A stretch of 64,000 bases of DNA, taken from Lactonifactor longoviformis DSM 17459 (GTDB lineage Bacteria; Bacillota; Clostridia; Lachnospirales; Lachnospiraceae). The notes under the pieces are model-generated. The model had not been told where the DNA came from. It searched no databases and was given only the letters and a program-made list of their open reading frames with translations. This document shows positions 1-64,000 of this stretch, one piece after another. The stretch is taken from NCBI RefSeq assembly GCF_900129135.1, contig NZ_FQVI01000021.1, positions 1-64,000 on the forward strand, in the 5' to 3' direction. A program made the position numbers and the translations under genes. Positions within the stretch are counted from its first letter, which is position 1. The number at the start of each line of letters is the position of its first letter.

Positions 1-341
1 CATTATCTCTCCATAATGGTTACCCCTTTCAGGGCGTGTCGTGCAGACCTCCCCAGGTACCACACGTTTCTTTCTCTCCATCCATCTGCCACATCTACCA
101 TACATGATTCCGGGTAGTTATTGGACTTCGACTTGTCATGCAGCCTTATCCTCATGCATAGCCTCTTATGTGGTTTCTGTTCGTCAGACCAGAGATTTGC
201 CCATGGGTTCGTATGTTCCCCATATCCGGCTTCCTTCGGATTCCACCTCACAATGGACACCCTTGCCTTCGGCTATATCCTTCCCACCACCGGGCGGATT
301 CCGGACTTGCACCGGTTAGAAACGTGCGCCGCCGGGCGCAC
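1..341 (-). mobile_element. Group II intron, 5' part (domain I), runs off the left edge
   Basis: Read on the minus strand the element begins at 341 with GTGCG, the canonical 5' end of bacterial group II introns. A perfect small hairpin follows (GTGCGCC/GGCGCAC), then the typical 'CCGGTGCAAGTCCGG' and 'GTGGGAAGG' type domain-I sequence. The only open frame in it (minus strand, positions 3-260) is a translation of structured RNA and I do not regard it as a protein. The reverse transcriptase would lie beyond base 1. The 5' exon ends in TTTTTCAT, the U-tract of the htrA terminator. Insertion right behind a terminator hairpin is the habit of group IIC introns, so class C is my inference. Confidence 0.8.
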
Positions 342-344
342 ATG

Positions 345-382
345 AAAAAGGAACTGCAGGCCGACAAATAGCCTGCGGTTCC
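345..382 (-). terminator. Rho-independent terminator of htrA
   Basis: On the minus strand a GC-rich 12-bp stem with one mismatch (GGAACCGCAGGC / GCCTGCAGTTCC, 9-nt loop) is followed by five T. It lies about 25 bases behind the htrA stop codon, and the intron starts four bases after the T-run. Confidence 0.85.
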
Positions 383-406
383 CTTATCCTATTCTGTAGT
401 CATTTA

Positions 407-1978
407 TTACTGTTTCTGCTGTACATTGGAGGGCATATCACTCTTGTTTCCTAAGGTTACAGAAAGAGTCTGCTCTTTGTATTCTCCGTTTTCCGCACGT
501 GCAACCGTCACATCCACAGTCTTTCCTGCCTCATAATATTCCAGCTGCTCAATGAGGGCATCTGCTGAAGAGACACTGGTTCCTTCGATCTTTGTGATAA
601 TGTCGCCTTTCTTAATCCCCGCTGCCTCTGCAGGACCTCCTGAGGTAACTTCTGATACGAAGGCTCCCTGAGGCATATTATACATCTCTGTAATCTGCGA
701 ATCTACATTTTTACAGCTAATTCCCAGATAAGACTGCTTATTCTCATCTGTCACTTTATATTTTGTCTCCTGATTCATCAGTTCATTTAAGATAGGTTCC
801 GCTGTTGTAATGGGGATTGCATACCCCATGCCTTCTACTTCACTGGATGCAAATTTAACGGAGTTAATACCGATAACCTCACCCTTCATGTTCAGGAGCG
901 CACCGCCGCTGTTGCCTGGGTTGATAGCTGCGTCTGTCTGAATCAATCTGCTTGTAACATTTTCAACGCTTACTTCCCGGTTCAGAGCACTGACATATCC
1001 GGATGTTACAGACTGTCCGTATCCGAGGGCATTGCCGATAGCAACTACCTGGTCACCTACCTCAAGGGCATCAGAGTCTCCTAATTTAGCAATTTTAATC
1101 TGACTTTTAACGTCTTCCGGGATATCTGCTAATTTTACCGCAATTACAGCCAGATCGTTATCTGGATCGGTACCTTTTATCTGAGCCTCCACTGCATTGG
1201 GATCCTGTTCGCTGGAAGAAGCTGACTGACTGTCAGATTCTGCAGCAGCCGCATCCTCCTGCCCGGTAAAGCAGACTGTAAGGGTTGTGGCTCCGTCTAC
1301 TACGTGGTTATTGGTAGCTATCAGTAGTTCTGAGTCGTTCTGCCCTACAATAATTCCTGACCCACTGCTCTTACCCTCATATTGCTGGCTGCCAAAACCA
1401 AAATAATTCGGAACTTCCTGGACACTGATATTCGTGATAGCTACCAGGGATGGCATTACATTTTTAGCAACTTCTTTTACGGAAGATCCCGCTGCGGATG
1501 TGTCTGCCGCGGAGGTATTAATCACTGAACTGTCAGAGGTTCCAACCGGATCTGTGGTTCCAATCTTGACCTGTTCCTTTTCTTTTGTACCGTTCAGACT
1601 GTTGCCTACCGCATTGACTGCCTGAAAACTAACACCGGCCACGAGCCCAAATACTACGGCAAAGCTAACGCATACGGCAAATTTCTTTCCCCATCCTCCT
1701 GAGGAAACGGCCTTTTTCCTTTTCTTGGGGGGCTCCTGAGGGGGGACAGGATTTGAAATATGGTAGGAGTGATACTGGGTTTTTTGTTCTCCGGCATCCT
1801 CCTTTTCTGAGGCGGAGGTCTGTCTTGCTTCTTCCTCCCCGCTGCTGTCTCTCATAGTAAAATTAATCTGTGACTCCGAACTGCGGATAGTATCTTCCTT
1901 TTGATTCTCTTCCCCGGGATGCTCTGTGCCTTCCGGTAAATTGTTTAATGAATTATCTCTGTTCCACTCTTCATTCAT
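407..1978 (-). CDS. htrA: Membrane-anchored HtrA/DegP-type serine protease with PDZ domain
   Basis: S1C serine protease that would degrade or refold damaged exported proteins at the outer face of the membrane. The start at 1978 (MNEEWN) is chosen because AGAAGGGAG lies 10 bases before it; an ATG 27 bases upstream has no such site. From this start there is an acidic cytoplasmic tail of about 90 residues, one membrane helix (about 100-121), a Ser/Thr-rich linker, the trypsin-like domain with triad His225 (TNNHVVDG), Asp275 (DNDLAVI) and Ser357 (GNSGGAL), and a C-terminal PDZ domain from about 410. An Asp/Ser/Ala-rich insertion of about 25 residues sits between the His and Asp strands. It is monocistronic and ends at a clear terminator. 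The family is often under a cell-envelope stress two-component system; I see no proven operator here. Confidence 0.93.
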   Translation of the reverse strand: MNEEWNRDNSLNNLPEGTEHPGEENQKEDTIRSSESQINFTMRDSSGEEEARQTSASEKEDAGEQKTQYHSYHISNPVPPQEPPKKRKKAVSSGGWGKKFAVCVSFAVVFGLVAGVSFQAVNAVGNSLNGTKEKEQVKIGTTDPVGTSDSSVINTSAADTSAAGSSVKEVAKNVMPSLVAITNISVQEVPNYFGFGSQQYEGKSSGSGIIVGQNDSELLIATNNHVVDGATTLTVCFTGQEDAAAAESDSQSASSSEQDPNAVEAQIKGTDPDNDLAVIAVKLADIPEDVKSQIKIAKLGDSDALEVGDQVVAIGNALGYGQSVTSGYVSALNREVSVENVTSRLIQTDAAINPGNSGGALLNMKGEVIGINSVKFASSEVEGMGYAIPITTAEPILNELMNQETKYKVTDENKQSYLGISCKNVDSQITEMYNMPQGAFVSEVTSGGPAEAAGIKKGDIITKIEGTSVSSADALIEQLEYYEAGKTVDVTVARAENGEYKEQTLSVTLGNKSDMPSNVQQKQ

Positions 1979-2113
1979 AATAATCATGCTCCCTTCTATC
2001 TTCAACGTTTTTATTTATCTTTCTTTATCTTATGGCTTTAGTCTAACAACCATTTGTGTCTAAATTGTGATAGAACGTTGAAGAAATCATGAAAGGGGAA
2101 ATTTCTTTATTTT

Positions 2114-3940
2114 CTATTCAACAGTGACCGATTTTGCCAGGTTTCTGGGCTTATCTACATCAAGGCCTTTGCCCAAAGATACATAATATGAAAAAAGCTG
2201 AAGAGGTATAATTGCAAGAGAATTAGCAAAATATTTGTTTGTCTTGGGAAGGTAGATCACATAGTCAGCACTTTTTTCAATTTCAATATTACCGGCGTTT
2301 GTAACAGCCAGTACAAAAGCCCCTCTGGTTTTTACTTCCTGCACGTTGCTTAAGGTTTTCTTGTAAAGCTCTTCCTGGGTAAGAACCGCGCTCACCAGGG
2401 TCCCCTCCTCAATCAGAGAGATGGTGCCATGCTTTAATTCTCCTGCCGCGTACGCCTCTGAATGGATATAGGAGATCTCCTTCAGCTTTAAAGATCCCTC
2501 CATAGAGATAGCATAGTCTATGCCCCTGCCGATAAAGAACACATGCTCTGTAGCCAGATATCTGTTGGCAAATCTCTGTATTCTCTCCTTATTCGCCAGC
2601 AGAAGCTCAATCTGTGCAGGAAGCCGCTTCAGATCTTCTATCATCTCCTGGAATACTTCTTCCGAGATCTCGCCTCTTACCTTTGCAAACTTCATTGCCA
2701 GCAGATAGTGGGCAATCAGCTGTGTGCTGTATGCTTTTGTTGTGGCAACCGCAATCTCAGGGCCTGCCCAGGTATACATGACATTATCAGCTTCCCTGGC
2801 GATAGAACTTCCCACCACATTTACAATGCCCAGCACTTTAATTCCATGAGATTTTGCCTCCCTGAGAGCGGCCAGAGAATCCGCTGTCTCCCCGGACTGG
2901 CTCACAATGACAGCAAGGGTATTCGGTTCGAAGATAGGGTTCCTGTACCGGAATTCCGATGCCAGATCGACCTCTACGGGAATCCTGGCCAGCCCTTCAA
3001 ACACATACTTAGCTGTTACTCCTGTGTGATAAGCGGAACCGCAGGCTATAATATATATTTTCTTTATCGCCCGGATCTCTTCGTCTGTCATCCCCAGTTC
3101 TTCAATGACAATATCACCGTCCTTCAGACGCGGGCTTAAGGTATCTGTCACTGCTTTCGGCTGCTCATACATCTCCTTAAGCATAAAAAATTCATAGCCG
3201 CCCTTCTCAGCAGCACTAATATCCCACTCAATGGTGGTAGGCGTCTTTTCCAGAACTTCTTCATCCACATTAAAAAACTCCACACTGTCATTGGTCATGC
3301 GGACAATTTCTTCGTTCTCAATAAAATATACACTTCTTGTATATTTTAAGACAGCAGGAACATCAGAAGCGATAAAATTTCCCACCTGGCTTTTACCTAC
3401 AATAAGAGGACTGTCCTTTCGCACCGCGTATACCTGCTTAGGATGCTCCTGAAACATAATCCCCAGTGCATAAGAGCCCTCCATCCGGTGCATGATCTTT
3501 ACAATTGCCTCCAGGGGATCTCCTTTATAGTAGTAGTCCAGCAGATGGGCAATTACCTCTGTATCGGTCTCTGACACAAATTCATAGCCTTTATTTTCCA
3601 GCTTTTTTCTTAGCTTCAGATAATTTTCTATAATTCCGTTGTGTACTACAACAATACTGCCGTCTCTGTTAAAGTGGGGGTGGGCATTAATATCCGAAGG
3701 TGATCCGTGAGTAGCCCACCGGGTATGCCCGATCCCTGCCGTACCGGGGAGTGTGCTTCCTCCATGTGTCAGTTCATCCAGAACCTTTAACCTGCCCATG
3801 GATTTTACCATCTCAATATCGGTTCCATTGTAGACAGCAATCCCCGCGGAGTCATATCCTCTGTATTCCAACTTTGAAAGTCCATCCAGCAGAATGGGAG
3901 CAGCCTGCTGTTCGCCAATATATCCTACAATTCCACACAT
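2114..3940 (-). CDS. glmS: Glutamine--fructose-6-phosphate aminotransferase (isomerizing)
   Basis: Makes glucosamine-6-phosphate from fructose-6-phosphate and glutamine, the entry step to UDP-GlcNAc for wall and surface glycans; cytoplasmic. The start at 3940 gives MCGIVGYIG, so that Cys is the N-terminal nucleophile after Met removal; GGTGGAGG lies 8 bases upstream. The 608 residues hold an N-terminal glutaminase domain (HTRWATHG, HNGIIENY, SETDTEV) and two SIS domains (CGSAYHTG, SQSGETADS, ending DKPRNLAKSVTVE), which is full length. Only about 75 bases separate it from the next gene, too short for a glmS ribozyme. A weak promoter candidate (TTGTAA, 16 bp, TACGAT) lies at 3967-3994. Confidence 0.96.
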   Translation of the reverse strand: MCGIVGYIGEQQAAPILLDGLSKLEYRGYDSAGIAVYNGTDIEMVKSMGRLKVLDELTHGGSTLPGTAGIGHTRWATHGSPSDINAHPHFNRDGSIVVVHNGIIENYLKLRKKLENKGYEFVSETDTEVIAHLLDYYYKGDPLEAIVKIMHRMEGSYALGIMFQEHPKQVYAVRKDSPLIVGKSQVGNFIASDVPAVLKYTRSVYFIENEEIVRMTNDSVEFFNVDEEVLEKTPTTIEWDISAAEKGGYEFFMLKEMYEQPKAVTDTLSPRLKDGDIVIEELGMTDEEIRAIKKIYIIACGSAYHTGVTAKYVFEGLARIPVEVDLASEFRYRNPIFEPNTLAVIVSQSGETADSLAALREAKSHGIKVLGIVNVVGSSIAREADNVMYTWAGPEIAVATTKAYSTQLIAHYLLAMKFAKVRGEISEEVFQEMIEDLKRLPAQIELLLANKERIQRFANRYLATEHVFFIGRGIDYAISMEGSLKLKEISYIHSEAYAAGELKHGTISLIEEGTLVSAVLTQEELYKKTLSNVQEVKTRGAFVLAVTNAGNIEIEKSADYVIYLPKTNKYFANSLAIIPLQLFSYYVSLGKGLDVDKPRNLAKSVTVE

Positions 3941-4015
3941 ACTTTTAACCTCCACCTGTTTGTACAATCGTACTTGTTTTTTGTCCTTTTACAATAACAG
4001 GCTTATCATACCAGA

Positions 4016-4960
4016 TTACATTTTAAATGTCCAGTATTCCTTATTCATGGTGCATATACGGATCAGCCATTTGGGCAGCCTGCGGTAGGCCTTCCCCAGA
4101 CGGTATCCCAGAAACTTAAATCCACTGTTTAAGAACAGATAGGGAAGCAGCCATGGCTTGTGTATGGCACACAGATAGGCCGCTGTTCTCTTTACAAGGC
4201 GTATCCCCTCATTCTCCGACTTTATATTTGCGAAAACCTCCGGATGAGTTACCTGGGAAACAGCAAGATCAAAGTTTCTCTTCAGCTGCTGGATATTCCC
4301 ATAGTTGTGGGAATGATAGACTCTGGCCTTGGCCGTATACGCAATGGCATACCCTTTATGAATCAGATGGCCCGCATAAATCATATCTTCATTAAATATT
4401 GTGTGCAGGGGAAACCCGCCCAGCTTCTCATACGCAAGACGGTCATAAGCAGCACATACATTAGAGCAGAAAAATGTCTTAATCCCCAATTCAGGCAAAT
4501 CCTCTAAGCTTTTTATACGGCTGGTTTTCGGATAATTAAAGGAGCGGGTATACCGCTCTATTATCCGGCAGTCGCTGTTCGGCAGCTGACGTGCATAGGC
4601 AGCTTTTACCTTTTCATTTTCAAAGGCTTCTGTCAGGTTCTCTACCAAATGTGTATCTGCGGGTACCGCATCCTGGGTCATAAAAAGGACGATGTCTTCC
4701 TGGCAGCAATACCCTACAGCTTCATCCCTGGTTCCTCCATGATCAAATTCGGACTTTTCGATATGGTGTACTTCCATATTAGGAACCTCCCTCTCCCAGG
4801 ATTCCTTCCAATATTCCTTCCCTGTATTCATGATTACAATTTTTTCTATGGGATAGCTTTGTTTCGCCAGCCCATGAAGCAGCTTTACAAATTCATCCCC
4901 GGCTTTGTAAACAGGAATCACTACATCCACTGTTTTTCTGCCTTTCTTCCTCTCTTCCAT
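4016..4960 (-). CDS. GT2 glycosyltransferase, rhamnosyltransferase-like
   Basis: Family 2 glycosyltransferase with an N-terminal GT-A fold: VDVVIPVYKAGD, then a TQDAVP motif in the DXD place and a late NEDMIYAG acceptor-side motif. The start at 4960 (MEERKK) is set by GGAAGGAG a few bases upstream. At about 314 residues it is the usual size for rhamnosyl- or galactofuranosyl-type transferases. It is the last gene of the LCP/priming-transferase block and is separated from it by a long perfect hairpin (4982-5025). It most likely adds one backbone or side-chain sugar of the rhamnan. Donor and linkage cannot be told from sequence. Confidence 0.8.
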   Translation of the reverse strand: MEERKKGRKTVDVVIPVYKAGDEFVKLLHGLAKQSYPIEKIVIMNTGKEYWKESWEREVPNMEVHHIEKSEFDHGGTRDEAVGYCCQEDIVLFMTQDAVPADTHLVENLTEAFENEKVKAAYARQLPNSDCRIIERYTRSFNYPKTSRIKSLEDLPELGIKTFFCSNVCAAYDRLAYEKLGGFPLHTIFNEDMIYAGHLIHKGYAIAYTAKARVYHSHNYGNIQQLKRNFDLAVSQVTHPEVFANIKSENEGIRLVKRTAAYLCAIHKPWLLPYLFLNSGFKFLGYRLGKAYRRLPKWLIRICTMNKEYWTFKM

Positions 4961-4981
4961 CCTTTTCTTCTCCTTCCTGAC

Positions 4982-5025
4982 GTTATAACAGTGACCCGGG
5001 TGTTTACCCGGGTCACTGTTATAAC
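4982..5025. repeat. Perfect 20-bp inverted repeat with 4-base loop
   Basis: Arms 4982-5001 and 5006-5025 are exactly complementary (core CAGTGACCCGGGT), loop GTTT. It fills most of the gap between the LCP gene and the GT2 gene. There is no T-run on either strand, so it is not a textbook terminator. It could be an attenuator, an RNA-processing or stability hairpin, or a small dispersed repeat. Confidence 0.85.
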
Positions 5026-5035
5026 TGATCATTTT

Positions 5036-6142
5036 CTATTCTTCACTGCTCTCGTCACTGCTGCTGTCAACGGATTTGTTTTTACCGATTCCTGTCAGTT
5101 CAACCGTATACTTGCTTCTCTTATGAATAGTATCGGAAGGTGCATAGGCTTCATCTGCAAACAGGAACTGATGCAGCTGTACTACATTGGTCTCCAGATT
5201 ATCCGGTATTACACAATCTTGCTTCTTTACCTTTTTCTCCGTGTGTTCAAACGGGAAGCCTGCCGTCTCTGTAATCTGGTAGGACAGCATGGACATACCC
5301 ATGTCGATAATTTCATTTTTCTGCAGGTTAGTAGAAATCATAGGGAACACCTTATCCATAATTTTCATTAGAGTAGGTACCCCTGCAGTTTTTGCTTTGT
5401 CCACAATCTTAGAAATAACCTCTCTCTGTCGCTCTGTCCTGGTAAAATCATTGCCGGATGTATAACGGATTCTTGCATAGGCAGTTGCCTGGATTCCTGT
5501 CATATTATAAGTCCCCGGCCCCGGGAGCTTCTCATAGTCTTTTCCGGTAATTTCCTTCAGCTCCACACAGTAATTATTCAGATGGACATACTCCTGATCG
5601 TCAACTTCAATTTCAATTCCCCCTAACATATCTATGACTTCAATTAGGGAGTCAAAATTTACAGATACATATTGGGTGATATCCAGATCCAGATTCGTAT
5701 TCATCATGGAAATCGCCTGCTCCGGTCCTCCGTAAGCATAGGCAGCATTACATTTTGTATAAGTGTCGTCTCCCACATTGAGGTACGTATCACGGTAAAG
5801 AGAAATAAGCCGTACTTCTTTGGTGTCATTATTGATACTGGCGATAATCATAGTATCACTGTTCCCCTTTTCCAGGTTCCCGTCACGGGAGTCAAGTCCG
5901 AACAGTGCAATATTCATATAGCCGGTAAGCTTCTCATTCTGCACAACCTCCTCATTAATCTCTACCTTTTCCATATCAAGGGTCTTAGTATCGATTTTGT
6001 CCAGCTGCTGATTTAATTTGGCATACACAAACAGTGCACTGATCAGCACCAGCAGAATAAGCAATTCAATACCAAATAATATTCTTCTTCTCTTTCGTCT
6101 TTTGTAGGCCTTGCTGGCCTTATTCAGTTTTTTCTTAGCCAT
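5036..6142 (-). CDS. LytR-CpsA-Psr (LCP) family glycopolymer ligase
   Basis: LCP enzymes transfer polyprenyl-phosphate-linked glycopolymers onto peptidoglycan outside the cell. The ATG at 6142 (MAKKKLN) is preferred over an upstream TTG because of the GGGG site 7 bases before it. A basic N-terminus precedes one membrane helix (about 19-40) and then the LCP domain with SDTMIIASI, SLYRDTY (phosphate-binding Arg), KCNAAYAYGG, LGGIEIEVDD and YARIRYTSGNDFTRTERQ. The tail is rich in Ser, Asp and Glu. It starts 17 bases behind the priming transferase and is surely co-transcribed. This pairing makes it the likely ligase for the polymer started by that enzyme. Confidence 0.92.
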   Translation of the reverse strand: MAKKKLNKASKAYKRRKRRRILFGIELLILLVLISALFVYAKLNQQLDKIDTKTLDMEKVEINEEVVQNEKLTGYMNIALFGLDSRDGNLEKGNSDTMIIASINNDTKEVRLISLYRDTYLNVGDDTYTKCNAAYAYGGPEQAISMMNTNLDLDITQYVSVNFDSLIEVIDMLGGIEIEVDDQEYVHLNNYCVELKEITGKDYEKLPGPGTYNMTGIQATAYARIRYTSGNDFTRTERQREVISKIVDKAKTAGVPTLMKIMDKVFPMISTNLQKNEIIDMGMSMLSYQITETAGFPFEHTEKKVKKQDCVIPDNLETNVVQLHQFLFADEAYAPSDTIHKRSKYTVELTGIGKNKSVDSSSDESSEE

Positions 6143-6158
6143 TTTCAATCCCCTTAAC

Positions 6159-7562
6159 CTAATAAGCGTTTTTGTTTACAAATCCTTTGAATATGGTTAA
6201 AAACAAAATTTTGATGTCAAGACCAATGGTCCAATTCTCAATGTAATATAAATCATATTCAATTCTTTTGCGAATGGATGTGTTCCCCCTGTATCCATTC
6301 ACCTGTGCCCATCCGGTAAGCCCGGGCCGCACCTGATGTTTAATCATATATCTTGGGATTTCTTCCCTGAACTTCTCTACAAAAAACGGACGTTCCGGTC
6401 TGGGCCCCACAAGGCTCATATCCCCTTTTAAAATATTAAACAGCTGCGGCAGCTCATCAATGCTTGTTTTCCGCATCAGCTTGCCGAAGTTTGTAACTCT
6501 TGGGTCATCCTTAACTGTCCAGGCCTTTTTTTCTTCTGCATCCGGCTGCACATCCATAGAGCGGAATTTATACATCCAGAAGTTTCTGTTGTGAAGGCCA
6601 ACCCTCTCCTGCTTAAAGATCAATGGACCCGGAGAGGTGATTTTTATCATAATCACCGTAAAGAGCATAACAGGTGAAAATAATACAATTGCAACAATGG
6701 AACCTGCAATGTCCATCAGACGCTTTACCATAGCATTAAAGGTATTGGACAATGGAACATAGCGAATATTAATTACCGGAAGTCCTAAAATATCTTCCGT
6801 ATATGGTTTTGTAGGAATAATATTATTATAATCTGGGATAAACTTTGTATGAACGCCGGACTTTTCGCAGAGAGAAACAATCTCCTCCAGCCGGAAGTAT
6901 TCACTTAGACCCAGGGTAATCGCAATTTCATCCAAACGGTTTGCCGGAAGAATTACCAGAAGATTCTCAATTCTCCCAATGACTTTAATCCCTTTGTATT
7001 CGGTCCCGGCCTCTACACTGTCATCCAGAATACCCCGAACCTTATATCCCCACTGAGGATTCTGAATGATACGGTCGATATACTCTTCTGCCGCTCTGCT
7101 GTACCCCACCAGCAAAATGTGCTTTTGATTCAGCCCCCGCCGGCGCATGTCACGGAGAATAAACCGTATAGCATTGCGCACAATTGTCTCAGCCACAATA
7201 TTGATGCCGTAAAAAATAAAGAGCATAGTACGTGAAAAATTAATTTCCCGCATCAGATAAAGTCCGACAATCAGCAGAAACAAACCAATGGTATTCGCCT
7301 TAACGATATTGCTGACTTCCAGCCGCCTTCCCTGCACCCGTTTGGGGGTATACAGGTTAAATGCATAATATAATATCAAATATCCCGGAACGATGACAAC
7401 CAAAGCTGCCATGTAACGTTCAAACGATAATGTCTTTACCGAATTCTGAAAAAAGGGACTTTCAAACTTGATAAACCATGCCAGCCAGTAAGACACAGCA
7501 ATTACAAAAGCATCAATCACTACATGCAAGCGGTTAAAATGCTTTTGATTGTCTTTAATCAA
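6159..7562 (-). CDS. Polyprenyl-phosphate sugar-1-phosphate transferase (WcaJ/WbaP type), priming enzyme
   Basis: Loads the first sugar-1-phosphate on undecaprenyl phosphate at the inner membrane face. The start is TTG at 7562 with AAGGTGG 6 bases upstream. Four N-terminal helices and a CoA-binding-like domain (HILLVGYSRAAEEYIDRI) are followed by a re-entrant helix and the catalytic domain: KRLMDIAGS, KQERVGLHNRNFWMYKFRSM, DELPQLFNILKGDMSLVGPRPE, RPGLTGWAQVNGYRGNT. The length of 467 is normal for the long, glucose-type members. It has its own promoter (7598-7626) and leads into the LCP gene. A second, different priming enzyme exists at 42599-43993, which argues for two separate polymers. Confidence 0.92.
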   Translation of the reverse strand: MIKDNQKHFNRLHVVIDAFVIAVSYWLAWFIKFESPFFQNSVKTLSFERYMAALVVIVPGYLILYYAFNLYTPKRVQGRRLEVSNIVKANTIGLFLLIVGLYLMREINFSRTMLFIFYGINIVAETIVRNAIRFILRDMRRRGLNQKHILLVGYSRAAEEYIDRIIQNPQWGYKVRGILDDSVEAGTEYKGIKVIGRIENLLVILPANRLDEIAITLGLSEYFRLEEIVSLCEKSGVHTKFIPDYNNIIPTKPYTEDILGLPVINIRYVPLSNTFNAMVKRLMDIAGSIVAIVLFSPVMLFTVIMIKITSPGPLIFKQERVGLHNRNFWMYKFRSMDVQPDAEEKKAWTVKDDPRVTNFGKLMRKTSIDELPQLFNILKGDMSLVGPRPERPFFVEKFREEIPRYMIKHQVRPGLTGWAQVNGYRGNTSIRKRIEYDLYYIENWTIGLDIKILFLTIFKGFVNKNAY

Positions 7563-7597
7563 TGGTTACCACCTTCTATTTCATCTTAATCATTAAT

Positions 7598-7626
7598 ACT
7601 ATACAATAAAACCATACAAAGGGCAA
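7598..7626 (-). promoter_or_regulatory. Sigma-A-type promoter for the priming transferase/LCP pair
   Basis: On the minus strand TTGCCC, a 17-bp spacer and TATAGT, about 35 bases before the TTG start codon at 7562. Confidence 0.6.
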
Positions 7627-7650
7627 CTAAATATTTTCTTAAGTCTTTCC

Positions 7651-9180
7651 TTATTCAACATTGTTCGTCAAAAACCACTTCCCGGTGGGCTGGGAAAAAT
7701 AAACAATAATTGTCTCGTCAGTCTCCCGGATACTATTTTCCATAGGCCATTCCCTCATTCCCTCCATCTGATCCAGAGAGATTTTGATCTGTTCTGGCGT
7801 AGGTTTCATAATCCGGTAACCCTCGGTAGCCAAAAAATCAGCCATCCTGGCAATATTGCCGTCATCCCATGCAAAGACAGAGCCTCCGATAGTATCAGAT
7901 GTTTCTATTGGAACAGAATCATAATCTTCCATTCCCACAAAAACCACCGGTTTCTTATGATAATCCATGCCCCCCTTTTTTATATCGTACATCAACTGGT
8001 TGGCAACAGTCCGATCATGCTCATATCCGATACTCCCATAGTAAAACAAAAGATTCATGTTTCGGGCATTTAAAAACAGCAGATAGGAAAGAACAACAAC
8101 CGCTGTTTTTTTGGCTGCGCTGCGCTTTATGGCAGAGAGAATCAGCCAGATTTCTATCCCTCCTGCCAAAGGAAGTGCAAGAAGGTGTCTTCCGTGGGTT
8201 TTATAAGTCCCCAGTACCAGGTACAGGATGAACGGAGCTGCCGTAAGAGCTGCCGTAAAAAACAGAATCCCTGCTTTTCTTCTTCCCCCTTTTTCCGCAA
8301 AGAATCTCCAGACGGAAAAGAGTACAAAGGCTGCTGTCACCGCACAGAGAACCACTCCACCGTATATTTTTACTTCTCCCACTGGAATGCCGAAGGAAAC
8401 ACGCGCTATATTAGCAAATGCCATAAACAGGGCCCTCAGAGGACCGCCCTCATCCAGCCATCCCACATAATTTTCCTCCAGGTAATCTGCGGTTCCGGTC
8501 AGGAAGACAACACCCATATTAATCAGGTAATATATGATAATGCTTCCAATGCACAGAGAGGCACATACCCCAATCTCTCTGCCAAGCCGCTCCCGCCCAT
8601 CCATAAAGTTTAGAAGGCAGTAGCCCACAACGGCTGTAACATACACACAGATAAGAGCCTGATAAACCCCAAACGCAAAGATCAAGAGAAGCAAAATGAC
8701 GGGAATTTCCTTCTTTCCGCTGCCCTTTAGCAGGCAAACAGACCGCCAGAAAGCAAGTGCGGTAAAAACCATAGCCACACAAACCTGCAGATTAAACATG
8801 GAAAATGAAAGAATCTCTCCTACCACGAAGGGCAGGGAAGAATAGTACGAACAGAAAAAGAAAAGAGGCAGTCTCTTATCCCCTGAATCCTTTCCCAGAA
8901 GACTGTAGGCGTAGATAATGCCCGAAAGATTCCAGAGAACAATCGACAGAAAGTCCCACAAAAACGGTGCATAATTACCATTCTGTGTAAACAGCCAGTT
9001 GAAAATTTGGGTGCTGAACCTCCCCTGAAGGAGCCAGAGAAGAGAAGACCCGTCCGCCAGAATCCACGTTTCTTCATCAATGGTTATTGTATGATGTGTC
9101 AGCATAAAACCAAAACAAACCAGAGAGAAAAGAAATGCTCCTGCAAATACTTTTCTGTTTTTATTCATATATTCCAGCAT
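7651..9180 (-). CDS. Multi-pass membrane glucosyltransferase of the GtrII type
   Basis: A 509-residue protein with about eleven hydrophobic helices and an N-terminal HHTITIDEE motif after the first helix, which resembles the acidic first-loop motif of GtrII/GT-C glucosyltransferases. A soluble extracytoplasmic domain of about 120 residues follows at the C-terminus. Such enzymes move a sugar from a polyprenyl-phosphate carrier to a polymer outside the membrane. The donor could come from the GtrB-like enzyme at 14389-15345. An ATG at 9180 with a weak AAGGA site is used; a second Met four codons on is possible. The family call rests on topology and the short motif, so it is moderate. Confidence 0.65.
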   Translation of the reverse strand: MLEYMNKNRKVFAGAFLFSLVCFGFMLTHHTITIDEETWILADGSSLLWLLQGRFSTQIFNWLFTQNGNYAPFLWDFLSIVLWNLSGIIYAYSLLGKDSGDKRLPLFFFCSYYSSLPFVVGEILSFSMFNLQVCVAMVFTALAFWRSVCLLKGSGKKEIPVILLLLIFAFGVYQALICVYVTAVVGYCLLNFMDGRERLGREIGVCASLCIGSIIIYYLINMGVVFLTGTADYLEENYVGWLDEGGPLRALFMAFANIARVSFGIPVGEVKIYGGVVLCAVTAAFVLFSVWRFFAEKGGRRKAGILFFTAALTAAPFILYLVLGTYKTHGRHLLALPLAGGIEIWLILSAIKRSAAKKTAVVVLSYLLFLNARNMNLLFYYGSIGYEHDRTVANQLMYDIKKGGMDYHKKPVVFVGMEDYDSVPIETSDTIGGSVFAWDDGNIARMADFLATEGYRIMKPTPEQIKISLDQMEGMREWPMENSIRETDETIIVYFSQPTGKWFLTNNVE

Positions 9181-9208
9181 ATCGTCACGTTCCTTTCTCC
9201 TTGTCCTG

Positions 9209-10165
9209 TCAGCGCATCAGTCTTCTTACTATATTAAGATACAGTTCCCACTGGATTCTCAGATAATTTATCAAATGTTTTCCGGAAAATTTTACCTTTT
9301 TTTCCTTTGCGCTGATTCTAAAACCATTGACAATCCCGGCTGCATATTCTCTTGCAAAACCTTTCTCCGCAAAAAATATCTCTTTCGCCAGAAATCCGGC
9401 CAGAAGCAGCGGAAGATTCCATAGAATTTGAAGGAGAGGCATATTCTTATAAATCAGGTAGATATTATTTCTGGAGGAATAGCGTACCTTAAACAAATTA
9501 TATCTGGAGCCGCTGGTTCCGCTTCCCACATGATGTACAACAGCATCCGGAGTAAAGATATTCTCATATCCATAGATTCTGGCCCGATACCCGATATCTA
9601 TATCTTCAAGATACGCAAAGTGTTCCTCGTCAAAATATCCGATTTCTTTCATAATACTTTTCCGGTAGATAGAAGCTCCGCCGCAGGCGGCAAATATCTT
9701 TTCCTCACGCTGATACATTTCCTGAAGCTTCCCTTTCCCCCTGGCAAATGCCCACCCCAGAGCACAGTAGTAATTCCCCGCATCATCTATCCTTGAGGGA
9801 TCGTGCATCTGCACCATCTTACCCTGACAGGAAAATCTTTTTGGACTTTTACGGATGCTGTTCAGTAAATTCCCCACAAAATCCTTTTCCGCTTTTGTAT
9901 CGTTGTTCAGCAGAAGCACATATGGGGCGCTGGATGCATATATCCCCTCATTTACAGCCCTGCAGAACCCAAAATTCTCAGAAAGCGCGATCAGCTTTAC
10001 CTCCGGATATTCCTGCTGGACAAGCTCACGGCTCCCATCAGAAGATCCATTGTCGACAACGATTACCTCAAAGTTGGTAAAGCGCTGAGCCTTCAGCGCC
10101 TCCAGACAGTCTCTCATATATGCAATTCCATTAAAATTAGGTATCACGACGGATACTTCCTTCAT
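9209..10165 (-). CDS. GT2 glycosyltransferase, rhamnosyltransferase-like
   Basis: Starts VSVVIPNFNGIAYMRDCLEAL, then VVDNGSSDGS, LLLNNDT (DXD position) and LEDIDIGYRARIYGYE. The 318 residues with a C-terminal amphipathic or hydrophobic stretch (LPLLLAGFLAKEIFF) fit WbbL-type inner-membrane-associated rhamnosyltransferases. The ATG is preceded by GAGGTAGTATT. It lies 13 bases after the tandem GT2 gene in the same direction and is co-transcribed with it. It likely contributes to the rhamnan backbone or branch; donor unknown. Confidence 0.85.
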   Translation of the reverse strand: MKEVSVVIPNFNGIAYMRDCLEALKAQRFTNFEVIVVDNGSSDGSRELVQQEYPEVKLIALSENFGFCRAVNEGIYASSAPYVLLLNNDTKAEKDFVGNLLNSIRKSPKRFSCQGKMVQMHDPSRIDDAGNYYCALGWAFARGKGKLQEMYQREEKIFAACGGASIYRKSIMKEIGYFDEEHFAYLEDIDIGYRARIYGYENIFTPDAVVHHVGSGTSGSRYNLFKVRYSSRNNIYLIYKNMPLLQILWNLPLLLAGFLAKEIFFAEKGFAREYAAGIVNGFRISAKEKKVKFSGKHLINYLRIQWELYLNIVRRLMR

Positions 10166-10178
10166 AATACTACCTCTT

Positions 10179-12044
10179 CTATCTCATCTGATGCTTCAGA
10201 CGTTCTATTGGCTTCAAAGAATAATTCCATTTCGTCAGAGATAGATTTTTATTGTAGCAGGGATCTCCCTCTTTTAATATCTCTTCCCAATGACAGCGGA
10301 TATATTCTATTTCTCTTTGAAATCTTCGTACTTTTTCTTTGTTGTCTTCAATCCCCCTGCTTTTTGATTCATAATGATACAGTTCCGCATAAGGATTATA
10401 AACAATCAAATATTCTGCCTGTCTTACTTTCAGGCAGAGATCTATATCGTTAAAAGCAACCTTCAGTTCTTCGGAAAAGCCGCCCACCTGAGCAAACACG
10501 TGTTTCTTCATCATCATGCAGGCTGCCGTCACCGCACTCATATCCTGCTGAACGGAGGCTTTGTGGAGATATCCGGTCCTGCTTCTGGGCATGTTTACAA
10601 ACATATGGCCGGCAATACCGCCCATCCCAATGACACAGCCCGCATGCTGAATGGTGTCATCCGGATAATACAGCTTCGCCCCCACAGCACCCACTTCCTT
10701 TCTCTGGCAGTGGCCCAGCAATTCTTCCATCCACCTGGGATTAATCACTGTAATATCATTATTCAGAAACAGCAGATATTCCCCATTCGCATAGGAAACC
10801 GCATAATTATTAATTGCAGAATAATTAAATTCACCCTCCCAGACAATGACACGTATCTTCTCATTCGTTTTCAGTTCCTCATAATACTGAAATATCTCCG
10901 GCGAAGTACTGTTATTCTCTATTATCAAGATCTCGTAATTGGAGTAAGATGTTAGTTCCATTACTGAATCGAGACATTTCTTTAATGATTCTTTCTCATC
11001 TTTATTGGGGATAATCACAGACACCAAAGGCTCTCCGTCAACCGGATACTCTACCCGGTAAAACCCCAGGTCCTTGGTATGGCTTACCCTTCCCTTCACT
11101 CCCATCCGGTCCAGGTGGGCTTCAATTGCCCTTTTTCCTGCATCAAAAGCATACATTTTACTGGCAGGATTATCTGCCGTTGATGCTTTGTGTGTTCTCC
11201 AGTGATAGAGTATCTCCGGTACATGTGCCACTTTCCGGGCCTTCTCCACACAGCGGAATATGAAGTCATAGTCCTGAGCCCCATCGAACTCTCTGCGGAA
11301 TCCCCCTGCCTGTTCCACCAGTTTTTTTCTCACCACAAAAAAATGACAGATATAATTATTGGAGCGCAGCAGGTCAAGGTTAAAATCAGGTTTAAAATGG
11401 GGCTGGAAATGCTCGTCCAGCTCTGCAGTGACTTTATCCTCGTCTGTATAGACAGCATCTGTCATTTCATCTCGTTCCAGAGCGGCAGCAATCTCATATA
11501 GGGCATTGGGCGCCAGAAGGTCATCGTGATCCAGCAACCCCACAAAATCACCGGAAGCCATAGCAAAAGCCGCGTTCGTATTTTCTGCAATTCCCAGGTT
11601 CTTCTCCAGTTTCTGAAAATGAATCCTGGAATCTTTATCTGCATATTCCTCCAGAATCTCTTCCATACCTTTATCCTCCGGGCTGCCGTCAGCTATACAC
11701 AGCTCCCAATTATCATAGGTCTGATCCAACAGAGAATCCAGCATCTGGCGCAGAAAAAGCTCCGGCGTACGGTACGCCGGCACTACCACACTAATTTTAT
11801 ATTTCTTATTCCAATGTCTACTCTTTTGCAGCTCCAGTTCCTCTTTTCCTGGTATGTACTGTTCGTACCAGGGCCCGTAAGGAATTTCCTCAGGTTCAAA
11901 CCGCTCGCTGAGCCGAACCCAGAATTCCTTTAATCCGTAATGCTTCAGATATCTCAGCCCCTTTTGGATAGTATAAGGAGAGAGCTTTTTCAATACTCTG
12001 CTCCACTCTATTCCTCCCAAAGGCATATTATTATTTTCACTCAT
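10179..12044 (-). CDS. Tandem GT2-GT2 glycosyltransferase (two intact catalytic domains)
   Basis: About 621 residues from the ATG at 12044 (MSENNN), preceded by AAGG at 9 bases. Domain 1: ISVVVPAYRTPELFLRQMLDS, LLDHDD, YTDEDK, HFKPDFNLDLLRSNNYICH, DFIFR. Domain 2: LVSVIIPNKDEKESLKKCLDS, FLNNDI, then AFNDIDLCLKV. Both domains keep the nucleotide-binding and DXD-like motifs, so the protein could build a two-linkage repeat on its own, as known for bifunctional rhamnan polymerases. A paralogue at 16280-17938 has a decayed second domain. It has its own promoter at 12102-12130. No membrane helix is apparent. Confidence 0.88.
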   Translation of the reverse strand: MSENNNMPLGGIEWSRVLKKLSPYTIQKGLRYLKHYGLKEFWVRLSERFEPEEIPYGPWYEQYIPGKEELELQKSRHWNKKYKISVVVPAYRTPELFLRQMLDSLLDQTYDNWELCIADGSPEDKGMEEILEEYADKDSRIHFQKLEKNLGIAENTNAAFAMASGDFVGLLDHDDLLAPNALYEIAAALERDEMTDAVYTDEDKVTAELDEHFQPHFKPDFNLDLLRSNNYICHFFVVRKKLVEQAGGFRREFDGAQDYDFIFRCVEKARKVAHVPEILYHWRTHKASTADNPASKMYAFDAGKRAIEAHLDRMGVKGRVSHTKDLGFYRVEYPVDGEPLVSVIIPNKDEKESLKKCLDSVMELTSYSNYEILIIENNSTSPEIFQYYEELKTNEKIRVIVWEGEFNYSAINNYAVSYANGEYLLFLNNDITVINPRWMEELLGHCQRKEVGAVGAKLYYPDDTIQHAGCVIGMGGIAGHMFVNMPRSRTGYLHKASVQQDMSAVTAACMMMKKHVFAQVGGFSEELKVAFNDIDLCLKVRQAEYLIVYNPYAELYHYESKSRGIEDNKEKVRRFQREIEYIRCHWEEILKEGDPCYNKNLSLTKWNYSLKPIERLKHQMR

Positions 12045-12101
12045 AATGTTTTTCCTTATATATCGCCTGCCAGGAGCAGACATTTGTGTACTTGATACAG
12101 T

Positions 12102-12130
12102 ATTCTAGCATTATCCAGAGGCTTTTGCAA
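12102..12130 (-). promoter_or_regulatory. Sigma-A-type promoter for the tandem GT2 gene
   Basis: On the minus strand TTGCAA, a 17-bp spacer, TAGAAT. It lies in the 102-base gap behind the SMR pair and would give an untranslated leader of about 50 bases. Confidence 0.55.
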
Positions 12131-12146
12131 GATTCCATGCATAATC

Positions 12147-12488
12147 TCAGGAGTAAAAGACTACAATTCCCACCAAAATCAAAAGATTCCCCAATAGTTT
12201 TCTCTTCGTGATCTTCTCCTGAAAGAACACCCAGCTGAGTACCATTACAAATATAAATCCCAAAGACTCAACCACAGGCCCATTCTTAAAGTCTACTTTT
12301 TTGTACGCAGCAATGGTAAGTAAAGTAGATAGAATCATCAGTGCATACCCGGCAATTACATGGATATTAAGATACTCTCGTATAATCGAAGGGTAGACCT
12401 TCCCGGCACTTTTCTTCAGCAGCACTTGAGAAAAGGCGGCCACTACCACCGCTGCCACCAGAAATAAATAATAATTATTCACTGTCAT
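12147..12488 (-). CDS. SMR/EamA-type small membrane protein, second half of a flippase pair (ArnF-like)
   Basis: 113 residues in four helices: an N-terminal FSQVLLKKSAGK motif, typical of the EmrE/ArnEF fold, then YKKVDFKNGPVVESLGFIFVMVLSW and a C-terminal LLGNLLILVGIVV. It overlaps the upstream partner by 14 bases and is translationally coupled. Next to a GT-C transferase and a GtrB-like synthase, the pair is better explained as a flippase for polyprenyl-phosphate-sugar than as a drug pump. A close paralogue occurs at 53292-53633. Confidence 0.78.
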   Translation of the reverse strand: MTVNNYYLFLVAAVVVAAFSQVLLKKSAGKVYPSIIREYLNIHVIAGYALMILSTLLTIAAYKKVDFKNGPVVESLGFIFVMVLSWVFFQEKITKRKLLGNLLILVGIVVFYS

Positions 12489-12825
12489 CTGTATTCACCA
12501 CCATTATCCCTGCAAATATAATCCCAACGCCCAGTAAATTGCGAAGAGTTACGGTTTCCTTAAAAAATAAAACTGCCCACAGCATGGACCAGAATATTGC
12601 AAACGCTCTGTTGGCATAGGCCACAGATAGTTCCACACGCTTTATCACCTGCTGCCAAACGACAGCATATATTCCCAGAACGCCCATCTGGATCCCATAA
12701 CACAGGATAAATCCCCAGGACAAAAAGGGATAGCCTGAGGCAAACTTTGCAGCCACGGTCTCAAATGTATAAATGATAACCGCCAGCTGCAGTACTATAA
12801 TCTGTATGGGTGATATTTTTTTCAC
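12475..12825 (-). CDS. SMR/EamA-type small membrane protein, first half of a flippase pair (ArnE-like)
   Basis: 116 residues with a GTG start at 12825 behind AAAAGGAG. Four helices with QQVIKRVELSVAYANRAFAIFWSMLWAV and a C-terminal LLGVGIIFAGIMVV. The motif VIKR.(E/D)LS.AYANR recurs in the paralogue at 53626-53976 (VIKRFDLSTAYANRS). It lies 18 bases behind the GT-C gene and overlaps its partner gene. A heterodimer that turns over a lipid-linked sugar is inferred from ArnE/ArnF. Confidence 0.78.
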   Translation of the reverse strand: MKKISPIQIIVLQLAVIIYTFETVAAKFASGYPFLSWGFILCYGIQMGVLGIYAVVWQQVIKRVELSVAYANRAFAIFWSMLWAVLFFKETVTLRNLLGVGIIFAGIMVVNTDDSE

Positions 12826-12843
12826 TGTTGTTCTCCTTTTAGA

Positions 12844-14205
12844 TTACGTAAAATGTACAAACCCGTATTTAGGGAATATAACACCAAAGAAGCTATACAA
12901 AGCTACAGCTGCAACAAACACAACAAGGAGTCCATAGACAGCTTTTTGCTTTTTCCCATCTTTTATCATTATTTGTGCCAAGGTCTTAATTCCATATACT
13001 ACATAAAACATAAATGGAATCAGCATTGGCAGACTATACCTTCCCTGGGGCTGGAAATCTACAAAGTAAGAATGATAAAGGTTTAGAAAATTGGTGATGC
13101 CTATGGCCGCCAGCATCCCAATGTGGAAAAAGCCCTCCATGACCCATTCTCTGTTTTTTCTGATTGTAAAAAGCCTTTTCAGACGAATCAGACATCCCAA
13201 AGCTCCTCCGGTAAATATAACAAGATAAACAGCATATATACCCTGGGGCAGATAGACATCCATATATCCAAACACCCCTACAAAACTCTGAAACACCTTG
13301 TGCAGCCACTGCTGACCAAAGAGCATTCCCCCCAGCCCTATACCGGTATGATGCGGGTTAGGATTCAGGCTCGGCTTGTACTGGGGAATGGCGTACAAAT
13401 CACCATAGTAGTTATTTGTCTTCAGGCCCAGAAAATCCCCGTCATAAATTATATAATTGCGGATAAACCACCATCCGGTCAGCAGAAACACGATCCCCAG
13501 AATAAACAGGCCCTTCCTCAAAAAAGGACTCCACTGCCACTTTTTCTCCTGACATAGTAACATAGAACAGGCAAAAATAAAAGCACTGCTTAGAAGATAA
13601 CCATAGGCATTGTAATAAGAAAGTATACAAAATGACATACCCACAGCAAGGCCAGCACAGTATTTATAGTCCCATTTGGTCTCAATTCCCCTTATCCACA
13701 TGTATACGATAAAGGCTGTGGAGAAGATAGCCATAGCATCATTATTAACATATGCCCCCACAAATACAGCCTCCGGCAGAAGCATGCAGAGTGCAATATA
13801 AAGCCAGCTTCCTGATTCCGGAAATAATTTCTTTCCGATTTTTACGGCAAAAACTGCCGTTCCTGTAGTAAACAGTACACTTGGTATCCTGGCCGCCATA
13901 ACCAGAGCAAAATCACTGGCAGAAAAAAAGCTCACAATCTTCATAAATCCCGCAGAAAAAATATACGATAAGATAGGAAAAAAGCCATAGGAAACTCCCC
14001 AGTAGGGGTCCCGGATCCTGGGATCTCCTCCGTGAGGCAGAGCTCCATATTTATAAATAAAATGCGGAATCTCATATCGCATATACTCATCCGGTGCATT
14101 ATTGTACGGTATAATAAATGCCCACATGAGCACAAACACAAATACAAAAGCAATAAAAAACCTGTTTAAGTTTCTCCCCTCATTTTTCAACAGATACTCT
14201 TTCAT
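12844..14205 (-). CDS. GT-C-type multi-pass membrane glycosyltransferase (DUF2142/PMT-like)
   Basis: 453 residues, about ten helices. The first outer loop carries NNAPDEYMRYEIPHFIYKYGALPHGGDPRIRD, where the acidic APDE motif is the likely catalytic feature of GT-C enzymes that use polyprenyl-phosphate sugars. Late motif FQPQGRYSLPMLIPFMFY. A paralogue with the same landmarks (APDEKMRYD, GALPHGGDPEIRD, YQAQGRYVMPMIIPLMYF) is at 49550-50908. It begins the minus-strand set GT-C, SMR, SMR and is divergent from the GtrB-like gene at 14389: synthase, flippase and transferase of one cassette. Confidence 0.78.
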   Translation of the reverse strand: MKEYLLKNEGRNLNRFFIAFVFVFVLMWAFIIPYNNAPDEYMRYEIPHFIYKYGALPHGGDPRIRDPYWGVSYGFFPILSYIFSAGFMKIVSFFSASDFALVMAARIPSVLFTTGTAVFAVKIGKKLFPESGSWLYIALCMLLPEAVFVGAYVNNDAMAIFSTAFIVYMWIRGIETKWDYKYCAGLAVGMSFCILSYYNAYGYLLSSAFIFACSMLLCQEKKWQWSPFLRKGLFILGIVFLLTGWWFIRNYIIYDGDFLGLKTNNYYGDLYAIPQYKPSLNPNPHHTGIGLGGMLFGQQWLHKVFQSFVGVFGYMDVYLPQGIYAVYLVIFTGGALGCLIRLKRLFTIRKNREWVMEGFFHIGMLAAIGITNFLNLYHSYFVDFQPQGRYSLPMLIPFMFYVVYGIKTLAQIMIKDGKKQKAVYGLLVVFVAAVALYSFFGVIFPKYGFVHFT

Positions 14206-14341
14206 AAATTATACTCCTTATTTTAATTTTCTCCCTAAATACCCGCTCCTTATCATATCATACTGTGTCTAAAATTTAATTAAATCTTTCTTAAAAATCT
14301 TTAAGCTTCCTCTCTTGCCCCTTTCTTTCCATTTTTTCCTA

Positions 14342-14350
14342 TGCTATAAT
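14342..14350 (+). promoter_or_regulatory. Extended -10 promoter for the GtrB-like gene
   Basis: TGC directly followed by TATAAT (14345-14350) with no convincing -35 hexamer. The start codon is 39 bases further on. Confidence 0.5.
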
Positions 14351-14388
14351 AACCCCTGCAAGGATTAGAGAAAGAGGAGGCAATTCCC

Positions 14389-15345
14389 TTGAAATATGAT
14401 AAAAAACTTTCATTTGTAATTCCCTGCTACTACTCAGAGCTGTCTGTCGGTCATGTGGTAGAAGGGATTTTTCAGGCATTCCCCGCGGATGACTATAATT
14501 ACGAAATTATACTGGTAAATGACGGTTCCAAAGACAATACCTTTTCCGTCATCCAGGAGCTTGCCCATAAACATCCCCAGATAATCGCTGCAAATCTGTC
14601 CCGAAATTTTGGACAAGATGCCGCACTGATGGCGGGCTACTCCCTGTGTACCGGGGACTACATCATTTCCCTGGATGACGACGGCCAGAATCCCCCTATG
14701 GAAGCTCACAAGCTTCTGGAAAAGATCCAGGAAGGATACGATGTGGTTTTTGGCAAATACCATGTGAAGAAACACAGCCGTTTTAAAAACTGGGGCAGCC
14801 GTCTGAACGATCGCATGGCCACCTGCCTGCTGAACAAACCAAAAGAACTGACTTTATGCAGTTACTTTATCATGACCCATTTTGTGGTAGACCAGATACT
14901 GAAGTATGACAGCGGTTTCCCCTATATCTGGGGATTAATTCTCCGTTCCACAGATAAAATCGCCAATGTCTATATTGACCATAAGGAACGGGAATTCGGT
15001 ACCACAACCTTTACCCTCGGAAAACTTGTCATGCTCTGGCTGAATGGATTTACTTCCTTTTCCATTAAGCCTCTGCGCCTGGCCAGCATTGCTGGCGGTG
15101 TTTTCTCCTGCCTTGGATTCCTGGGGGCACTCTACATTGTGATTAGCCAATTCTTCCATCCAGAGCCAATTGTGGGATGGGCCTCCCTGATGTGTGTACT
15201 GCTGGTAATCGGTGGTCTGCTTATGATTATGCTGGGGCTGCTGGGAGAATATATCGGACGTGTTTTTCTCAGCATCAACAAAGCACCTCTCTTCATCATA
15301 CGGGATCTATACAGAAATCCGGAAGAGAATAAAAACGAAAATTAA
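14389..15345 (+). CDS. Polyprenyl-phosphate glycosyltransferase, GtrB/DPM1-like
   Basis: Transfers a sugar from a nucleotide donor to undecaprenyl phosphate on the cytoplasmic side. TTG start with GAGGAGG 8 bases before it. The GT2 domain shows LSFVIPCYYSE, LVNDGSKDNT, LSRNFGQDAALMAGY, SLDDDGQNPP and FGKYHVKKHSR. Two C-terminal helices (about 235-255 and 262-290) anchor it, and the 318 residues match GtrB/ArnC/YkcC. It forms a cassette with the divergent GT-C and SMR genes. The paralogue at 54163-55092 shares the pattern (NFGQHPALLCGF, TMDDDLQHPPEE). Glucose is the usual GtrB substrate; here that is inference. Confidence 0.88.
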   Translation: MKYDKKLSFVIPCYYSELSVGHVVEGIFQAFPADDYNYEIILVNDGSKDNTFSVIQELAHKHPQIIAANLSRNFGQDAALMAGYSLCTGDYIISLDDDGQNPPMEAHKLLEKIQEGYDVVFGKYHVKKHSRFKNWGSRLNDRMATCLLNKPKELTLCSYFIMTHFVVDQILKYDSGFPYIWGLILRSTDKIANVYIDHKEREFGTTTFTLGKLVMLWLNGFTSFSIKPLRLASIAGGVFSCLGFLGALYIVISQFFHPEPIVGWASLMCVLLVIGGLLMIMLGLLGEYIGRVFLSINKAPLFIIRDLYRNPEENKNEN

Positions 15346-15382
15346 AATGAGGCTGCCGGTATTTCCGGTGCCTCATTTTTCT
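15344..15382. terminator. Bidirectional terminator between gtrB-like gene and rmlD
   Basis: Stem AATGAGGC (346-353) / GCCTCATT (370-377) with an inner CCGG/CCGG pairing and T-run TTTTTC on the plus side, A-run on the other. It serves the two convergent genes. Confidence 0.85.
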
Positions 15383-15401
15383 TTCGTAACTGTAACCTCC
15401 G

Positions 15402-16250
15402 TCAACGCTCCAGAATAATATCCAGATAGCGGGACAGCGCATCCTGCCATGCCGGCAGGCGCTGAAATCCGTTTGCCGTAAGCTTTTCTTTACTCATCCT
15501 GCTGTTATGAGGACGCTTTGCCTTTGCCGGAAACTGAGAACTGTCCACAGGATTCACCTTAACTTTAACTCCTGCCTGACGGAAGATTTCACTTGCAAAT
15601 TCATACCAGGTACATAGACCTTCATTTGTCGCATGATAAAAGCCATAGTTATCTGTCTCTATCATATCTACCAGCAGTCTCGACAGATCATATGTGTACG
15701 TGGGAGATCCTATCTGATCATTTACCACATTCAGCTCATCATGTGATTTTGCCAGATTCAGCATCGTCTTTATAAAATTCTTCCCATTTACGCCGAACAC
15801 CCACGCAATACGGACAATAAAAAATTTCTCCACATTGTTTTCTACTGCCAGTTCCCCTTCATATTTTGTCTGTCCATAGATATTCAGAGGCTGCCTGGGA
15901 TCATCCGGTTCCCAGGGCCGTTCCCCTTCTCCGTCAAACACATAGTCTGTGCTGATGTATACCATCTTTGCATCCAGTTTTTTGCATACCTTTGCAATAT
16001 TTTCTGTCCCGAAGGCATTTACTTTCCGGCAAAGCTCTTCATTGTCCTCAGCCGCATCAACTGCCGTGTAGGCGGCACAGTGTACCACAGTATCTGCCCC
16101 AGACTCTGAAATAACTGTTTCCACAGCCTCAGGATCTGTGATATCCATCTCCTCTACGTCTACCCCGATGCCCTCATATCCTCTTTTTGCCAGCTCATTC
16201 ATAACATCAGTACCCAACTGGCCCTTTGCTCCTGTCACTAAAACTTTCAT
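15402..16250 (-). CDS. rmlD: dTDP-4-dehydrorhamnose reductase
   Basis: Last step of dTDP-L-rhamnose synthesis. Extended SDR of 282 residues: MKVLVTGAKGQLGTDVMNEL for NADPH, the DITDPEAV, HCAAYTAVDAAEDN and STDYVFDG motifs of RmlD, catalytic YGQTKYEGE (YxxxK) and RIAWVFG. It is the last gene of the rhamnan operon, 30 bases after the GT2 gene upstream, and its transcription ends at the terminator 15344-15382. Confidence 0.95.
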   Translation of the reverse strand: MKVLVTGAKGQLGTDVMNELAKRGYEGIGVDVEEMDITDPEAVETVISESGADTVVHCAAYTAVDAAEDNEELCRKVNAFGTENIAKVCKKLDAKMVYISTDYVFDGEGERPWEPDDPRQPLNIYGQTKYEGELAVENNVEKFFIVRIAWVFGVNGKNFIKTMLNLAKSHDELNVVNDQIGSPTYTYDLSRLLVDMIETDNYGFYHATNEGLCTWYEFASEIFRQAGVKVKVNPVDSSQFPAKAKRPHNSRMSKEKLTANGFQRLPAWQDALSRYLDIILER

Positions 16251-16279
16251 ATTTGCTACCCGCCTTTCTTCTTCTCACA

Positions 16280-17938
16280 CTATCCCAAAGAAAAATCACA
16301 TCTCTTTTTCGTCAGGTTAGGATTATAACAGGGATCCCCTCTCTTAAGCTCACTCTTCCATATTTCACAGAACTTGTCCACTTCTTTTGGATTACACGAT
16401 GTCTCAACCACAGCTTTCTCCTTTTGCTTAGACGGAGATCGTTCTGTACAAGCCTCTGCCATAGGCAGATACACAATCAGATATCCCGCCTGTTTCACCT
16501 TCAGGCAAAAATCCAGATTGGCCAGACCTCTGTCTGTAAAGAGATGTTCCTGATTCTGGCTTACTATATCGTATACCTCTTTTTTTACCATCATAAACTC
16601 TGAGGAAACCGCACTCACATCCTGCTGCATTACCGCTCTTGCACAGTATCCCAGTTCCTCCTTTGGAAGCCCGGAAAATGCATGGGCACCCAGTCCCTTG
16701 ACTCCCAGCAGAATCCCTGCGGAATATACCCTTTGATCCGGAAAAAATAGTTTTCCCCCCACTGCACCAACCTCCGGTCTCTGGCAGTTAGAGAGCATCT
16801 CTTCCAGCCACCCGTCATTCAGTACGGTGATATCCTCACTGAAAAACACCAGATACTCTCCCCTGGCAGCCTCACCCAGGGTCACGATCTCATAATTGGT
16901 GTATGACGTGCGACTTTGAATTTTTTTTCTGCACGCCTCTGCCTTAGTCTCAGAAGTAACCGGTGCAATGATAATGGAAACCAGCGGTGTGCCGGTCAGC
17001 GCGTAGCGGGTACGGTAAAGCCCCCAGTGGCCTGCGTGCTCCACCTGTGCCTCTATGCTGAGACGGTTCAAATGGGATTCCACCGCCCTTCTTCCGGCCT
17101 CGTAGGCATACGCCTTACTTTCCGGATTCCCGGCAACGGAACCTGGATGCATTCTCCAGTAGTATAATATTTTAGGTATGTGCACAATCTCTGCTGCTAC
17201 CTCCGTGCACCTCAGAATAAAGTCGTAATCCTGTGCCCCGTCATACTCCTTTCGAAAACCGCCAGCCGTCTCTGCCGTCTCTTTTCTGACCGTAAACAGA
17301 TGGCAGATGTAATTATTCGTTCTCAGATAATCCAGATTGAAGTCCGGCTTGAAATGCGGCTGGTAATGAGTCACAAGCTCCATATCCACCTTATCCTCAT
17401 CCGTATATACAATTTCTGCTCCGGGATTTTCCTTATAAGCCTTTACTATCTCATAGAGTGCTTCCGGCGCCAGCACATCGTCGTGATCCAGCAATGCAAT
17501 GATATCTCCGGAAGCCATTGCAAGGGCTGCATTGCTGTTTCCGGAGATCCCCAGGTTTTCCTCCAAAAGTCTGTAACGGATTCTTTTCTCCCCGGCATAT
17601 GCATTCTCTACCAGGTCTTCCAATTCTGTTTTGTCCTTTCCGCTCCCGTCAGCAATGCATAGCTCCCAGTTTTCATAGCTTTGGGCTATAACTGAATCTG
17701 TCATTTGGCGAAAGAAAAGGGCCGGTGTGCAGTATGCAGGCACAATGATGCTTACCAGAGGAGCATCTTCCCAATGTTCTTTCCTCTGCAGTTCCAGTTC
17801 CCTGGAGGATGCCCGGTGCATCTGGAACCACTTTTCATAGGCAATCCTCCTGCCTGTGAGAAATTCTGCAGACTTATTCATCATTTCTCTGACACCATAG
17901 GTTTTTCCGTACTCCAGAATGCGCTGCAGCTTTTCCAT
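16280..17938 (-). CDS. Tandem GT2-type glycosyltransferase with a degenerate second domain
   Basis: 552 residues, paralogous to 10179-12044. Domain 1 is complete (VSIIVPAYCTPALFFRQMTDS, LLDHDD, YTDEDK, PHFKPDFNLDYLRTNNYICH). Domain 2 begins LVSIIIAPVTSETKAEACRKK but lacks about 40 residues between the first strand and the DXD site, which reads FFSEDI instead of FLNNDI. The late motif reads DRGLANLDFCLKV. It probably has one active site only; domain 2 may be structural. Start ATG at 17938, 2 bases after the WsaF-like stop. Within the rhamnan operon. Confidence 0.85.
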   Translation of the reverse strand: MEKLQRILEYGKTYGVREMMNKSAEFLTGRRIAYEKWFQMHRASSRELELQRKEHWEDAPLVSIIVPAYCTPALFFRQMTDSVIAQSYENWELCIADGSGKDKTELEDLVENAYAGEKRIRYRLLEENLGISGNSNAALAMASGDIIALLDHDDVLAPEALYEIVKAYKENPGAEIVYTDEDKVDMELVTHYQPHFKPDFNLDYLRTNNYICHLFTVRKETAETAGGFRKEYDGAQDYDFILRCTEVAAEIVHIPKILYYWRMHPGSVAGNPESKAYAYEAGRRAVESHLNRLSIEAQVEHAGHWGLYRTRYALTGTPLVSIIIAPVTSETKAEACRKKIQSRTSYTNYEIVTLGEAARGEYLVFFSEDITVLNDGWLEEMLSNCQRPEVGAVGGKLFFPDQRVYSAGILLGVKGLGAHAFSGLPKEELGYCARAVMQQDVSAVSSEFMMVKKEVYDIVSQNQEHLFTDRGLANLDFCLKVKQAGYLIVYLPMAEACTERSPSKQKEKAVVETSCNPKEVDKFCEIWKSELKRGDPCYNPNLTKKRCDFSLG

Positions 17939-17940
17939 AT

Positions 17941-19191
17941 CTATTTCCCGCTTTCCATCAGTTTTGCTTCATCCTCCCGGATCCAGTTTTTCAGCATATC
18001 ACGGACCTTCTCTGCTTCCTTCAGCCAGGAGGTATCCTTTACATAGGCAAGCCCCTTTTTCCTGTACTTCTCCATCTCCTCCTCGTGGGTGAGATAATAT
18101 TCCAGGGTATCCGCAATTTCATTGGGATCGTAGTCAACCAAAACAGCATTTTCCTCCGTTACCATCCAGGAGCTGTTGGCTCCCTTAGAGCATACGGCAA
18201 CAGAATTGCAGGCCATAACTTCAAGGGGAACCAGAGAGAGATTTGTATTGGATATTACAAGGCATAAGTCACTTTGGGCATAGCACTCTGCCAATCCATT
18301 CATATCCAGAATCCCCTTATTCTGATGTTTAAAGGGAATGTTGTAATTGCTGATATCCCACCCCGCAAAGATCACTTCTACCTCTGGCATTCGTCTGCAA
18401 AGCTCGTCCAGTGCCAGTAGGCCCAATTCAAAGTCCCGGCGGGGCGTCACAGGCCGTGCATAGAAAAACACTCTCTGCACACTGTCTGTCCGCTCTCTGG
18501 GATAATAAAACTTCTTTTCATAGGAAAAATGAAAGCTTCCGGTCTCCATCTGATATTCCTCTCTCAGCTTGTCCCTCAGCCAGTCCCCTGCCGTGATTCC
18601 CCGGAATCCCATCTTATAAGTATTCTCCGCAAATTCATATTCGGATCCATGGGCATAAAAATATGGTTCAAAGTCCTGGACAAAATAGAATTTAGAGATT
18701 GTATTATTAAAATTCCTGACAAAATAAGCGGTGCTCCATGATGTCGCAATGGTCGCATGTGCATATTCCGCCAGAGATACATCGTAATAGGTTTCTACCC
18801 GCTCATCCAGAATAGGGAAATACTTTCGCAGGAATTCTTTCAGACTCTCATTGTCTTTAAAATTCGGAGATTTGTGCAGATAAATCCTGCTGTGAAATCC
18901 CATATTTTCAAGATTAGAAACAAACCGAAATATAGTAGTATGTCCCCCGGATCCAACCCCCATCTCCGGGATCACCCAGTTTAAAAGGTATGTTTCCTCC
19001 ATCTTGTGTGACTCGTACGCTTCCTTTGAAAAGGGGATCTCCGTGCGGTCCATAATATACCGGTAGAATTCAATGGTCTCAATCTTAGGAGGTTCCATCT
19101 CTTCCTCATTAATCTTGTCAATGATCCCCCGGATCCCTTTGCGTTTTAAAAAGCTGCAGGCTCTTTTTGTAAATCTGACTACTCTTCCCAT
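17941..19191 (-). CDS. WsaF-like GT4-type rhamnosyltransferase
   Basis: 416 residues of the GT-B fold. Landmarks are WVIPEMGVGSGGHTTIFRFV near residue 70, the FYFVQDFEPYFYAHGSEYEFAENTY segment, FFYARPVTPRRDFELGL at the start of the second Rossmann domain and a donor-site LCLVISNTNLSLVPLEVMACNS. This layout is that of WsaF from the Geobacillus S-layer rhamnan, an L-rhamnose transferase using dTDP-rhamnose. The rml genes of the same operon supply that donor. A basic N-terminal helix and a charged C-terminus suggest a peripheral membrane position. Confidence 0.85.
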   Translation of the reverse strand: MGRVVRFTKRACSFLKRKGIRGIIDKINEEEMEPPKIETIEFYRYIMDRTEIPFSKEAYESHKMEETYLLNWVIPEMGVGSGGHTTIFRFVSNLENMGFHSRIYLHKSPNFKDNESLKEFLRKYFPILDERVETYYDVSLAEYAHATIATSWSTAYFVRNFNNTISKFYFVQDFEPYFYAHGSEYEFAENTYKMGFRGITAGDWLRDKLREEYQMETGSFHFSYEKKFYYPRERTDSVQRVFFYARPVTPRRDFELGLLALDELCRRMPEVEVIFAGWDISNYNIPFKHQNKGILDMNGLAECYAQSDLCLVISNTNLSLVPLEVMACNSVAVCSKGANSSWMVTEENAVLVDYDPNEIADTLEYYLTHEEEMEKYRKKGLAYVKDTSWLKEAEKVRDMLKNWIREDEAKLMESGK

Positions 19192-19226
19192 TTTTTACCT
19201 CTCTTTATTCTCATACTCAAACTCCC

Positions 19227-20198
19227 TTACGCATGTATCTGTTTATACTGCTGCGAAATCAGCCGGTCTATCCTCTGCTGCTTTTTCGGCGACCAGTCTG
19301 CATAACGCCCTGCCAGATATCCTCCAAAATATCTGCAGTGATTTTTCCTAATGGAATAAATCAGCCATTTTACTTTCTCTTTCCTGGGCAGTGTAATTGA
19401 CTTAAGATAATGGTAATCTCCCCGTATATGATTCCATGTATATCGGGGAAGGTGATACCACTTCTCTACCAGTTTATATCTGTGCAGTTCATACAGCCCT
19501 TTATACTCATCATAATATCTGGAAAAATACGTCCCTATAGGATAGTTATGGGAATGGTATACCGGTGCAAACGGACAATACACCTTTTTATAACCCAACT
19601 CAATCATTTTAATTGCCCAGAGCTGATCCTCGGCAAAATTCACATCTTCATAGGGATACTTTTCAAAGATATCTCTCCTGACACAGGAATTGTTATCTGA
19701 AAAAAACGCCAATTTGTGTCGGTAGGCCTCCTCCTCTTTATACCGTTTTGGATCCTCCAGAAAGTATATAGTATTGTCAAGCCCGAATCCCTTAAAATGT
19801 CCGTCCAGATCTCTTTTTTCAAAAATATTACAGTCCTCGTACGGATAGTGAATCCCAAAGCCCCCTACAATATCCGAATCCAGCTTCATAGCGTCGATAA
19901 AATTCTGAAGCCAGGTTTCCGCAGCCGGGAGAGCATCCTGCGTAAGAAAAATAATATAGGTTCCCGTTCCCTTGAAGGCACCGTAATTTCTTGTTTTTCC
20001 ATGACCGAACTCAGAGGGAGGAATCTGGTACAGCTTACAGTCATATTTCCTTATGATGTCCAGCGTGTTATCCTTAGAGCCGGAATCCACACATATAACC
20101 TCATAGGTATATTGGGTTTTTTGTGAAAATACTGCCGCCAGTACCCTGTCCAGCAGTTCTCCTCCGTTTTTCGTGGGGATTACAATAGTTACATCCAT
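19227..20198 (-). CDS. GT2 rhamnosyltransferase-like enzyme
   Basis: Start ATG at 20198 (MDVTIVIPTKNGG), preceded by GGAGGCTATT. Motifs: VICVDSGSKDNT, FGHGKTRNYGA, FLTQDALPA, FFSDNNSCVRR, FAEDQLWAIKMIELGYKKVYCP. The FGHGKTRN plus TQDA combination is typical of RfbN/EpsO-like rhamnosyltransferases. 323 residues. Between the kinase-like gene (12-base gap) and the WsaF-like gene in the rhamnan operon. Confidence 0.85.
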   Translation of the reverse strand: MDVTIVIPTKNGGELLDRVLAAVFSQKTQYTYEVICVDSGSKDNTLDIIRKYDCKLYQIPPSEFGHGKTRNYGAFKGTGTYIIFLTQDALPAAETWLQNFIDAMKLDSDIVGGFGIHYPYEDCNIFEKRDLDGHFKGFGLDNTIYFLEDPKRYKEEEAYRHKLAFFSDNNSCVRRDIFEKYPYEDVNFAEDQLWAIKMIELGYKKVYCPFAPVYHSHNYPIGTYFSRYYDEYKGLYELHRYKLVEKWYHLPRYTWNHIRGDYHYLKSITLPRKEKVKWLIYSIRKNHCRYFGGYLAGRYADWSPKKQQRIDRLISQQYKQIHA

Positions 20199-20210
20199 AA
20201 TAGCCTCCAA

Positions 20211-21449
20211 TTACTTTTCTCTCATATCCTTATATTTTCTGTATGCCTTCCAGACCTTGGTATTCTCCATCTTTTTGATTTTATCCTGCAAATGACGGAT
20301 ATTTAGCACCAGTTCCGACATTCTCTTAGCATCCTCCGCAGTTTTGAAGATTATACGGTATTTCACTCCCACTTCATCATAGTCCTCATTCTCAATAATC
20401 ATAAAAGGTTTGTCCAGGAAATAGATGCAGTTTTCTCTGACCAGGGCACCGTTATGCTGTTCCAGGGAAATTGGAGTCCAGTCCTCCCCGGTCCGGGCAG
20501 CCACCTCTGTGAGTTCCAGGATACAGCTTTTCTCCTCCGGGTACAAGAACAGCCTCTGAATGCCCGTATTCTGAAGCGGAATGTTGAGTGAAATCTCCTT
20601 GTCCTTGGTCCTGTAATTGAACAGTTCCTTCGCTTCCCCGGGCGTCTCCTTCTCTGCTGTCAGACGTACTCTGGTGAATACATTCTGAGTATCCAGTTCC
20701 CGCAGCATATAGCACTGACGATCCATTCGCCGATACAGTTCCCCCAGGACTGTGTATTCCCCTGTGATATAACGCTGGAGTGAAATCTCCATTTCCAAAT
20801 ACAGCCTTCGTTCTTCCTCTGAAATATGCACGGTATCATAAACTTTATCTATCATCTCCCGGGGCAGCTTGCTGATCTCCACACTGTGGAACAGTGCACG
20901 GAACAAAATGAAAGAGAAAGGTACAGGAAAATCAAAAACCCATTCATAGTCAATCATGTAATATTGGTTTCTAAAAATTAGGTTCGTGGGAATGATATCT
21001 ACATTAGAGACAGCACCGGCTCTCATCCCCTCCGGCAGCCGAACCTCTCCAAATATAGCATCAAAAGAATCTGTCCTCACAAACTCTCCGGCATGCCTGA
21101 CACCAGAGACAATTCTTTCCAGAAGCCTTATCTCCTCCAGAAGCCCTTCCCAATCCTGTTGATTGATACACTTTTCCAGACGTTCCTCCATGCTTTCTCC
21201 CTCAATGTACGAGAATTCTGCAGTGCCTTCCTCAACCAGACTGCATGGACAGATAATAACTTCTTTATTATCCTTATATTCTTCCAGGAGGATCCTGCAG
21301 GAAGCCTCCAGCTTCTGAATATGTCCCACGGCCTTTGGAGATGCAGCCTTTTTCAGCAGCCTTCTTGGATTACCCTCTATAACCTGAGTCATAATCTGAT
21401 ATTCTTCTCTGCGCTCTTTGGAAAATTTAGCAAATACTACTTTACGCAT
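20211..21449 (-). CDS. Kinase-like protein with C-terminal coiled coil (WbdD kinase-module analogue)
   Basis: 412 residues. The N-terminal 240 residues look like a protein-kinase/aminoglycoside-kinase fold: an N-lobe FAKFSKERREEYQIMTQVI, candidate Lys34 and Glu49, then the catalytic segment NVDIIPTNLIF and MIDYEW, with Asp151, Asn156 and Asp167 in the catalytic and metal positions. Beta-rich middle, and a heptad-like end (LVLNIRHLQDKIKKMEN). It overlaps the methyltransferase gene by 8 bases. Methyltransferase, kinase and coiled coil next to a Wzt-type exporter is the arrangement of E. coli WbdD, which caps and measures O9a chains. Function by analogy; fold assignment moderate. Confidence 0.65.
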   Translation of the reverse strand: MRKVVFAKFSKERREEYQIMTQVIEGNPRRLLKKAASPKAVGHIQKLEASCRILLEEYKDNKEVIICPCSLVEEGTAEFSYIEGESMEERLEKCINQQDWEGLLEEIRLLERIVSGVRHAGEFVRTDSFDAIFGEVRLPEGMRAGAVSNVDIIPTNLIFRNQYYMIDYEWVFDFPVPFSFILFRALFHSVEISKLPREMIDKVYDTVHISEEERRLYLEMEISLQRYITGEYTVLGELYRRMDRQCYMLRELDTQNVFTRVRLTAEKETPGEAKELFNYRTKDKEISLNIPLQNTGIQRLFLYPEEKSCILELTEVAARTGEDWTPISLEQHNGALVRENCIYFLDKPFMIIENEDYDEVGVKYRIIFKTAEDAKRMSELVLNIRHLQDKIKKMENTKVWKAYRKYKDMREK

Positions 21450-22377
21450 CCTGTTCCCCCCTTTTTTGGGCGGTCACCAAAAAGGAATTGGAAAATTCCG
21501 GAAACAGACCAGCCTTTATGATTGAATCAAACGCTCTTGTCTCATCAAACAGCACAATACGATCCGTATCAAAATTTCTCTGGTTATTCACCAGCTCTCC
21601 ATCCTTGGGAAGATACGAATCTGAGTAGATGGTGGTAGGAAGTTTGTAGTCGGGATACGGGTAATAAAATTGAACCTCATGAAATCCATTGCCCTCTAAG
21701 AGTTCTGAAAGTTCCTTCTTGCTGAAGGTTTTCACTCCGCTAGTGTTGGGGTATCCTTCCAGCCCCTCGAAAGGCCGTCCCACGTGATCTTCCGGACAGC
21801 CTGCAAAATACTTCAGCCCAAGCTTATTCTCAATTGCTATAATGACTGTGCCTTCTGCCTTCAGGAGGCCTCTAATCTTCGTAAGGAAATCGTCATAGGG
21901 ACTGCAGGTGCCCATGTAGCTTTCTGCATACTCAAACACACCGATAAGGGTTACATAATCAAATTTCTCCTCTGTATGTGCGGAGACCTCATTAAAATTC
22001 CCCACCATAATCTCCAGGTTCCCTGCATTTTGGTTCCGGTAAGCGTTGATCATACTTCTTCTGTTAGACAGATCATTGGCGACTACTTTCTTCACTGCTC
22101 TTGTAAGCGCCCCGGTGATCGCCCCGCAGCCTGCGCCCACTTCAAATACCGCAGCCTCAGGTTCAAAAGGATACCACTCAATAATATTTTGCCTTTGCTT
22201 AGACAAATGGTACAGAATCGGCCATGATTTCTCCTTCATGATGATCTCAGGAAATTCTTCTTCCCTGTGGCTCTTAACAATCTTAAGAAGCTGCTCCTCC
22301 ACCTCACCGTCACTATAGAGGTCTTCCCCTCCATAGTAATCCAGGTTCATCTTTACTTTTCCTATTTTCTCACCCAT
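21442..22377 (-). CDS. SAM-dependent methyltransferase, probable chain-terminating module
   Basis: Class I methyltransferase of 311 residues. Motif I is AAVFEVGAGCGAITGAL (about 76-91), followed by VVANDLSNRR, IMVGNFNEV, FDYVTLIGVFEYAE and VIIAIENKLGLKYFAG. The C-terminal part ends in SNSFLVTAQK. It lies 17 bases behind wzt and overlaps the kinase-like gene, so the two products are probably made together. Methylation of the non-reducing end, alone or after phosphorylation, is inferred from WbdD. It could instead methylate sugars inside the chain. Confidence 0.75.
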   Translation of the reverse strand: MGEKIGKVKMNLDYYGGEDLYSDGEVEEQLLKIVKSHREEEFPEIIMKEKSWPILYHLSKQRQNIIEWYPFEPEAAVFEVGAGCGAITGALTRAVKKVVANDLSNRRSMINAYRNQNAGNLEIMVGNFNEVSAHTEEKFDYVTLIGVFEYAESYMGTCSPYDDFLTKIRGLLKAEGTVIIAIENKLGLKYFAGCPEDHVGRPFEGLEGYPNTSGVKTFSKKELSELLEGNGFHEVQFYYPYPDYKLPTTIYSDSYLPKDGELVNNQRNFDTDRIVLFDETRAFDSIIKAGLFPEFSNSFLVTAQKRGEQDA

Positions 22378-22394
22378 TTTGTATCCATCCTGTT

Positions 22395-23669
22395 TTATTT
22401 TTCATAGGTAACGCTGGAATTCATGTCATAGTAGCCAATGGTATTTTTGGCAGAGAATACCTCCAAAAAGCAGGCATCATACAAACGATTATACACAACA
22501 AGGCTGTCCAGCTCATATCCTGTGCACCCGAAGGAGATCAGATACTGTCCTCCCTGAAGGTCAATTCTCTGTTCAAATACCGCTGTAGCCGTAGTTCCTT
22601 TTTTGCCTGTTGACAGGTTATTATCCTCTAATGCAGTATTTGTCCCGGTAATCTCTGTCCCCTTCCTGTCCTTTATGGTAATGGCAAAGATAGGATTTTG
22701 AACAGTATCGTGGAAAAACACTTTCATTTTAATCTTGCATCTGCTTCCTTTGTCTATGGTGGATGTGATCATCCCTTTTTCATCAACAATGGCAAAGTCT
22801 ACAATTTCTGCTTTTTTCTCCCCATAGTCTATCACCTGAGGATTGGTGACCAGCTTTTCCTTCCAGATTTCCTCGGGCTTATTCTCAGCGGCGCTTACTT
22901 CCTGTGAAGGCTCCACAGGCCCGTTCTCATCGTACTGGTTCGCCAAAATTTTTTTATAAATATCGATAACCTCCGATGATTTGCCCACAGCAATCTGTTT
23001 GCCGTGGTGAATCAGAAGACTTCTGTCACAGTATTTCAGAACACTGTTTAGATCATGGGACACAAACACAATTGTTTTGCCTTTTTCTTTAAACTCATTG
23101 AATTTTCGGTAACATTTCGCCTGGAAGAAGATATCCCCCACACTCAACGCCTCATCCACAATCAAAATATCTGGCTCTACATTAATAGCCACAGCGAAGG
23201 CCAGACGGGCAAACATACCGCTGGAATAAGTTTTCACCGGCTGCTGAATAAAATCTCCAATTTCTGCAAAGTCTATGATGTCGTCTATCTTCTTATCCAT
23301 ATCCGCCTCTGAGAAGCCCATCATCGTTCCGTTCAGATAGATGTTTTCAATTCCGGTGTATTCCATGTTGAATCCGGCTCCCAGCTCCAGCAAGGCACTG
23401 ATTTTTCCATTTACGGTCACACTCCCCTCCGTAGGATTGAGAACACCTGTGACAATCTTCAGAAGGGTAGATTTACCAGAACCATTGGTACCGATGATTC
23501 CCACACATTCTCCCTCATGAACCGTCAATGAAATATCCTCCAGAGCAAAGTGATCCCTGTGATAGTTTTTGTGGGTAAAAGACAGGGACTCTCTCAACCG
23601 ATCCGTAGGTTTGTCAAAGAGCTTATATACTTTTCTAACATTCTTTATTTCTACTGCAATATTTTTCAT
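22395..23669 (-). CDS. wzt: Polysaccharide ABC exporter, ATPase subunit with C-terminal sugar-binding domain
   Basis: Powers export of the finished lipid-linked polymer. The nucleotide-binding domain (about 1-245) shows Walker A GTNGSGKST, signature YSSGMFARLAFA, Walker B DILIVDEALSVGD and switch SHD. A linker (about 250-285) and a beta-rich C-terminal domain of about 140 residues follow (VDFAIVDEKGMITSTIDKGSRCKIKMKVFF to the end), as in Wzt proteins that recognise a capped chain end. The 424 residues mark the long form. 8 bases behind wzm. Confidence 0.93.
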   Translation of the reverse strand: MKNIAVEIKNVRKVYKLFDKPTDRLRESLSFTHKNYHRDHFALEDISLTVHEGECVGIIGTNGSGKSTLLKIVTGVLNPTEGSVTVNGKISALLELGAGFNMEYTGIENIYLNGTMMGFSEADMDKKIDDIIDFAEIGDFIQQPVKTYSSGMFARLAFAVAINVEPDILIVDEALSVGDIFFQAKCYRKFNEFKEKGKTIVFVSHDLNSVLKYCDRSLLIHHGKQIAVGKSSEVIDIYKKILANQYDENGPVEPSQEVSAAENKPEEIWKEKLVTNPQVIDYGEKKAEIVDFAIVDEKGMITSTIDKGSRCKIKMKVFFHDTVQNPIFAITIKDRKGTEITGTNTALEDNNLSTGKKGTTATAVFEQRIDLQGGQYLISFGCTGYELDSLVVYNRLYDACFLEVFSAKNTIGYYDMNSSVTYEK

Positions 23670-23677
23670 GTTTCCTC

Positions 23678-24469
23678 CTATAAGACATCTGAGAAGTGAA
23701 CCCTCAGCTTTTTAAAGGTTTTGAATCCCAGAATCCCGAACAAAATGGTTACTACCCAGAAATAAATTCCCATAGTCCCATGGTGCCAGAACCAGATTCC
23801 ATTCATATAGGAGTCACGGTATCCCTGCACAATATAATACACAGGGTTCAGCTTCAAAAAAAACTGTATCTTAGTTGGGATTAAAGATATATCATACATA
23901 ATAGGGCAAAGCCACATCCCAATCTGCAGTGCAATGCTTACCATTTGATAAAAATCTCTGAAAAATGGCACGATGGCACAGGTAAAAAAGCTCAGACCGA
24001 TGGCCAGGCACAGCGTACAGAACATATAATAAACAATCTGGACAAACTGTATCGGCGGTATCTTCCCCATAATGACAAACAGCAGCACGCCAAAGCAAAT
24101 AAAAAAGATATGCACAAATATTGCAGATAACACTTTAACAATAGGCAGGATACTGATTTTAAACACTACTTTTTTCACAAGATAACTATATTCCAACAGA
24201 CAGTTCGTAGCACTTAACAGCGCCTCTGAGAAGAAAAACCAGGGGATAATGCCTGATACCAGCTGCAGTACATACGGATATCCTGTATCTGTCGGCTGCG
24301 CCTTAAACCCTACCTGGAATACAAAGACATAGATTAATACGGTAACAATTGGCTGAACAAAAGCCCAGAAGATTCCAAAATATGAACCGGAGTATTTGGT
24401 TTTGAAATCATTTTTTGCAAGTTTCCATATGAGTTTCCTGTTCGCCAACAGTTCTCTAAACATGTTCAT
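23678..24469 (-). CDS. wzm: Polysaccharide ABC exporter, permease subunit
   Basis: 263 residues, six helices, ABC2 family: NRKLIWKLAKNDFKTKYSGSYFGIFWAFVQPIVTVLIYVFVF at the N-terminus, PWFFFSEALLSATNCLLEYSYLVKKVVF in the middle, then LNPVYYIVQGYRDSYMNG. Typical Wzm/TagG landmarks. 16 bases behind rmlC and co-transcribed with the ATPase. It would carry undecaprenyl-diphosphate-linked rhamnan across the membrane, after which the LCP enzyme may attach it. Confidence 0.93.
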   Translation of the reverse strand: MNMFRELLANRKLIWKLAKNDFKTKYSGSYFGIFWAFVQPIVTVLIYVFVFQVGFKAQPTDTGYPYVLQLVSGIIPWFFFSEALLSATNCLLEYSYLVKKVVFKISILPIVKVLSAIFVHIFFICFGVLLFVIMGKIPPIQFVQIVYYMFCTLCLAIGLSFFTCAIVPFFRDFYQMVSIALQIGMWLCPIMYDISLIPTKIQFFLKLNPVYYIVQGYRDSYMNGIWFWHHGTMGIYFWVVTILFGILGFKTFKKLRVHFSDVL

Positions 24470-24485
24470 GTAATTTTCTCCTTAC

Positions 24486-25037
24486 CTATTTCTCAAAATC
24501 CTGTAATCCGCCCCATGTTTGGTCCTTTTCAGAAATAGTTAATTCCATTCCCTCCGGAATCGGCCACGCAATCCCTATTTGGGGATCGTTCCAGATAATC
24601 CCCCCTTCGTCGTTGGGATGATAAAAATCTGTACATTTGTAAGCGAACTCTGCAACCTCAGAGAGCACCAGAAAGCCATGGGCAAAGTCTTTCGGAATAA
24701 AAAACAGCTTTTTATTCTCTGCCGAGAGGAGTTCCCCATGCCACTTTCCGAACGTGGGAGAGCCTTTCCGCAAATCCACAGCCACATCGTATACCTCACC
24801 TCTGACTACCCGAACAATCTTATCCTGTGGATAATGAATCTGAAAGTGAAGCCCCCTAAGAACCCCCTTTTTGGAACAGGACTGATTATCCTGTACAAAG
24901 GGCATATCAATTCCGGCTTCTTTGAAATCATTATAGTTATAGGTTTCCATAAAATAACCGCGTTCATCCCCGAAAACCGCAGGTTCGATCACTCTCAGCC
25001 CCTCAATTTCACAGGTTGTTACTTTTATTTTTCCCAT
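24486..25037 (-). CDS. rmlC: dTDP-4-dehydrorhamnose 3,5-epimerase
   Basis: 183-residue cupin: VIEPAVFGDERGYFMETYN, FVQDNQSCSKKGVLRGLHFQ with the catalytic His, VVRGEVYDVAVDLR, FIPKDFAHGF and KCTDFYHPNDEGGI. All signature positions are present and the length is normal. Third enzyme of the dTDP-rhamnose pathway. 68 bases after rmlA. Confidence 0.96.
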   Translation of the reverse strand: MGKIKVTTCEIEGLRVIEPAVFGDERGYFMETYNYNDFKEAGIDMPFVQDNQSCSKKGVLRGLHFQIHYPQDKIVRVVRGEVYDVAVDLRKGSPTFGKWHGELLSAENKKLFFIPKDFAHGFLVLSEVAEFAYKCTDFYHPNDEGGIIWNDPQIGIAWPIPEGMELTISEKDQTWGGLQDFEK

Positions 25038-25105
25038 CTTTCGTTAACCTCGTTTTATCAATTATTGTCAAACCAAACTACCCGGTGTTTCTTCCCGAAA
25101 TAACG

Positions 25106-25975
25106 CTACAGGCCTTCCGCCACTTCCATCAGATACTGACCATATGCAGTCTTTAAAAGCGGCTGCGCCAGATGAATCAGCTGCTCCCGGTTAATAAACC
25201 CGCGTTTATATGCAATTTCCTCTATACAGGAGATGTAGAGCCCCTGACGTTTCTGAAACGCCGAAACAAAATCCGCGGCATCCAAAAGAGAGTCATGATT
25301 CCCTGTATCCAGCCATGCAAATCCCCTTCCCAGAGTCTCTACCTGCAGGGTACCTCTCCTCAGATATTCATTGTTAACACTGGTAATTTCGATCTCGCCC
25401 CTGGCTGAAGGCTTCACATTTTTCGCAATCTCAACTACATCGTTATCATAAAAATAGAGTCCTGGAACTGCATAGTTGGACTTTGGATGCTCCGGCTTTT
25501 CCTCAATAGAAAGAGCCCTGCCGCTTTCATCAAATTCTACAACCCCATATTCCCGGGGGTCTCTGACATAATAGCCGAAGATGGTTGCACCCTTTTCACG
25601 CCCCGCAGCCTGCTGAAGCACTTTGGAAAAACTCTGGCCGTAAAAAATGTTATCCCCCAGAACCAGTGCCACATTGTCTGATCCGATAAATTTCTCCCCT
25701 ACAAGAAAGGCGTCTGCAAGTCCCCTGGGAGACTCCTGAACTGCGTATGACATATGCAGCCCCAGCTGTTCTCCCGTCCCAAACAGCTCTTCGAATACCG
25801 GAAGATCTCTTGGTGTGGAGATTATCAGAATCTCCCGGATACCGGCCAGCATTAGCGTGGACAGGGGATAGTAAATCATGGGTTTATCATAAACAGGCAT
25901 AATCTGCTTAGAGATTGCTTTTGTTAAAGGATACAGCCTGGTACCGGAACCTCCGGCTAATATAATACCTTTCAC
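25106..25975 (-). CDS. rmlA: Glucose-1-phosphate thymidylyltransferase
   Basis: First enzyme of dTDP-rhamnose synthesis. GTG start at 25975, AGGAGG 10 bases upstream, giving the standard N-terminus [17 protein letters not shown]. Further motifs: [70 protein letters not shown]. 290 residues, full length. Starts 85 bases behind rmlB. Confidence 0.96.
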
Positions 25976-26060
25976 TTTATAAATACCTCCTGTAATCTTG
26001 TTTTTAAACACAACAATTGACCCGTCAGAAGATGCCGTGACGAGCCAACTGCCCTGTTAT

Positions 26061-27137
26061 TTATTGATACATTTCCTCATAATACTTCTGGTAGTCCCCG
26101 CTGGTAACACGTTTCATCCAGTCTTCATGTTCAAAGAACCACTGAATCGTCAGACGTATTCCGTCCTCGAACTTAGTCTCAGGATACCAGCCAATCTCTT
26201 CCTTTATCTTATCCGGTGCGATGGCATACCTTCTGTCATGGCCCTTCCGGTCTTCCACATAGGTTATCAGTTCTTTACTCACCAGCTTCTTCCTGGGATC
26301 TCCCTCCGGCAGCATATCCTGGAGCGTATCCAGAATAATATGAATAATTTCAATGTTCTGCTTTTCGTTGTGTCCCCCGATATTATATGTCTCAAAAAGC
26401 CTCCCCTTTTCCTGCACCATGTCTATTCCTTTCGCATGGTCCTCTACATAAAGCCAGTCACGGACATTTTTTCCGTCCCCGTAGACCGGCAGTTTTTTGC
26501 CGTGAAGAGCATTATTGATGATAAGAGGAATCAGCTTTTCCGGGAACTGGTAGGGCCCGTAGTTATTGCTGCAGTTTGTGATATTAGCCGGAAATTTATA
26601 GGTATCCATATAAGATTTCACCAGCATGTCTGAGGATGCTTTACTTGCAGAGTATGGGCTGTGCGGATCGTAGGGCGTTGTCTCATAGAAAAACTCATCC
26701 TCATTCTCCAGTGAACCGTATACCTCGTCAGTGGATACATGCAGAAAACGCTTATCCTCTTTATATGAACCATCGGGAAGTTCCCAGGCGGCCTTGGCAG
26801 CATTGAGCATTACCAATGTCCCCAGCACGTTTGTTTTTACAAAGACATCCGGATTTTTAATACTTCTGTCCACATGGCTTTCCGCCGCGAAATGAACCAC
26901 CCTGTCAACATCATTCTCCTCAAAAATTCTGTTGATCGCCTCACTGTCGCAGATGTCTGCTTTTATAAATGTATAATTATCCCTGTCTTCAACATCCTTT
27001 AAGTTCTCCAGGTTGCCGGCATATGTCAGCTTGTCTACATTTATAATTCGGATCGCATCATCATATTTTTTTAACATATAATGGATATAGTTAGAACCGA
27101 TAAAGCCTGCTCCCCCAGTAACTACATATGTTTTCAT
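26061..27137 (-). CDS. rmlB: dTDP-glucose 4,6-dehydratase
   Basis: First gene of the rhamnan operon. ATG at 27137 (MKTYVVTGGAGFIGSNYIHY), GGAGG 10 bases before it. Landmarks: DKLTYAGNLENL, HFAAESHVDRSI, STDEVYGSL, the YSASKASSD catalytic YxxxK, NNYGPYQFPEKLIPL and VRDWLYVEDH. 358 residues. Its product dTDP-4-keto-6-deoxyglucose is also the substrate of the WecE-like aminotransferase at 50926, so this gene may feed two sugars. Confidence 0.96.
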   Translation of the reverse strand: MKTYVVTGGAGFIGSNYIHYMLKKYDDAIRIINVDKLTYAGNLENLKDVEDRDNYTFIKADICDSEAINRIFEENDVDRVVHFAAESHVDRSIKNPDVFVKTNVLGTLVMLNAAKAAWELPDGSYKEDKRFLHVSTDEVYGSLENEDEFFYETTPYDPHSPYSASKASSDMLVKSYMDTYKFPANITNCSNNYGPYQFPEKLIPLIINNALHGKKLPVYGDGKNVRDWLYVEDHAKGIDMVQEKGRLFETYNIGGHNEKQNIEIIHIILDTLQDMLPEGDPRKKLVSKELITYVEDRKGHDRRYAIAPDKIKEEIGWYPETKFEDGIRLTIQWFFEHEDWMKRVTSGDYQKYYEEMYQ

Positions 27138-27187
27138 TGGTTTAATTTCCTCCGTAAATTCTCGTTTAAAATTGCACACTGCTTATT

Positions 27188-27216
27188 ATTATAGCATTTA
27201 CCGTGCTATGTTTCAA
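27188..27216 (-). promoter_or_regulatory. Strong sigma-A-type promoter of the rhamnan operon
   Basis: On the minus strand TTGAAA, a 17-bp spacer and a perfect TATAAT, about 50 bases before the rmlB start. It would drive the uninterrupted run of eleven genes down to rmlD. Confidence 0.8.
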
Positions 27217-27312
27217 GATTTTATATTTTATGCAGATAGTACCTTTGATTATCTTTTTCTGGCCATTTTACAAAACATGTATTAAAATATTACTGAAAGG
27301 AAGGTACTACAA

Positions 27313-28203
27313 ATGAAGAAAAAGTATATTGGATTCATAATCTGTCTTATACTTATATGTGCTGTTATGTTCGCCAGTTACAGAAGATTTCAATCTTCTC
27401 ACACAACTTGGACCATCACACAATATGGAGACAATGACGGAAAAAACCAAATGTTTTATACCATCGAGTCTTCTGCAGGAGGACTTGTAGTAGTTGACGG
27501 CGGATGGACTGATAATGAAGAAAATGTAAGAGAGGCAATTGCAGAAAAAGGAAATTCCGTTGATGCCTGGATTCTTACCCACCCTCATCCAGATCATATA
27601 GGCGCCTTTAACCAAGTCTACGCCAACCCACAGGGAATTACTATTAAAGAAATCTATACGATTGCTCTGGATTACCAAGCGTATGAAAAAAAGGCCCAGG
27701 AATGGGATGATATTAACACCTATAAAACCTTCTTGGATTTGACGAAAGGAACTGACAGCCTGAAATATCTTCATACCGGTGACAGCTTTTCTTTGCTTGG
27801 TCTAACTGTAAATGTATTCAGCGCATACGATGACCATGTAGATCAGGTAACCAATGATCTGTGCAACGATGGATCACTCATGTTCAAGATCAATGGAAAA
27901 GAGGAAAGCATGCTTTTCTGTTCCGATGTGGGCGCTGTTATGAGTGACGAAATTATCGCAGCGTATGGTTCTCAGCTCAAAACAGATTACATACAGATGG
28001 GACACCATGGAAACGGAGGATTAAGCGAAGAGTTTTATAAGCTCACCCAGCCGAAAGCAGCTTTCTTTGATGCCCCAGACTGGCTTATGAATAATACCAA
28101 TGGCGGCACATATAATACACCTGAAAAACGGGATCTTATGGCAAATATGTCAGCTGAAATTTATTATTATGCAACCGCACCCAATACGATATATCTAAAG
28201 TAA
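27313..28203 (+). CDS. Exported metallo-beta-lactamase-fold hydrolase
   Basis: 296 residues. The N-terminal helix (about 4-22, KKYIGFIICLILICAVMFASY) acts as a signal or anchor. MBL motifs: VVVDGGW, THPHPDHIG (two-metal site), LFCSDVGA and MGHHGNGG. It is related to the catalytic half of the 836-residue protein at 46862-49372 (GTHPHSDHIG, LGHHGYSSS) but has no wall-binding repeats. GGAAGG precedes the ATG. It is divergent from the rhamnan operon and monocistronic. A phosphodiester- or phosphocholine-cleaving role at the surface is possible; the substrate is unknown. Confidence 0.8.
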   Translation: MKKKYIGFIICLILICAVMFASYRRFQSSHTTWTITQYGDNDGKNQMFYTIESSAGGLVVVDGGWTDNEENVREAIAEKGNSVDAWILTHPHPDHIGAFNQVYANPQGITIKEIYTIALDYQAYEKKAQEWDDINTYKTFLDLTKGTDSLKYLHTGDSFSLLGLTVNVFSAYDDHVDQVTNDLCNDGSLMFKINGKEESMLFCSDVGAVMSDEIIAAYGSQLKTDYIQMGHHGNGGLSEEFYKLTQPKAAFFDAPDWLMNNTNGGTYNTPEKRDLMANMSAEIYYYATAPNTIYLK

Positions 28204-28287
28204 ACAATAAAATCTGATGGAGACATTTAGAACTATCGATAATTTATAATTTTCTGGTACCTGCGTTCTCGATCGCTTTAACAGCCA

Positions 28288-28323
28288 GATGGCAGGGATT
28301 ACTCAACAGGCATCCCTGTCATC
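28288..28323. terminator. Hairpin between convergent genes, possible terminator
   Basis: Arms GATGGCAGGGAT (28288-28299) and ATCCCTGTCATC (28312-28323) with one mismatch and a 12-base loop. It sits between the convergent MBL and M18 genes. The T-runs are weak on both sides, so termination is uncertain. Confidence 0.5.
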
Positions 28324-28337
28324 TTCTGTGTTATTCT

Positions 28338-29669
28338 CTACCTCCTAATGCAAAATCTCCCAGCCCCTTGCTGAACAATACTTAGGCCAAAAAACTCTCT
28401 GGCCACCTTAACTAAATAGAATGCATCCTTCACTCCTCCAGTCTCATACGGAGAGTGCATTGCCAATTGAGCCAAACCAATATCTACAGTGTTCATAGCA
28501 GTTTGATTGTTTGCTATATTTCCAAGGGTTGAGCCTCCTGCGATATCGGAGCGGTTAGTAAATACCTGACAGGGGACATCTATCTCTTTGCAGAGTGTCT
28601 TGAATACGGCAGTTGCCACCCCATCTGTGGTATATTTTTGGTTTGCATTATACTTGAGTACAATTCCTCCGTTTAAATACGGCCGATTAACAGGATCCGC
28701 TTTATCTCCATGATTTGGATGCACTCCGTGAGCATTGTCTGCAGAGAGCATAAAACTTGACGCTAGAGCCATATAGTATTGTTCTTCACTTCTGCCCAGA
28801 CTCCTATTAATTCGCATCAGTGTGTCCTTTAAAAAGGTAGACGCCGCACCCTGCTTTGTCCCGCTTCCTACTTCCTCATTGTCCAGTACACAGTGTACCG
28901 GAACACTCTCCCCATCTTCCGCAGTCAGAAACCCCCGGAAGGACGAAAATGCACATTCCAGATCGTCCAGCCTCCCGCTTGAGATATACTCCTCCCCGGC
29001 GCCCCAGAAAGTGCCCTTCACTCTGTTGTACAAAAAGAGATCGTGTCCCAGTATATCCTCTTCGCTAACTTCTGCGGCATCTGCAATTATCTTCATCAGA
29101 CTCCCATTTGCAGTCTCATCCCCCAGTACAGGAAGCATATCTGTCTGTGGATTATACTTGTATCCGTCGTTTACTTCTCTGTTCATATGAATTGCAAGAT
29201 TGGGGATCATCACCAGATCCCTTTCTACATTTACTAATCTGGTTGCAATCTCTCCCCCTTCATTCACCAAAATCCGTCCCGCAATGGACAGAGGACGGTC
29301 AAACCAGGGAGCACAGAGCATCCCGCCGTATTTTTCTACATTCAGCTTCGTATAGTGTTTTTCCGCCTCCATCTCCGGATTCTCTTTGATTTTAAAAGTA
29401 GGGGAATCGCTGTGGCTTGCCATAATCTGGTACCCTATATAGTTTCTGCGGGGAATTCTGAAGGCAATCAGGGAGGATTCATTTCTAGCCACATAATACT
29501 TCCCCCCCTCCTTCAGTTCCCAGGACTCACTCTCCAAAAGTTCCTCATACCCTTCTGTATGCAAAACCTCTTTCATATTTTTTACTACGTGAAAACATGT
29601 GGGACTCTTCCCTATAAACTCCAGGAGTTCCTCCGCAGTTCTGCGGTACTCACAATTTTTTTCTGTCAT
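28338..29669 (-). CDS. M18 family aminopeptidase
   Basis: Two-zinc cytoplasmic aminopeptidase, about 443 residues. Start ATG at 29669 (MTEKNCEYRR) with AAGGAG 12 bases before it. Metal and catalytic motifs: MASHSDSPTFKIK (His, and Asp after it), CVLDNEEVGSGTKQGA (Glu-Glu), LSADNAHGVHPNHGDK and GGSTLGNI. Co-transcribed with the amino-acid permease 27 bases upstream, so peptide or amino-acid use. It is a housekeeping gene between two glycan loci. Confidence 0.93.
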   Translation of the reverse strand: MTEKNCEYRRTAEELLEFIGKSPTCFHVVKNMKEVLHTEGYEELLESESWELKEGGKYYVARNESSLIAFRIPRRNYIGYQIMASHSDSPTFKIKENPEMEAEKHYTKLNVEKYGGMLCAPWFDRPLSIAGRILVNEGGEIATRLVNVERDLVMIPNLAIHMNREVNDGYKYNPQTDMLPVLGDETANGSLMKIIADAAEVSEEDILGHDLFLYNRVKGTFWGAGEEYISSGRLDDLECAFSSFRGFLTAEDGESVPVHCVLDNEEVGSGTKQGAASTFLKDTLMRINRSLGRSEEQYYMALASSFMLSADNAHGVHPNHGDKADPVNRPYLNGGIVLKYNANQKYTTDGVATAVFKTLCKEIDVPCQVFTNRSDIAGGSTLGNIANNQTAMNTVDIGLAQLAMHSPYETGGVKDAFYLVKVAREFFGLSIVQQGAGRFCIRR

Positions 29670-29696
29670 TTCTATCCTCTCCTTTTCCATCAAAAA

Positions 29697-31100
29697 TTAT
29701 AACCGCTCCCTTTTCGCCAGATACGGCATAACAAAGCCCAGACCCACCAAAAGGAAGGGGGTAACAATATTTAATACCAGTTGAAAGGAATCCTCTGAAT
29801 AGATCCCTCCCACGCAGGCCGCGGCAGTAAATAAAAAGCACCATCCGCCCAGCAGAATTCCCAACGTCTTACTTTTTACAAAGCGGTACTCAGCGGGAAA
29901 ATCCTCCTGCGACTTTTTCAGGGCAATGTATCCCACAAATACCCAAAGGTACCTAAGGGGCATACAGACAGAGTTAACCTTTATCAGCCAGCGAATCAGT
30001 ACATCCACGCTGCCAATCCCCAGTGCAGGCACAATAATTAAAACTGCCACAATAATCATAACCAATTTATGTCCATTTGTATATGCCCCATTTGCATTTT
30101 GAACAAACATTTTTTTAGGAATAAACTCGTCGTCCGCACTTCCTAAAAGCATTCTTAAGGGGGCATCAATGGATAACACCATAACGGAGAATTGACCGAT
30201 TAGATTTGTAAGCGCATAAAAAATCACAAAAAAGTTCCCTGCATGGTAATAACCTCCAAGCTTCTGAAATGCATAATACGCGCCGTTGGTCATCAGATCA
30301 TCCGGGATATGGCGGGAATCAAACATCATTCCCATAGCAATGGTTCCTAGAATTGCACAGACTGCCACCATAACAGCCAAAGCTATCATACCTTTGGAAA
30401 AATCTCTGGAGGGATCCTTCATTTTGTTTACATAAGGGGAAATTTTCTCGCATCCCCCAACCGCAAATACTAATATGGACAATCCCGTAAAAAATTTCAT
30501 ATCAAATGCAGGAAGAAATGTGTCCCAATCCCAGTGTATATTCACAAGCGACGCATCTGTAATAAGGGGGGCTGCCATCATAAGCAGTATATACAGCAGA
30601 GACATTACAAACATGGCAGTTCCGGCAAGGGTTGCCAGTGTCTTCAAAATTCGGATCCCTTTTGAGGCAATATACATGGCAAATAAAAAAACACCAAGGC
30701 AGATGCCCTGGAGGACTAATGTATTCATTTGACTTGCCCGGTTGTCCTGAAACAGTGCCCAGCTTCCTGCAATCAGGGCGGCACTGGGTTTTTGAGAAAT
30801 ATAAGGCATATGGACAATCCAGTACGTCCATCCGGCATAATATGCCATTTTAGGACCAATAGTCTCCCATATCCAGGAGCTTACCCCTCCGCTGGAGAAT
30901 TTAAAGGCAGAACCCAGCTCTCCAACCATCAGTGCATAGGGGATAAAATAAATAATGAAGATCAGCAGCCATGAGACGATTGCCTTCAGGCCTCCGTACT
31001 CCGCGAAGCCGTTGATCACATTGCCGAAGCTCCAGACTGTGGAGAAGGCCATGAAGGCAAGGCTGTGCCACAGAATCTTTTTTGAAGTTTTCTGTTTCAT
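29697..31100 (-). CDS. APC-superfamily amino-acid permease/antiporter
   Basis: 467 residues, twelve helices. Start ATG at 31100 behind AGGAGG (11-base spacing). N-terminal motif FMAFSTVWSFGNVINGFAEYGGLKAI, then ELGSAFKFSSGGVSSWIWETIGPK and FAVGGCEKISPYVNKMK; the pattern is that of the glutamate/GABA-antiporter-like YjeM/GadC branch. Promoter at 31179-31207. Substrate not predictable. Confidence 0.88.
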   Translation of the reverse strand: MKQKTSKKILWHSLAFMAFSTVWSFGNVINGFAEYGGLKAIVSWLLIFIIYFIPYALMVGELGSAFKFSSGGVSSWIWETIGPKMAYYAGWTYWIVHMPYISQKPSAALIAGSWALFQDNRASQMNTLVLQGICLGVFLFAMYIASKGIRILKTLATLAGTAMFVMSLLYILLMMAAPLITDASLVNIHWDWDTFLPAFDMKFFTGLSILVFAVGGCEKISPYVNKMKDPSRDFSKGMIALAVMVAVCAILGTIAMGMMFDSRHIPDDLMTNGAYYAFQKLGGYYHAGNFFVIFYALTNLIGQFSVMVLSIDAPLRMLLGSADDEFIPKKMFVQNANGAYTNGHKLVMIIVAVLIIVPALGIGSVDVLIRWLIKVNSVCMPLRYLWVFVGYIALKKSQEDFPAEYRFVKSKTLGILLGGWCFLFTAAACVGGIYSEDSFQLVLNIVTPFLLVGLGFVMPYLAKRERL

Positions 31101-31178
31101 AATGGGATATTCCTCCTGTAGATAGTCATTCGTTTTAGCTTTACGCATAATTACATTTTACTTAAGATATTTCCCTTT

Positions 31179-31207
31179 ATAATAGGAAATTATCCACTAA
31201 ATACCAA
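31179..31207 (-). promoter_or_regulatory. Sigma-A-type promoter for the permease/aminopeptidase pair
   Basis: On the minus strand TTGGTA, a 17-bp spacer, TATTAT, about 75 bases before the ATG. Confidence 0.6.
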
Positions 31208-31312
31208 GTAACTTTATATATGCACTACTAAAGATACGAAAAACTGTCCCGAAACATACTAAAAAAAGATTCTATGTCTCCTTGTGGCAAAGCCCTCCGC
31301 TGCCTGACGGTA

Positions 31313-31326
31313 TTCACAATTGTGAA
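31313..31326. promoter_or_regulatory. 14-bp perfect palindrome TTCACAATTGTGAA
   Basis: A perfect even palindrome about 45 bases after the last gene of the second polymer locus and about 105 bases upstream of the permease promoter. It looks like a dimeric-regulator site. The regulator is unknown and chance is possible in AT-rich DNA. Confidence 0.35.
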
Positions 31327-31370
31327 CTGACATCTTACCTAAAACTAGTATAAATGATGATGCTGAGATA

Positions 31371-32456
31371 TTATATTTCTTTTTGCTTTTCTGCTATGAT
31401 TAAACTGGAAATCATTCTCTGATATGCTTCCTCCAGGTCTATCTCTGCACACCATCCTAATTCATTCATCTTTTCAGCACTTAAATGTACATGTGTCTCA
31501 GGCGCATAACCATATGTCATAGAATCATTAGGTATATCAAAAATAACCTTTGATTTACCATTGCCAAACTTACCTGCAACTAACTCCGCCATGTTTTTAA
31601 TGGAGATACAAGATTTTTCATTGGTCAAATTATATGACTGACCGCTCTTGCCCTTAAGCATTAAAATAATAAGTCCATAAAGACAGTCCCTAGTATAGCA
31701 ATAATTCCCCCATGATTCTCCTGAGGTATGCAATACTATATCTTTGCCATTAATTACACTTCTAGCAAACTGAGCAAATACTCGGTTTTCACTCTTCCCG
31801 ATACCTGCACCAAAGGTTTGAGCCAAACGGGCAATTTTTATTGGAACATGGTACTCTTTATGATAGCAGGCACACAGACACTCTGCTATCCTTTTTCCCT
31901 CTGAGTAACTGCTTCTAACACTCAAGATATCAATATATCCTAAATCGTCTTCTTCTACTTTTTCTTTTTCATTATCATTTCTGCCGTATACTTCCATTGA
32001 CGATAAATAAACAGCAGAACGCACCTTCTTCTTTCTGGCCAGCTCCAAAACATTTCTTGTTCCTATATATGCCAAATCGAGAGTTTCTGCAGGATTAGTA
32101 ATAAAATACTTTGAGGATGTTATACTGGCTGTATGCAATACATAATCCAGCTCCTCTTCTATAACTATTTCACTGCATAAATCGACTTCCTTTATAAGTA
32201 AATTATTATTTGGTAAAAAATCTTTAAAAACACTACATGCCTTTTCCTTGCTTCTAACCCCTGCTATCACCTGTATATTCGTGTTGTGCAGATTATTTGC
32301 CAACAAAAGTGTCTTTATAAACAGAGACCCAATCAAACCTGTTCCGCCGGTAACAAACACAGTAGTTCCATACAGTTCGGTCATTGGCAATATTTTTTCA
32401 ACACACCAGCACAAATCTTCATATAATACTTTGTCCTCTAATTCCAGATGCTTCAT
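31371..32456 (-). CDS. Extended SDR (NAD-dependent epimerase/reductase), probable CDP-sugar to CDP-polyol reductase
   Basis: 361 residues. Rossmann motif TVFVTGGTGLIGSLFIKTL (about 33-51), LHTASITSSKYF, YLSSMEVYGRND and catalytic YSEGKRIAE (YxxxK). The gene follows the cytidylyltransferase by 15 bases. In pneumococcal arabinitol and mannitol capsules such a pair first makes a CDP-keto-sugar and then reduces it; I infer the same here. It could instead be an ordinary nucleotide-sugar epimerase. Last gene of the second polymer locus. Confidence 0.7.
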   Translation of the reverse strand: MKHLELEDKVLYEDLCWCVEKILPMTELYGTTVFVTGGTGLIGSLFIKTLLLANNLHNTNIQVIAGVRSKEKACSVFKDFLPNNNLLIKEVDLCSEIVIEEELDYVLHTASITSSKYFITNPAETLDLAYIGTRNVLELARKKKVRSAVYLSSMEVYGRNDNEKEKVEEDDLGYIDILSVRSSYSEGKRIAECLCACYHKEYHVPIKIARLAQTFGAGIGKSENRVFAQFARSVINGKDIVLHTSGESWGNYCYTRDCLYGLIILMLKGKSGQSYNLTNEKSCISIKNMAELVAGKFGNGKSKVIFDIPNDSMTYGYAPETHVHLSAEKMNELGWCAEIDLEEAYQRMISSLIIAEKQKEI

Positions 32457-32471
32457 AAATTATAGCCCTCT

Positions 32472-33194
32472 TTATACACCAAATAACTGTGCACTTTCCT
32501 TCGCTTCTGATAACGCCCTAAACGTATAAAAATCCATAGGAGTTGTAATTTTAATATTTTCTACAGGTCCAACAATACTAGTAAGGCTATGACCATAATA
32601 GCGCATTAAAGATGCTGAATCTATAAATGCATCCTGCTTTTCACTGATTGCACGTTTATGGGCATTAAGCAGTTCTCCCAAATAAAAGCTTTGTGGTGCC
32701 CTGGCAACAGCACAGCTATTACGATCAACAATATTAGTAATTTTAGAGTCCCTATCAACACTAACTATTGTCTCATTAGCAGGAGCAATAGTAATAGCTG
32801 AACCGTTTTCATGCACACACTTAATAGAATCTGTTATTGTTTTACTATCTATCAAGGGTCTTACCCCATCATGCACCAGTACTACAGCATCTTCACCATA
32901 ATTAATTTTTGCAGCACACAAAGCATTATATATTGATTCCTGACCTGTTTTACCCCCAGGAACAACGGCTGCAACTTTGTGAATATCATACCTCTTAATC
33001 AACCTTTCCAGAAAGGGTATCCATTCTTCAACGCAGGCAATCACAATGCCATCGATTTCTGCATGGTTTTCAAAATGCTCCAGCGTATAGATAATGATTT
33101 CCTTTTCATGAAGTTTCAAAAACTGTTTCGGCAGCGCTTTGCTGTTCATTCTCCTGCCTATACCCCCGGCAAATATAATGCCTACATTTTTCAT
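32472..33194 (-). CDS. IspD/TarI-family cytidylyltransferase, probably for a polyol or ketose phosphate
   Basis: 240 residues. MKNVGIIFAGGIGRRMN with the nucleotide loop, ALPKQFLKLHEKEIIIYTLEHFE, VPGGKTGQESIYNAL, VLVHDGVRPLID and VENIKITTPMDF. It is the family of both IspD (isoprenoids) and TarI (CDP-ribitol). Its place in a capsule locus, before an SDR and with a polyol-phosphotransferase, favours CDP-polyol synthesis. GAGGTG precedes the ATG. Confidence 0.82.
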   Translation of the reverse strand: MKNVGIIFAGGIGRRMNSKALPKQFLKLHEKEIIIYTLEHFENHAEIDGIVIACVEEWIPFLERLIKRYDIHKVAAVVPGGKTGQESIYNALCAAKINYGEDAVVLVHDGVRPLIDSKTITDSIKCVHENGSAITIAPANETIVSVDRDSKITNIVDRNSCAVARAPQSFYLGELLNAHKRAISEKQDAFIDSASLMRYYGHSLTSIVGPVENIKITTPMDFYTFRALSEAKESAQLFGV

Positions 33195-33212
33195 TTATCT
33201 TCACCTCACTGT

Positions 33213-33995
33213 TTATATTTCTGTTTCTCTGAATATAATATAGTTTTCAGTTTCATTTAGATATTCAAACGAATAATCCGAGATACTCTCTGAAATAGTG
33301 CTGGTTCTTCTCAATACAATATAGTTGCACTTAACCATTTTACTGCTTTCTGCCAACGCAGCTGGATCCTCAAAACTATTATTCATTACGTCATACAGTA
33401 TACCGGCTTCCGGTGTATCAACTTGACCATCTTTTTCTGTTTCCCTTCCATATGCCAATTTAATGCTGCCATTATATTGTCTAATATAACTGGTCAATGA
33501 GTTAGGTACTACCATTTTTATATAGCCGCCCTCTGCGTCATCCAAAACAATATCACAAATCTCGATCACTTCTTGTGGGAGTTTATAATAATTTGTGGTA
33601 TTTTTAAAAAGCTCATTATGATACATTGAGTTTCCACATATACCGATTAAAACAACAGCCACTACTATCCAAATCCCTTTCAGAAAACTTTGTTTGATTT
33701 GGGAGAAAATAAGGGTAAATACATACGCAATCACCAAAACTATAGGTAAGAGCCAAAACATACGCCAATATACATCTCTGCCAATGCAATAATCCATTAT
33801 AATTTTTGCGGTCAACGGACATGCATATATTATAAGTATTCCAATAGAATAAAGTAGAAAAAAATCTTTCTCCCTTCGCCTGCCTTTTCTCATAATTATA
33901 AGCAAAAGCAAAGAGATAAGAAAAAGGTAAAAAATGCAACCCTCTCCCTTATACATTAAAAATGAACTTTTTATATGTTGAATGATTTCATGCAT
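33213..33995 (-). CDS. Membrane protein with C-terminal soluble domain, probable distal half of a DUF6077-type protein
   Basis: 260 residues: helices at about 17-35, 44-62, 76-96 and 105-122, the motif VYWRMFWLLPIVL, then a soluble domain of about 130 residues facing out. I do not recognise an enzyme. It begins one base after the stop of the upstream gene, in another frame, with its own AAAGGA site. Together the two would give about 610 residues, which looks like one multi-pass GT-C-like protein cut in two. It may be a natural two-gene form or a frameshift. Confidence 0.6.
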   Translation of the reverse strand: MHEIIQHIKSSFLMYKGEGCIFYLFLISLLLLIIMRKGRRREKDFFLLYSIGILIIYACPLTAKIIMDYCIGRDVYWRMFWLLPIVLVIAYVFTLIFSQIKQSFLKGIWIVVAVVLIGICGNSMYHNELFKNTTNYYKLPQEVIEICDIVLDDAEGGYIKMVVPNSLTSYIRQYNGSIKLAYGRETEKDGQVDTPEAGILYDVMNNSFEDPAALAESSKMVKCNYIVLRRTSTISESISDYSFEYLNETENYIIFRETEI

Positions 33996-33996
33996 A

Positions 33997-35049
33997 TTAA
34001 ATTCCTTTCAATTTAATGAACAAATAAATAGTACTCAACACAAAACCTGGAATACAGCAAAGACCGCATCGAATTAAGATTCGGATGTTTCTATAATATA
34101 TTGCCCCTGCAATTCCTACACACCCTATCATTATAACTGATAATATAATTCCCATAGAGGAACATAGACTTGCAGCCAGACACCCGATTATCAAAAGTCT
34201 CCAAGTAAACTTGAATTCTGCCTTCCACGACTCCATACAAAATAGAAAAATAGCAGGCAAAATACACGCCGCAAGTACAGCCTTGCCCTGCCAGATCCTT
34301 ATCAATAAAAATGTGGAGGATGTGTATACAGAATAGTAGCCATACATATTGAGCATTGTGAGCAAAAATAAACATATACCTTGCTCAAGTTTTTTGTTTT
34401 TAAACAGCATCTTAGAAAACAAATAATATACGATGTAACTAAGGAAAATAAATACAACAGGGAAAACTGTATGTGCTACTATCGTTGGATGAATATGGGA
34501 AAACTTGCTGACAGCGGCAAGCAGAACAGGAAAAGGCGACAATACATAACGATAAGGAAATGCCTCCAGGAGTTCTCCTGTATAGGAGTTATATTGATAC
34601 ATTGTATTTGTTTCCAGCGTTGTAGTAGCTGTAGCAACATAAAAGGCATCATCATCGTCTATGTGCATGTAGGCCGTGAGTACAAATATTTGAAGCAGGA
34701 TAACAATAATTGCTGGGATATAGTACCAATTACTAGCTTTAAGATTTGCTCCTAAATATTTAATATCAGATAATATAGCCTCTTTATTTCTAAAAACGGA
34801 ATACACCACAATAAGCAGTAAACATCCTGCAAATAAATAATACAGAAAACGAAAATCCATCTGTAAAAAAATCAAAGGTATGGATATAATTTGAAAAGCT
34901 GCCATGCATCCAATAAATCCTAACATCACCTTATATAAAAGATTTTTTTTGCTATTGTATGCAGGTGCCACAGAAACCAAAAACACCCCCGTTATATAAG
35001 AAACAAAAAATATGCAAACCACCAAAAACACACTTTTTAACACAATCAT
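33997..35049 (-). CDS. DUF6077-like multi-pass membrane protein (putative GT-C transferase, N-terminal part)
   Basis: 350 residues, about ten helices, with an acidic outer-loop motif YMHIDDDDAFYVATATTTLETNTMY, of the kind GT-C enzymes use. It ends abruptly in a helix (STIYLFIKLKGI) without the usual soluble tail, which seems to be encoded by the next gene. It probably modifies the second polymer outside the membrane; the donor is unknown. Confidence 0.65.
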   Translation of the reverse strand: MIVLKSVFLVVCIFFVSYITGVFLVSVAPAYNSKKNLLYKVMLGFIGCMAAFQIISIPLIFLQMDFRFLYYLFAGCLLLIVVYSVFRNKEAILSDIKYLGANLKASNWYYIPAIIVILLQIFVLTAYMHIDDDDAFYVATATTTLETNTMYQYNSYTGELLEAFPYRYVLSPFPVLLAAVSKFSHIHPTIVAHTVFPVVFIFLSYIVYYLFSKMLFKNKKLEQGICLFLLTMLNMYGYYSVYTSSTFLLIRIWQGKAVLAACILPAIFLFCMESWKAEFKFTWRLLIIGCLAASLCSSMGIILSVIMIGCVGIAGAIYYRNIRILIRCGLCCIPGFVLSTIYLFIKLKGI

Positions 35050-35067
35050 TCTCTATAGTCTCCTGCA

Positions 35068-36042
35068 CTAATTAACCCACTGACTTTTTTCCCACTGTCT
35101 TAAAGACAATTTTTTATATAATGGAATACTTACTTGGAATATGGCCATAGCTATTTTTCTCTTTGAAGAAATATAAGGGTTCCTTATTATTTTTAATATA
35201 TTTCTTCTAAAAAATCGGACTAACACCTGATACTCCGGCCCTCCCTCGAAATTCCCATCCAAAAAAAGCAGATCTAATAGCTGCGCATGGGTCCATGCTA
35301 ACCTAAAAAACATTTCTTTGTCTAATCTAGGAAAATATGTATCCACAATATGTTTAAATACATAGTTAGCCTCTATCAGATACATATTTTCTTTCTTAAA
35401 TTTAGTAGTAATACTTCCTGCCCTATGAATATAGTGGTATTTATCGACTGTACTAATAACCACTTTATTAACTTTTTCTATCCACAAAGCGATAAAAAAG
35501 CAATCCTCATGTATCTTTCCTTCTTCATAGCGTAATCCTTCTATCAAATCACGCTTTACCATTTTATCACTCATAGAAAAGCCAACACCATCATTCAAAA
35601 GCATACGCCTAAAAGTTTCTTCAGCATCACATACGTATACTTCCCCTTTTTTGTCATTTTCCTCTGAGCGGTTAGCAAATATCTGATATTTACTGCAAGT
35701 AGCTACGTCCGCATCATACTTTTGAATATTTGTATATAAATACTCTATCATGTCCAAATCAACGTAGTCGTCGCTGTCCACGGAAGCAATATATTTGCCT
35801 CTCGCTTCATCCATACCTTTGTTGCGTGCGGCACTGACACCTTTGTTAGGCTGGTGGAATACCCTTATTCTGTTATCCTTATCAGCATATGCATCACATA
35901 TTTTTCCACTATTATCACTTGATCCATCATCGACTAATATAATATCCAGCTCCTGATAGGTTTGATTAATAATTGAGTCCAGACATTTTTCAAGGTATTT
36001 TTCTGTATTATAAACCGGTACAATTACTGTAATTAAATCCAT
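35068..36042 (-). CDS. GT2 glycosyltransferase (capsular type)
   Basis: Start ATG at 36042 (MDLITVIVPVYNTEKYLEKCLDSI), two bases after the preceding stop, which itself overlaps the GAGGAG site. VDDGSSDNSGKICDAYADKDNRIRVFHQPNKGVSAARNKGMDEA, VDSDDYVD and HEDCFFIALW are complete GT-A motifs. About 325 residues. One of four GT2 enzymes for the Wzx/Wzy-type polymer; donor unknown. Confidence 0.88.
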   Translation of the reverse strand: MDLITVIVPVYNTEKYLEKCLDSIINQTYQELDIILVDDGSSDNSGKICDAYADKDNRIRVFHQPNKGVSAARNKGMDEARGKYIASVDSDDYVDLDMIEYLYTNIQKYDADVATCSKYQIFANRSEENDKKGEVYVCDAEETFRRMLLNDGVGFSMSDKMVKRDLIEGLRYEEGKIHEDCFFIALWIEKVNKVVISTVDKYHYIHRAGSITTKFKKENMYLIEANYVFKHIVDTYFPRLDKEMFFRLAWTHAQLLDLLFLDGNFEGGPEYQVLVRFFRRNILKIIRNPYISSKRKIAMAIFQVSIPLYKKLSLRQWEKSQWVN

Positions 36043-36044
36043 CC

Positions 36045-37040
36045 TTATCTCCTCAGTATATGGATTAACCATATTTTAAATTTTATAAGTGTATAGCACC
36101 CAAAAGCACTTTTCAGTCTAAGTGTTAACCGCAATAACCAGAAGTATATCCCAAAACTTTTTTTATTTTTTGCAATCTCATAGTAACCGCCTTCATTTTC
36201 CATTGTTCTAAAAATACCGCGGAACATTTTGTAGTCTTTAACAAGATCGCTTTCTATAAATTTCGAAACTTGATGAGATAAATTTTTATAGTAGTAATTA
36301 GTGACATTTGGAAAATCCACTTTTTTATCTATCATAAACTTTTCGATGCTTTTCATATCGTTGCCTAAGGCCATTTCTAACATATAGGTACTCTTACTTA
36401 ATGATACTGAAGATTCTATTTTATATATATAAAGGCATTCATTTACACATTCAACACTTTTTGTTGACATCATATATCTAATATTGAATTCCAGGTCCTC
36501 CCCTTGGGCCTTCTCTTCATTAAAAAAATACGCAATCTTAGATCTCCTATATAACTTATTCCACGGGGATGCAAAACAGCCATTTACAAATATAGATTTT
36601 AGCTTTTCTTCATATGTGCTGATCTTTTGTTCCTCAGTCCCCAAGGGGAACTGATAACTAGTCTCTCCATTGCCCTTGCTCTCATACCCACATACTACCA
36701 GCTCACTTTCCGTAGCCTCCATTTTCTCAACCATTCTCTCACAGAAAGTCTCTTTCACCACGTCATCAGAATCGACGAACATAATATATTTTCCTTTAGC
36801 CATACGCAGGCCATAATTACGAGCTGACGACACACCGCCATTTGGCTTAGTAATTACCTTGATCCTTTTGTCTTCTTCAGCCATTTTTTTACACTGTTGT
36901 GCAGTATGATCCTTAGAGCCATCATCAACAATTATAATATCCAAATCTTTGTATGTCTGTGCTTGTACACTTTTTATGCACGCAGTGATTACGGCTTCGG
37001 CATTGTATGCAGGTATTATTATACTTACACACTCTTTCAT
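36045..37040 (-). CDS. GT2 glycosyltransferase (capsular type)
   Basis: 331 residues. VSIIIPAYNAEAVITACIKSV, VDDGSKDHT, NGGVSSARNYGLRMAKGKYIMFVDSDDVV and QGEDLEFNIRYM. Sister of the gene that follows it at 35068-36042 and translationally linked to it. In the AT-rich second polymer locus. Donor unknown. Confidence 0.88.
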   Translation of the reverse strand: MKECVSIIIPAYNAEAVITACIKSVQAQTYKDLDIIIVDDGSKDHTAQQCKKMAEEDKRIKVITKPNGGVSSARNYGLRMAKGKYIMFVDSDDVVKETFCERMVEKMEATESELVVCGYESKGNGETSYQFPLGTEEQKISTYEEKLKSIFVNGCFASPWNKLYRRSKIAYFFNEEKAQGEDLEFNIRYMMSTKSVECVNECLYIYKIESSVSLSKSTYMLEMALGNDMKSIEKFMIDKKVDFPNVTNYYYKNLSHQVSKFIESDLVKDYKMFRGIFRTMENEGGYYEIAKNKKSFGIYFWLLRLTLRLKSAFGCYTLIKFKIWLIHILRR

Positions 37041-37058
37041 TCATCTTTCTCCTTATAA

Positions 37059-38165
37059 TTATAATATATTCTCTGCTAATTCCATTGCCGTTTCTATCGT
37101 TTTATCCATATCAAAATACTTGTACTCTCCCAATCTGCCGCCAAAATAAAGCCTGCTTTCCCCTTTCGCCAGCTCTTGATACCGTTCATACAAAATACTA
37201 TTTTTCTCATCATTCACCGGATAGTAGGGTTCCATTCCTGATTTCCACTTTGTAGGATATTCTCTCGTAATGATTGTCTTCGGAATGTCTAAAAGTCTGG
37301 TGCCCTCAAAATGCTTATGCTCAATCACACGTGTAAAAGGAGTGTCCTTATCAGTAAAATTCATAACCGCCACCCCTTGGTAATTATTAACAGATTCCTC
37401 GCTGCTCTCGAATCTCAAACTTCTGTATTCCAATTCTCCATAGCAGAAATCAAAATAAGCATCAATCATTCCTGTATAAATAATATTTTCAGCTTTGCCC
37501 TTCCATCTCTTCCTGTCCTTATTAAAATCTATATTACATAACACATCGGCTTTTTCAAAAAGCCGAGTCATTAATTGGTTATATCCGCCATAAGGAATTC
37601 CCTGATAAATGTCATTAAAATAATTATTATTATAAGTATAACGCACTGGTATTCTTTTAATAATAAATGAAGGAAGTTCTTTACAGTCTCTTCCCCATTG
37701 TTTTTCTGTGTATCCTTTGATTAATTTTTCGTAAATATCCTCTCCCACCAGTTGTAATGCCTGTTGTTCCAGATTTTCAGGTATTCCCTGAAATTTGGAA
37801 CACTGTTTGCTTATAATTTCTTTTGCTTCCTCTGGTTTGGTTATTCCCCACATTTTGCTGAATGTATTCATATTAAAAGGCAGATTATAAATTTCTCCTT
37901 TATAATTTGCAACTGGAGAATTAATAAACGGCCGTATCTCAACTAAATCACAAATAAAATCCCACACTTTTTTATTGTTCGTATGAAATATATGTGCCCC
38001 ATATTCATGTATAGGAATTTGTTCCAAAGTTCTACAACGTAAGTTTCCGCCTATTTCAGTTCTTTTCTCTAACACAAGACATCTTTTCCCTTTTTGTGCA
38101 GCCAGATAGGCAAAAACGCCGGAATATAAACCACTCCCTACTAATAAATAATCATACTGATACAT
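37059..38165 (-). CDS. glf: UDP-galactopyranose mutase
   Basis: Converts UDP-galactopyranose to UDP-galactofuranose with reduced FAD. Start ATG at 38165 (MYQYDYLLVGSGLYSGVFAYLAA) with GAAGGTG before it. FAD-binding GSGLYSG, RTEIGGNLRC, HEYGAHIFHTNNKKVWDF, YTEKQWGRD, RIPVRYTYNNNYFNDIYQGIPYGGY and a C-terminal GGRLGEYKYFDMD are all present. 368 residues. It shows that the second polymer contains galactofuranose. It overlaps the polymerase gene by 14 bases. Confidence 0.95.
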   Translation of the reverse strand: MYQYDYLLVGSGLYSGVFAYLAAQKGKRCLVLEKRTEIGGNLRCRTLEQIPIHEYGAHIFHTNNKKVWDFICDLVEIRPFINSPVANYKGEIYNLPFNMNTFSKMWGITKPEEAKEIISKQCSKFQGIPENLEQQALQLVGEDIYEKLIKGYTEKQWGRDCKELPSFIIKRIPVRYTYNNNYFNDIYQGIPYGGYNQLMTRLFEKADVLCNIDFNKDRKRWKGKAENIIYTGMIDAYFDFCYGELEYRSLRFESSEESVNNYQGVAVMNFTDKDTPFTRVIEHKHFEGTRLLDIPKTIITREYPTKWKSGMEPYYPVNDEKNSILYERYQELAKGESRLYFGGRLGEYKYFDMDKTIETAMELAENIL

Positions 38166-39516
38166 GTTCTTCACCTTCATAAAAAATCAAGTAGCCACAA
38201 ATAGTCCAAAAAATAAAGCATATATTAGAGGTTGAAAAAATAATTCTGGATTCCAAACAATCTCCCAGCATAAGTGCAAATATCAACCCCATAAGAATTT
38301 TCTTTTCAGTATTCTGTCCAGTAAAAAGGTATTTTATAAAACTCCAGACTACTATAACCAGGAATACCAAAAACACTGCTGCACCCATAACCCCCGATGA
38401 AACCAGAGTCGTAATGTACACATTATGCATACTCCCATTTCTCACTGCCTGGGCTGTGCCTTTATCGAGATATCCCTTTACATCTTCATACACGTTATGT
38501 AATCCAACTCCAAATATCGGAGATGTCTTCCATACTTTAACACCGGCCTTCCAAATACCTATTCTCCCGTTACTTAAATTATCTGCATTATCTTCTTCAA
38601 AATTTTCAATTCTTGCAAGTTTGACTCTTACATCTTCCTCTTTTTGCTTTTGGCTATCAGAACTATTTAATGCAATATAAGTGTTAGGGATAATTACTAC
38701 AACGTTTTTAACTATAGGTACACTCACCAGCAATATAGCAACGATACAAACCAGCTTACCGATATTCAATAAAAACGGCTTTTTACCCTTCACAAAAAAT
38801 TTTTCTTTACCTATAAGTACAAAAACTATAAATATAATTATAAATGCAAAAAAAGATAATAACGCACTTCTGGACTGTGTTAATATAAGATAAATATATT
38901 CTATTACTATACTTACCACATAAAATTTCTTTTTATTCTCCTTATATAAAAATAAGGAAAACGCTATAGCAATTAAGGCATTCATGCCCCCAATATTGGG
39001 ATTAAATAACCCCCACAACCTATTCTCATACAGTCCATAATGTTGAATCCCTGTGTCGGTCTCATAAAATCCTACAATATTAAAGCAAAACATTACTAAT
39101 GCTATTACTGCAAAGACAAATGTAGCGAAGACATTTAACTTCATAAAAATACTAATATACTTTTTGGAAGTTATTTTATCTCTGTGCTGAAAAACGTTAA
39201 AAAACAGCAGCAAAGTCACTAGGAAATACGCATAACTAAAAATATTACTGGATAACTTATTATGATAATTAACTAAAATCGTTATTCCATATGACACACA
39301 AAGTAAAAATAGAAGTCCTGAATATTTGTTTAAATAATTCCTATAGTTTTTGCAAAAATATACTGCTAACAAAATACAGGCCCATACAAGAGCCAGCTTT
39401 CTAAACACCCCGGTGTACTCTCTCAAAAATGGAGGGGCACCGACATAAACAACTAGCAACATAAATAGTAATGCATAAAATGGTTCTTTTACATACCCCT
39501 TTAATTTATTAATCAT
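38152..39516 (-). CDS. wzy: O-antigen polymerase/ligase family protein (Wzy)
   Basis: 454 residues, about twelve helices, with the large outer loop typical of Wzy/WaaL between about 280 and 375: LSNGRIGIWKAGVKVWKTSPIFGVGLHNVY and GSMHNVYITTLVSSGVMG. Joins repeat units on the outer face. Overlaps glf. Naming is by topology and loop motif, since Wzy proteins are poorly conserved. Confidence 0.85.
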   Translation of the reverse strand: MINKLKGYVKEPFYALLFMLLVVYVGAPPFLREYTGVFRKLALVWACILLAVYFCKNYRNYLNKYSGLLFLLCVSYGITILVNYHNKLSSNIFSYAYFLVTLLLFFNVFQHRDKITSKKYISIFMKLNVFATFVFAVIALVMFCFNIVGFYETDTGIQHYGLYENRLWGLFNPNIGGMNALIAIAFSLFLYKENKKKFYVVSIVIEYIYLILTQSRSALLSFFAFIIIFIVFVLIGKEKFFVKGKKPFLLNIGKLVCIVAILLVSVPIVKNVVVIIPNTYIALNSSDSQKQKEEDVRVKLARIENFEEDNADNLSNGRIGIWKAGVKVWKTSPIFGVGLHNVYEDVKGYLDKGTAQAVRNGSMHNVYITTLVSSGVMGAAVFLVFLVIVVWSFIKYLFTGQNTEKKILMGLIFALMLGDCLESRIIFSTSNICFIFWTICGYLIFYEGEEHVSV

Positions 39517-39527
39517 TATTTCCCTCT

Positions 39528-40679
39528 CTATTTTATATAACCTAATTTTCTCAGTAATCTAAATGATGCTTCGCCAGTTTCACAATTTCCAAGCTGATGA
39601 AAATGTTTCTCGATCTTTTCTATATTTCTGCTTTCATCAAATGATTGGATGCAATCTGTTAATTCTTCCATTGATTTTGCTGCAGGATACGGCCAAGTCT
39701 CCACCGGTGTATAAAAGTTTCTTTCCTCTTTATAAGCTTCTATGTCAGGAGTAAAGAGAAAGCCTGCTTTTTTTGTCAAGGCATAGTCCCACATACTAGA
39801 AGAAAAATCAGTAATAAGTACATCTATAGCAGCTAAAAGTTCCTGCATATCCGGATAGTCACCTGCATTAATAACACCTGTGTGCTCCCTACCCTGTACT
39901 GCATGGTGCATTCTTTCCATCACTATCCAATTTCCGCCAAACCTTTTTTGGAGGGCTGCCTTTAGTCTTACATAATCCAACTCCATATTAAAAGAAGCTG
40001 TATTAAAATCCCCCCGATATGTCGGAGCAAACAGTACGATTTTATCACGGCAGCCTAAATTATAATATTCTCTAATTTTCTTATTCAACTCTGTTAAATT
40101 CCCATTCACCAGTTTATCATTTCTGGGCATTCCAACTTCTAAAAACTTTTCCCTTTTTACTTGTTGCGCAGAGGACATAATATCTGAAAACTTTTTGTTT
40201 GAAGACAAGAAAAAATCAATAATACTGCCGCCATATCTGTCTATCTTGTCCTGCAATTCATTTATAGAAGCATCCTTTCCTGCACGTTTATAGGCTCCGC
40301 CTCCATGCCATGTGTTAACATAAGTTTGGGAAGCTCTTTTAGGCAATAAACTTCCGCACGGAAGCCCCATATTATAAATTACAAGTTTGGCAGAAAGGAT
40401 ATATTTAAAATAAGCAAAGCTTTTAGACGTTATCAATTCTATTTTTCCTTTCATTGCCTCCGGAATATACACATCTGCTCTATCATTTACTATCCAAATA
40501 TATTTATATGCACCATCTAAGTTCTGGAGCATATAACGGCAGATATACATTGGATTACATGAAATATTCCTGCCCGCATATGAGCAAAAAACCACTTCAC
40601 GATCATTGACCTTCCGCAGCCAAAAAAGTTTAAGTATCTGCCGTATACAGCAGATTAAAAAATATTTAAAATTGTTCAT
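39528..40679 (-). CDS. CDP-glycerol/CDP-polyol phosphotransferase (TagB/TarF-like)
   Basis: About 383 residues, start ATG at 40679 (MNNFKYF) favoured over one 21 bases upstream. Motifs: VVFCSYAGRNISCNPMYICRYM, TWHGGGAYKRAGKD (the catalytic-site HG), VLFAPTYRGDF and LITDFSSSMWDYAL. The family transfers glycerol- or ribitol-phosphate from CDP donors. With the TarI-like and SDR genes in the same locus, a non-glycerol polyol phosphate is a reasonable guess. Confidence 0.88.
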   Translation of the reverse strand: MNNFKYFLICCIRQILKLFWLRKVNDREVVFCSYAGRNISCNPMYICRYMLQNLDGAYKYIWIVNDRADVYIPEAMKGKIELITSKSFAYFKYILSAKLVIYNMGLPCGSLLPKRASQTYVNTWHGGGAYKRAGKDASINELQDKIDRYGGSIIDFFLSSNKKFSDIMSSAQQVKREKFLEVGMPRNDKLVNGNLTELNKKIREYYNLGCRDKIVLFAPTYRGDFNTASFNMELDYVRLKAALQKRFGGNWIVMERMHHAVQGREHTGVINAGDYPDMQELLAAIDVLITDFSSSMWDYALTKKAGFLFTPDIEAYKEERNFYTPVETWPYPAAKSMEELTDCIQSFDESRNIEKIEKHFHQLGNCETGEASFRLLRKLGYIK

Positions 40680-40706
40680 ATTGCTTCGTTCTCCAGACAT
40701 CTCTTA

Positions 40707-41756
40707 TTATTTCAACTTATCAAAAACAGCTCCTTTACTATTTTGCATCTTACATACAATATAAGCAAAAAATGAATTCAAGCTGGCGCACTTCGTTTTA
40801 AAAATCAAGTTACACACCCTCTCTTGAATTGTGGACCCTTTTGCATATTTGGCAGCTTCTACTGAATTTTCATGCTTGAGGATACGTTTATTCTCCCTAT
40901 AAATTTCTTTTATAGAAAATCCTGCCGCCTCAGCATTATTTCTCACCATAGCTGCTATACAATGTTTTATATGCACATTTGCCACCATAGTACGCACATT
41001 CCCCACGTATAAATTATTCTGCTGCAAGAGGGAACGCATCGCATCCAAACGGACATTAATTAATTCAAAATAGTTCGGCAAAAACCTTTGGGTTAATGCC
41101 TCTGAAGTTGCTTTCACATAATGATAACCGGTATTGTCGCTGCTGGACAAACTTGTTATATAGTTCCAGTATTTAACATTAAATAAAAAGTCCTCGATCA
41201 AAGGACACTTCTCGAACTGCAGATTGTTATCATTAATTATATTAGTTTTATATAACTTAATACATGTATAGGCAAATACCTTCTTACTGTCAAAATAGAC
41301 CGCACTTTTTAAAATTTCTTTGCGCCGGTCAATATATTTAGCGTCAACCTTTACTTCTCTTTTTACAATTGCCTCTGTGCGTGTTTCATTCATCGTCTCA
41401 TGTGTATAGCCACCGATAATTAAATCACTATGTCTTTCTTTATCGGCTTCTAATAACTTCTCGATGTGTTCAACATCAATCCAATCATCTGCATCGAGAA
41501 AGGTCAGATAATCACCAGAAGCACAAGACATCCCAGAATTTCTGGCTGCACTAAGTCCCTCATTCTGATCTTTTTTAATCAGCTTGATTCGAGTATCGCT
41601 GCCTGCCATCTGTTCTAAAATTTTGCGCGTATTATCTTTGCTTCCATCATCAACAATAATAATCTCAAGCTCTTTATACGTCTGGTGAATAGCACTTTCT
41701 ACCGCCTTTTTCACCGTTTTCTCTGCATTGTAGGCAGGTACAATAATACTTATCAT
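40707..41756 (-). CDS. GT2 glycosyltransferase (capsular type)
   Basis: 349 residues. MISIIVPAYNAEKTVKKAVESA, VDDGSKDNTRKIL, NEGLSAARNSGM, FLDADDWID and LIEDFLFNVKYW. Full GT-A core with a helical C-terminal part. Ten bases from the next gene upstream. Donor unknown. Confidence 0.88.
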   Translation of the reverse strand: MISIIVPAYNAEKTVKKAVESAIHQTYKELEIIIVDDGSKDNTRKILEQMAGSDTRIKLIKKDQNEGLSAARNSGMSCASGDYLTFLDADDWIDVEHIEKLLEADKERHSDLIIGGYTHETMNETRTEAIVKREVKVDAKYIDRRKEILKSAVYFDSKKVFAYTCIKLYKTNIINDNNLQFEKCPLIEDFLFNVKYWNYITSLSSSDNTGYHYVKATSEALTQRFLPNYFELINVRLDAMRSLLQQNNLYVGNVRTMVANVHIKHCIAAMVRNNAEAAGFSIKEIYRENKRILKHENSVEAAKYAKGSTIQERVCNLIFKTKCASLNSFFAYIVCKMQNSKGAVFDKLK

Positions 41757-41766
41757 GTAATATCCC

Positions 41767-42582
41767 TTACTTTCTTAGAAATCGTTTATAAACTTTACTT
41801 CGCAATGAATTGGGCATAATGCAAACAATAAAATGGCCCCCCATTGAATACAGGAAATCTATCCAAGAATAAAACCCCATTTCTCTTAATTTCCACTTAA
41901 AACTTACCATCGCTTTCAAATAATCAGTACCGCCTCTCCGTTGATACAAATCCTCACCGGCACGCATATATAATATTGGGGATTGTATGTTATAACACTT
42001 TGCACCATTCATAATCATCCTCACCCAAAGATAATAATCCTCAAACCATAAGCAGTGAAGATACCCTCCGGCTGCTTCTACTGCTTCTTTTTTATACATC
42101 ACACACGGATGGTTAAATGGGTTCCTTTTTTTGGCAAATTTTCTAATCTGCGCATCGTTTTCAGGAAGTTTCCGCTGACTTATCTGATTTGCAGTATCCC
42201 CCTCAAATTCGATTACTGTGCCGCTGATCACATCATAGCCCTTCTGGATTAGGTTCAACTGCCTTTCACACCGTTCCGCAAAGGCGATATCATCTGAATC
42301 CATCCGAGCTATGACACTATTGCGGCACTCACCAATTCCAATATTCAATGCTTTTCCAAGCCCAAGATTCTTCTCCAGGTAAATAACATGAAAAATATCG
42401 GGATACCTAGTTGTATAATCATCAACGATCTTATACAATCCTTCCGTTAAAGGCCCATCGCACACCAAACAAAAATCATCGGTTTTACGAGTCTGATTTA
42501 ATATGCTATCTATACTTTCCTTCAAAAACTCCGGTTTTTCTTTTTTATATACAGACATTAGAACAGAGTAATTCTCAATCAT
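41767..42582 (-). CDS. GT2 glycosyltransferase, amylovoran/WcaA-like
   Basis: 271 residues. YSVLMSVYKKEKPEFLKESIDSILNQT, LVCDGPLTEGL, LEKNLGLGKALNIGI, ARMDSDDIAF and WFEDYYLWVRM. The short form with MDSDD is frequent in galactosyl- and glucosyltransferases of capsule loci. Follows the priming transferase by 16 bases, so a candidate for the second sugar. Confidence 0.88.
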   Translation of the reverse strand: MIENYSVLMSVYKKEKPEFLKESIDSILNQTRKTDDFCLVCDGPLTEGLYKIVDDYTTRYPDIFHVIYLEKNLGLGKALNIGIGECRNSVIARMDSDDIAFAERCERQLNLIQKGYDVISGTVIEFEGDTANQISQRKLPENDAQIRKFAKKRNPFNHPCVMYKKEAVEAAGGYLHCLWFEDYYLWVRMIMNGAKCYNIQSPILYMRAGEDLYQRRGGTDYLKAMVSFKWKLREMGFYSWIDFLYSMGGHFIVCIMPNSLRSKVYKRFLRK

Positions 42583-42598
42583 AAACTTTTCATCTCCC

Positions 42599-43993
42599 CT
42601 ATTCCGTGAAATCGGTTTTATCCCCTTCTTTTTTAATAGCTGTAATCTGATCCGCCTCTACCCCTTCTGTACTTTCTTTCATAAATAAAATTTTGAATGT
42701 CATAATCAGTAGCTTAAAGTCTAATATAATGGAGTAGCTCTGAATATACATCAAATCTAATTTCAATTTATCATAGGCAGTGGTATTATATTTTCCATAT
42801 AACTGGGCATAACCAGTGAGACCTGCTTTTACCTTTAGCCGATAACTGAACTCAGGAATTATTTTTTCATATTCCTCCGCTATTTCCGGACGTTCAGGAC
42901 GAGGCCCAACCAAACTCATTTCACCTTTTAAAACATTGATAAGCTGAGGCAGTTCATCTACTCTTGTTTTTCTTATTAGCTTACCAATGGGTGTGATTCT
43001 GCTGTCATTTTCACTAGCCAAACGAGCAACCCCATCCTTTTCAGCGTTGACTATCATACTTCTAAATTTATAAATAGAAAAAACCTTACCGTCAATGGTA
43101 AGTCTATTTTGTTTAAATAATGCAGGTCCTCTGTCATAACCTTTAATTGCTATGGCAGCCACAAGCATAATAGGTGATGTGATTAGGAGCATAACAGCCG
43201 ACACTGCAATATCCACAAATCTTTTGGCCAAACGCTGCTCAAAAGTAAGACCATAATTTCTGGCTAATAATAAAGGCGTATCAAAAATATGGAGAGTCTC
43301 TGAACTGCGGATTATAATATCTGAAATTTTAGGTGTCATATAAATTCTTTTAGAATTAGCATAACAAAACTTCAAAATTTTATTTCTCAGGGCAGCATGG
43401 ACATCGTAGACTACCACACCATCATATTTCAAAATCTCTTCAAAAATCTTCTCATTTCCGACTTTTATATTAATCTTTTTAGCTATCCTATATTTATCTC
43501 TTCTGGTATTCATTTTCATAAATAGATCATCAGCTGCATAAGTATCGTAAATCAGCAGCAGCTGTCTTGGAGGGAAAATTCTGGCATAGACAAACTCAAA
43601 AACAGGCGCAAATACCGCAATTACCAATATCTCAATTAAAGTCATGACCAAAATGGGCACAAAGGTAACCAGTGCTCTGGAAAGAAGAACAATCTGGAAA
43701 TACATCACCACATTTGCACAGAGTCCAGAAAGGGCCTGGGAATACACTAAATTAGTCTTTTTTAATATCCCTACTTTCAGCCCCCCATACACATACATGA
43801 ACATTAATAAAAAGATTACATATACTAAAACAATATATGTATTGCCTTTCGCATAAAAGGGTTCAATCCATAAACCCTTACTATAGTAATGGCTCCACAC
43901 ATATTTAAAAATCAACGCCTCCAGTAGAATAATGATTGCAATAGCTGCGGTTCTTAATATTCTTTTGTATTGTTCAAAGTCTGTCCTTTTCAT
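42599..43993 (-). CDS. Polyprenyl-phosphate sugar-1-phosphate transferase, second priming enzyme
   Basis: 464 residues: helical N-terminal domain, a central Rossmann-like part, then the catalytic domain KRFVDIAVSAVMLLITSPIM, FKQNRLTIDGKVFSIYKFRSM, DELPQLINVLKGEMSLVGPRPERPE, KAGLTGYAQLYGKYNTT. It starts the repeat unit of the Wzx/Wzy polymer. GlcNAc/FucNAc or galactose type cannot be told apart here. Confidence 0.92.
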   Translation of the reverse strand: MKRTDFEQYKRILRTAAIAIIILLEALIFKYVWSHYYSKGLWIEPFYAKGNTYIVLVYVIFLLMFMYVYGGLKVGILKKTNLVYSQALSGLCANVVMYFQIVLLSRALVTFVPILVMTLIEILVIAVFAPVFEFVYARIFPPRQLLLIYDTYAADDLFMKMNTRRDKYRIAKKINIKVGNEKIFEEILKYDGVVVYDVHAALRNKILKFCYANSKRIYMTPKISDIIIRSSETLHIFDTPLLLARNYGLTFEQRLAKRFVDIAVSAVMLLITSPIMLVAAIAIKGYDRGPALFKQNRLTIDGKVFSIYKFRSMIVNAEKDGVARLASENDSRITPIGKLIRKTRVDELPQLINVLKGEMSLVGPRPERPEIAEEYEKIIPEFSYRLKVKAGLTGYAQLYGKYNTTAYDKLKLDLMYIQSYSIILDFKLLIMTFKILFMKESTEGVEADQITAIKKEGDKTDFTE

Positions 43994-44002
43994 TCTAACT
44001 TC

Positions 44003-45415
44003 CTACTTTTTCCTTAGTTTTACTTTAATCTGCAGATACACTTTCCCAATAACATCTCTAAAAACATAAATTGTGGCAAAAACACCAACTGCAAACGCTA
44101 CCAGATTTCCTATATACGATAGTTTTATATAAACAAAAGTAACACCTGCGGTCAAAATGGTAAACATACCTATAAACCTCATGTCCATTTTGACCCGAAT
44201 CTCTTTTGATAAGATCCGAATACGAATAATTACATTTATTAAAAATCCTAAAAATAAGGCTATACTTGCTCCCTGAACACCTAAAACAGGCAGCAACAAG
44301 TGCACACATATTACATTAACAATGCTTCCCACTACAGTTGTAAAAAATAATATATCATTCTTTTTGATGGCACTAAATATATTGCCCAAAAACGAACTAG
44401 TAGATGAGGCTATGGTAGCCAATAAATATATGGGCACCATATTTTTTGCTTCATTGTAGGAGTCATCGATCATGATAGGGAAAACAAAAAACACAACCGG
44501 AACCAGCAAAATCAATCCCATCCCTAAAAACTGTATAAAAGAGTTAATTGCAACAGAATAAAAATTACTGTTATCGCTATCCGAAGTCGCCTCCTTGGAA
44601 TAGGAAATTTCCTGCCACGCCATATTAAAACACGATGTAAAGAGATTAATAACCGATCCAAATCTTGTTGCTACAGCGTAAAGCCCGTTAGCTTCCTTTC
44701 CCAAAATATTTGAAATAGCAACTCGATTATAACTTGTTAAAAACCAATAAGCTACTGAGTTCATACATAAAGGAATAGAAAATCTGAACATTTGCTTAAA
44801 TATGCCATAGTCAAACTTCTTAACTGATATTAATTCATGAGCACGTATGCCATAGCCTACGATAGCAATATTCACCATATAGCCAATACATCCTGATATA
44901 AACATGGCACTATAATTCATTTTAAACACAACAATCAGTATAATATTGCTAACTGTTGTGACTAAGGTGCCGATAAGACCTGAGGATGCATAGAGTACAT
45001 TCTTACCAAAGCCTCTTGCTAAGTATCCAAATAAAATTTGTGTGTTCATTAATAAGCCAAATAAATAAATGTAAAACAAATATGGAATATGAGCGACACA
45101 CCCTACACCAATTATAATAGCCGTGTACACAGCAGTTGATAACAAGAAAATAGCAAACCCACTATTTATAGGCTTCTTTTTCTTTTCTCTCGTATCATGT
45201 TCAAACATAAAACGCATAATCCCTGCCCAAATATCCAGATAGAGTACAGAGCAGAGAAACGTAATATACGCAGAGGCAAGATCATAAGTTCCCATGTCTT
45301 CCGGGGAGATATATTTTGTATATATTGGCAGCATTAAAAATGAAACCAATTTTATTAAAACAGTACCAATAAAGTAAATACCAGATGCTTTTAGAAATCT
45401 AATTAGCTCTTTCAT
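44003..45415 (-). CDS. wzx: Oligosaccharide flippase (Wzx)
   Basis: 470 residues, twelve to fourteen helices, MOP superfamily: GTVLIKLVSFLMLPIYTKYISPEDMGTYDLASAYITFL at the N-terminus, then RFSIPLCMNSVAYWFLTSYNRVAISNILGKEANGLYAVATRFG. Moves lipid-linked repeat units outward. ATGA-type overlap with the licD stop (45412-45415). Confidence 0.92.
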   Translation of the reverse strand: MKELIRFLKASGIYFIGTVLIKLVSFLMLPIYTKYISPEDMGTYDLASAYITFLCSVLYLDIWAGIMRFMFEHDTREKKKKPINSGFAIFLLSTAVYTAIIIGVGCVAHIPYLFYIYLFGLLMNTQILFGYLARGFGKNVLYASSGLIGTLVTTVSNIILIVVFKMNYSAMFISGCIGYMVNIAIVGYGIRAHELISVKKFDYGIFKQMFRFSIPLCMNSVAYWFLTSYNRVAISNILGKEANGLYAVATRFGSVINLFTSCFNMAWQEISYSKEATSDSDNSNFYSVAINSFIQFLGMGLILLVPVVFFVFPIMIDDSYNEAKNMVPIYLLATIASSTSSFLGNIFSAIKKNDILFFTTVVGSIVNVICVHLLLPVLGVQGASIALFLGFLINVIIRIRILSKEIRVKMDMRFIGMFTILTAGVTFVYIKLSYIGNLVAFAVGVFATIYVFRDVIGKVYLQIKVKLRKK

Positions 45416-46260
45416 TCGTTTAGACCTTCAATTTTATTACGCCACCAAGCTTTAAAATTATGGTGAGATGTCCGTTCAGCCATGGGAGGCAGCGTCATGT
45501 AATCCCCATATTCCCTTCTAAGGAATTCATCATAACCTACAGGGGCCTGTAACATATGCCCCTCAAATTCTAATTTAACCCTTTTTGAGACTACCCATGC
45601 AGGCATCATCACCTCTTCGCGATAGGTTCCTTCCAGGCACCCAACATATAACGCACCATCTACCGCATATTTGCTGCTGTAATAATCCTGCAGTCTCAGA
45701 ATATTTTTACTTCCAACCATCTTTCTAACGAAAAAAGTAATATATCTTCTCGGTTTTCCTTCTGCAAATCTCCTATGAAACGTAGAAAACTTTCGGAAAG
45801 AAGGAGCTCTTTGTCTGTCTAAAAATAGACACTTTTTCAGATGGCGCTGATATTTTTTATCCCCAGGCCCTTTGCCGGGCAATCCGTCGTAAGGAAATAT
45901 ATCAATATATATCCCCATCATACATTGCACGTCCAAATCGGTTTCCAGCAGACAAGTCCTAGTATCTACAACTTTTGCAAATGAGTAGATATAATTGTCT
46001 TTATTCTTTCTATTGATTACCTGATAGGGAGAATGCTGGTCATTATTTATAATATCAACTATCTTATTGTAATCATCTCTGGGCATCCAGATATCAATAT
46101 CATCGTCCCACGGGATAAAACCTTTATGCCTTACTGCACCCAGAAGTGTGCCATCCGACATAAAATAGTACAGATGATTCCTCTCACAAACAGCATCAAC
46201 ATACAGCAGTATATCCAGTGCTATTTGCTGTATCTCTGATACTTCATATATCTCCTGCAT
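45412..46260 (-). CDS. licD: LicD-family phosphotransferase (phosphocholine or polyol-phosphate)
   Basis: First gene of the second polymer operon. Start ATG at 46260 (MQEIYEV); an in-frame ATG 21 bases upstream would fall almost on the expected transcription start. Core LicD motif YFMSDGTLLGAVRHKGFIPWDDDIDIWMPRDDY (about 35-67), where the DDDID is the metal site. 282 residues. In pneumococcus LicD enzymes put phosphocholine from CDP-choline on teichoic-acid sugars. The choline genes at 58855 and 63691 suggest the same here, though the family also handles ribitol phosphate. Confidence 0.85.
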   Translation of the reverse strand: MQEIYEVSEIQQIALDILLYVDAVCERNHLYYFMSDGTLLGAVRHKGFIPWDDDIDIWMPRDDYNKIVDIINNDQHSPYQVINRKNKDNYIYSFAKVVDTRTCLLETDLDVQCMMGIYIDIFPYDGLPGKGPGDKKYQRHLKKCLFLDRQRAPSFRKFSTFHRRFAEGKPRRYITFFVRKMVGSKNILRLQDYYSSKYAVDGALYVGCLEGTYREEVMMPAWVVSKRVKLEFEGHMLQAPVGYDEFLRREYGDYMTLPPMAERTSHHNFKAWWRNKIEGLNE

Positions 46261-46292
46261 ATTTATTCCACAGCCTTTCATAATCTTTTGCT

Positions 46293-46321
46293 ATTATAAT
46301 ACATTATGTTTTAAAAAACAA
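46293..46321 (-). promoter_or_regulatory. Sigma-A-type promoter of the licD-wzx-wzy operon
   Basis: On the minus strand TTGTTT, a 17-bp spacer, TATAAT. The expected start of transcription is near 46286, which supports the ATG at 46260. It appears to drive the whole run down to 31371. Confidence 0.6.
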
Positions 46322-46323
46322 CA

Positions 46324-46848
46324 TTATCTAATCCATGCACCATCTTCATCAAATAAATATTCTTTTCCCAAAAGAAAAATAGTTTCATCACAAGCCATAT
46401 TTCCATACTTTTTAAGATAGTACCAATTTTTCTTGTAGTATACCCACCCATTGACCATCTTTCCGGTTTTGTCCAAATAGAACCAAGCATTATCATCATA
46501 TATCCAGCCTGTTTTTATTAATCCCTTTTCGTCCATAAAATACCAATTATCTTCATAGTAGGTCCAGTTCATTCCCATTCCGGCCTCTGTCAATAAATAC
46601 ACCTTACCATCTTTGTCCTGGAACCATCCCAACTGCATAATTCCATCGGAATCAAAATGGTACCATCTCCCATATATATCCCCCCAGTTATCTTTTACGA
46701 ATTCTCCATTCTTCTGCTTTAACATCCATCCATCTGTAGTTTTTACCCAAGTTTTTAGCTTTTCCGCTGATACGTTTTCTGTACTGCCAAACAGCAAAAC
46801 TATAGTCAATATAAGATATAGAAAACTTTTTTTGGTCTTACTATTCAC
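46324..46848 (-). CDS. Small secreted choline-binding-type repeat protein
   Basis: 174 residues, GTG start at 46848 with AAAGGAG 6 bases before it. Signal peptide with hydrophobic core FLYLILTIVLLFGSTENVSA, then about six repeats of the W.YY.....G.M..GW type (for example GWIYDDNAWFYLDKTGKMVNGW). There is no catalytic domain. It is 13 bases behind the Pce-like gene and co-transcribed with it. Such bare repeat modules may dock other proteins or occupy choline sites. Confidence 0.85.
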   Translation of the reverse strand: MNSKTKKSFLYLILTIVLLFGSTENVSAEKLKTWVKTTDGWMLKQKNGEFVKDNWGDIYGRWYHFDSDGIMQLGWFQDKDGKVYLLTEAGMGMNWTYYEDNWYFMDEKGLIKTGWIYDDNAWFYLDKTGKMVNGWVYYKKNWYYLKKYGNMACDETIFLLGKEYLFDEDGAWIR

Positions 46849-46861
46849 CAATTACTCCTTT

Positions 46862-49372
46862 CTAACGCCGCTTACCCGGGATCCATTTACCGCTGCTGTC
46901 TAGATAATAATCACCGACCCAGCCTGTAGCCATATCTCCCTGCCGCCTAAAGTAATACCAGTCCCTATCAATTTGCAGCCAACCGATTGCCATAGCGCCA
47001 TAATTTTTCAGATAGTACCATTGTCCATTTTTATTGAGCCATCCAGTTTTCATTAAGCCGCTATCCTGAAAGAAATACCATTCTCCATTTATACTGCTCC
47101 ATCCCGTTGCCATAGCACCGCTGTTCCACATATAATACCAGCCACCGCCTGACTGCATCCATCCTACAGTCATAGCACCACTATTCTTCAGATAATACCA
47201 TCTATCTTTGTCATAAATCCATCCTGTTGCCATAGCACCACTATTTCGTAAGAAATACCATTCTCCGTTTATACGCTCCCATCCGGTTGCCATGTCGCCA
47301 TTGCTCCGCAAATAATACCATATATTATTCTCCTGGAACCATCCAGTTATCATTGATCCATCTTCCTGAAAATAGTACCAATTCCCTTTGATAAATTCCC
47401 ATTTAGTACTCATGGAACCATTTGCTCTTAGATAATACCATTTATTAAAAAGCTTTTTCCAACCAGTTGCCATTTTTCCATCGTTGTTCATATAATACCA
47501 TATGCCATTTACATCAATCCAGCCTATCTTCATCGCTCCGTCATGATATGCCCCAAAATAATACCAACTATTGTCAATATACTTCCACCCACTGGCCATG
47601 TATCCTGATTCATTAAAATAATAAGTTTTATTATTTATCTTTTTCCAACCATTTGTAACGTATTTACCGTTTACCAATTGATACTTCCATCCGCCTGGTT
47701 CCTCTATCCACTTCTCTTGAACAGGATTAGGAACCCATGTTCCATCTGTGTCAAAGTAATTTCCAGCTACCCAGCCTGTCTGCATTTGCCCACTCGCATT
47801 AAAATAATACCAATTATTGTCAATTAACGTCCAGCCTGTCTGCATTATTCCATCTTTATCTAAATAATACTTATTATTCTTTTCAATTATCCACCCTGTC
47901 CTTTTATGCCCTTTGTCATCCATTAAATACCAAAAGCCGCTTTCGCTATCCCTAACCCAAGCTGAAATCACTGCATTAGGTGAATTATCAAAATAATACT
48001 CGTTACCATTCAAGGATACAAAACCTTGGTACGGAAATTGGTAACCATCCCTATAGCAAGTATAGTAAGGGCTGCCGTTACACTCCCAGAAGTAAACCTC
48101 GTCCTCCGAAACATTAGTTGTTATTTCTTGACCACTCAAGTCAAATATTACAGCATCATAACTGCTTACCATGTTTGCTACACTATATAACCTGGTTCCA
48201 TTGTTTTCTGCAAGATGACGGATAGACTCCATCCTCTCAGCTGAAACCGTCAATGTTGAATAATACCCTGTCTGTACTAAATAGTCTGGATTTAGCGCAT
48301 ACAAATATTCGGGTGTATTAGAACTAGAGTAGCCATGATGCCCCAATTTTAAAATATCAACCTCACCAATATAGGGAATCAATTTCAGTTCATCCCCATC
48401 ATAATTTCCGATGTCGCCGCCTAAAAATGCAGTATGGGCATTTACACTAACCTTCACTCCCAAAGAAAAATAGTTTGCATCAGGTTTCGGTGTGATTTTA
48501 TAATCATCGGAATAATTTACAACCTCCAGCTGCATATCACCAAGTGTAAAATTGGGATTTCCTGTGGTTTTGGGATCCTTTTCCAATGTCGTCTGATTCG
48601 GATCTGCACTCTTAGACACAGGTACCCCTCTATCCTCAATTGTATCAGGTGCCTGTGGATCTGAATCTGCTAAGGGATCAACACCAAATTCTTCATGAAT
48701 CTCCTCCGGAGACATGTATTGATAAGAAACCTCGTTTTGTAAGTTCTGCCCTTCATCCCCTATTGTACTAGACTCTGCCTCTTGAGCAGGCGTGATCGGA
48801 GCATTTTTATCAAAATTCTGGATCAAAACAGATCCAGCTTCTTTCGCTGCTTCGATCAGCCGGTCATAAACATACAGATTATCCCACAAATTGCTTGGAC
48901 TGGAAATATACTCATCTTTATACTCCATCATATATACACGTTCCGGCTTAAATTCTTTAATAATATAAGAAGCTGAACCAATATGGTCGCTGTGAGGGTG
49001 CGTCCCTAAATAAAACTCAAAATTGTTTTCGTTCACTCCCACTGAGCGCAAATACTCAATAACTTGTTCCTCATATCCCTGGTTATACATTATTGTTCCG
49101 GATCGAATAGGATATCGGGGATCTGAGCCATCAGGATAGGCAGTGTCCTCCCCGGAGTCTATCATACCAAATCGCCCGTTGCTTTCTAATAATATTGCAT
49201 CATTCCATGCAGGAATTGCTATAAAATGTATTTTGGAATTGTCAATATCAGACGTTTCCTCTGCACGGATCTCTTGAGAATATCCAGTCAAGATAACAAC
49301 CAAGCCTAATATAAAACTTATCATTCTGCTTTTTCTACTAATCACTTTATTACCTAACACCCTTACTTTCAT
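46862..49372 (-). CDS. Secreted MBL-fold hydrolase with choline-binding-type repeats (Pce/CbpE-like)
   Basis: 836 residues. Signal peptide near the start (MISFILGLVVILTGYSQEIRA); the exact start is open, with a GTG nine codons in giving a shorter leader. MBL domain about 50-420: FGMIDSGEDTAYPDG, GTHPHSDHIGS, AFLGGDIGNYDGD, KLGHHGYSSSNTPEY. It holds an acidic insertion of about 70 residues (190-260). From about 450 to the end there are about eighteen wall-binding repeats. MBL plus choline-binding repeats is the build of pneumococcal phosphocholine esterase Pce; the neighbouring licD fits. Promoter at 49422-49450. Confidence 0.85.
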   Translation of the reverse strand: MKVRVLGNKVISRKSRMISFILGLVVILTGYSQEIRAEETSDIDNSKIHFIAIPAWNDAILLESNGRFGMIDSGEDTAYPDGSDPRYPIRSGTIMYNQGYEEQVIEYLRSVGVNENNFEFYLGTHPHSDHIGSASYIIKEFKPERVYMMEYKDEYISSPSNLWDNLYVYDRLIEAAKEAGSVLIQNFDKNAPITPAQEAESSTIGDEGQNLQNEVSYQYMSPEEIHEEFGVDPLADSDPQAPDTIEDRGVPVSKSADPNQTTLEKDPKTTGNPNFTLGDMQLEVVNYSDDYKITPKPDANYFSLGVKVSVNAHTAFLGGDIGNYDGDELKLIPYIGEVDILKLGHHGYSSSNTPEYLYALNPDYLVQTGYYSTLTVSAERMESIRHLAENNGTRLYSVANMVSSYDAVIFDLSGQEITTNVSEDEVYFWECNGSPYYTCYRDGYQFPYQGFVSLNGNEYYFDNSPNAVISAWVRDSESGFWYLMDDKGHKRTGWIIEKNNKYYLDKDGIMQTGWTLIDNNWYYFNASGQMQTGWVAGNYFDTDGTWVPNPVQEKWIEEPGGWKYQLVNGKYVTNGWKKINNKTYYFNESGYMASGWKYIDNSWYYFGAYHDGAMKIGWIDVNGIWYYMNNDGKMATGWKKLFNKWYYLRANGSMSTKWEFIKGNWYYFQEDGSMITGWFQENNIWYYLRSNGDMATGWERINGEWYFLRNSGAMATGWIYDKDRWYYLKNSGAMTVGWMQSGGGWYYMWNSGAMATGWSSINGEWYFFQDSGLMKTGWLNKNGQWYYLKNYGAMAIGWLQIDRDWYYFRRQGDMATGWVGDYYLDSSGKWIPGKRR
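46865..48022 (-). repeat. Tandem array of about 60-base coding repeats (choline-binding type)
   Basis: The C-terminal half of the Pce-like protein is built of about eighteen units of 19-21 codons with the pattern W(Y/F)(Y/F)L...G.MATGW. The DNA repeats are imperfect, so the array is old or under selection for variation at the DNA level. Confidence 0.9.
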
Positions 49373-49421
49373 AATCCATATTTAACCATTTCTTTTCAAC
49401 TTTATTTCATAATTATTACAC

Positions 49422-49450
49422 ATTATAACCTAGCATACAAGCAATTACAA
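49422..49450 (-). promoter_or_regulatory. Sigma-A-type promoter for the two wall-repeat proteins
   Basis: On the minus strand TTGTAA, a 17-bp spacer, TATAAT, about 45 bases before the ATG at 49372. Confidence 0.65.
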
Positions 49451-49549
49451 TCAATGTCTTTATTTTTGAGAGAAATTTAATTTTTCTTAATACTTTTTAA
49501 AGCCAGAAGTGTTATACTACTAAAAGACATTTTTTTAAAGGAGAAGTTT

Positions 49550-50908
49550 ATGTTACAAAATTTTAATGATGAACAGAAGAAAAGAATATGCCGGTTATTG
49601 GAAATTGCTTTCTTGGCATTTCTTTTTGTTTTTTATTTTATGTGGGCCTATCATCAGCCTTTTAACTCTGCACCAGATGAAAAGATGCGATACGACATAC
49701 CACAGTACATATACGAGCACGGTGCACTTCCTCACGGTGGCGATCCTGAGATACGGGATGAAAATTGGGGGATTTCCTATGCTTTTAATCCAATACTATC
49801 CTATATCTTCTCGGCACTATTTATGAAGATAACCAGTTTTTTTACTACCGCACCTTTCGCATTACTAATGGCTGCACGTACGGTGAGTGTCTTTTGGGGA
49901 GTGATAACTGCTTACTTTGTAATAAAAATATCTAAAAAGCTGCTCCCTATTGCTTACCGGGGATTATTTATTGTTCTTATTACACTGCTTCCTCAGATGG
50001 CATACTTATCTTCTTATGTAAATACTGATGCAATGGCTGTAACTTCCTCAGCTATTATTATTTATATGTGGATCCTGGGGCTGGAAACAAATTGGAATAA
50101 AAAGAGCTGTATCGGCTTGGCCGTTGGACTTGCACTATGTTCCCTTTCCTATTATAATGCTTATGGATATATTTTGTGCAGTATTTTCCTTTTTCTCATC
50201 TCCACATTATGTATGGGTGAAAAAAAGTTAAATTACTCCTTTATGCTAAAAAGGGGGCTGTTGATTGCCGGAATTGCACTTCTTTTAGCCGGATGGTGGT
50301 TTGTGAGAAGTTATATTATTTATGATGGAGATATCTTGGGCATGTCTACCAGCAAAAAATATTCAGAATTATATGCCGCTGACGCCTTTAAGCCTTCTAA
50401 TAGGGTTACATATAAATCTGGCGGATATTCAATTATCGGCATGCTGTTTAATAAAGGTGGTTGGATTGAAACAACCAAGTTTAGTTTTATCGGTTGTTTC
50501 GGATATATGGAACGCTATCTTGGCGTACGAACTTATGATCGATATATCTATTTAATAGCTGCAGGAGGATTAGGCGTATTATTAAGTTTTGTAAAATTAT
50601 TTCAGCCTTATAAAAATAAGCAGTGGATAAAAAGAAATGTACTCAATATTATTTTAGCTATAGCTATGGTAATACCAGTGCTGTTAACTATATACTATGC
50701 CTATGCTTCGGATTATCAGGCTCAGGGACGATATGTCATGCCGATGATAATTCCCCTGATGTATTTTACCATGGTAGGCTTAAAAAAAATATTGGACTAT
50801 TTTGTCAAGGCAGAACGGGTTTGGATTATCACTAATGTCTATGCAATTATTTTATTTATAACTGTAATACGTACATATACAAATGTATTTTTAACTATGT
50901 TTCAATAA
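49550..50908 (+). CDS. GT-C-type membrane glycosyltransferase, paralogue of 12844-14205
   Basis: 452 residues with the same landmarks as the first copy: MWAYHQPFNSAPDEKMRYDIPQYIYEHGALPHGGDPEIRD in the first outer loop, LLAGWWFVRSYIIYDGDILG, and DYQAQGRYVMPMIIPLMYF near the end. Extended -10 TGTTATACT upstream and AAAGGAG before the ATG. It is followed by the WecE-like gene after 17 bases, so the sugar it transfers may be the amino sugar made there. The rest of its cassette (SMR pair, GtrB-like) lies beyond the truncated intron. Confidence 0.78.
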   Translation: MLQNFNDEQKKRICRLLEIAFLAFLFVFYFMWAYHQPFNSAPDEKMRYDIPQYIYEHGALPHGGDPEIRDENWGISYAFNPILSYIFSALFMKITSFFTTAPFALLMAARTVSVFWGVITAYFVIKISKKLLPIAYRGLFIVLITLLPQMAYLSSYVNTDAMAVTSSAIIIYMWILGLETNWNKKSCIGLAVGLALCSLSYYNAYGYILCSIFLFLISTLCMGEKKLNYSFMLKRGLLIAGIALLLAGWWFVRSYIIYDGDILGMSTSKKYSELYAADAFKPSNRVTYKSGGYSIIGMLFNKGGWIETTKFSFIGCFGYMERYLGVRTYDRYIYLIAAGGLGVLLSFVKLFQPYKNKQWIKRNVLNIILAIAMVIPVLLTIYYAYASDYQAQGRYVMPMIIPLMYFTMVGLKKILDYFVKAERVWIITNVYAIILFITVIRTYTNVFLTMFQ

Positions 50909-50925
50909 GTTTAAGGAGGAACATT

Positions 50926-52053
50926 ATGATCGACTTTAACATCCCACCTTATGTGGGAACTGAAATCGAATATATAAAGATGGCTATAAAAAATAAGAAA
51001 CTTTGCGGCGACGGGCCATTCACAGGTAAATGCAGCAATTGGATCAAAAAAAATTTTCATGTAAATCAAGCGTTTTTGACAACCTCATGTACACATGCAT
51101 TGGAAATGGCGGCGGTGTTGGCAGATGTTAAAGAGGGGGACGAAGTTATAATGCCTTCTTATACTTTTGTATCTACCGCAGATGCCTTTGTTCAAAGAGG
51201 AGCCAAAATAGTATTTGTTGATATCCGCCCAGACACTTTAAACATAGACGAAACTTTAATAGAGGATGCTATAACACCTAAAACAAAGGCTATTGTTCCT
51301 GTCCATTATGCTGGCGTCTCTTGCGAGATGGACACTATTATGAGTATTGCCTCCCGCTATAAGCTCATAGTAATTGAAGATGCAGCCCAGGGGTTTGGCT
51401 CTACCTATAAAGGGGTCTCTCTTGGGACAATAGGCGATTTTGGATGTTATAGTTTTCATGAGACCAAAAATCTGAGTATGGGAGAAGGCGGAGCTATTGT
51501 TTTTCAAGATAACTCTTATCAGGAAAAAGCAGAAATTTTAAGAGAAAAGGGAACCAATCGAAGTAAATTTTTTAGGGGACAGATTGATAAATATACCTGG
51601 ATGGACTACGGTTCTTCTTATCTGCCAAGCGATATGAATGCCGCATACCTATGGGCACAACTGGAGGCAGTGGATATTATACAAAAGGATCGTATGGCAT
51701 CCTTTAATTTCTACCATGAAGGACTTCGCCCACTTATGCAGAAAGGTTATATAGAATTGCCATATATTCCAGAAAACGCAGAGCATAATGCACATATGTA
51801 TTATATAAAACTCCCTGATTTAGACTCCAGAAGTCAACTAATTTCATACCTCCGGGAAAAAGGTATCTTAAGCGTGTTTCACTATGTACCGCTGCATTCT
51901 TCTCCGGCTGGCAAGAGATTTGGCCGATTCCATGGGACAGATAACTATACGACAAAAGAAAGTGAACGGTTGATGCGTCTTCCTATGTATTATGGATTGA
52001 CACCGGACACGATAGAATATATAGTAGAGACTATTTTAAATTATTTTAGATAA
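50926..52053 (+). CDS. wecE: dTDP-4-amino-4,6-dideoxygalactose transaminase (WecE/RffA-like)
   Basis: PLP enzyme of the DegT/DnrJ/EryC1 family, 375 residues, AGGAGG 6 bases before the ATG. FNIPPYVGTEIEYIKMAI, FLTTSCTHALEMAA, MPSYTFVSTADAFVQRGA, EDAAQGFGS (Asp152 to the pyridine nitrogen), YSFHETKNLSMGEGGA (Lys181 Schiff base) and LPSDMNAAYLWAQLE are the WecE set. It would turn dTDP-4-keto-6-deoxyglucose from RmlB into dTDP-Fuc4N. It is in an operon with the GT-C gene. Confidence 0.9.
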   Translation: MIDFNIPPYVGTEIEYIKMAIKNKKLCGDGPFTGKCSNWIKKNFHVNQAFLTTSCTHALEMAAVLADVKEGDEVIMPSYTFVSTADAFVQRGAKIVFVDIRPDTLNIDETLIEDAITPKTKAIVPVHYAGVSCEMDTIMSIASRYKLIVIEDAAQGFGSTYKGVSLGTIGDFGCYSFHETKNLSMGEGGAIVFQDNSYQEKAEILREKGTNRSKFFRGQIDKYTWMDYGSSYLPSDMNAAYLWAQLEAVDIIQKDRMASFNFYHEGLRPLMQKGYIELPYIPENAEHNAHMYYIKLPDLDSRSQLISYLREKGILSVFHYVPLHSSPAGKRFGRFHGTDNYTTKESERLMRLPMYYGLTPDTIEYIVETILNYFR

Positions 52054-52059
52054 ATGATA

Positions 52060-52319
52060 GTTTATATGCCTTGATTTCAGAGGTATAGAGTCGGCGAGCA
52101 GAGCGTCGCTGACGGACGGTGCTCCTGCGGGGATTCCGGTTTTGTCTTAGACTCTCTTCGCGACGGAGGTGTCCCCGGAACCCAGTCCTTCCTCCTGTCC
52201 GAACCAGACAGCCCGTTGCCGCAGGATTCCTTTCACCGTCCCTCTGCCACCCACACCTGCCGTCTTAAATGCCCCTGAGCCGATGTCCAAGTTACACTCC
52301 TAAATCCCGATTAGCCAAT
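52060..52319. other. GC-rich, hairpin-rich stretch of unknown nature
   Basis: About 260 bases between wecE and the intron fragment are by eye far richer in G and C than the flanks. They hold many short inverted repeats and no convincing gene. Its two ends carry loosely similar inverted sequences (GATTTCAGAGGTATAGAGTCGGC-like and its counterpart on the other strand near 52310). It may be a structured RNA, a small non-autonomous element or the former host site of the intron. Confidence 0.45.
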
Positions 52320-53284
52320 AGAGTAGAGAAATCCGCAAAAGTTATCTCCCTCTCATTGAACCGTACATACGGGTCTCGTATACGGCTCTACAACTTATAT
52401 TCCAACATTTCTTAGATAATAATTTAAAGGATTGAGCAAACCAGCTCCGTCCTTTATTTTATTTTCAAGCATATCCGGACTTATAATGAAATTCACTACA
52501 TTCATTCCGCTTTGTCTGTACCAACCAAGCCTTGTATTTGCTACTTTATATATAGCTTCGTGGTCAAATCCATTCTTATTCTTTTGATTGAGATAGCTTA
52601 GGTTTCTATATATTGTCTTGGGCGTTTTCCATTGTTTTATCACAATCACTCTTATCTTGTGCCTAAGCCATGCCCCAAACTCTTCCATAAACTGTTTCAT
52701 CATTCCTATTCTAAAGTAATTAATCCAGCCTCTGACTATTTCATTCACTCGCTTTATTGTTTCTGCAAGCGGTCGTGCAACAGCTTTATTTCTTTTGAGG
52801 CATTCACTTAATTTCTGTTTTAACTTCTTTTTCTTTTCCGCGGTAGGTTTTACTTTCGATTCGCCACCATTTTTCAGAAATGTGATTCCGAGATATTTAC
52901 TCCTTGTAGGTCTGACTACTTTGGTTTTTGTGGCATTTACTTTTAGGAACAGTTTTCTCTCTATCCAGTCTGTGATGGATTTCATTACTCTGTTGGCTGC
53001 CATTTCACTTTTTGTGAATATCATTGTATCATCTGCGTACCTTGTAAATCGAAGTCCTCTTTGCTCCAGTTCCTTGTCTAATTTATCAAGATACACATTA
53101 GAAAGTATAACTGAAAGCGGTCCTCCCTGTGGCACGCCAGTCCTTGTTGCTTCTTCCAGCCCTTTCTCCATTACTCCTGCTTTCAGATATTTCCTAATCA
53201 GGTTTAATGTGGTGCTGTCATTCACTTGCTCTCTAAGAATTTGAATTAACTTATCGTGATTTACTTTATCAAAGAATCCCGTTC
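52320..53284 (-). mobile_element. 5'-truncated group II intron with RT remnant and domains V-VI
   Basis: On the minus strand the fragment begins abruptly at about 53284 inside the RT gene (reading GFFDKVNHDKL) and ends near 52320. Domain V is seen at about 52358-52388 (GAGCCGTA pairing with TACGGTTC). Domain VI (AGAGGGAGA pairing with TCTCT-A-CTCT, with a bulged A as branch point) lies just before the 3' end CTCTAT. Loss of the 5' half without the 3' end is what incomplete reverse transcription at integration leaves. It abuts the SMR gene stop by about 7 bases. Confidence 0.85.
52395..53284 (-). pseudogene. ltrA: Group II intron reverse transcriptase/maturase, 5'-truncated
   Basis: The open part covers the second half of the RT: GFFDKVNHDKLIQIL, TGVPQGGPLSVILSNVYLDKLDKEL, catalytic FTRYADDTMIF, KTKVVRPTRSKYLGITFLKNGG, then the maturase (X) domain (INYFRIGMMKQFMEEFGAWLRHKIR) to the natural end RNVGI. 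RT blocks before FFD, including most of the fingers and the start codon, are missing, so it cannot make a full enzyme. Confidence 0.88.
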
Positions 53285-53291
53285 ACTATCA

Positions 53292-53633
53292 CTAAGGTAA
53301 TGTGTAAATCACAATACCTGCAATTATTATTAGATTTCCAACTAATTTTCCTCTGTTTATCTTTTCTTTCAGCACCCCGACCGACAGCAATAAAACAAAT
53401 ACATAGGTAAATGCATCTATCACAGGTCCATATTTCATTTCAACCTGTGTATATGCATATGTATTTGTAAGCAAAACCGCAAAAAATATACCGTATGCAA
53501 CCACTACCCGCCAATTTAAATATTCAAATATAGGATGTTTGTAAGTTCTGTTCGCACTCTGTTTCAACAGTACCTGAGAGATTGCCGAAAAAAAAGTGCA
53601 CCCAAACATTAAAAGCATAAATAATCTATTCAT
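53292..53633 (-). CDS. SMR/EamA-type flippase subunit, second of pair (ArnF-like)
   Basis: About 113 residues from the ATG at 53633 (MNRLFML), behind GGTGG. Four helices; FSAISQVLLKQSANR, YTQVEMKYGPVIDAFTYVFVLLLSVGVLKEKINRGKLVGNLIIIAGIVIY parallels the first copy at 12147 (FSQVLLKKSAGK, VDFKNGPVVESLGFIFVMVLS). Overlaps its partner by 8 bases. The truncated intron lies immediately behind its stop codon. Confidence 0.78.
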   Translation of the reverse strand: MNRLFMLLMFGCTFFSAISQVLLKQSANRTYKHPIFEYLNWRVVVAYGIFFAVLLTNTYAYTQVEMKYGPVIDAFTYVFVLLLSVGVLKEKINRGKLVGNLIIIAGIVIYTLP

Positions 53634-53976
53634 ATCTCTGCACCACCAATACTCCAATGAATACTACACATATTCCAACTATATTATGTACCGAAAGACT
53701 TTCATGAAAAATGAACACCGCCCAGAGCTGAGACCAGATCAGATATACACTTCTATTGGCATATGCAGTAGACAAATCAAATCTTTTAATTACCTTCTGC
53801 CACGCAATTGCATAGATAAAACAATTTAACACCATTAAAAACAAAAATAAATATAATTTCCAACCATAGATACCGTTATTATTATATTCTATTGATGCCA
53901 GCTTTGAAAAAATACTGGTAAAAGAAAATAACAAGATATTTAAATGCAGCAATATATATTTTTTAATTCTTTCCAT
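53626..53976 (-). CDS. SMR/EamA-type flippase subunit, first of pair (ArnE-like)
   Basis: 116 residues from the ATG at 53976 (MERIKKY), set by GGAGGAACAT. Four helices with QKVIKRFDLSTAYANRSVYLIWSQLWAVFIFHE and a C-terminal NIVGICVVFIGVLVV. Same length and motifs as 12475-12825. With its partner it should flip the lipid-linked sugar made by the divergent GtrB-like enzyme. Confidence 0.78.
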   Translation of the reverse strand: MERIKKYILLHLNILLFSFTSIFSKLASIEYNNNGIYGWKLYLFLFLMVLNCFIYAIAWQKVIKRFDLSTAYANRSVYLIWSQLWAVFIFHESLSVHNIVGICVVFIGVLVVQRYE

Positions 53977-53993
53977 ATGTTCCTCCATTGATA

Positions 53994-54024
53994 CTTTTAG
54001 GTATCGAAAGATGTCGCCTAAAAG
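53994..54024. repeat. Inverted repeat in the leader of the SMR pair
   Basis: Arms CTTTTAGG and CCTAAAAG (8 bp, exact) around a 15-base loop, between the minus-strand promoter and the GGAGG site. It could be a leader hairpin affecting translation; no known riboswitch is recognised. Confidence 0.4.
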
Positions 54025-54040
54025 CATGGGCATACCTGTG

Positions 54041-54069
54041 ATTATAACATTCTTTTATACTTTCAGCAA
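54041..54069 (-). promoter_or_regulatory. Sigma-A-type promoter for the SMR pair
   Basis: On the minus strand TTGCTG, a 17-bp spacer, TATAAT. Back to back with the plus-strand promoter at 54091, so the two halves of the cassette may be co-regulated. Confidence 0.6.
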
Positions 54070-54090
54070 CCTTGCTCTGATCTTTTAGCA

Positions 54091-54119
54091 TTGACCCCAT
54101 CTCCAAAAAGTCGTATAAT
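54091..54119 (+). promoter_or_regulatory. Sigma-A-type promoter for gtrB-like/PLP/ATP-grasp operon
   Basis: TTGACC (54091-54096), a 17-bp spacer, TATAAT (54114-54119). Leader of about 40 bases to the ATG with AAGGAGG. Confidence 0.75.
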
Positions 54120-54162
54120 GTTTTAAAATGTCTTTATCAAGCTATATAAAAAGGAGGCTATT

Positions 54163-55092
54163 ATGAGTTTATATTCGGTCGTTGTACCAGTATATAATTC
54201 TGAGCATACACTGGACGAGCTTTACGGGCGTCTCCGCAAAGTTTTCGATGAAACAATGAAAGAACCCTTTGAATTAATTCTGGTAGACGACAGCTCCAGA
54301 GATAATTCTTATGACAAAATGCAGATGCTTCACCAGAAAGATCACCGGGTTAAAATTATACAGATGGCTAAGAATTTTGGTCAGCATCCCGCATTGCTAT
54401 GTGGCTTTCACTACGCAACAGGAGATTATGTTATCACTATGGACGATGATCTTCAGCACCCGCCGGAAGAGATACCGAAACTGGCAGCCGTGATTAAGGA
54501 ACGCTCTGACGTTGATGTCATTATTGCTAAATATGAGGGAAGAAAGCATAACGTTATCCGCCGTCTCGGTACCCGCGTGTCTGTGTACGCAACCTCTAAA
54601 ATGCTTAACAAGGATCCGAACCTGGAAATCACCAGCTTTCGGCTGATGCGGAAATTTATTGTAGATGCCATCCTGCAGATGAATGTAAGACTGCCTCAGA
54701 TAGGTAATCTTTTAGTGCAGACATCCAATCGGATTATCAATGTTACAGTTCATCACGACGAGAGAAAGTACGGAAAGAGCGGTTATACCTTCCGAAGGCT
54801 CATGCGGGATTTGATTTACGATATTACCACTCATTCCGCACTGCCCCTGATCATAGTACGTGATATTGGAATCATCAGTTTCTTTGCAAGTATACTTCTC
54901 GGTATTTTCTATCTCGTCCGATACTTCGTGTACGGCGTATCCGTAGAAGGCTTTACGACTCTCGTGCTTTTACTGGTAGCTTATTCCGGACTATCTTTGC
55001 TTGGCATCGGTGTTATTGGGCAATATCTCATGAATATCCTTAATGAATCAAGAAAAATGCCTAACTATATTGAGCGAAGGAAGGAATTATAA
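54163..55092 (+). CDS. Polyprenyl-phosphate glycosyltransferase, GtrB/DPM1-like, second copy
   Basis: 309 residues. YSVVVPVYNSEHTLDELYGRL, LVDDSSRDNSYDKM, MAKNFGQHPALLCGFHYATGDYVITMDDDLQHPPEEI and IIAKYEGRKHN form the GT2 core; HHDERKYGKSGYTFRRL precedes two membrane helices. Close in plan to 14389-15345. The operon with a second PLP enzyme and an ATP-grasp ligase, and the nearby WecE gene, make a 4-amino sugar a likely load instead of glucose. Confidence 0.88.
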   Translation: MSLYSVVVPVYNSEHTLDELYGRLRKVFDETMKEPFELILVDDSSRDNSYDKMQMLHQKDHRVKIIQMAKNFGQHPALLCGFHYATGDYVITMDDDLQHPPEEIPKLAAVIKERSDVDVIIAKYEGRKHNVIRRLGTRVSVYATSKMLNKDPNLEITSFRLMRKFIVDAILQMNVRLPQIGNLLVQTSNRIINVTVHHDERKYGKSGYTFRRLMRDLIYDITTHSALPLIIVRDIGIISFFASILLGIFYLVRYFVYGVSVEGFTTLVLLLVAYSGLSLLGIGVIGQYLMNILNESRKMPNYIERRKEL

Positions 55093-55099
55093 TGGTACT

Positions 55100-56071
55100 A
55101 TGAAGGAAATTGGTGGATACCTTGAATTAGAAGAGCTGGCCGGGGAAGAATATTATAAAGACATGTATCGCCTGAATTTGGGCAGGACAGCCCTGCTGTA
55201 CCTATGCCGGCTTAGGGGATGCAAAAAGCTTATACTTCCCTATTTCCTGTGTGATTCTGTAATAGAGTCCTGCAGACAAGAGGGAATAGCCATAGAATAT
55301 TATCATATAGACAGAAATTTAATCCCTCAGGTACCGGATGCCCTGGAGTCCGGAGCTTACCTTTATCTGGTGAATTACTATGGTCAGCTAACAGATAAAT
55401 CTATTCTATATTATAAGAAGAAATACAAGCATATTATCGTTGATCATACTCATGCATTTTTCCAACGCCCCCTTCCCGGGGTAGATACTATATACTCCTG
55501 CCGAAAATTCTTTGGGCTTCCTGACGGAGCTTATCTGTCTACAGACGCATCCCCAGTACTTCCCCTATCCCAGGATCTGTCCGGCAGCCGCATGGAACAT
55601 CTTCTGGGACGATATGAAAAAGATGCCGCCTCCTACTATAGCACAATGTTAAACAATGCATCCTCTTTTCAGCAGGAGTCTCCGAAGTTAATGTCCCGTC
55701 TTACTCAGAACTTATTGAAAGGCATTGATTATGAGCGCATCATAGAACGGCGGGAAATTAACTACCGTCGTCTGGATAAATATCTTGGGGACAGGAATCC
55801 ACTGCCTTTTCAGATGCCCAGAGGACCTTTTACTTATCCCTTTTATTATCCTAAGGGCATAGAGCTTAGAAAATTAACTGCCTCCTGTAAGCTTTACCTT
55901 CCAACCTATTGGAATAACGTAATTCAGCACGCAGCAGCTGAAAGTGTTGAATATGACTATGCATCTAATATCCTTCCCCTTCCCTGTGATCAAAGATATA
56001 GCCCACGGGATATGGATGCAGTGGCTGAAAGATTATTTGCTGCAATCAAAGATTTGGAGAGAGAAAAATGA
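55100..56071 (+). CDS. PLP-dependent aminotransferase-fold protein, substrate unknown
   Basis: About 324 residues from the ATG at 55100 (MKEIGGYLEL); AAGGA lies 14 bases upstream, rather far. It resembles a short DegT-type enzyme: NLGRTALLYLCRLRGCKKLILPYFLCDSV, VNYYGQ, IIVDHTHAFFQ (Asp and His by the cofactor) and IYSCRKFFGLPDGAYL with a candidate Schiff-base Lys. The C-terminal half is divergent. It overlaps the ATP-grasp gene by 4 bases, so the two act together. A role in making or activating the amino sugar or its acyl group is inferred. Confidence 0.65.
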   Translation: MKEIGGYLELEELAGEEYYKDMYRLNLGRTALLYLCRLRGCKKLILPYFLCDSVIESCRQEGIAIEYYHIDRNLIPQVPDALESGAYLYLVNYYGQLTDKSILYYKKKYKHIIVDHTHAFFQRPLPGVDTIYSCRKFFGLPDGAYLSTDASPVLPLSQDLSGSRMEHLLGRYEKDAASYYSTMLNNASSFQQESPKLMSRLTQNLLKGIDYERIIERREINYRRLDKYLGDRNPLPFQMPRGPFTYPFYYPKGIELRKLTASCKLYLPTYWNNVIQHAAAESVEYDYASNILPLPCDQRYSPRDMDAVAERLFAAIKDLEREK

Positions 56072-57324
56072 GACATCGGCTGCTAATATTAGGATCCCTG
56101 ACTGAATTCGTGCTTATTACCCGTATGGCAAAAGAGCGGGGTTTCTTTACCGTCGTGTGCGATGCAAATGAGAATGGGCCCGCTAAGGCATTTGCAGATC
56201 GCGCATATCATATTAATGTAGAAAAGACAGATGAGATAGCAGTTATCTGCAAAAAGGAAAAGATAGACGGGATAATCACTTCATTTTCCGATCGCCTTTT
56301 TGAGTGTATGGTAAAAATTGCTGCCAAAGCAGAACTAAAATGTTATCTAACCCCTGATAAACTGGATTATTACCGGAACAAAATTATTATGAAAGATATG
56401 CTAACACAGCTGAAAATCAGTACTCCCAGCTATCGAAATCTAAGACCGGATTTCCAGCTTCATGATTTAGAGGATATACAATTTCCTGTGGTTGCAAAAC
56501 CTGTAGATAAATATGGTTCCAGGGGGATCTACGTATTGAATCAGCCGGAGGAAATCCGCCGGTATTTCCATGATATATGTAAAACTTCTGAAATCAAAGA
56601 AATTCTAATTGAAGAATACAATCCGGGCTACGAATTTAATATGATGTCCTGGGTATTGGATGGAAAAGTACATGTACTCAGCATTGCAGACCGGGAAAAA
56701 ACAGAGATAGAACCCGGCAGAATCCCAATCAGCACCCGCAACGTATATCCCTCCCGCTTAATGGAAGATGTATATGCTGAAGCGAGTACTATCCTTCAGA
56801 AGGTTGCGTCCTATACTCAGCAAAAAGAGGGGGCTCTCTCTATGCAGTTTTTCTGGAGACCTGGTGAGCCGGTTCAGGTCTGTGAGATCGCCGGACGATT
56901 TTTCGGCTATGAGCATGAATTAGTAGAATACAGCAGTGGTCTATCCATTGAGAAGCTTCTCTTAGACTATGTCTATGACGAACCTTCTCTTAGAAGAGAC
57001 TTGTCTGCGCACTCCCCCTGGTTCTCCCGCTGCAGTGCTGTCTTATATTTTCATGGTAGGGAAACTGACATTATGGATGAAAGTGAGGCAGTCAGTCTTT
57101 CCAAAGAGGAAGATATTGAAAATTCTATCCTTTTCTACAAGGAAGGGGAACGTATATCCCCAGAAAATCCCCGCCCCTACGTGGCCCGGTATTATATAAC
57201 CGGGGATACGCGGGAAGCAGTTGATAAGCGAACAAAAGAAATTTTCCACAAAATGACGATCAAAAATACCGCGGGGGAAGAAGTTTTGTACCGTAACCGA
57301 GTGCCGGAGTATCCGGCAAGATAA
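56068..57324 (+). CDS. ATP-grasp ligase (carbamoyl-phosphate-synthase-like)
   Basis: 418 residues. The N-terminal Rossmann-like part is RLLILGSLTEFVLITRMAKERGFFTVVCDAN, the linker DKLDYYRNKIIMKDMLTQLKISTP, and the ATP-grasp core FPVVAKPVDKYGSRGIYVLNQPEEI, ILIEEYNPGYEFNMMSWVLDG, ALSMQFFWRPGEPVQVCEIAGRFFGYEHEL. The C-terminal 100 residues are the usual lid and tail. Such enzymes join a carboxylate to an amine via an acyl phosphate. The WecE-type amino sugar nearby offers an amine acceptor; attachment of an amino acid is my inference. Convergent with the carboxypeptidase gene. Confidence 0.75.
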   Translation: MRHRLLILGSLTEFVLITRMAKERGFFTVVCDANENGPAKAFADRAYHINVEKTDEIAVICKKEKIDGIITSFSDRLFECMVKIAAKAELKCYLTPDKLDYYRNKIIMKDMLTQLKISTPSYRNLRPDFQLHDLEDIQFPVVAKPVDKYGSRGIYVLNQPEEIRRYFHDICKTSEIKEILIEEYNPGYEFNMMSWVLDGKVHVLSIADREKTEIEPGRIPISTRNVYPSRLMEDVYAEASTILQKVASYTQQKEGALSMQFFWRPGEPVQVCEIAGRFFGYEHELVEYSSGLSIEKLLLDYVYDEPSLRRDLSAHSPWFSRCSAVLYFHGRETDIMDESEAVSLSKEEDIENSILFYKEGERISPENPRPYVARYYITGDTREAVDKRTKEIFHKMTIKNTAGEEVLYRNRVPEYPAR

Positions 57325-57354
57325 AAAAGACGAAGCACTGCTTCGCCTTTTTTA
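57322..57354. terminator. Bidirectional terminator
   Basis: AAAAAAG, stem CGAAG/CTTCG with a 5-base loop, then CTTTTTT. Placed exactly between the convergent ATP-grasp and dac genes. Confidence 0.85.
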
Positions 57355-58731
57355 TTTCTTTCTGTTCAGAATCAGCCGAATAACCACCATCAAAACAGTA
57401 AATACTATTAATCCGCACAGAACCAGTATTATCAGCTTCATTATATTTTGCGTATGTTCTTTCTTTTTATTTTGTTCCTTCTGTATTCTCTTCTGTTCCT
57501 CCTGTTGTTCTTTCTCAATAGCCTCCTGTTCTTCCTGTTCTTTCACCTGATCATAGGATTCTCTGGTCACTGTCACACTTCCAACCGGGTATTCACTGCA
57601 CCTATAGGTGGTTAGTACCTTATCCTGCTGTACATCTTCAAGAACTTCCAATTCAGATTCCTCCATCCCGGCAGGAATAACCCCTTCTCCCCCCTGAATC
57701 ACCTCGCCCTTTGCTGTGAATTTCAAAGCCTTGAAATTATCAAATCCATAATCCAAAACTGTCTTTGTATCCTTGACAATCTGGGTTCCATCCCCTTTCA
57801 TCAAAACACATACCAAGAGAAGATTATTTCTCTCCGCAAATGTTACCAGAGTACTTTGGGCTGCGTCTGTATAACCAGTCTTCCCACCCAGACATCCCTC
57901 ATAGTACCAGTCGCCTTCATGGATCATAGCATGATGATTGTCAAATGTCCTTGCCTTAGGATTTTTATTTGTCGGCTCTATTGTATAAACGACTGTTCCA
58001 AGTATCTTTCTGAAGGTTTCATTCTGAATGGCTGCCTGACCAATCAATGCCAAATCATGAGCAGTGGTATAGTGGCTGTCATCGGGAAGACCATTGGCAT
58101 TATTAAAATGGGTTCCTGTACAGCCCAAATCTGCTGCCTTTTCGTTCATCATATTCACAAAATTCTCTACACTCCCGCCAACATATTCAGCCACCTGCGT
58201 TGTAACCTCATTGGCTGATTTCAACATCATTGCATAGAGACATTGTTCCATAGTGAGAACCTCTCCCACCTGCATACCGATATTACTGCTCCCCGGATAA
58301 GCATCCTTAACTCCGGTTTCTGTAAAGGTTACCTGCTCGTCCAGGCTGCTGTTCTCCAGAGCCAGCAGAGCAGTCATTATTTTAGTAGTACTTGCAGGAT
58401 ACATTCTCTGATCCATTGATTTATTGAATAATACCGTGCCTGAAGCGGCATCCATCAGTATTCCTGTTTCCTCTGCAATATCCACAGCTTGGGGCCAGCC
58501 GGCAATTCCATTAGTAGTTACAACAGATGGATCGGCCGGCGCAGGCGGTACTGCCTCCGATGTGCCCCCACTGTCCTCCTCCGGCAGTTCCCCAGCAGAC
58601 TGCTCTGTATCATTGCCCGCAGTACCAGATTCCGTTGCCCACACCTGAATGGGGCTTATATTGCTAAATACAATTGCAGCCGATACCGTACAGGCTGTTA
58701 TTGCGCCAAATATTCTTGTTTTCAATCTCAT
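57352..58731 (-). CDS. D-alanyl-D-alanine carboxypeptidase (PBP5/DacA-F type)
   Basis: Trims the terminal D-Ala of peptidoglycan stem peptides outside the cell. Start ATG at 58731 (MRLKTRIFG) with GAGGTG 6 bases before it; a GTG 9 bases earlier overlaps that site. Signal peptide, acidic linker, then S11 domain with YPASTTK (SxxK), KSANEV (SxN) and GKTGYTDAA (KTG). The C-terminal region has a Glu/Gln-rich coiled coil (about 410-440) and a membrane helix near the end, instead of the amphipathic anchor of E. coli PBP5. 459 residues. Confidence 0.94.
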   Translation of the reverse strand: MRLKTRIFGAITACTVSAAIVFSNISPIQVWATESGTAGNDTEQSAGELPEEDSGGTSEAVPPAPADPSVVTTNGIAGWPQAVDIAEETGILMDAASGTVLFNKSMDQRMYPASTTKIMTALLALENSSLDEQVTFTETGVKDAYPGSSNIGMQVGEVLTMEQCLYAMMLKSANEVTTQVAEYVGGSVENFVNMMNEKAADLGCTGTHFNNANGLPDDSHYTTAHDLALIGQAAIQNETFRKILGTVVYTIEPTNKNPKARTFDNHHAMIHEGDWYYEGCLGGKTGYTDAAQSTLVTFAERNNLLLVCVLMKGDGTQIVKDTKTVLDYGFDNFKALKFTAKGEVIQGGEGVIPAGMEESELEVLEDVQQDKVLTTYRCSEYPVGSVTVTRESYDQVKEQEEQEAIEKEQQEEQKRIQKEQNKKKEHTQNIMKLIILVLCGLIVFTVLMVVIRLILNRKK

Positions 58732-58761
58732 TCTCTTCACCTCATACGCAGATTCTTTTTT

Positions 58762-58790
58762 ATTATATGATATTATCCGGTATGACGCAA
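58762..58790 (-). promoter_or_regulatory. Sigma-A-type promoter of the carboxypeptidase gene
   Basis: On the minus strand TTGCGT, a 17-bp spacer, TATAAT, about 25 bases before the ATG; it partly abuts the upstream terminator. Confidence 0.6.
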
Positions 58791-58794
58791 GACT

Positions 58795-58828
58795 AAAAAG
58801 GCCGCAGCCTGACAGCTGCCGCCTTTTT
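58795..58828. terminator. Terminator of the choline-kinase fusion gene
   Basis: AAAAAGGC-GCAGC stem with one mismatch on each arm, 6-base loop, T-runs on both strands. 27 bases behind the stop at 58855. Confidence 0.88.
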
Positions 58829-58854
58829 ATTTCATGAAACTCCTCTAGTACATT

Positions 58855-60714
58855 TTAGCACTTTTTTACATATGTTAAAACATACTCGTCTCTCTTCTGC
58901 ATCGCGCGTTTCATCCGGTCTATGCCATAGGATCCGAAATCCTCACCCCGAGCCTCTTTTAATATCGTCCATGCACTCCACAAAACATCCTGGCAAATTT
59001 TAAAAATAGCTATTTTCTCTTTTGAAATTTCATCCGGCTGTTTTTGAAAATAATGCTCCAGAAAGAGCTCCTCCTCCAGTGGCTTAAAATCACACTCCGC
59101 CAGATGGGCTGCCAAATCCCACATGGGGTCATTATATCCAGCGTATTCCCAGTCAATAAGGTACATTTTCCCGTTTTTGTCCTTAATAAAATTTTCTGCT
59201 ACCAAATCGTTATGGCAGGGTTTCAGCTCTGTGCCCAGTTCTTCCAGGTGCTCCAAAAGTTCATAGAAAAATTTATCCACAGCCTCAAACCCGTCATAAT
59301 AGACTCCGTTTGCTTCATGGATTTGTTTCTTATATTTTTCATATTCTTCTTTCACACTAAAAGTGCCATACATCTTCATATTTGATTCATGAAGTTCTCT
59401 CAGAATGGCCGTTGTTTTCTTCATGTTCATCTCTAAACGAGCCGTCTTTCCATTTAGTGTTTCGGCCTGTGGAATACACTCTGTAATCTTAATTCCAGTT
59501 TCAACATTACAGTACACCGTAGAAGGATTAATTCCCAGCGCTGATGCTAAGGCCGCATTATGCTGCTCACTCTTTCTGTCTATCATTACATCTGTCCCTG
59601 CACCAGGCATCCGCAAAATATAGCGTTTTCCCTGCACTTTAACAAAAAAGTTGGTATTGGTCATGCCTCCGCCTATGCTGCATTCCTCTATGTCCTCATC
59701 TCTTACAGACATACATACTTTTAATGTTTCTCTGGCATGATTTTCTTTTCGAAGCCTTTCCCTCTTTTTAATTTTGGGATACACTAATTTTTCTGCCTTA
59801 CGGTAAAGCTGGTCGTTTTCAATCACGGTCCATGCCATATCATCAGCCATCACCCCTGTAATCTGATAAATACGGCCAATATTCTCAAGAACATATTCAT
59901 AGTTCAGCAAAGGGTTCTGATTATCCTTGAAGTAATCCAGCATCTTTTCAAATAAAGCATACGATATCTTACTGATGCCTACCAACTCGGCATCAATATG
60001 ATTCATCTGTTTGATATCTTTTGAGATTCTAAAAATCGTATTGTCCGGATTTAGTTCTACGTACGCCTCATCATTAGAATCGCTGGGATTTGTAAGAAGA
60101 ACACAATTTCTGTCAGGACATTCCAGCAATTTGGAAATAGCAGTCTCCTCAAATATCTGATTGGCATCCACCAAAAGAAAATCCTCTTTTATAAATCCTT
60201 TCACCGTACTCAGTGACGCCATAGTTCCGGTCCATTTATACCTGTCATTTACTACCAGATGGACATTCCTACGGTTTTTGAAGTAATTTCTATACTCATC
60301 TTTCTGATATCCAACAACAATATAATAATTCTCTATTCCATGCAGAGACAGGTTTCTCATGATCAGTTCAATCACTGGCAGTCCGTCAATGGTAAGAAGT
60401 CCGATTGGCTTTGTAAAGCACAGATTGATTCCAGCCGCCAGTATCACAGCACTTTTCACAAATGAACTATTCTCTCCAGAATCTAAAATCAGTCTCTCAA
60501 CCTGCTTATTCTCAAGACTATTCTCAAGATATTCCCGCCCTTTTCCAGAGAGACCATATTTTTTATCTTTTTCTATTAGATATCCTTCCCCAACCAATTC
60601 CTTCAAAGAAGAATTAATATTCCCAACGGACATGTTGCAGGCCTTGGCTAAAGCCCTCTGGTTTATAAACCCCAATTTGTTAATATGATAAAGAATATTA
60701 TAATACTTGTGCAT
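58855..60714 (-). CDS. Winged-helix / LicC-like nucleotidyltransferase / LicA-type choline kinase fusion
   Basis: 619 residues. Residues 1-65 form a MarR-like winged helix (INQRALAKACNMSVGNINSSLKELVGEGYLIEKDKKYGLSGKGREYL). Residues 88-315 match LicC-type cytidylyltransferases (SAVILAAG, YYIVVGYQKDEYRNYF, LVDANQIFEETAI), but the phosphate loop reads AAGINLCFTKPIGLL, without the Arg and the PK pair of active enzymes. Residues 345-619 are a complete choline/ethanolamine kinase: GGGMTNTNFFV, YILRMPGAG, KPCHNDLVAENFI (Asp503), LIDWEYAGYNDPMWDLAAHL (Asp521). Promoter 60759-60787 with a palindrome at its start point suggests self-control. Probably makes phosphocholine; the middle domain may be a sensor. 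Confidence 0.85.
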   Translation of the reverse strand: MHKYYNILYHINKLGFINQRALAKACNMSVGNINSSLKELVGEGYLIEKDKKYGLSGKGREYLENSLENKQVERLILDSGENSSFVKSAVILAAGINLCFTKPIGLLTIDGLPVIELIMRNLSLHGIENYYIVVGYQKDEYRNYFKNRRNVHLVVNDRYKWTGTMASLSTVKGFIKEDFLLVDANQIFEETAISKLLECPDRNCVLLTNPSDSNDEAYVELNPDNTIFRISKDIKQMNHIDAELVGISKISYALFEKMLDYFKDNQNPLLNYEYVLENIGRIYQITGVMADDMAWTVIENDQLYRKAEKLVYPKIKKRERLRKENHARETLKVCMSVRDEDIEECSIGGGMTNTNFFVKVQGKRYILRMPGAGTDVMIDRKSEQHNAALASALGINPSTVYCNVETGIKITECIPQAETLNGKTARLEMNMKKTTAILRELHESNMKMYGTFSVKEEYEKYKKQIHEANGVYYDGFEAVDKFFYELLEHLEELGTELKPCHNDLVAENFIKDKNGKMYLIDWEYAGYNDPMWDLAAHLAECDFKPLEEELFLEHYFQKQPDEISKEKIAIFKICQDVLWSAWTILKEARGEDFGSYGIDRMKRAMQKRDEYVLTYVKKC

Positions 60715-60733
60715 AAATAAATCCCCTTTTTAT

Positions 60734-60754
60734 ATAGTTCAATTTTTGAACTAT
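60734..60754. promoter_or_regulatory. Palindromic operator over the transcription start of the fusion gene
   Basis: Perfect arms ATAGTTCAA and TTGAACTAT (9 bp) with a 3-base centre. It begins 5 bases downstream of the -10 box, so a bound protein would block initiation. The winged-helix domain of the downstream product is the obvious candidate ligand. Confidence 0.75.
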
Positions 60755-60758
60755 TGTG

Positions 60759-60787
60759 ATTATATCCGATGAACAGAAGTTTGTCAA
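60759..60787 (-). promoter_or_regulatory. Consensus sigma-A promoter of the choline-kinase fusion gene
   Basis: On the minus strand a perfect TTGACA, 17-bp spacer and perfect TATAAT. Such strength makes sense under a repressor. Confidence 0.88.
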
Positions 60788-60921
60788 TAACAAACCAACT
60801 GTTTAAGTCCATTTCTGCAATGCTAAGTTTAATTTAACCATCGTGCATAGCGTTGTCTTGTATATCGGCAGTTTCTTCTCAGCCTACCTATTTCATTATA
60901 CTATTACTATATATTAGCAAA

Positions 60922-60981
60922 TTACTTTTTAAATAAAATAGGAGCTATTGCCACATAGATGTATATCCATCCATACTGCAT
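60922..60981 (-). CDS. Possible 19-residue hydrophobic peptide within a hairpin
   Basis: ATG at 60981 preceded by AGGAG (spacing 3); the peptide is MQYGWIYIYVAIAPILFKK. The ribosome site lies in the stem of a hairpin (AGGAGCTA with TAGCTCCT about 34 bases further), so translation would be shut off in the folded RNA. I do not recognise the peptide. It could be a chance reading of the terminator region behind the L,D-transpeptidase gene. Confidence 0.3.
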   Translation of the reverse strand: MQYGWIYIYVAIAPILFKK

Positions 60982-60990
60982 TAGCTCCTA
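60938..60990 (-). terminator. Long hairpin behind the L,D-transpeptidase gene
   Basis: Outer stem AGGAGCTA/TAGCTCCT and a looser inner stem with G-U pairs, followed on the minus strand by TATTTTATTT. Likely the transcription end of the gene stopping at 61030. Confidence 0.55.
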
Positions 60991-61029
60991 GAATTTATTA
61001 TTTATTATTAAACCACTTTTTAAATTTTA

Positions 61030-63345
61030 TCATACTTCCGGGTCGGTGGGATCCCAATTCTGGGAAGCCGGTATTTTCTGTGCCACTGGCTTGTCATAAG
61101 GCCCCGGAATCACATTGTCATATATTTCAACTTTCATCCCTAAAGAACAATTGTCAAAGATCCACTTTGCATCCCTAACTGTCATACGTACACATCCGTG
61201 TGATGCAGGGGATCCAAGGCGATTATATTCCGCAGCCGGCAGACTATAACTATTCGTACCATAACCGGCAACCGAATGGAATAGTATTCCGCCTACAATT
61301 CGTGTACAGTACTGACCATATGACGGTCCCATCAAAACTCCCCACCGCTGTTTTTGACTAGTATAGAAAGTTCCCGTAGGAGTTGGGGTAGCAGGTAACC
61401 CAACGGAGCAAACAAAGGAAATTACAGGAATCGTATACCCAGCTCCACCATCCTGTGCATAAATAGTGATACAGCATCTTTGTCTGTTAATCTTAGCCAT
61501 GTATGGTCCCTTAACTTTGCTTCTCAAATCCTGAACCAGTCCACCGCTGCTGTTAAAGTAGTATTTGTAACCATCAATATACTTCCAGCCTGTAACCATA
61601 TAACCATCCGCGCCCAAGTAAAACCACACTTTACCTTTTCTTACCCATGCGCTCTTAGCCAACTTTCCATTCGAATATTTAAACTGCCACAGACCCGAGT
61701 TCGAGATCCATTGACCGGATGTCTCATATGTAGAATTCGCTAATTTATAATCTGAAACATACTTTCCATTCTCATCTACAAATTTTTGTCCAATCCAACG
61801 ATTTACCGCCATACCACCGCCAGCAGTAAGATAATAATTTCCTACCCACTGGTTTGATACCATAGCTCCTCCGCTGCTTAAATAATACCAAATTCCATCT
61901 ACCTCAATCCAACCAGTGGCCATTGCTCCGCTTGGCCAGCAATAATACCAGTACTTTCCATCCTTGAACCAACCTGTAACCATACCTCCATCGGATTTAA
62001 AATAATACCATGCCTTTCCTATTTGGAGCCAGCCCGTTGCCATTGCTCCGCTGGATTTAAGATAAAACCATACATTTCCTATCTTAACCCAGCCCGTCGC
62101 CATGGCCCCGCTGTCGTATAAATAATACCATGTGCTACCTATCTTCTTCCAACCGGTAGCCATACCTCCGCTTCCATTAAAATAATACCATTTGCCCCCA
62201 ATCTGTTCCCAGCCAGTAGCCATAACACCACTTGGATAGCAATAAAACCAAATATTATTCAGATAAATCCATCCAGTCTTCATAATGCCCTGATTATCAA
62301 AATAATACCATTTGCCCCCTAACTGATACCAGCCTACAGCCATAGCTCCGCCTGGTTTTAGATAATACCAGTTATATCCTTCTTGATACCATTCGCTTTC
62401 CTTCATATAACCGTACTTGCCAAAATAGTATCTTTGTCCATTTATCTCTTCCCACTCGAGCTCGGGATACGTACCGTCCTCATATTGATACCACCAGCCT
62501 CTGTCATTGCGCTGCCATCCTTCTTCAACAGGCACATACTCTTTTATAACTTTCCCAGTCTCATCTGTTATGTACTTTACACCGTCAATCAGCTCACCTT
62601 CCGGCTTTGTCTGTATAGGTGTCCCATCTTCATCTAAGTAATACTTATCTTCACCGATCGTCTGAATCCCGAAGCGTTTTTCTAAGATACCATCTTTATT
62701 AAAATATAACTTCTTTCCGCCGATTTCTTTCCAGGCATCTGTCGCGAGAGTAAAGTCCTCATTAATAAAAACATTCTTCAGTGCAGCCGGACCAGTTCCG
62801 TCATCATAGGAAATCTCCGTCTGAAAACCAACTTTTCCTGGCTCCTGTTTTCCATCTGCTCCAAAGTAGCAGTAGATAGCTTTTTCATCTGCATTCTGTG
62901 TCTTCACCCAGGTACTGCGGGCAGTTTTACCGTCCGGAGTTACAAAGTAATATACCGGTTTTGAAATCTCTCCCTCTTGCTCAAAGCCGATTGCTACATA
63001 TCCCTGAAATTCTGCGGGCAGTTCAGGAAGCTTCTCGCCGGATGGCTGACCCTCCTGATATTCATAAACATTCCACTGGTCAAGCACGTCAGGTTTATTG
63101 CTGTCGCTTGCCTCCAATTTAAACAAATACTTAGGAGCCGCCTTCTCTCCCTCTTTTACTGCCCATATCCATCCGCCGTCTGCCTGATTCCATCCCTCGG
63201 CATACGTTACAGTTTTGGAATTGTCACTCTGCTGTGTACCCAGTTCTGTAGGTACATCTCCTGCAGTCGCTCCCACCGGTACCGGTGGTACTAACATCGT
63301 TGCACTCAGCAATAGCGCCAGCAGCCGCATTCTTCTTTTCTTCAT
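61030..63345 (-). CDS. Secreted L,D-transpeptidase with choline-binding-type repeats
   Basis: 771 residues, GAGGAGG before the ATG. Signal peptide (LLALLLSATMLVPPVPVGATA), an N-terminal domain of about 200 residues, a wall-repeat array of about fifteen units (about 275-600), then a C-terminal YkuD domain: GAGYTIPVISFVCSVG, TPTGTFYTSQK, GGILFHSVAGYG and the active-site SPASHGCVRMTVRDAKWIF. YkuD enzymes form 3-3 peptide cross-links or attach proteins and are blocked by carbapenems. The repeats would hold it on choline-bearing polymers, tying cross-linking to the glycan decoration coded nearby. Confidence 0.93.
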   Translation of the reverse strand: MKKRRMRLLALLLSATMLVPPVPVGATAGDVPTELGTQQSDNSKTVTYAEGWNQADGGWIWAVKEGEKAAPKYLFKLEASDSNKPDVLDQWNVYEYQEGQPSGEKLPELPAEFQGYVAIGFEQEGEISKPVYYFVTPDGKTARSTWVKTQNADEKAIYCYFGADGKQEPGKVGFQTEISYDDGTGPAALKNVFINEDFTLATDAWKEIGGKKLYFNKDGILEKRFGIQTIGEDKYYLDEDGTPIQTKPEGELIDGVKYITDETGKVIKEYVPVEEGWQRNDRGWWYQYEDGTYPELEWEEINGQRYYFGKYGYMKESEWYQEGYNWYYLKPGGAMAVGWYQLGGKWYYFDNQGIMKTGWIYLNNIWFYCYPSGVMATGWEQIGGKWYYFNGSGGMATGWKKIGSTWYYLYDSGAMATGWVKIGNVWFYLKSSGAMATGWLQIGKAWYYFKSDGGMVTGWFKDGKYWYYCWPSGAMATGWIEVDGIWYYLSSGGAMVSNQWVGNYYLTAGGGMAVNRWIGQKFVDENGKYVSDYKLANSTYETSGQWISNSGLWQFKYSNGKLAKSAWVRKGKVWFYLGADGYMVTGWKYIDGYKYYFNSSGGLVQDLRSKVKGPYMAKINRQRCCITIYAQDGGAGYTIPVISFVCSVGLPATPTPTGTFYTSQKQRWGVLMGPSYGQYCTRIVGGILFHSVAGYGTNSYSLPAAEYNRLGSPASHGCVRMTVRDAKWIFDNCSLGMKVEIYDNVIPGPYDKPVAQKIPASQNWDPTDPEV
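61545..62520 (-). repeat. Tandem array of about 60-base coding repeats (choline-binding type)
   Basis: About fifteen units of 19-21 codons of the pattern GW..IG..WYYF.S.GAMATGW in the middle of the L,D-transpeptidase, more regular than the array at 46865-48022. Confidence 0.9.
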
Positions 63346-63418
63346 TTATACGTCCTCCTCATGCAATAATTCTATTAACACTGCTGATAAAAATCGGGTA
63401 ACTTTTTATCCTACAGCC

Positions 63419-63440
63419 TATAGTATAAGGGAATACTATA
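63419..63440. promoter_or_regulatory. Palindrome over a possible -10 of the L,D-transpeptidase gene
   Basis: Arms TATAGTAT and ATACTATA (8 bp, exact) with a 6-base centre. The minus-strand TATACT inside it could be a -10 box, but no -35 is convincing. Regulator unknown. Confidence 0.35.
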
Positions 63441-63605
63441 TTAATAGATATATATAATTTACCACTTTTTTCTTCAAAATACAACCAATTCACTCCAAGA
63501 AACAGTCCTGCAGTTATTAAGTTTTCATTAAGCATTGTAACAAAAAAGCCTTATTTTATCCTGGTTTTAAGGAATTGCTAAATGTTCATTTTTTGAATAT
63601 ATTAC

Positions 63606-63634
63606 TTGACAAGCGCACCGGTTTCCTCTACAAT
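63606..63634 (+). promoter_or_regulatory. Near-consensus sigma-A promoter of the licC-like gene
   Basis: TTGACA (63606-63611), a 17-bp spacer, TACAAT (63629-63634). Leader of about 50 bases to the TTG start. The rest of the 345-base gap 63346-63690 shows no gene. Confidence 0.85.
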
Positions 63635-63690
63635 GCATGGTGATAATCCGTTCTAAATTTATAATAATACAGATACAGGAGGAAGTTCTC

Positions 63691-64000
63691 TTGACAAAAG
63701 AAACGTTTAATGAATTATATAGAAAAAAGGAGTTTTCCGGGCTGGCTCCCTACAAAGTTGAAAACGCTGTCATTATGGCCGCAGGATTTTCATCCAGGTT
63801 TGCCCCATTATCTGAAGTCTGCCCCAAAGCATTGTTTCCGGTTAAAGGAGAGGTATTAATTGAGCGGCAGATACGGCAGCTTCAGGATGCCGGGATACGG
63901 GATATCTATGTTGTTGTTGGTCACAAAAAAGAGTTATTCTATTATTTAAAAGAAAAATTTGGTGTCTTCATTGTGGAAAATAAGGAATATCAGTCTCGTA
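63691..64000 (+). CDS. licC: LicC-type phosphocholine cytidylyltransferase, N-terminal part (cut by window edge)
   Basis: TTG start at 63691 with AGGAGG 8 bases before it. The visible 103 codons give a leader TKETFNELYRKKEFSGLAPYKVENAV and an intact nucleotidyltransferase loop VIMAAGFSSRFAPLSEVCPKALFPVKGEVLIERQI, then DIYVVVGHKKELFYYLKEKFG. This has the Arg and PK that the fusion protein at 58855 lacks, so it is the likely active CDP-choline-forming enzyme. The rest, possibly with a kinase domain, is outside the window. Confidence 0.82.
   Translation, partial: MTKETFNELYRKKEFSGLAPYKVENAVIMAAGFSSRFAPLSEVCPKALFPVKGEVLIERQIRQLQDAGIRDIYVVVGHKKELFYYLKEKFGVFIVENKEYQSR

Follow-up and report, generated by a model that had tools for sequence, protein, structure and literature searches.

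Decoration of surface polymers with phosphocholine is an important trait at the interface with the host. Near the end of the DNA analysed here (the window, a 64,000-nucleotide stretch from Lactonifactor longoviformis DSM 17459), a choline kinase shares a reading frame with a DNA-binding domain, and the locus raises the question of whether an enzyme of the choline pathway also regulates that pathway. A preliminary description of this DNA had proposed a trigger enzyme: a winged helix that shuts off its own gene, guided by a decayed nucleotidyltransferase domain that senses a choline nucleotide. Our comparison with related genomes favors a self-regulating, NadR-like choline kinase that probably controls both choline uptake and choline activation.

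A three-domain protein with an intact choline kinase

A single open frame of 619 amino acids occupies positions 58855-60714 of the minus strand, with its ATG at 60714 and its stop at 58855. The three domains listed in the preliminary description were readily recovered. The Pfam matches HTH_24 (residues 6-46) and Choline_kinase (residues 346-602) scored above cut-off, and NTP_transf_3 (MobA-like, residues 89-198) reached 25.6 bits, slightly under its 27-bit cut-off. The parts of the gene are as follows.

58855..60714, minus strand: fusion gene, winged helix, degenerate LicC/PntC-type nucleotidyltransferase and LicA-type choline kinase (619 aa; domain matches, structure model)
60505..60714, minus strand: winged helix, residues 1-70 (HTH_24, E 3.9e-8; model)
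59749..60459, minus strand: nucleotidyltransferase domain with lost catalytic loop, residues 86-322 (about; 86-323 by PntC alignment) (PntC 6pd1; Foldseek)
60394..60441, minus strand: former phosphate loop, residues 92-107, LAAGINLCFTKPIGLL (loop alignment, tree set)
58897..59730, minus strand: choline kinase domain, residues 329-606 (LicA 4r77, E 6.6e-67; active-site residue counts)
58801..58819, minus strand: terminator-like hairpin 3' of the fusion gene (terminator/promoter scan)

The terminator-like hairpin suggests that the gene is probably transcribed alone. An AlphaFold2 model of the protein, built from ten aligned members of the family, had a mean pLDDT of 88 and a pTM of 0.74. In this model the winged helix consists of three helices and two short strands followed by a fourth helix, and one long helix (residues 301-335) links the middle domain to the kinase.

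The kinase aligned with pneumococcal LicA in Foldseek at 39% identity (rmsd 2.2-2.7 over 292-294 columns). The available part of PMC4364537 names 15 LicA residues for choline and nucleotide binding, and when their numbering was matched to the fusion protein by our own reading of the alignment to 4r77, 13 of the 15 were identical in all ten aligned members (T352, N355, T419, D503, V505, N508, D521, E523, Y524, E540, W579, W582 and Y596). The other two are LicA Gln31, which is Thr here (T354) and Ser or His in four of the ten aligned members, and Lys45, which is Arg (R368) in all ten. The domain thus has the catalytic and choline-pocket residues of a LicA-type choline kinase. Judged by these residues it is intact, in agreement with the complete kinase motifs noted previously. 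By homology, the protein places a DNA-binding domain within an enzyme of the pathway to be regulated, the arrangement of a trigger enzyme.

The middle domain keeps its fold without the catalytic loop

The preliminary description called the middle domain LicC-like. Among solved nucleotidyltransferases, however, its nearest sequence match is PntC (6pd1, E 7.6e-30) rather than LicC (1jyk, E 4.7e-7). Foldseek superposed the domain on 6pd1_D and 6pd2_A with an rmsd of 1.9 over 240-245 columns. Fold and ligand-side residues are thus held in common with PntC and LicC, but the loop GXG(T/S)RX4-8PK, with its Arg and Lys, is gone. The former phosphate loop is five residues shorter than in relatives; the Arg falls within the deletion and the Lys (Lys25 in PntC) is Ile104. 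The Pro persists, so that the earlier reading of a loop lacking its Arg and PK residues was right for Arg and Lys only. According to PMC6697681, PntC needs Arg15, Lys25 and Lys153, each alanine mutant having less than 10% activity. The metal-binding Asp is also replaced, by Asn185 in the window protein and by Asn in 8 of the 10 aligned members, and is retained in L009 and L010. On the ligand side, the equivalents of PntC Lys153 and Glu196 (K232 and E273) are kept in all ten.

A tree of 97 fusion proteins grouped the window protein with its 14 closest relatives in one clade (support 1.0). The loop Arg and Lys are both absent in 15/15 members of this clade. Outside it, the Lys is kept in 82/82 fusions and the Arg in 78/82. 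From these alignments, loss of the nucleotidyltransferase loop is clade-specific. A separate licC with loop Arg and Lys is present in the window's own locus and in those of L003, L009, L010 and L026. The earlier view of a decayed domain gains comparative backing from the lost loop and the intact licC nearby, and the domain is predicted to be catalytically dead. Among nine full members, mean pairwise identity is 57% in the middle domain, compared with 60% in the kinase and 45% in the winged helix. A domain conserved nearly as well as the kinase, with its ligand-side Lys and Glu kept, resembles a pseudoenzyme sensor, and on this pattern of conservation its decay is not random.

A palindrome at the start point accompanies the winged helix

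Two features lie just upstream of the fusion gene.

60759..60787, minus strand: promoter of the fusion gene, TTGACA-17-TATAAT (promoter scan)
60734..60754, no strand assigned: palindromic candidate operator, 9-3-9, with the core GTTCA-N5-TGAAC at 60737-60751 (palindrome and cross-genome comparison)

The promoter (TTGACA at 60787-60782, 17 nt, TATAAT at 60764-60759) matches the consensus at 12/12 positions and was the sole such match among the 15 promoter-like sites of the scan. The palindrome, ATAGTTCAA-AAA-TTGAACTAT, begins 4 nt past the -10 hexamer and its core 7 nt past it. A perfect promoter with an exact 9-3-9 palindrome at the start point, as described before, is therefore what the sequence holds. 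Within the window, GTTCANNNNNTGAAC had 3 matches at up to one mismatch against 1.97 expected, which is weak on the window alone.

The comparison between genomes was much more informative. An exact GTTCA-N5-TGAAC with an A/T middle was found upstream of the fusion gene in all 14 examined full-fusion genomes (the window's own, ten more and three others). Several of these are closely related and hence not independent (close kin among the relatives are L004, L005, L006 and L011, and L021 and L022), so that the count overstates independence. The 14 include Lachnospiraceae and reach as far as the records named Traorella and Turicibacter, whose proteins are 45% and 42% identical. In 13 of the 14 fusion genes the site begins 6-9 nt past the -10, and the promoters of those genes score 10-12 of 12; the exception is L009, whose site is found upstream of the called -35. 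The L011 promoter had no candidate within 160 nt and was found within 300 nt. About 115 extra bases containing a long inverted repeat (by eye) lie between operator and start codon in L011, upstream of 6001, and are followed by an imperfect second palindrome, GTTCA-N7-TGAAC.

For scope, a phylum-wide draw at E <= 1e-60 matched 1 of 398 genomes, the window's own, and a family draw for close fusion relatives matched 8 of 397, own genome included. Among 16 same-family control genomes without the fusion, 13 were site-free and three had exact sites, five in total; three of those five were examined and all lie inside reading frames. Additional exact sites in G792 (C54) and G793 (C42) are also within reading frames and were treated as chance. 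Taken across genomes, recurrence of the palindrome upstream of this gene is not a chance event.

A natural loss was found in L008 (record named Candidatus Ruminococcus avistercoris). Its protein of 537 aa comprises the middle domain and kinase without the winged helix. Ahead of the gene, the -35, the -10 and the left half-site are kept and resemble those of L007; the right half-site is missing. A search of the L008 genome for the exact site found none, and a search of it for a free-standing winged-helix copy, rated uninformative by the tool, likewise found none. This co-loss is a single event, of the kind that a matched head and operator would predict. Fusion homologues without the operator had been named beforehand as the case that would count against the proposal, and the operator was present in 14/14 genomes. 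The proposal that the palindrome is the operator of the protein's own winged helix therefore has comparative support from both the 14 genomes and L008, and we consider it very likely that the fusion protein binds GTTCA-N5-TGAAC sites.

Sites and probable choline-pathway genes beyond the fusion gene

The following features of the window surround the fusion gene.

45412..46281, minus strand: LicD-like gene (phmmer with the LicD family-annotated protein of L029, E 6.8e-45)
61030..63345, minus strand: choline-binding repeats with an L,D-transpeptidase (YkuD) domain (profile search)
63584..63598, no strand assigned: operator copy with one mismatch, GTTCATTTTTTGAAT, whose start lies 22 nt ahead of the licC -35 (site scan)
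63606..63634, plus strand: licC promoter, TTGACA-17-TACAAT, 11 of 12 (promoter call)
63691..64000, continuing to contig position 64494, plus strand: separate LicC-type nucleotidyltransferase with intact loop (Arg and Lys) (TTG start picked by eye from the ribosome-binding site)

Among the 14 relative loci, a BCCT gene lies directly 3' of the fusion in 7; in the flanks examined, LicC-like genes occur in 4 and relatives of the window's choline-binding-repeat protein in 6.

The window's own genome has seven exact GTTCANNNNNTGAAC places. Three have an A/T-only middle, one at the fusion gene and a pair at ugp. The remaining four comprise three in reading frames of at least 100 aa and one intergenic place (L036). 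The two ugp sites (L050 5508-5581; C35:240507-240580) are 59 bp apart and flank an importer promoter, TTGACA-17-TAAAAT, which in this way carries both site positions, past the -10 and upstream of the -35. The importer parts match UgpA, UgpE and UgpB best, with scores far under the curated cut-offs, and alignment of the binding protein with E. coli UgpB is very distant. M. tuberculosis UgpB binds glycerophosphocholine (PMC7034087), and by analogy glycerophosphocholine uptake is a possible role of the importer. In the L005, L006 and L011 genomes, a second site lies ahead of a LicB-like permease, whose sole solved relative at E <= 0.01 is the LicB entry 7b0k (E 2.2e-33).

An offset of -22/-23 from the called -35 recurs at six sites: the three licB genes, the upstream ugp copy, L009 and, with one mismatch, the window licC. 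Three of these six places are homologous to one another. The promoters there score 8, 8 and 10 of 12 at licB and 8 of 12 at L009, compared with 10-12 at start-point sites. Because the calls at two licB genes and L009 were no better than mononucleotide shuffles, the offset at those three is uncertain; the third licB promoter (10 of 12) was outside the shuffle comparison. No site was seen at this offset at licC of L003 and L026. In the examined flanks of the own-genome BCCT (3) and GDPD (3) genes there was no site at any position, at up to two mismatches with non-A/T middle letters counted.

Proposed mechanism and alternatives

In the mechanism we propose and consider likely, the C-terminal domain would phosphorylate choline, and the N-terminal winged helix, probably as a dimer, would bind GTTCA-N5-TGAAC at its own start point and at choline-uptake genes; in the window's genome it would probably also bind at licC. 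The middle domain would derive from an active cytidylyltransferase. Without the residues that grip the triphosphate of CTP, it would have left the cytidylyltransferase chemistry to the separate LicC. It may persist as a ligand-binding pocket through which the winged helix is informed of phosphocholine or CDP-choline levels. A site that covers the start point would fit repression of the kinase gene, and autorepression is accordingly a likely property of the protein. A pocket without its triphosphate side that keeps its ligand side suggests a gauge of phosphocholine or CDP-choline rather than of CTP. We regard the middle domain as the sensor with about even confidence, and CDP-choline, as opposed to phosphocholine or choline, as its tentative ligand. 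The trigger enzyme put forward earlier survives in its own operator, its intact kinase and a domain that comparison suggests is dead. It was incomplete, since the site also occurs at transporters and, with one mismatch, at licC.

The sensor could instead be the kinase domain, through its choline/ATP occupancy, with the dead nucleotidyltransferase as a spacer or dimer scaffold and the helix and operator acting as proposed. The 13 of 15 LicA active-site residues kept identical (by the residue set in the available part of PMC4364537) and the modeled helix 301-335 that joins the middle domain to the kinase are in its favor. Against it, the middle domain is conserved nearly like the kinase, down to the Lys153 and Glu196 equivalents, and we think this reading plausible yet unlikely.

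A second alternative concerns the sign of regulation. Sites solely upstream of the -35 are compatible with repression, activation or looping. The sign may therefore vary by target, and pure repression may be wrong because such upstream-only sites occur at licB, licC and L009. A position-dependent dual regulator would repress from the start point at its own gene and activate or tune from upstream of the -35 at licB and licC. The two recurring positions (6 to 9 nt past the -10, or -22/-23 from the -35, with both at ugp) fit this idea, as do the lower licB and L009 promoter scores of 8, 8, 10 and 8. The window licC does not fit, since its promoter is strong and its site lies upstream only. In addition, three of the weak promoter calls scored no better than shuffles, which leaves their offset uncertain. 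On balance dual regulation is doubtful, about on a par with sensing by the kinase. A fuller scenario, in which an ancestral helix-LicC-LicA enzyme disabled its LicC loop, kept a CDP-choline gauge, ceded the chemistry to LicC and regulates choline uptake and surface phosphocholine via one palindrome at two promoter positions with opposite effects, is a speculation that we would not expect to hold in every part.

Other readings fare worse. The palindrome might serve another regulator, with the fusion's winged helix targeting DNA elsewhere; this is improbable, given that the site tracks the fusion in 14/14 examined genomes and is broken where the winged helix is lost. It is very improbable that the middle domain retains nucleotidyltransferase activity through a rebuilt loop: its fold and ligand-side residues are kept, as is the metal Asp in L009 and L010, but Arg and Lys are lost in 15/15, the Asp is Asn in 8/10, and the five loci named above have a separate licC with both loop residues. 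Finally, a reading of the palindrome as an mRNA hairpin governing kinase translation, rather than a DNA operator, draws on the window copy (-6.1 kcal/mol, z -2.68) and the L003 copy (-13.1, z -4.53), and was rejected as scarcely credible because just two of four folded copies beat their shuffles (L004 and L010, z -1.13 and -0.85), the sites at ugp (one copy), licB, licC and L009 lie upstream of the called -35 and so would be untranscribed, and the co-loss in L008 is left unexplained.

A wider fusion family in which the loop is mostly intact

With the [Eubacterium] eligens fusion as query at E <= 1e-50, 85 of 397 family genomes were matched, and the matches do not all span three domains. They amount to 92 places, of which 82 were read (30 + 52 loci) and 10 left out; of the 52 further fusions, the tree includes 49 frames of at least 580 aa and omits 3 that were shorter. 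By these matches, the winged helix-nucleotidyltransferase-kinase layout defines a large family, most members of which have an intact loop. The [Eubacterium] eligens protein itself (WP_012740756.1) is like the window fusion in its three domains and an upstream GTTCA half-site, and its locus has LicC and BCCT genes downstream, as in some relatives. Fusions of this type differ in that their catalytic Arg and Lys are intact.

The loop is kept in all 30 fusions closest to [Eubacterium] eligens. Of these, 28 carry a GTTCA half-site no more than 140 nt upstream of the helix codons (20 at exactly -82), against an expectation of about 0.13 per 140 nt. A half-site this common ahead of intact-loop fusions suggests that half-site recognition may predate the loss of activity. 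On the other hand, only 29 of the 52 further, more distant fusions have GTTCA within 170 nt, without a common position, which counts against an older half-site. Three distant fusions checked for it (L027-L029) showed no palindrome at up to one mismatch. The clade of the window protein illustrates with unusual clarity the change of an active domain into a probable sensor within a multi-domain enzyme, and many intact-loop relatives are available for comparison. In a second small subgroup of nucleotidyltransferase-kinase fusions (L174 and L176), the loop Arg is lost and the Lys kept.

Relation to known systems

The closest parallel in design is NadR of Enterobacterales, which has the same order of parts: DNA-binding head, nucleotidyltransferase (an NMN adenylyltransferase in NadR) and kinase (for ribosylnicotinamide). 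NadR acts on the metabolite path that it regulates, and most of its orthologues outside Enterobacterales are without the head (PMC12421817). Head loss in L008 mirrors these headless orthologues. NadR differs in serving NAD rather than choline, and the middle domain of the window fusion is, by prediction, inactive. No NadR family, and none for either of its two enzyme domains, was among all 12 Pfam families and the best 25 of 32 NCBIfam families.

Winged-helix repressors of choline and betaine uptake with choline as an inducer are known in GbsR and OpuAR, which the accessible part of PMC6207618 presents as MarR-type proteins of two domains, in which a choline cage is predicted close to the linker. 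Those are non-enzymes, unlike the window fusion. No GbsR family was among the same 12 of 12 Pfam and best 25 of 32 NCBIfam families, in libraries that may or may not include a GbsR model. Pneumococcal LicA is a stand-alone enzyme, whereas the window kinase carries a DNA-binding head. A fused LicC-LicA enzyme lacking such a head has reportedly been found in Treponema denticola. The global regulator CcpA affects licABC expression in pneumococcus (PMC3198803). Among the matches listed in a search of open-access full text, no description was found of a dedicated, metabolite-sensing lic-pathway regulator fused to its own enzyme. The fusion family is a candidate for this role, and it comes with a predicted binding site, predicted targets and a natural loss mutant.

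Elsewhere in the window, the interval 53292-57324 encodes two EamA half-proteins (one weakly ArnE/F-like), an ArnC/PgfS-like glycosyltransferase, a frame without a family match and an ATP-grasp protein, and relatives of four of these five proteins are found near the fusion in L026. By eye, 52395-53225 on the minus strand resembles a fragment of a group II intron reverse transcriptase.
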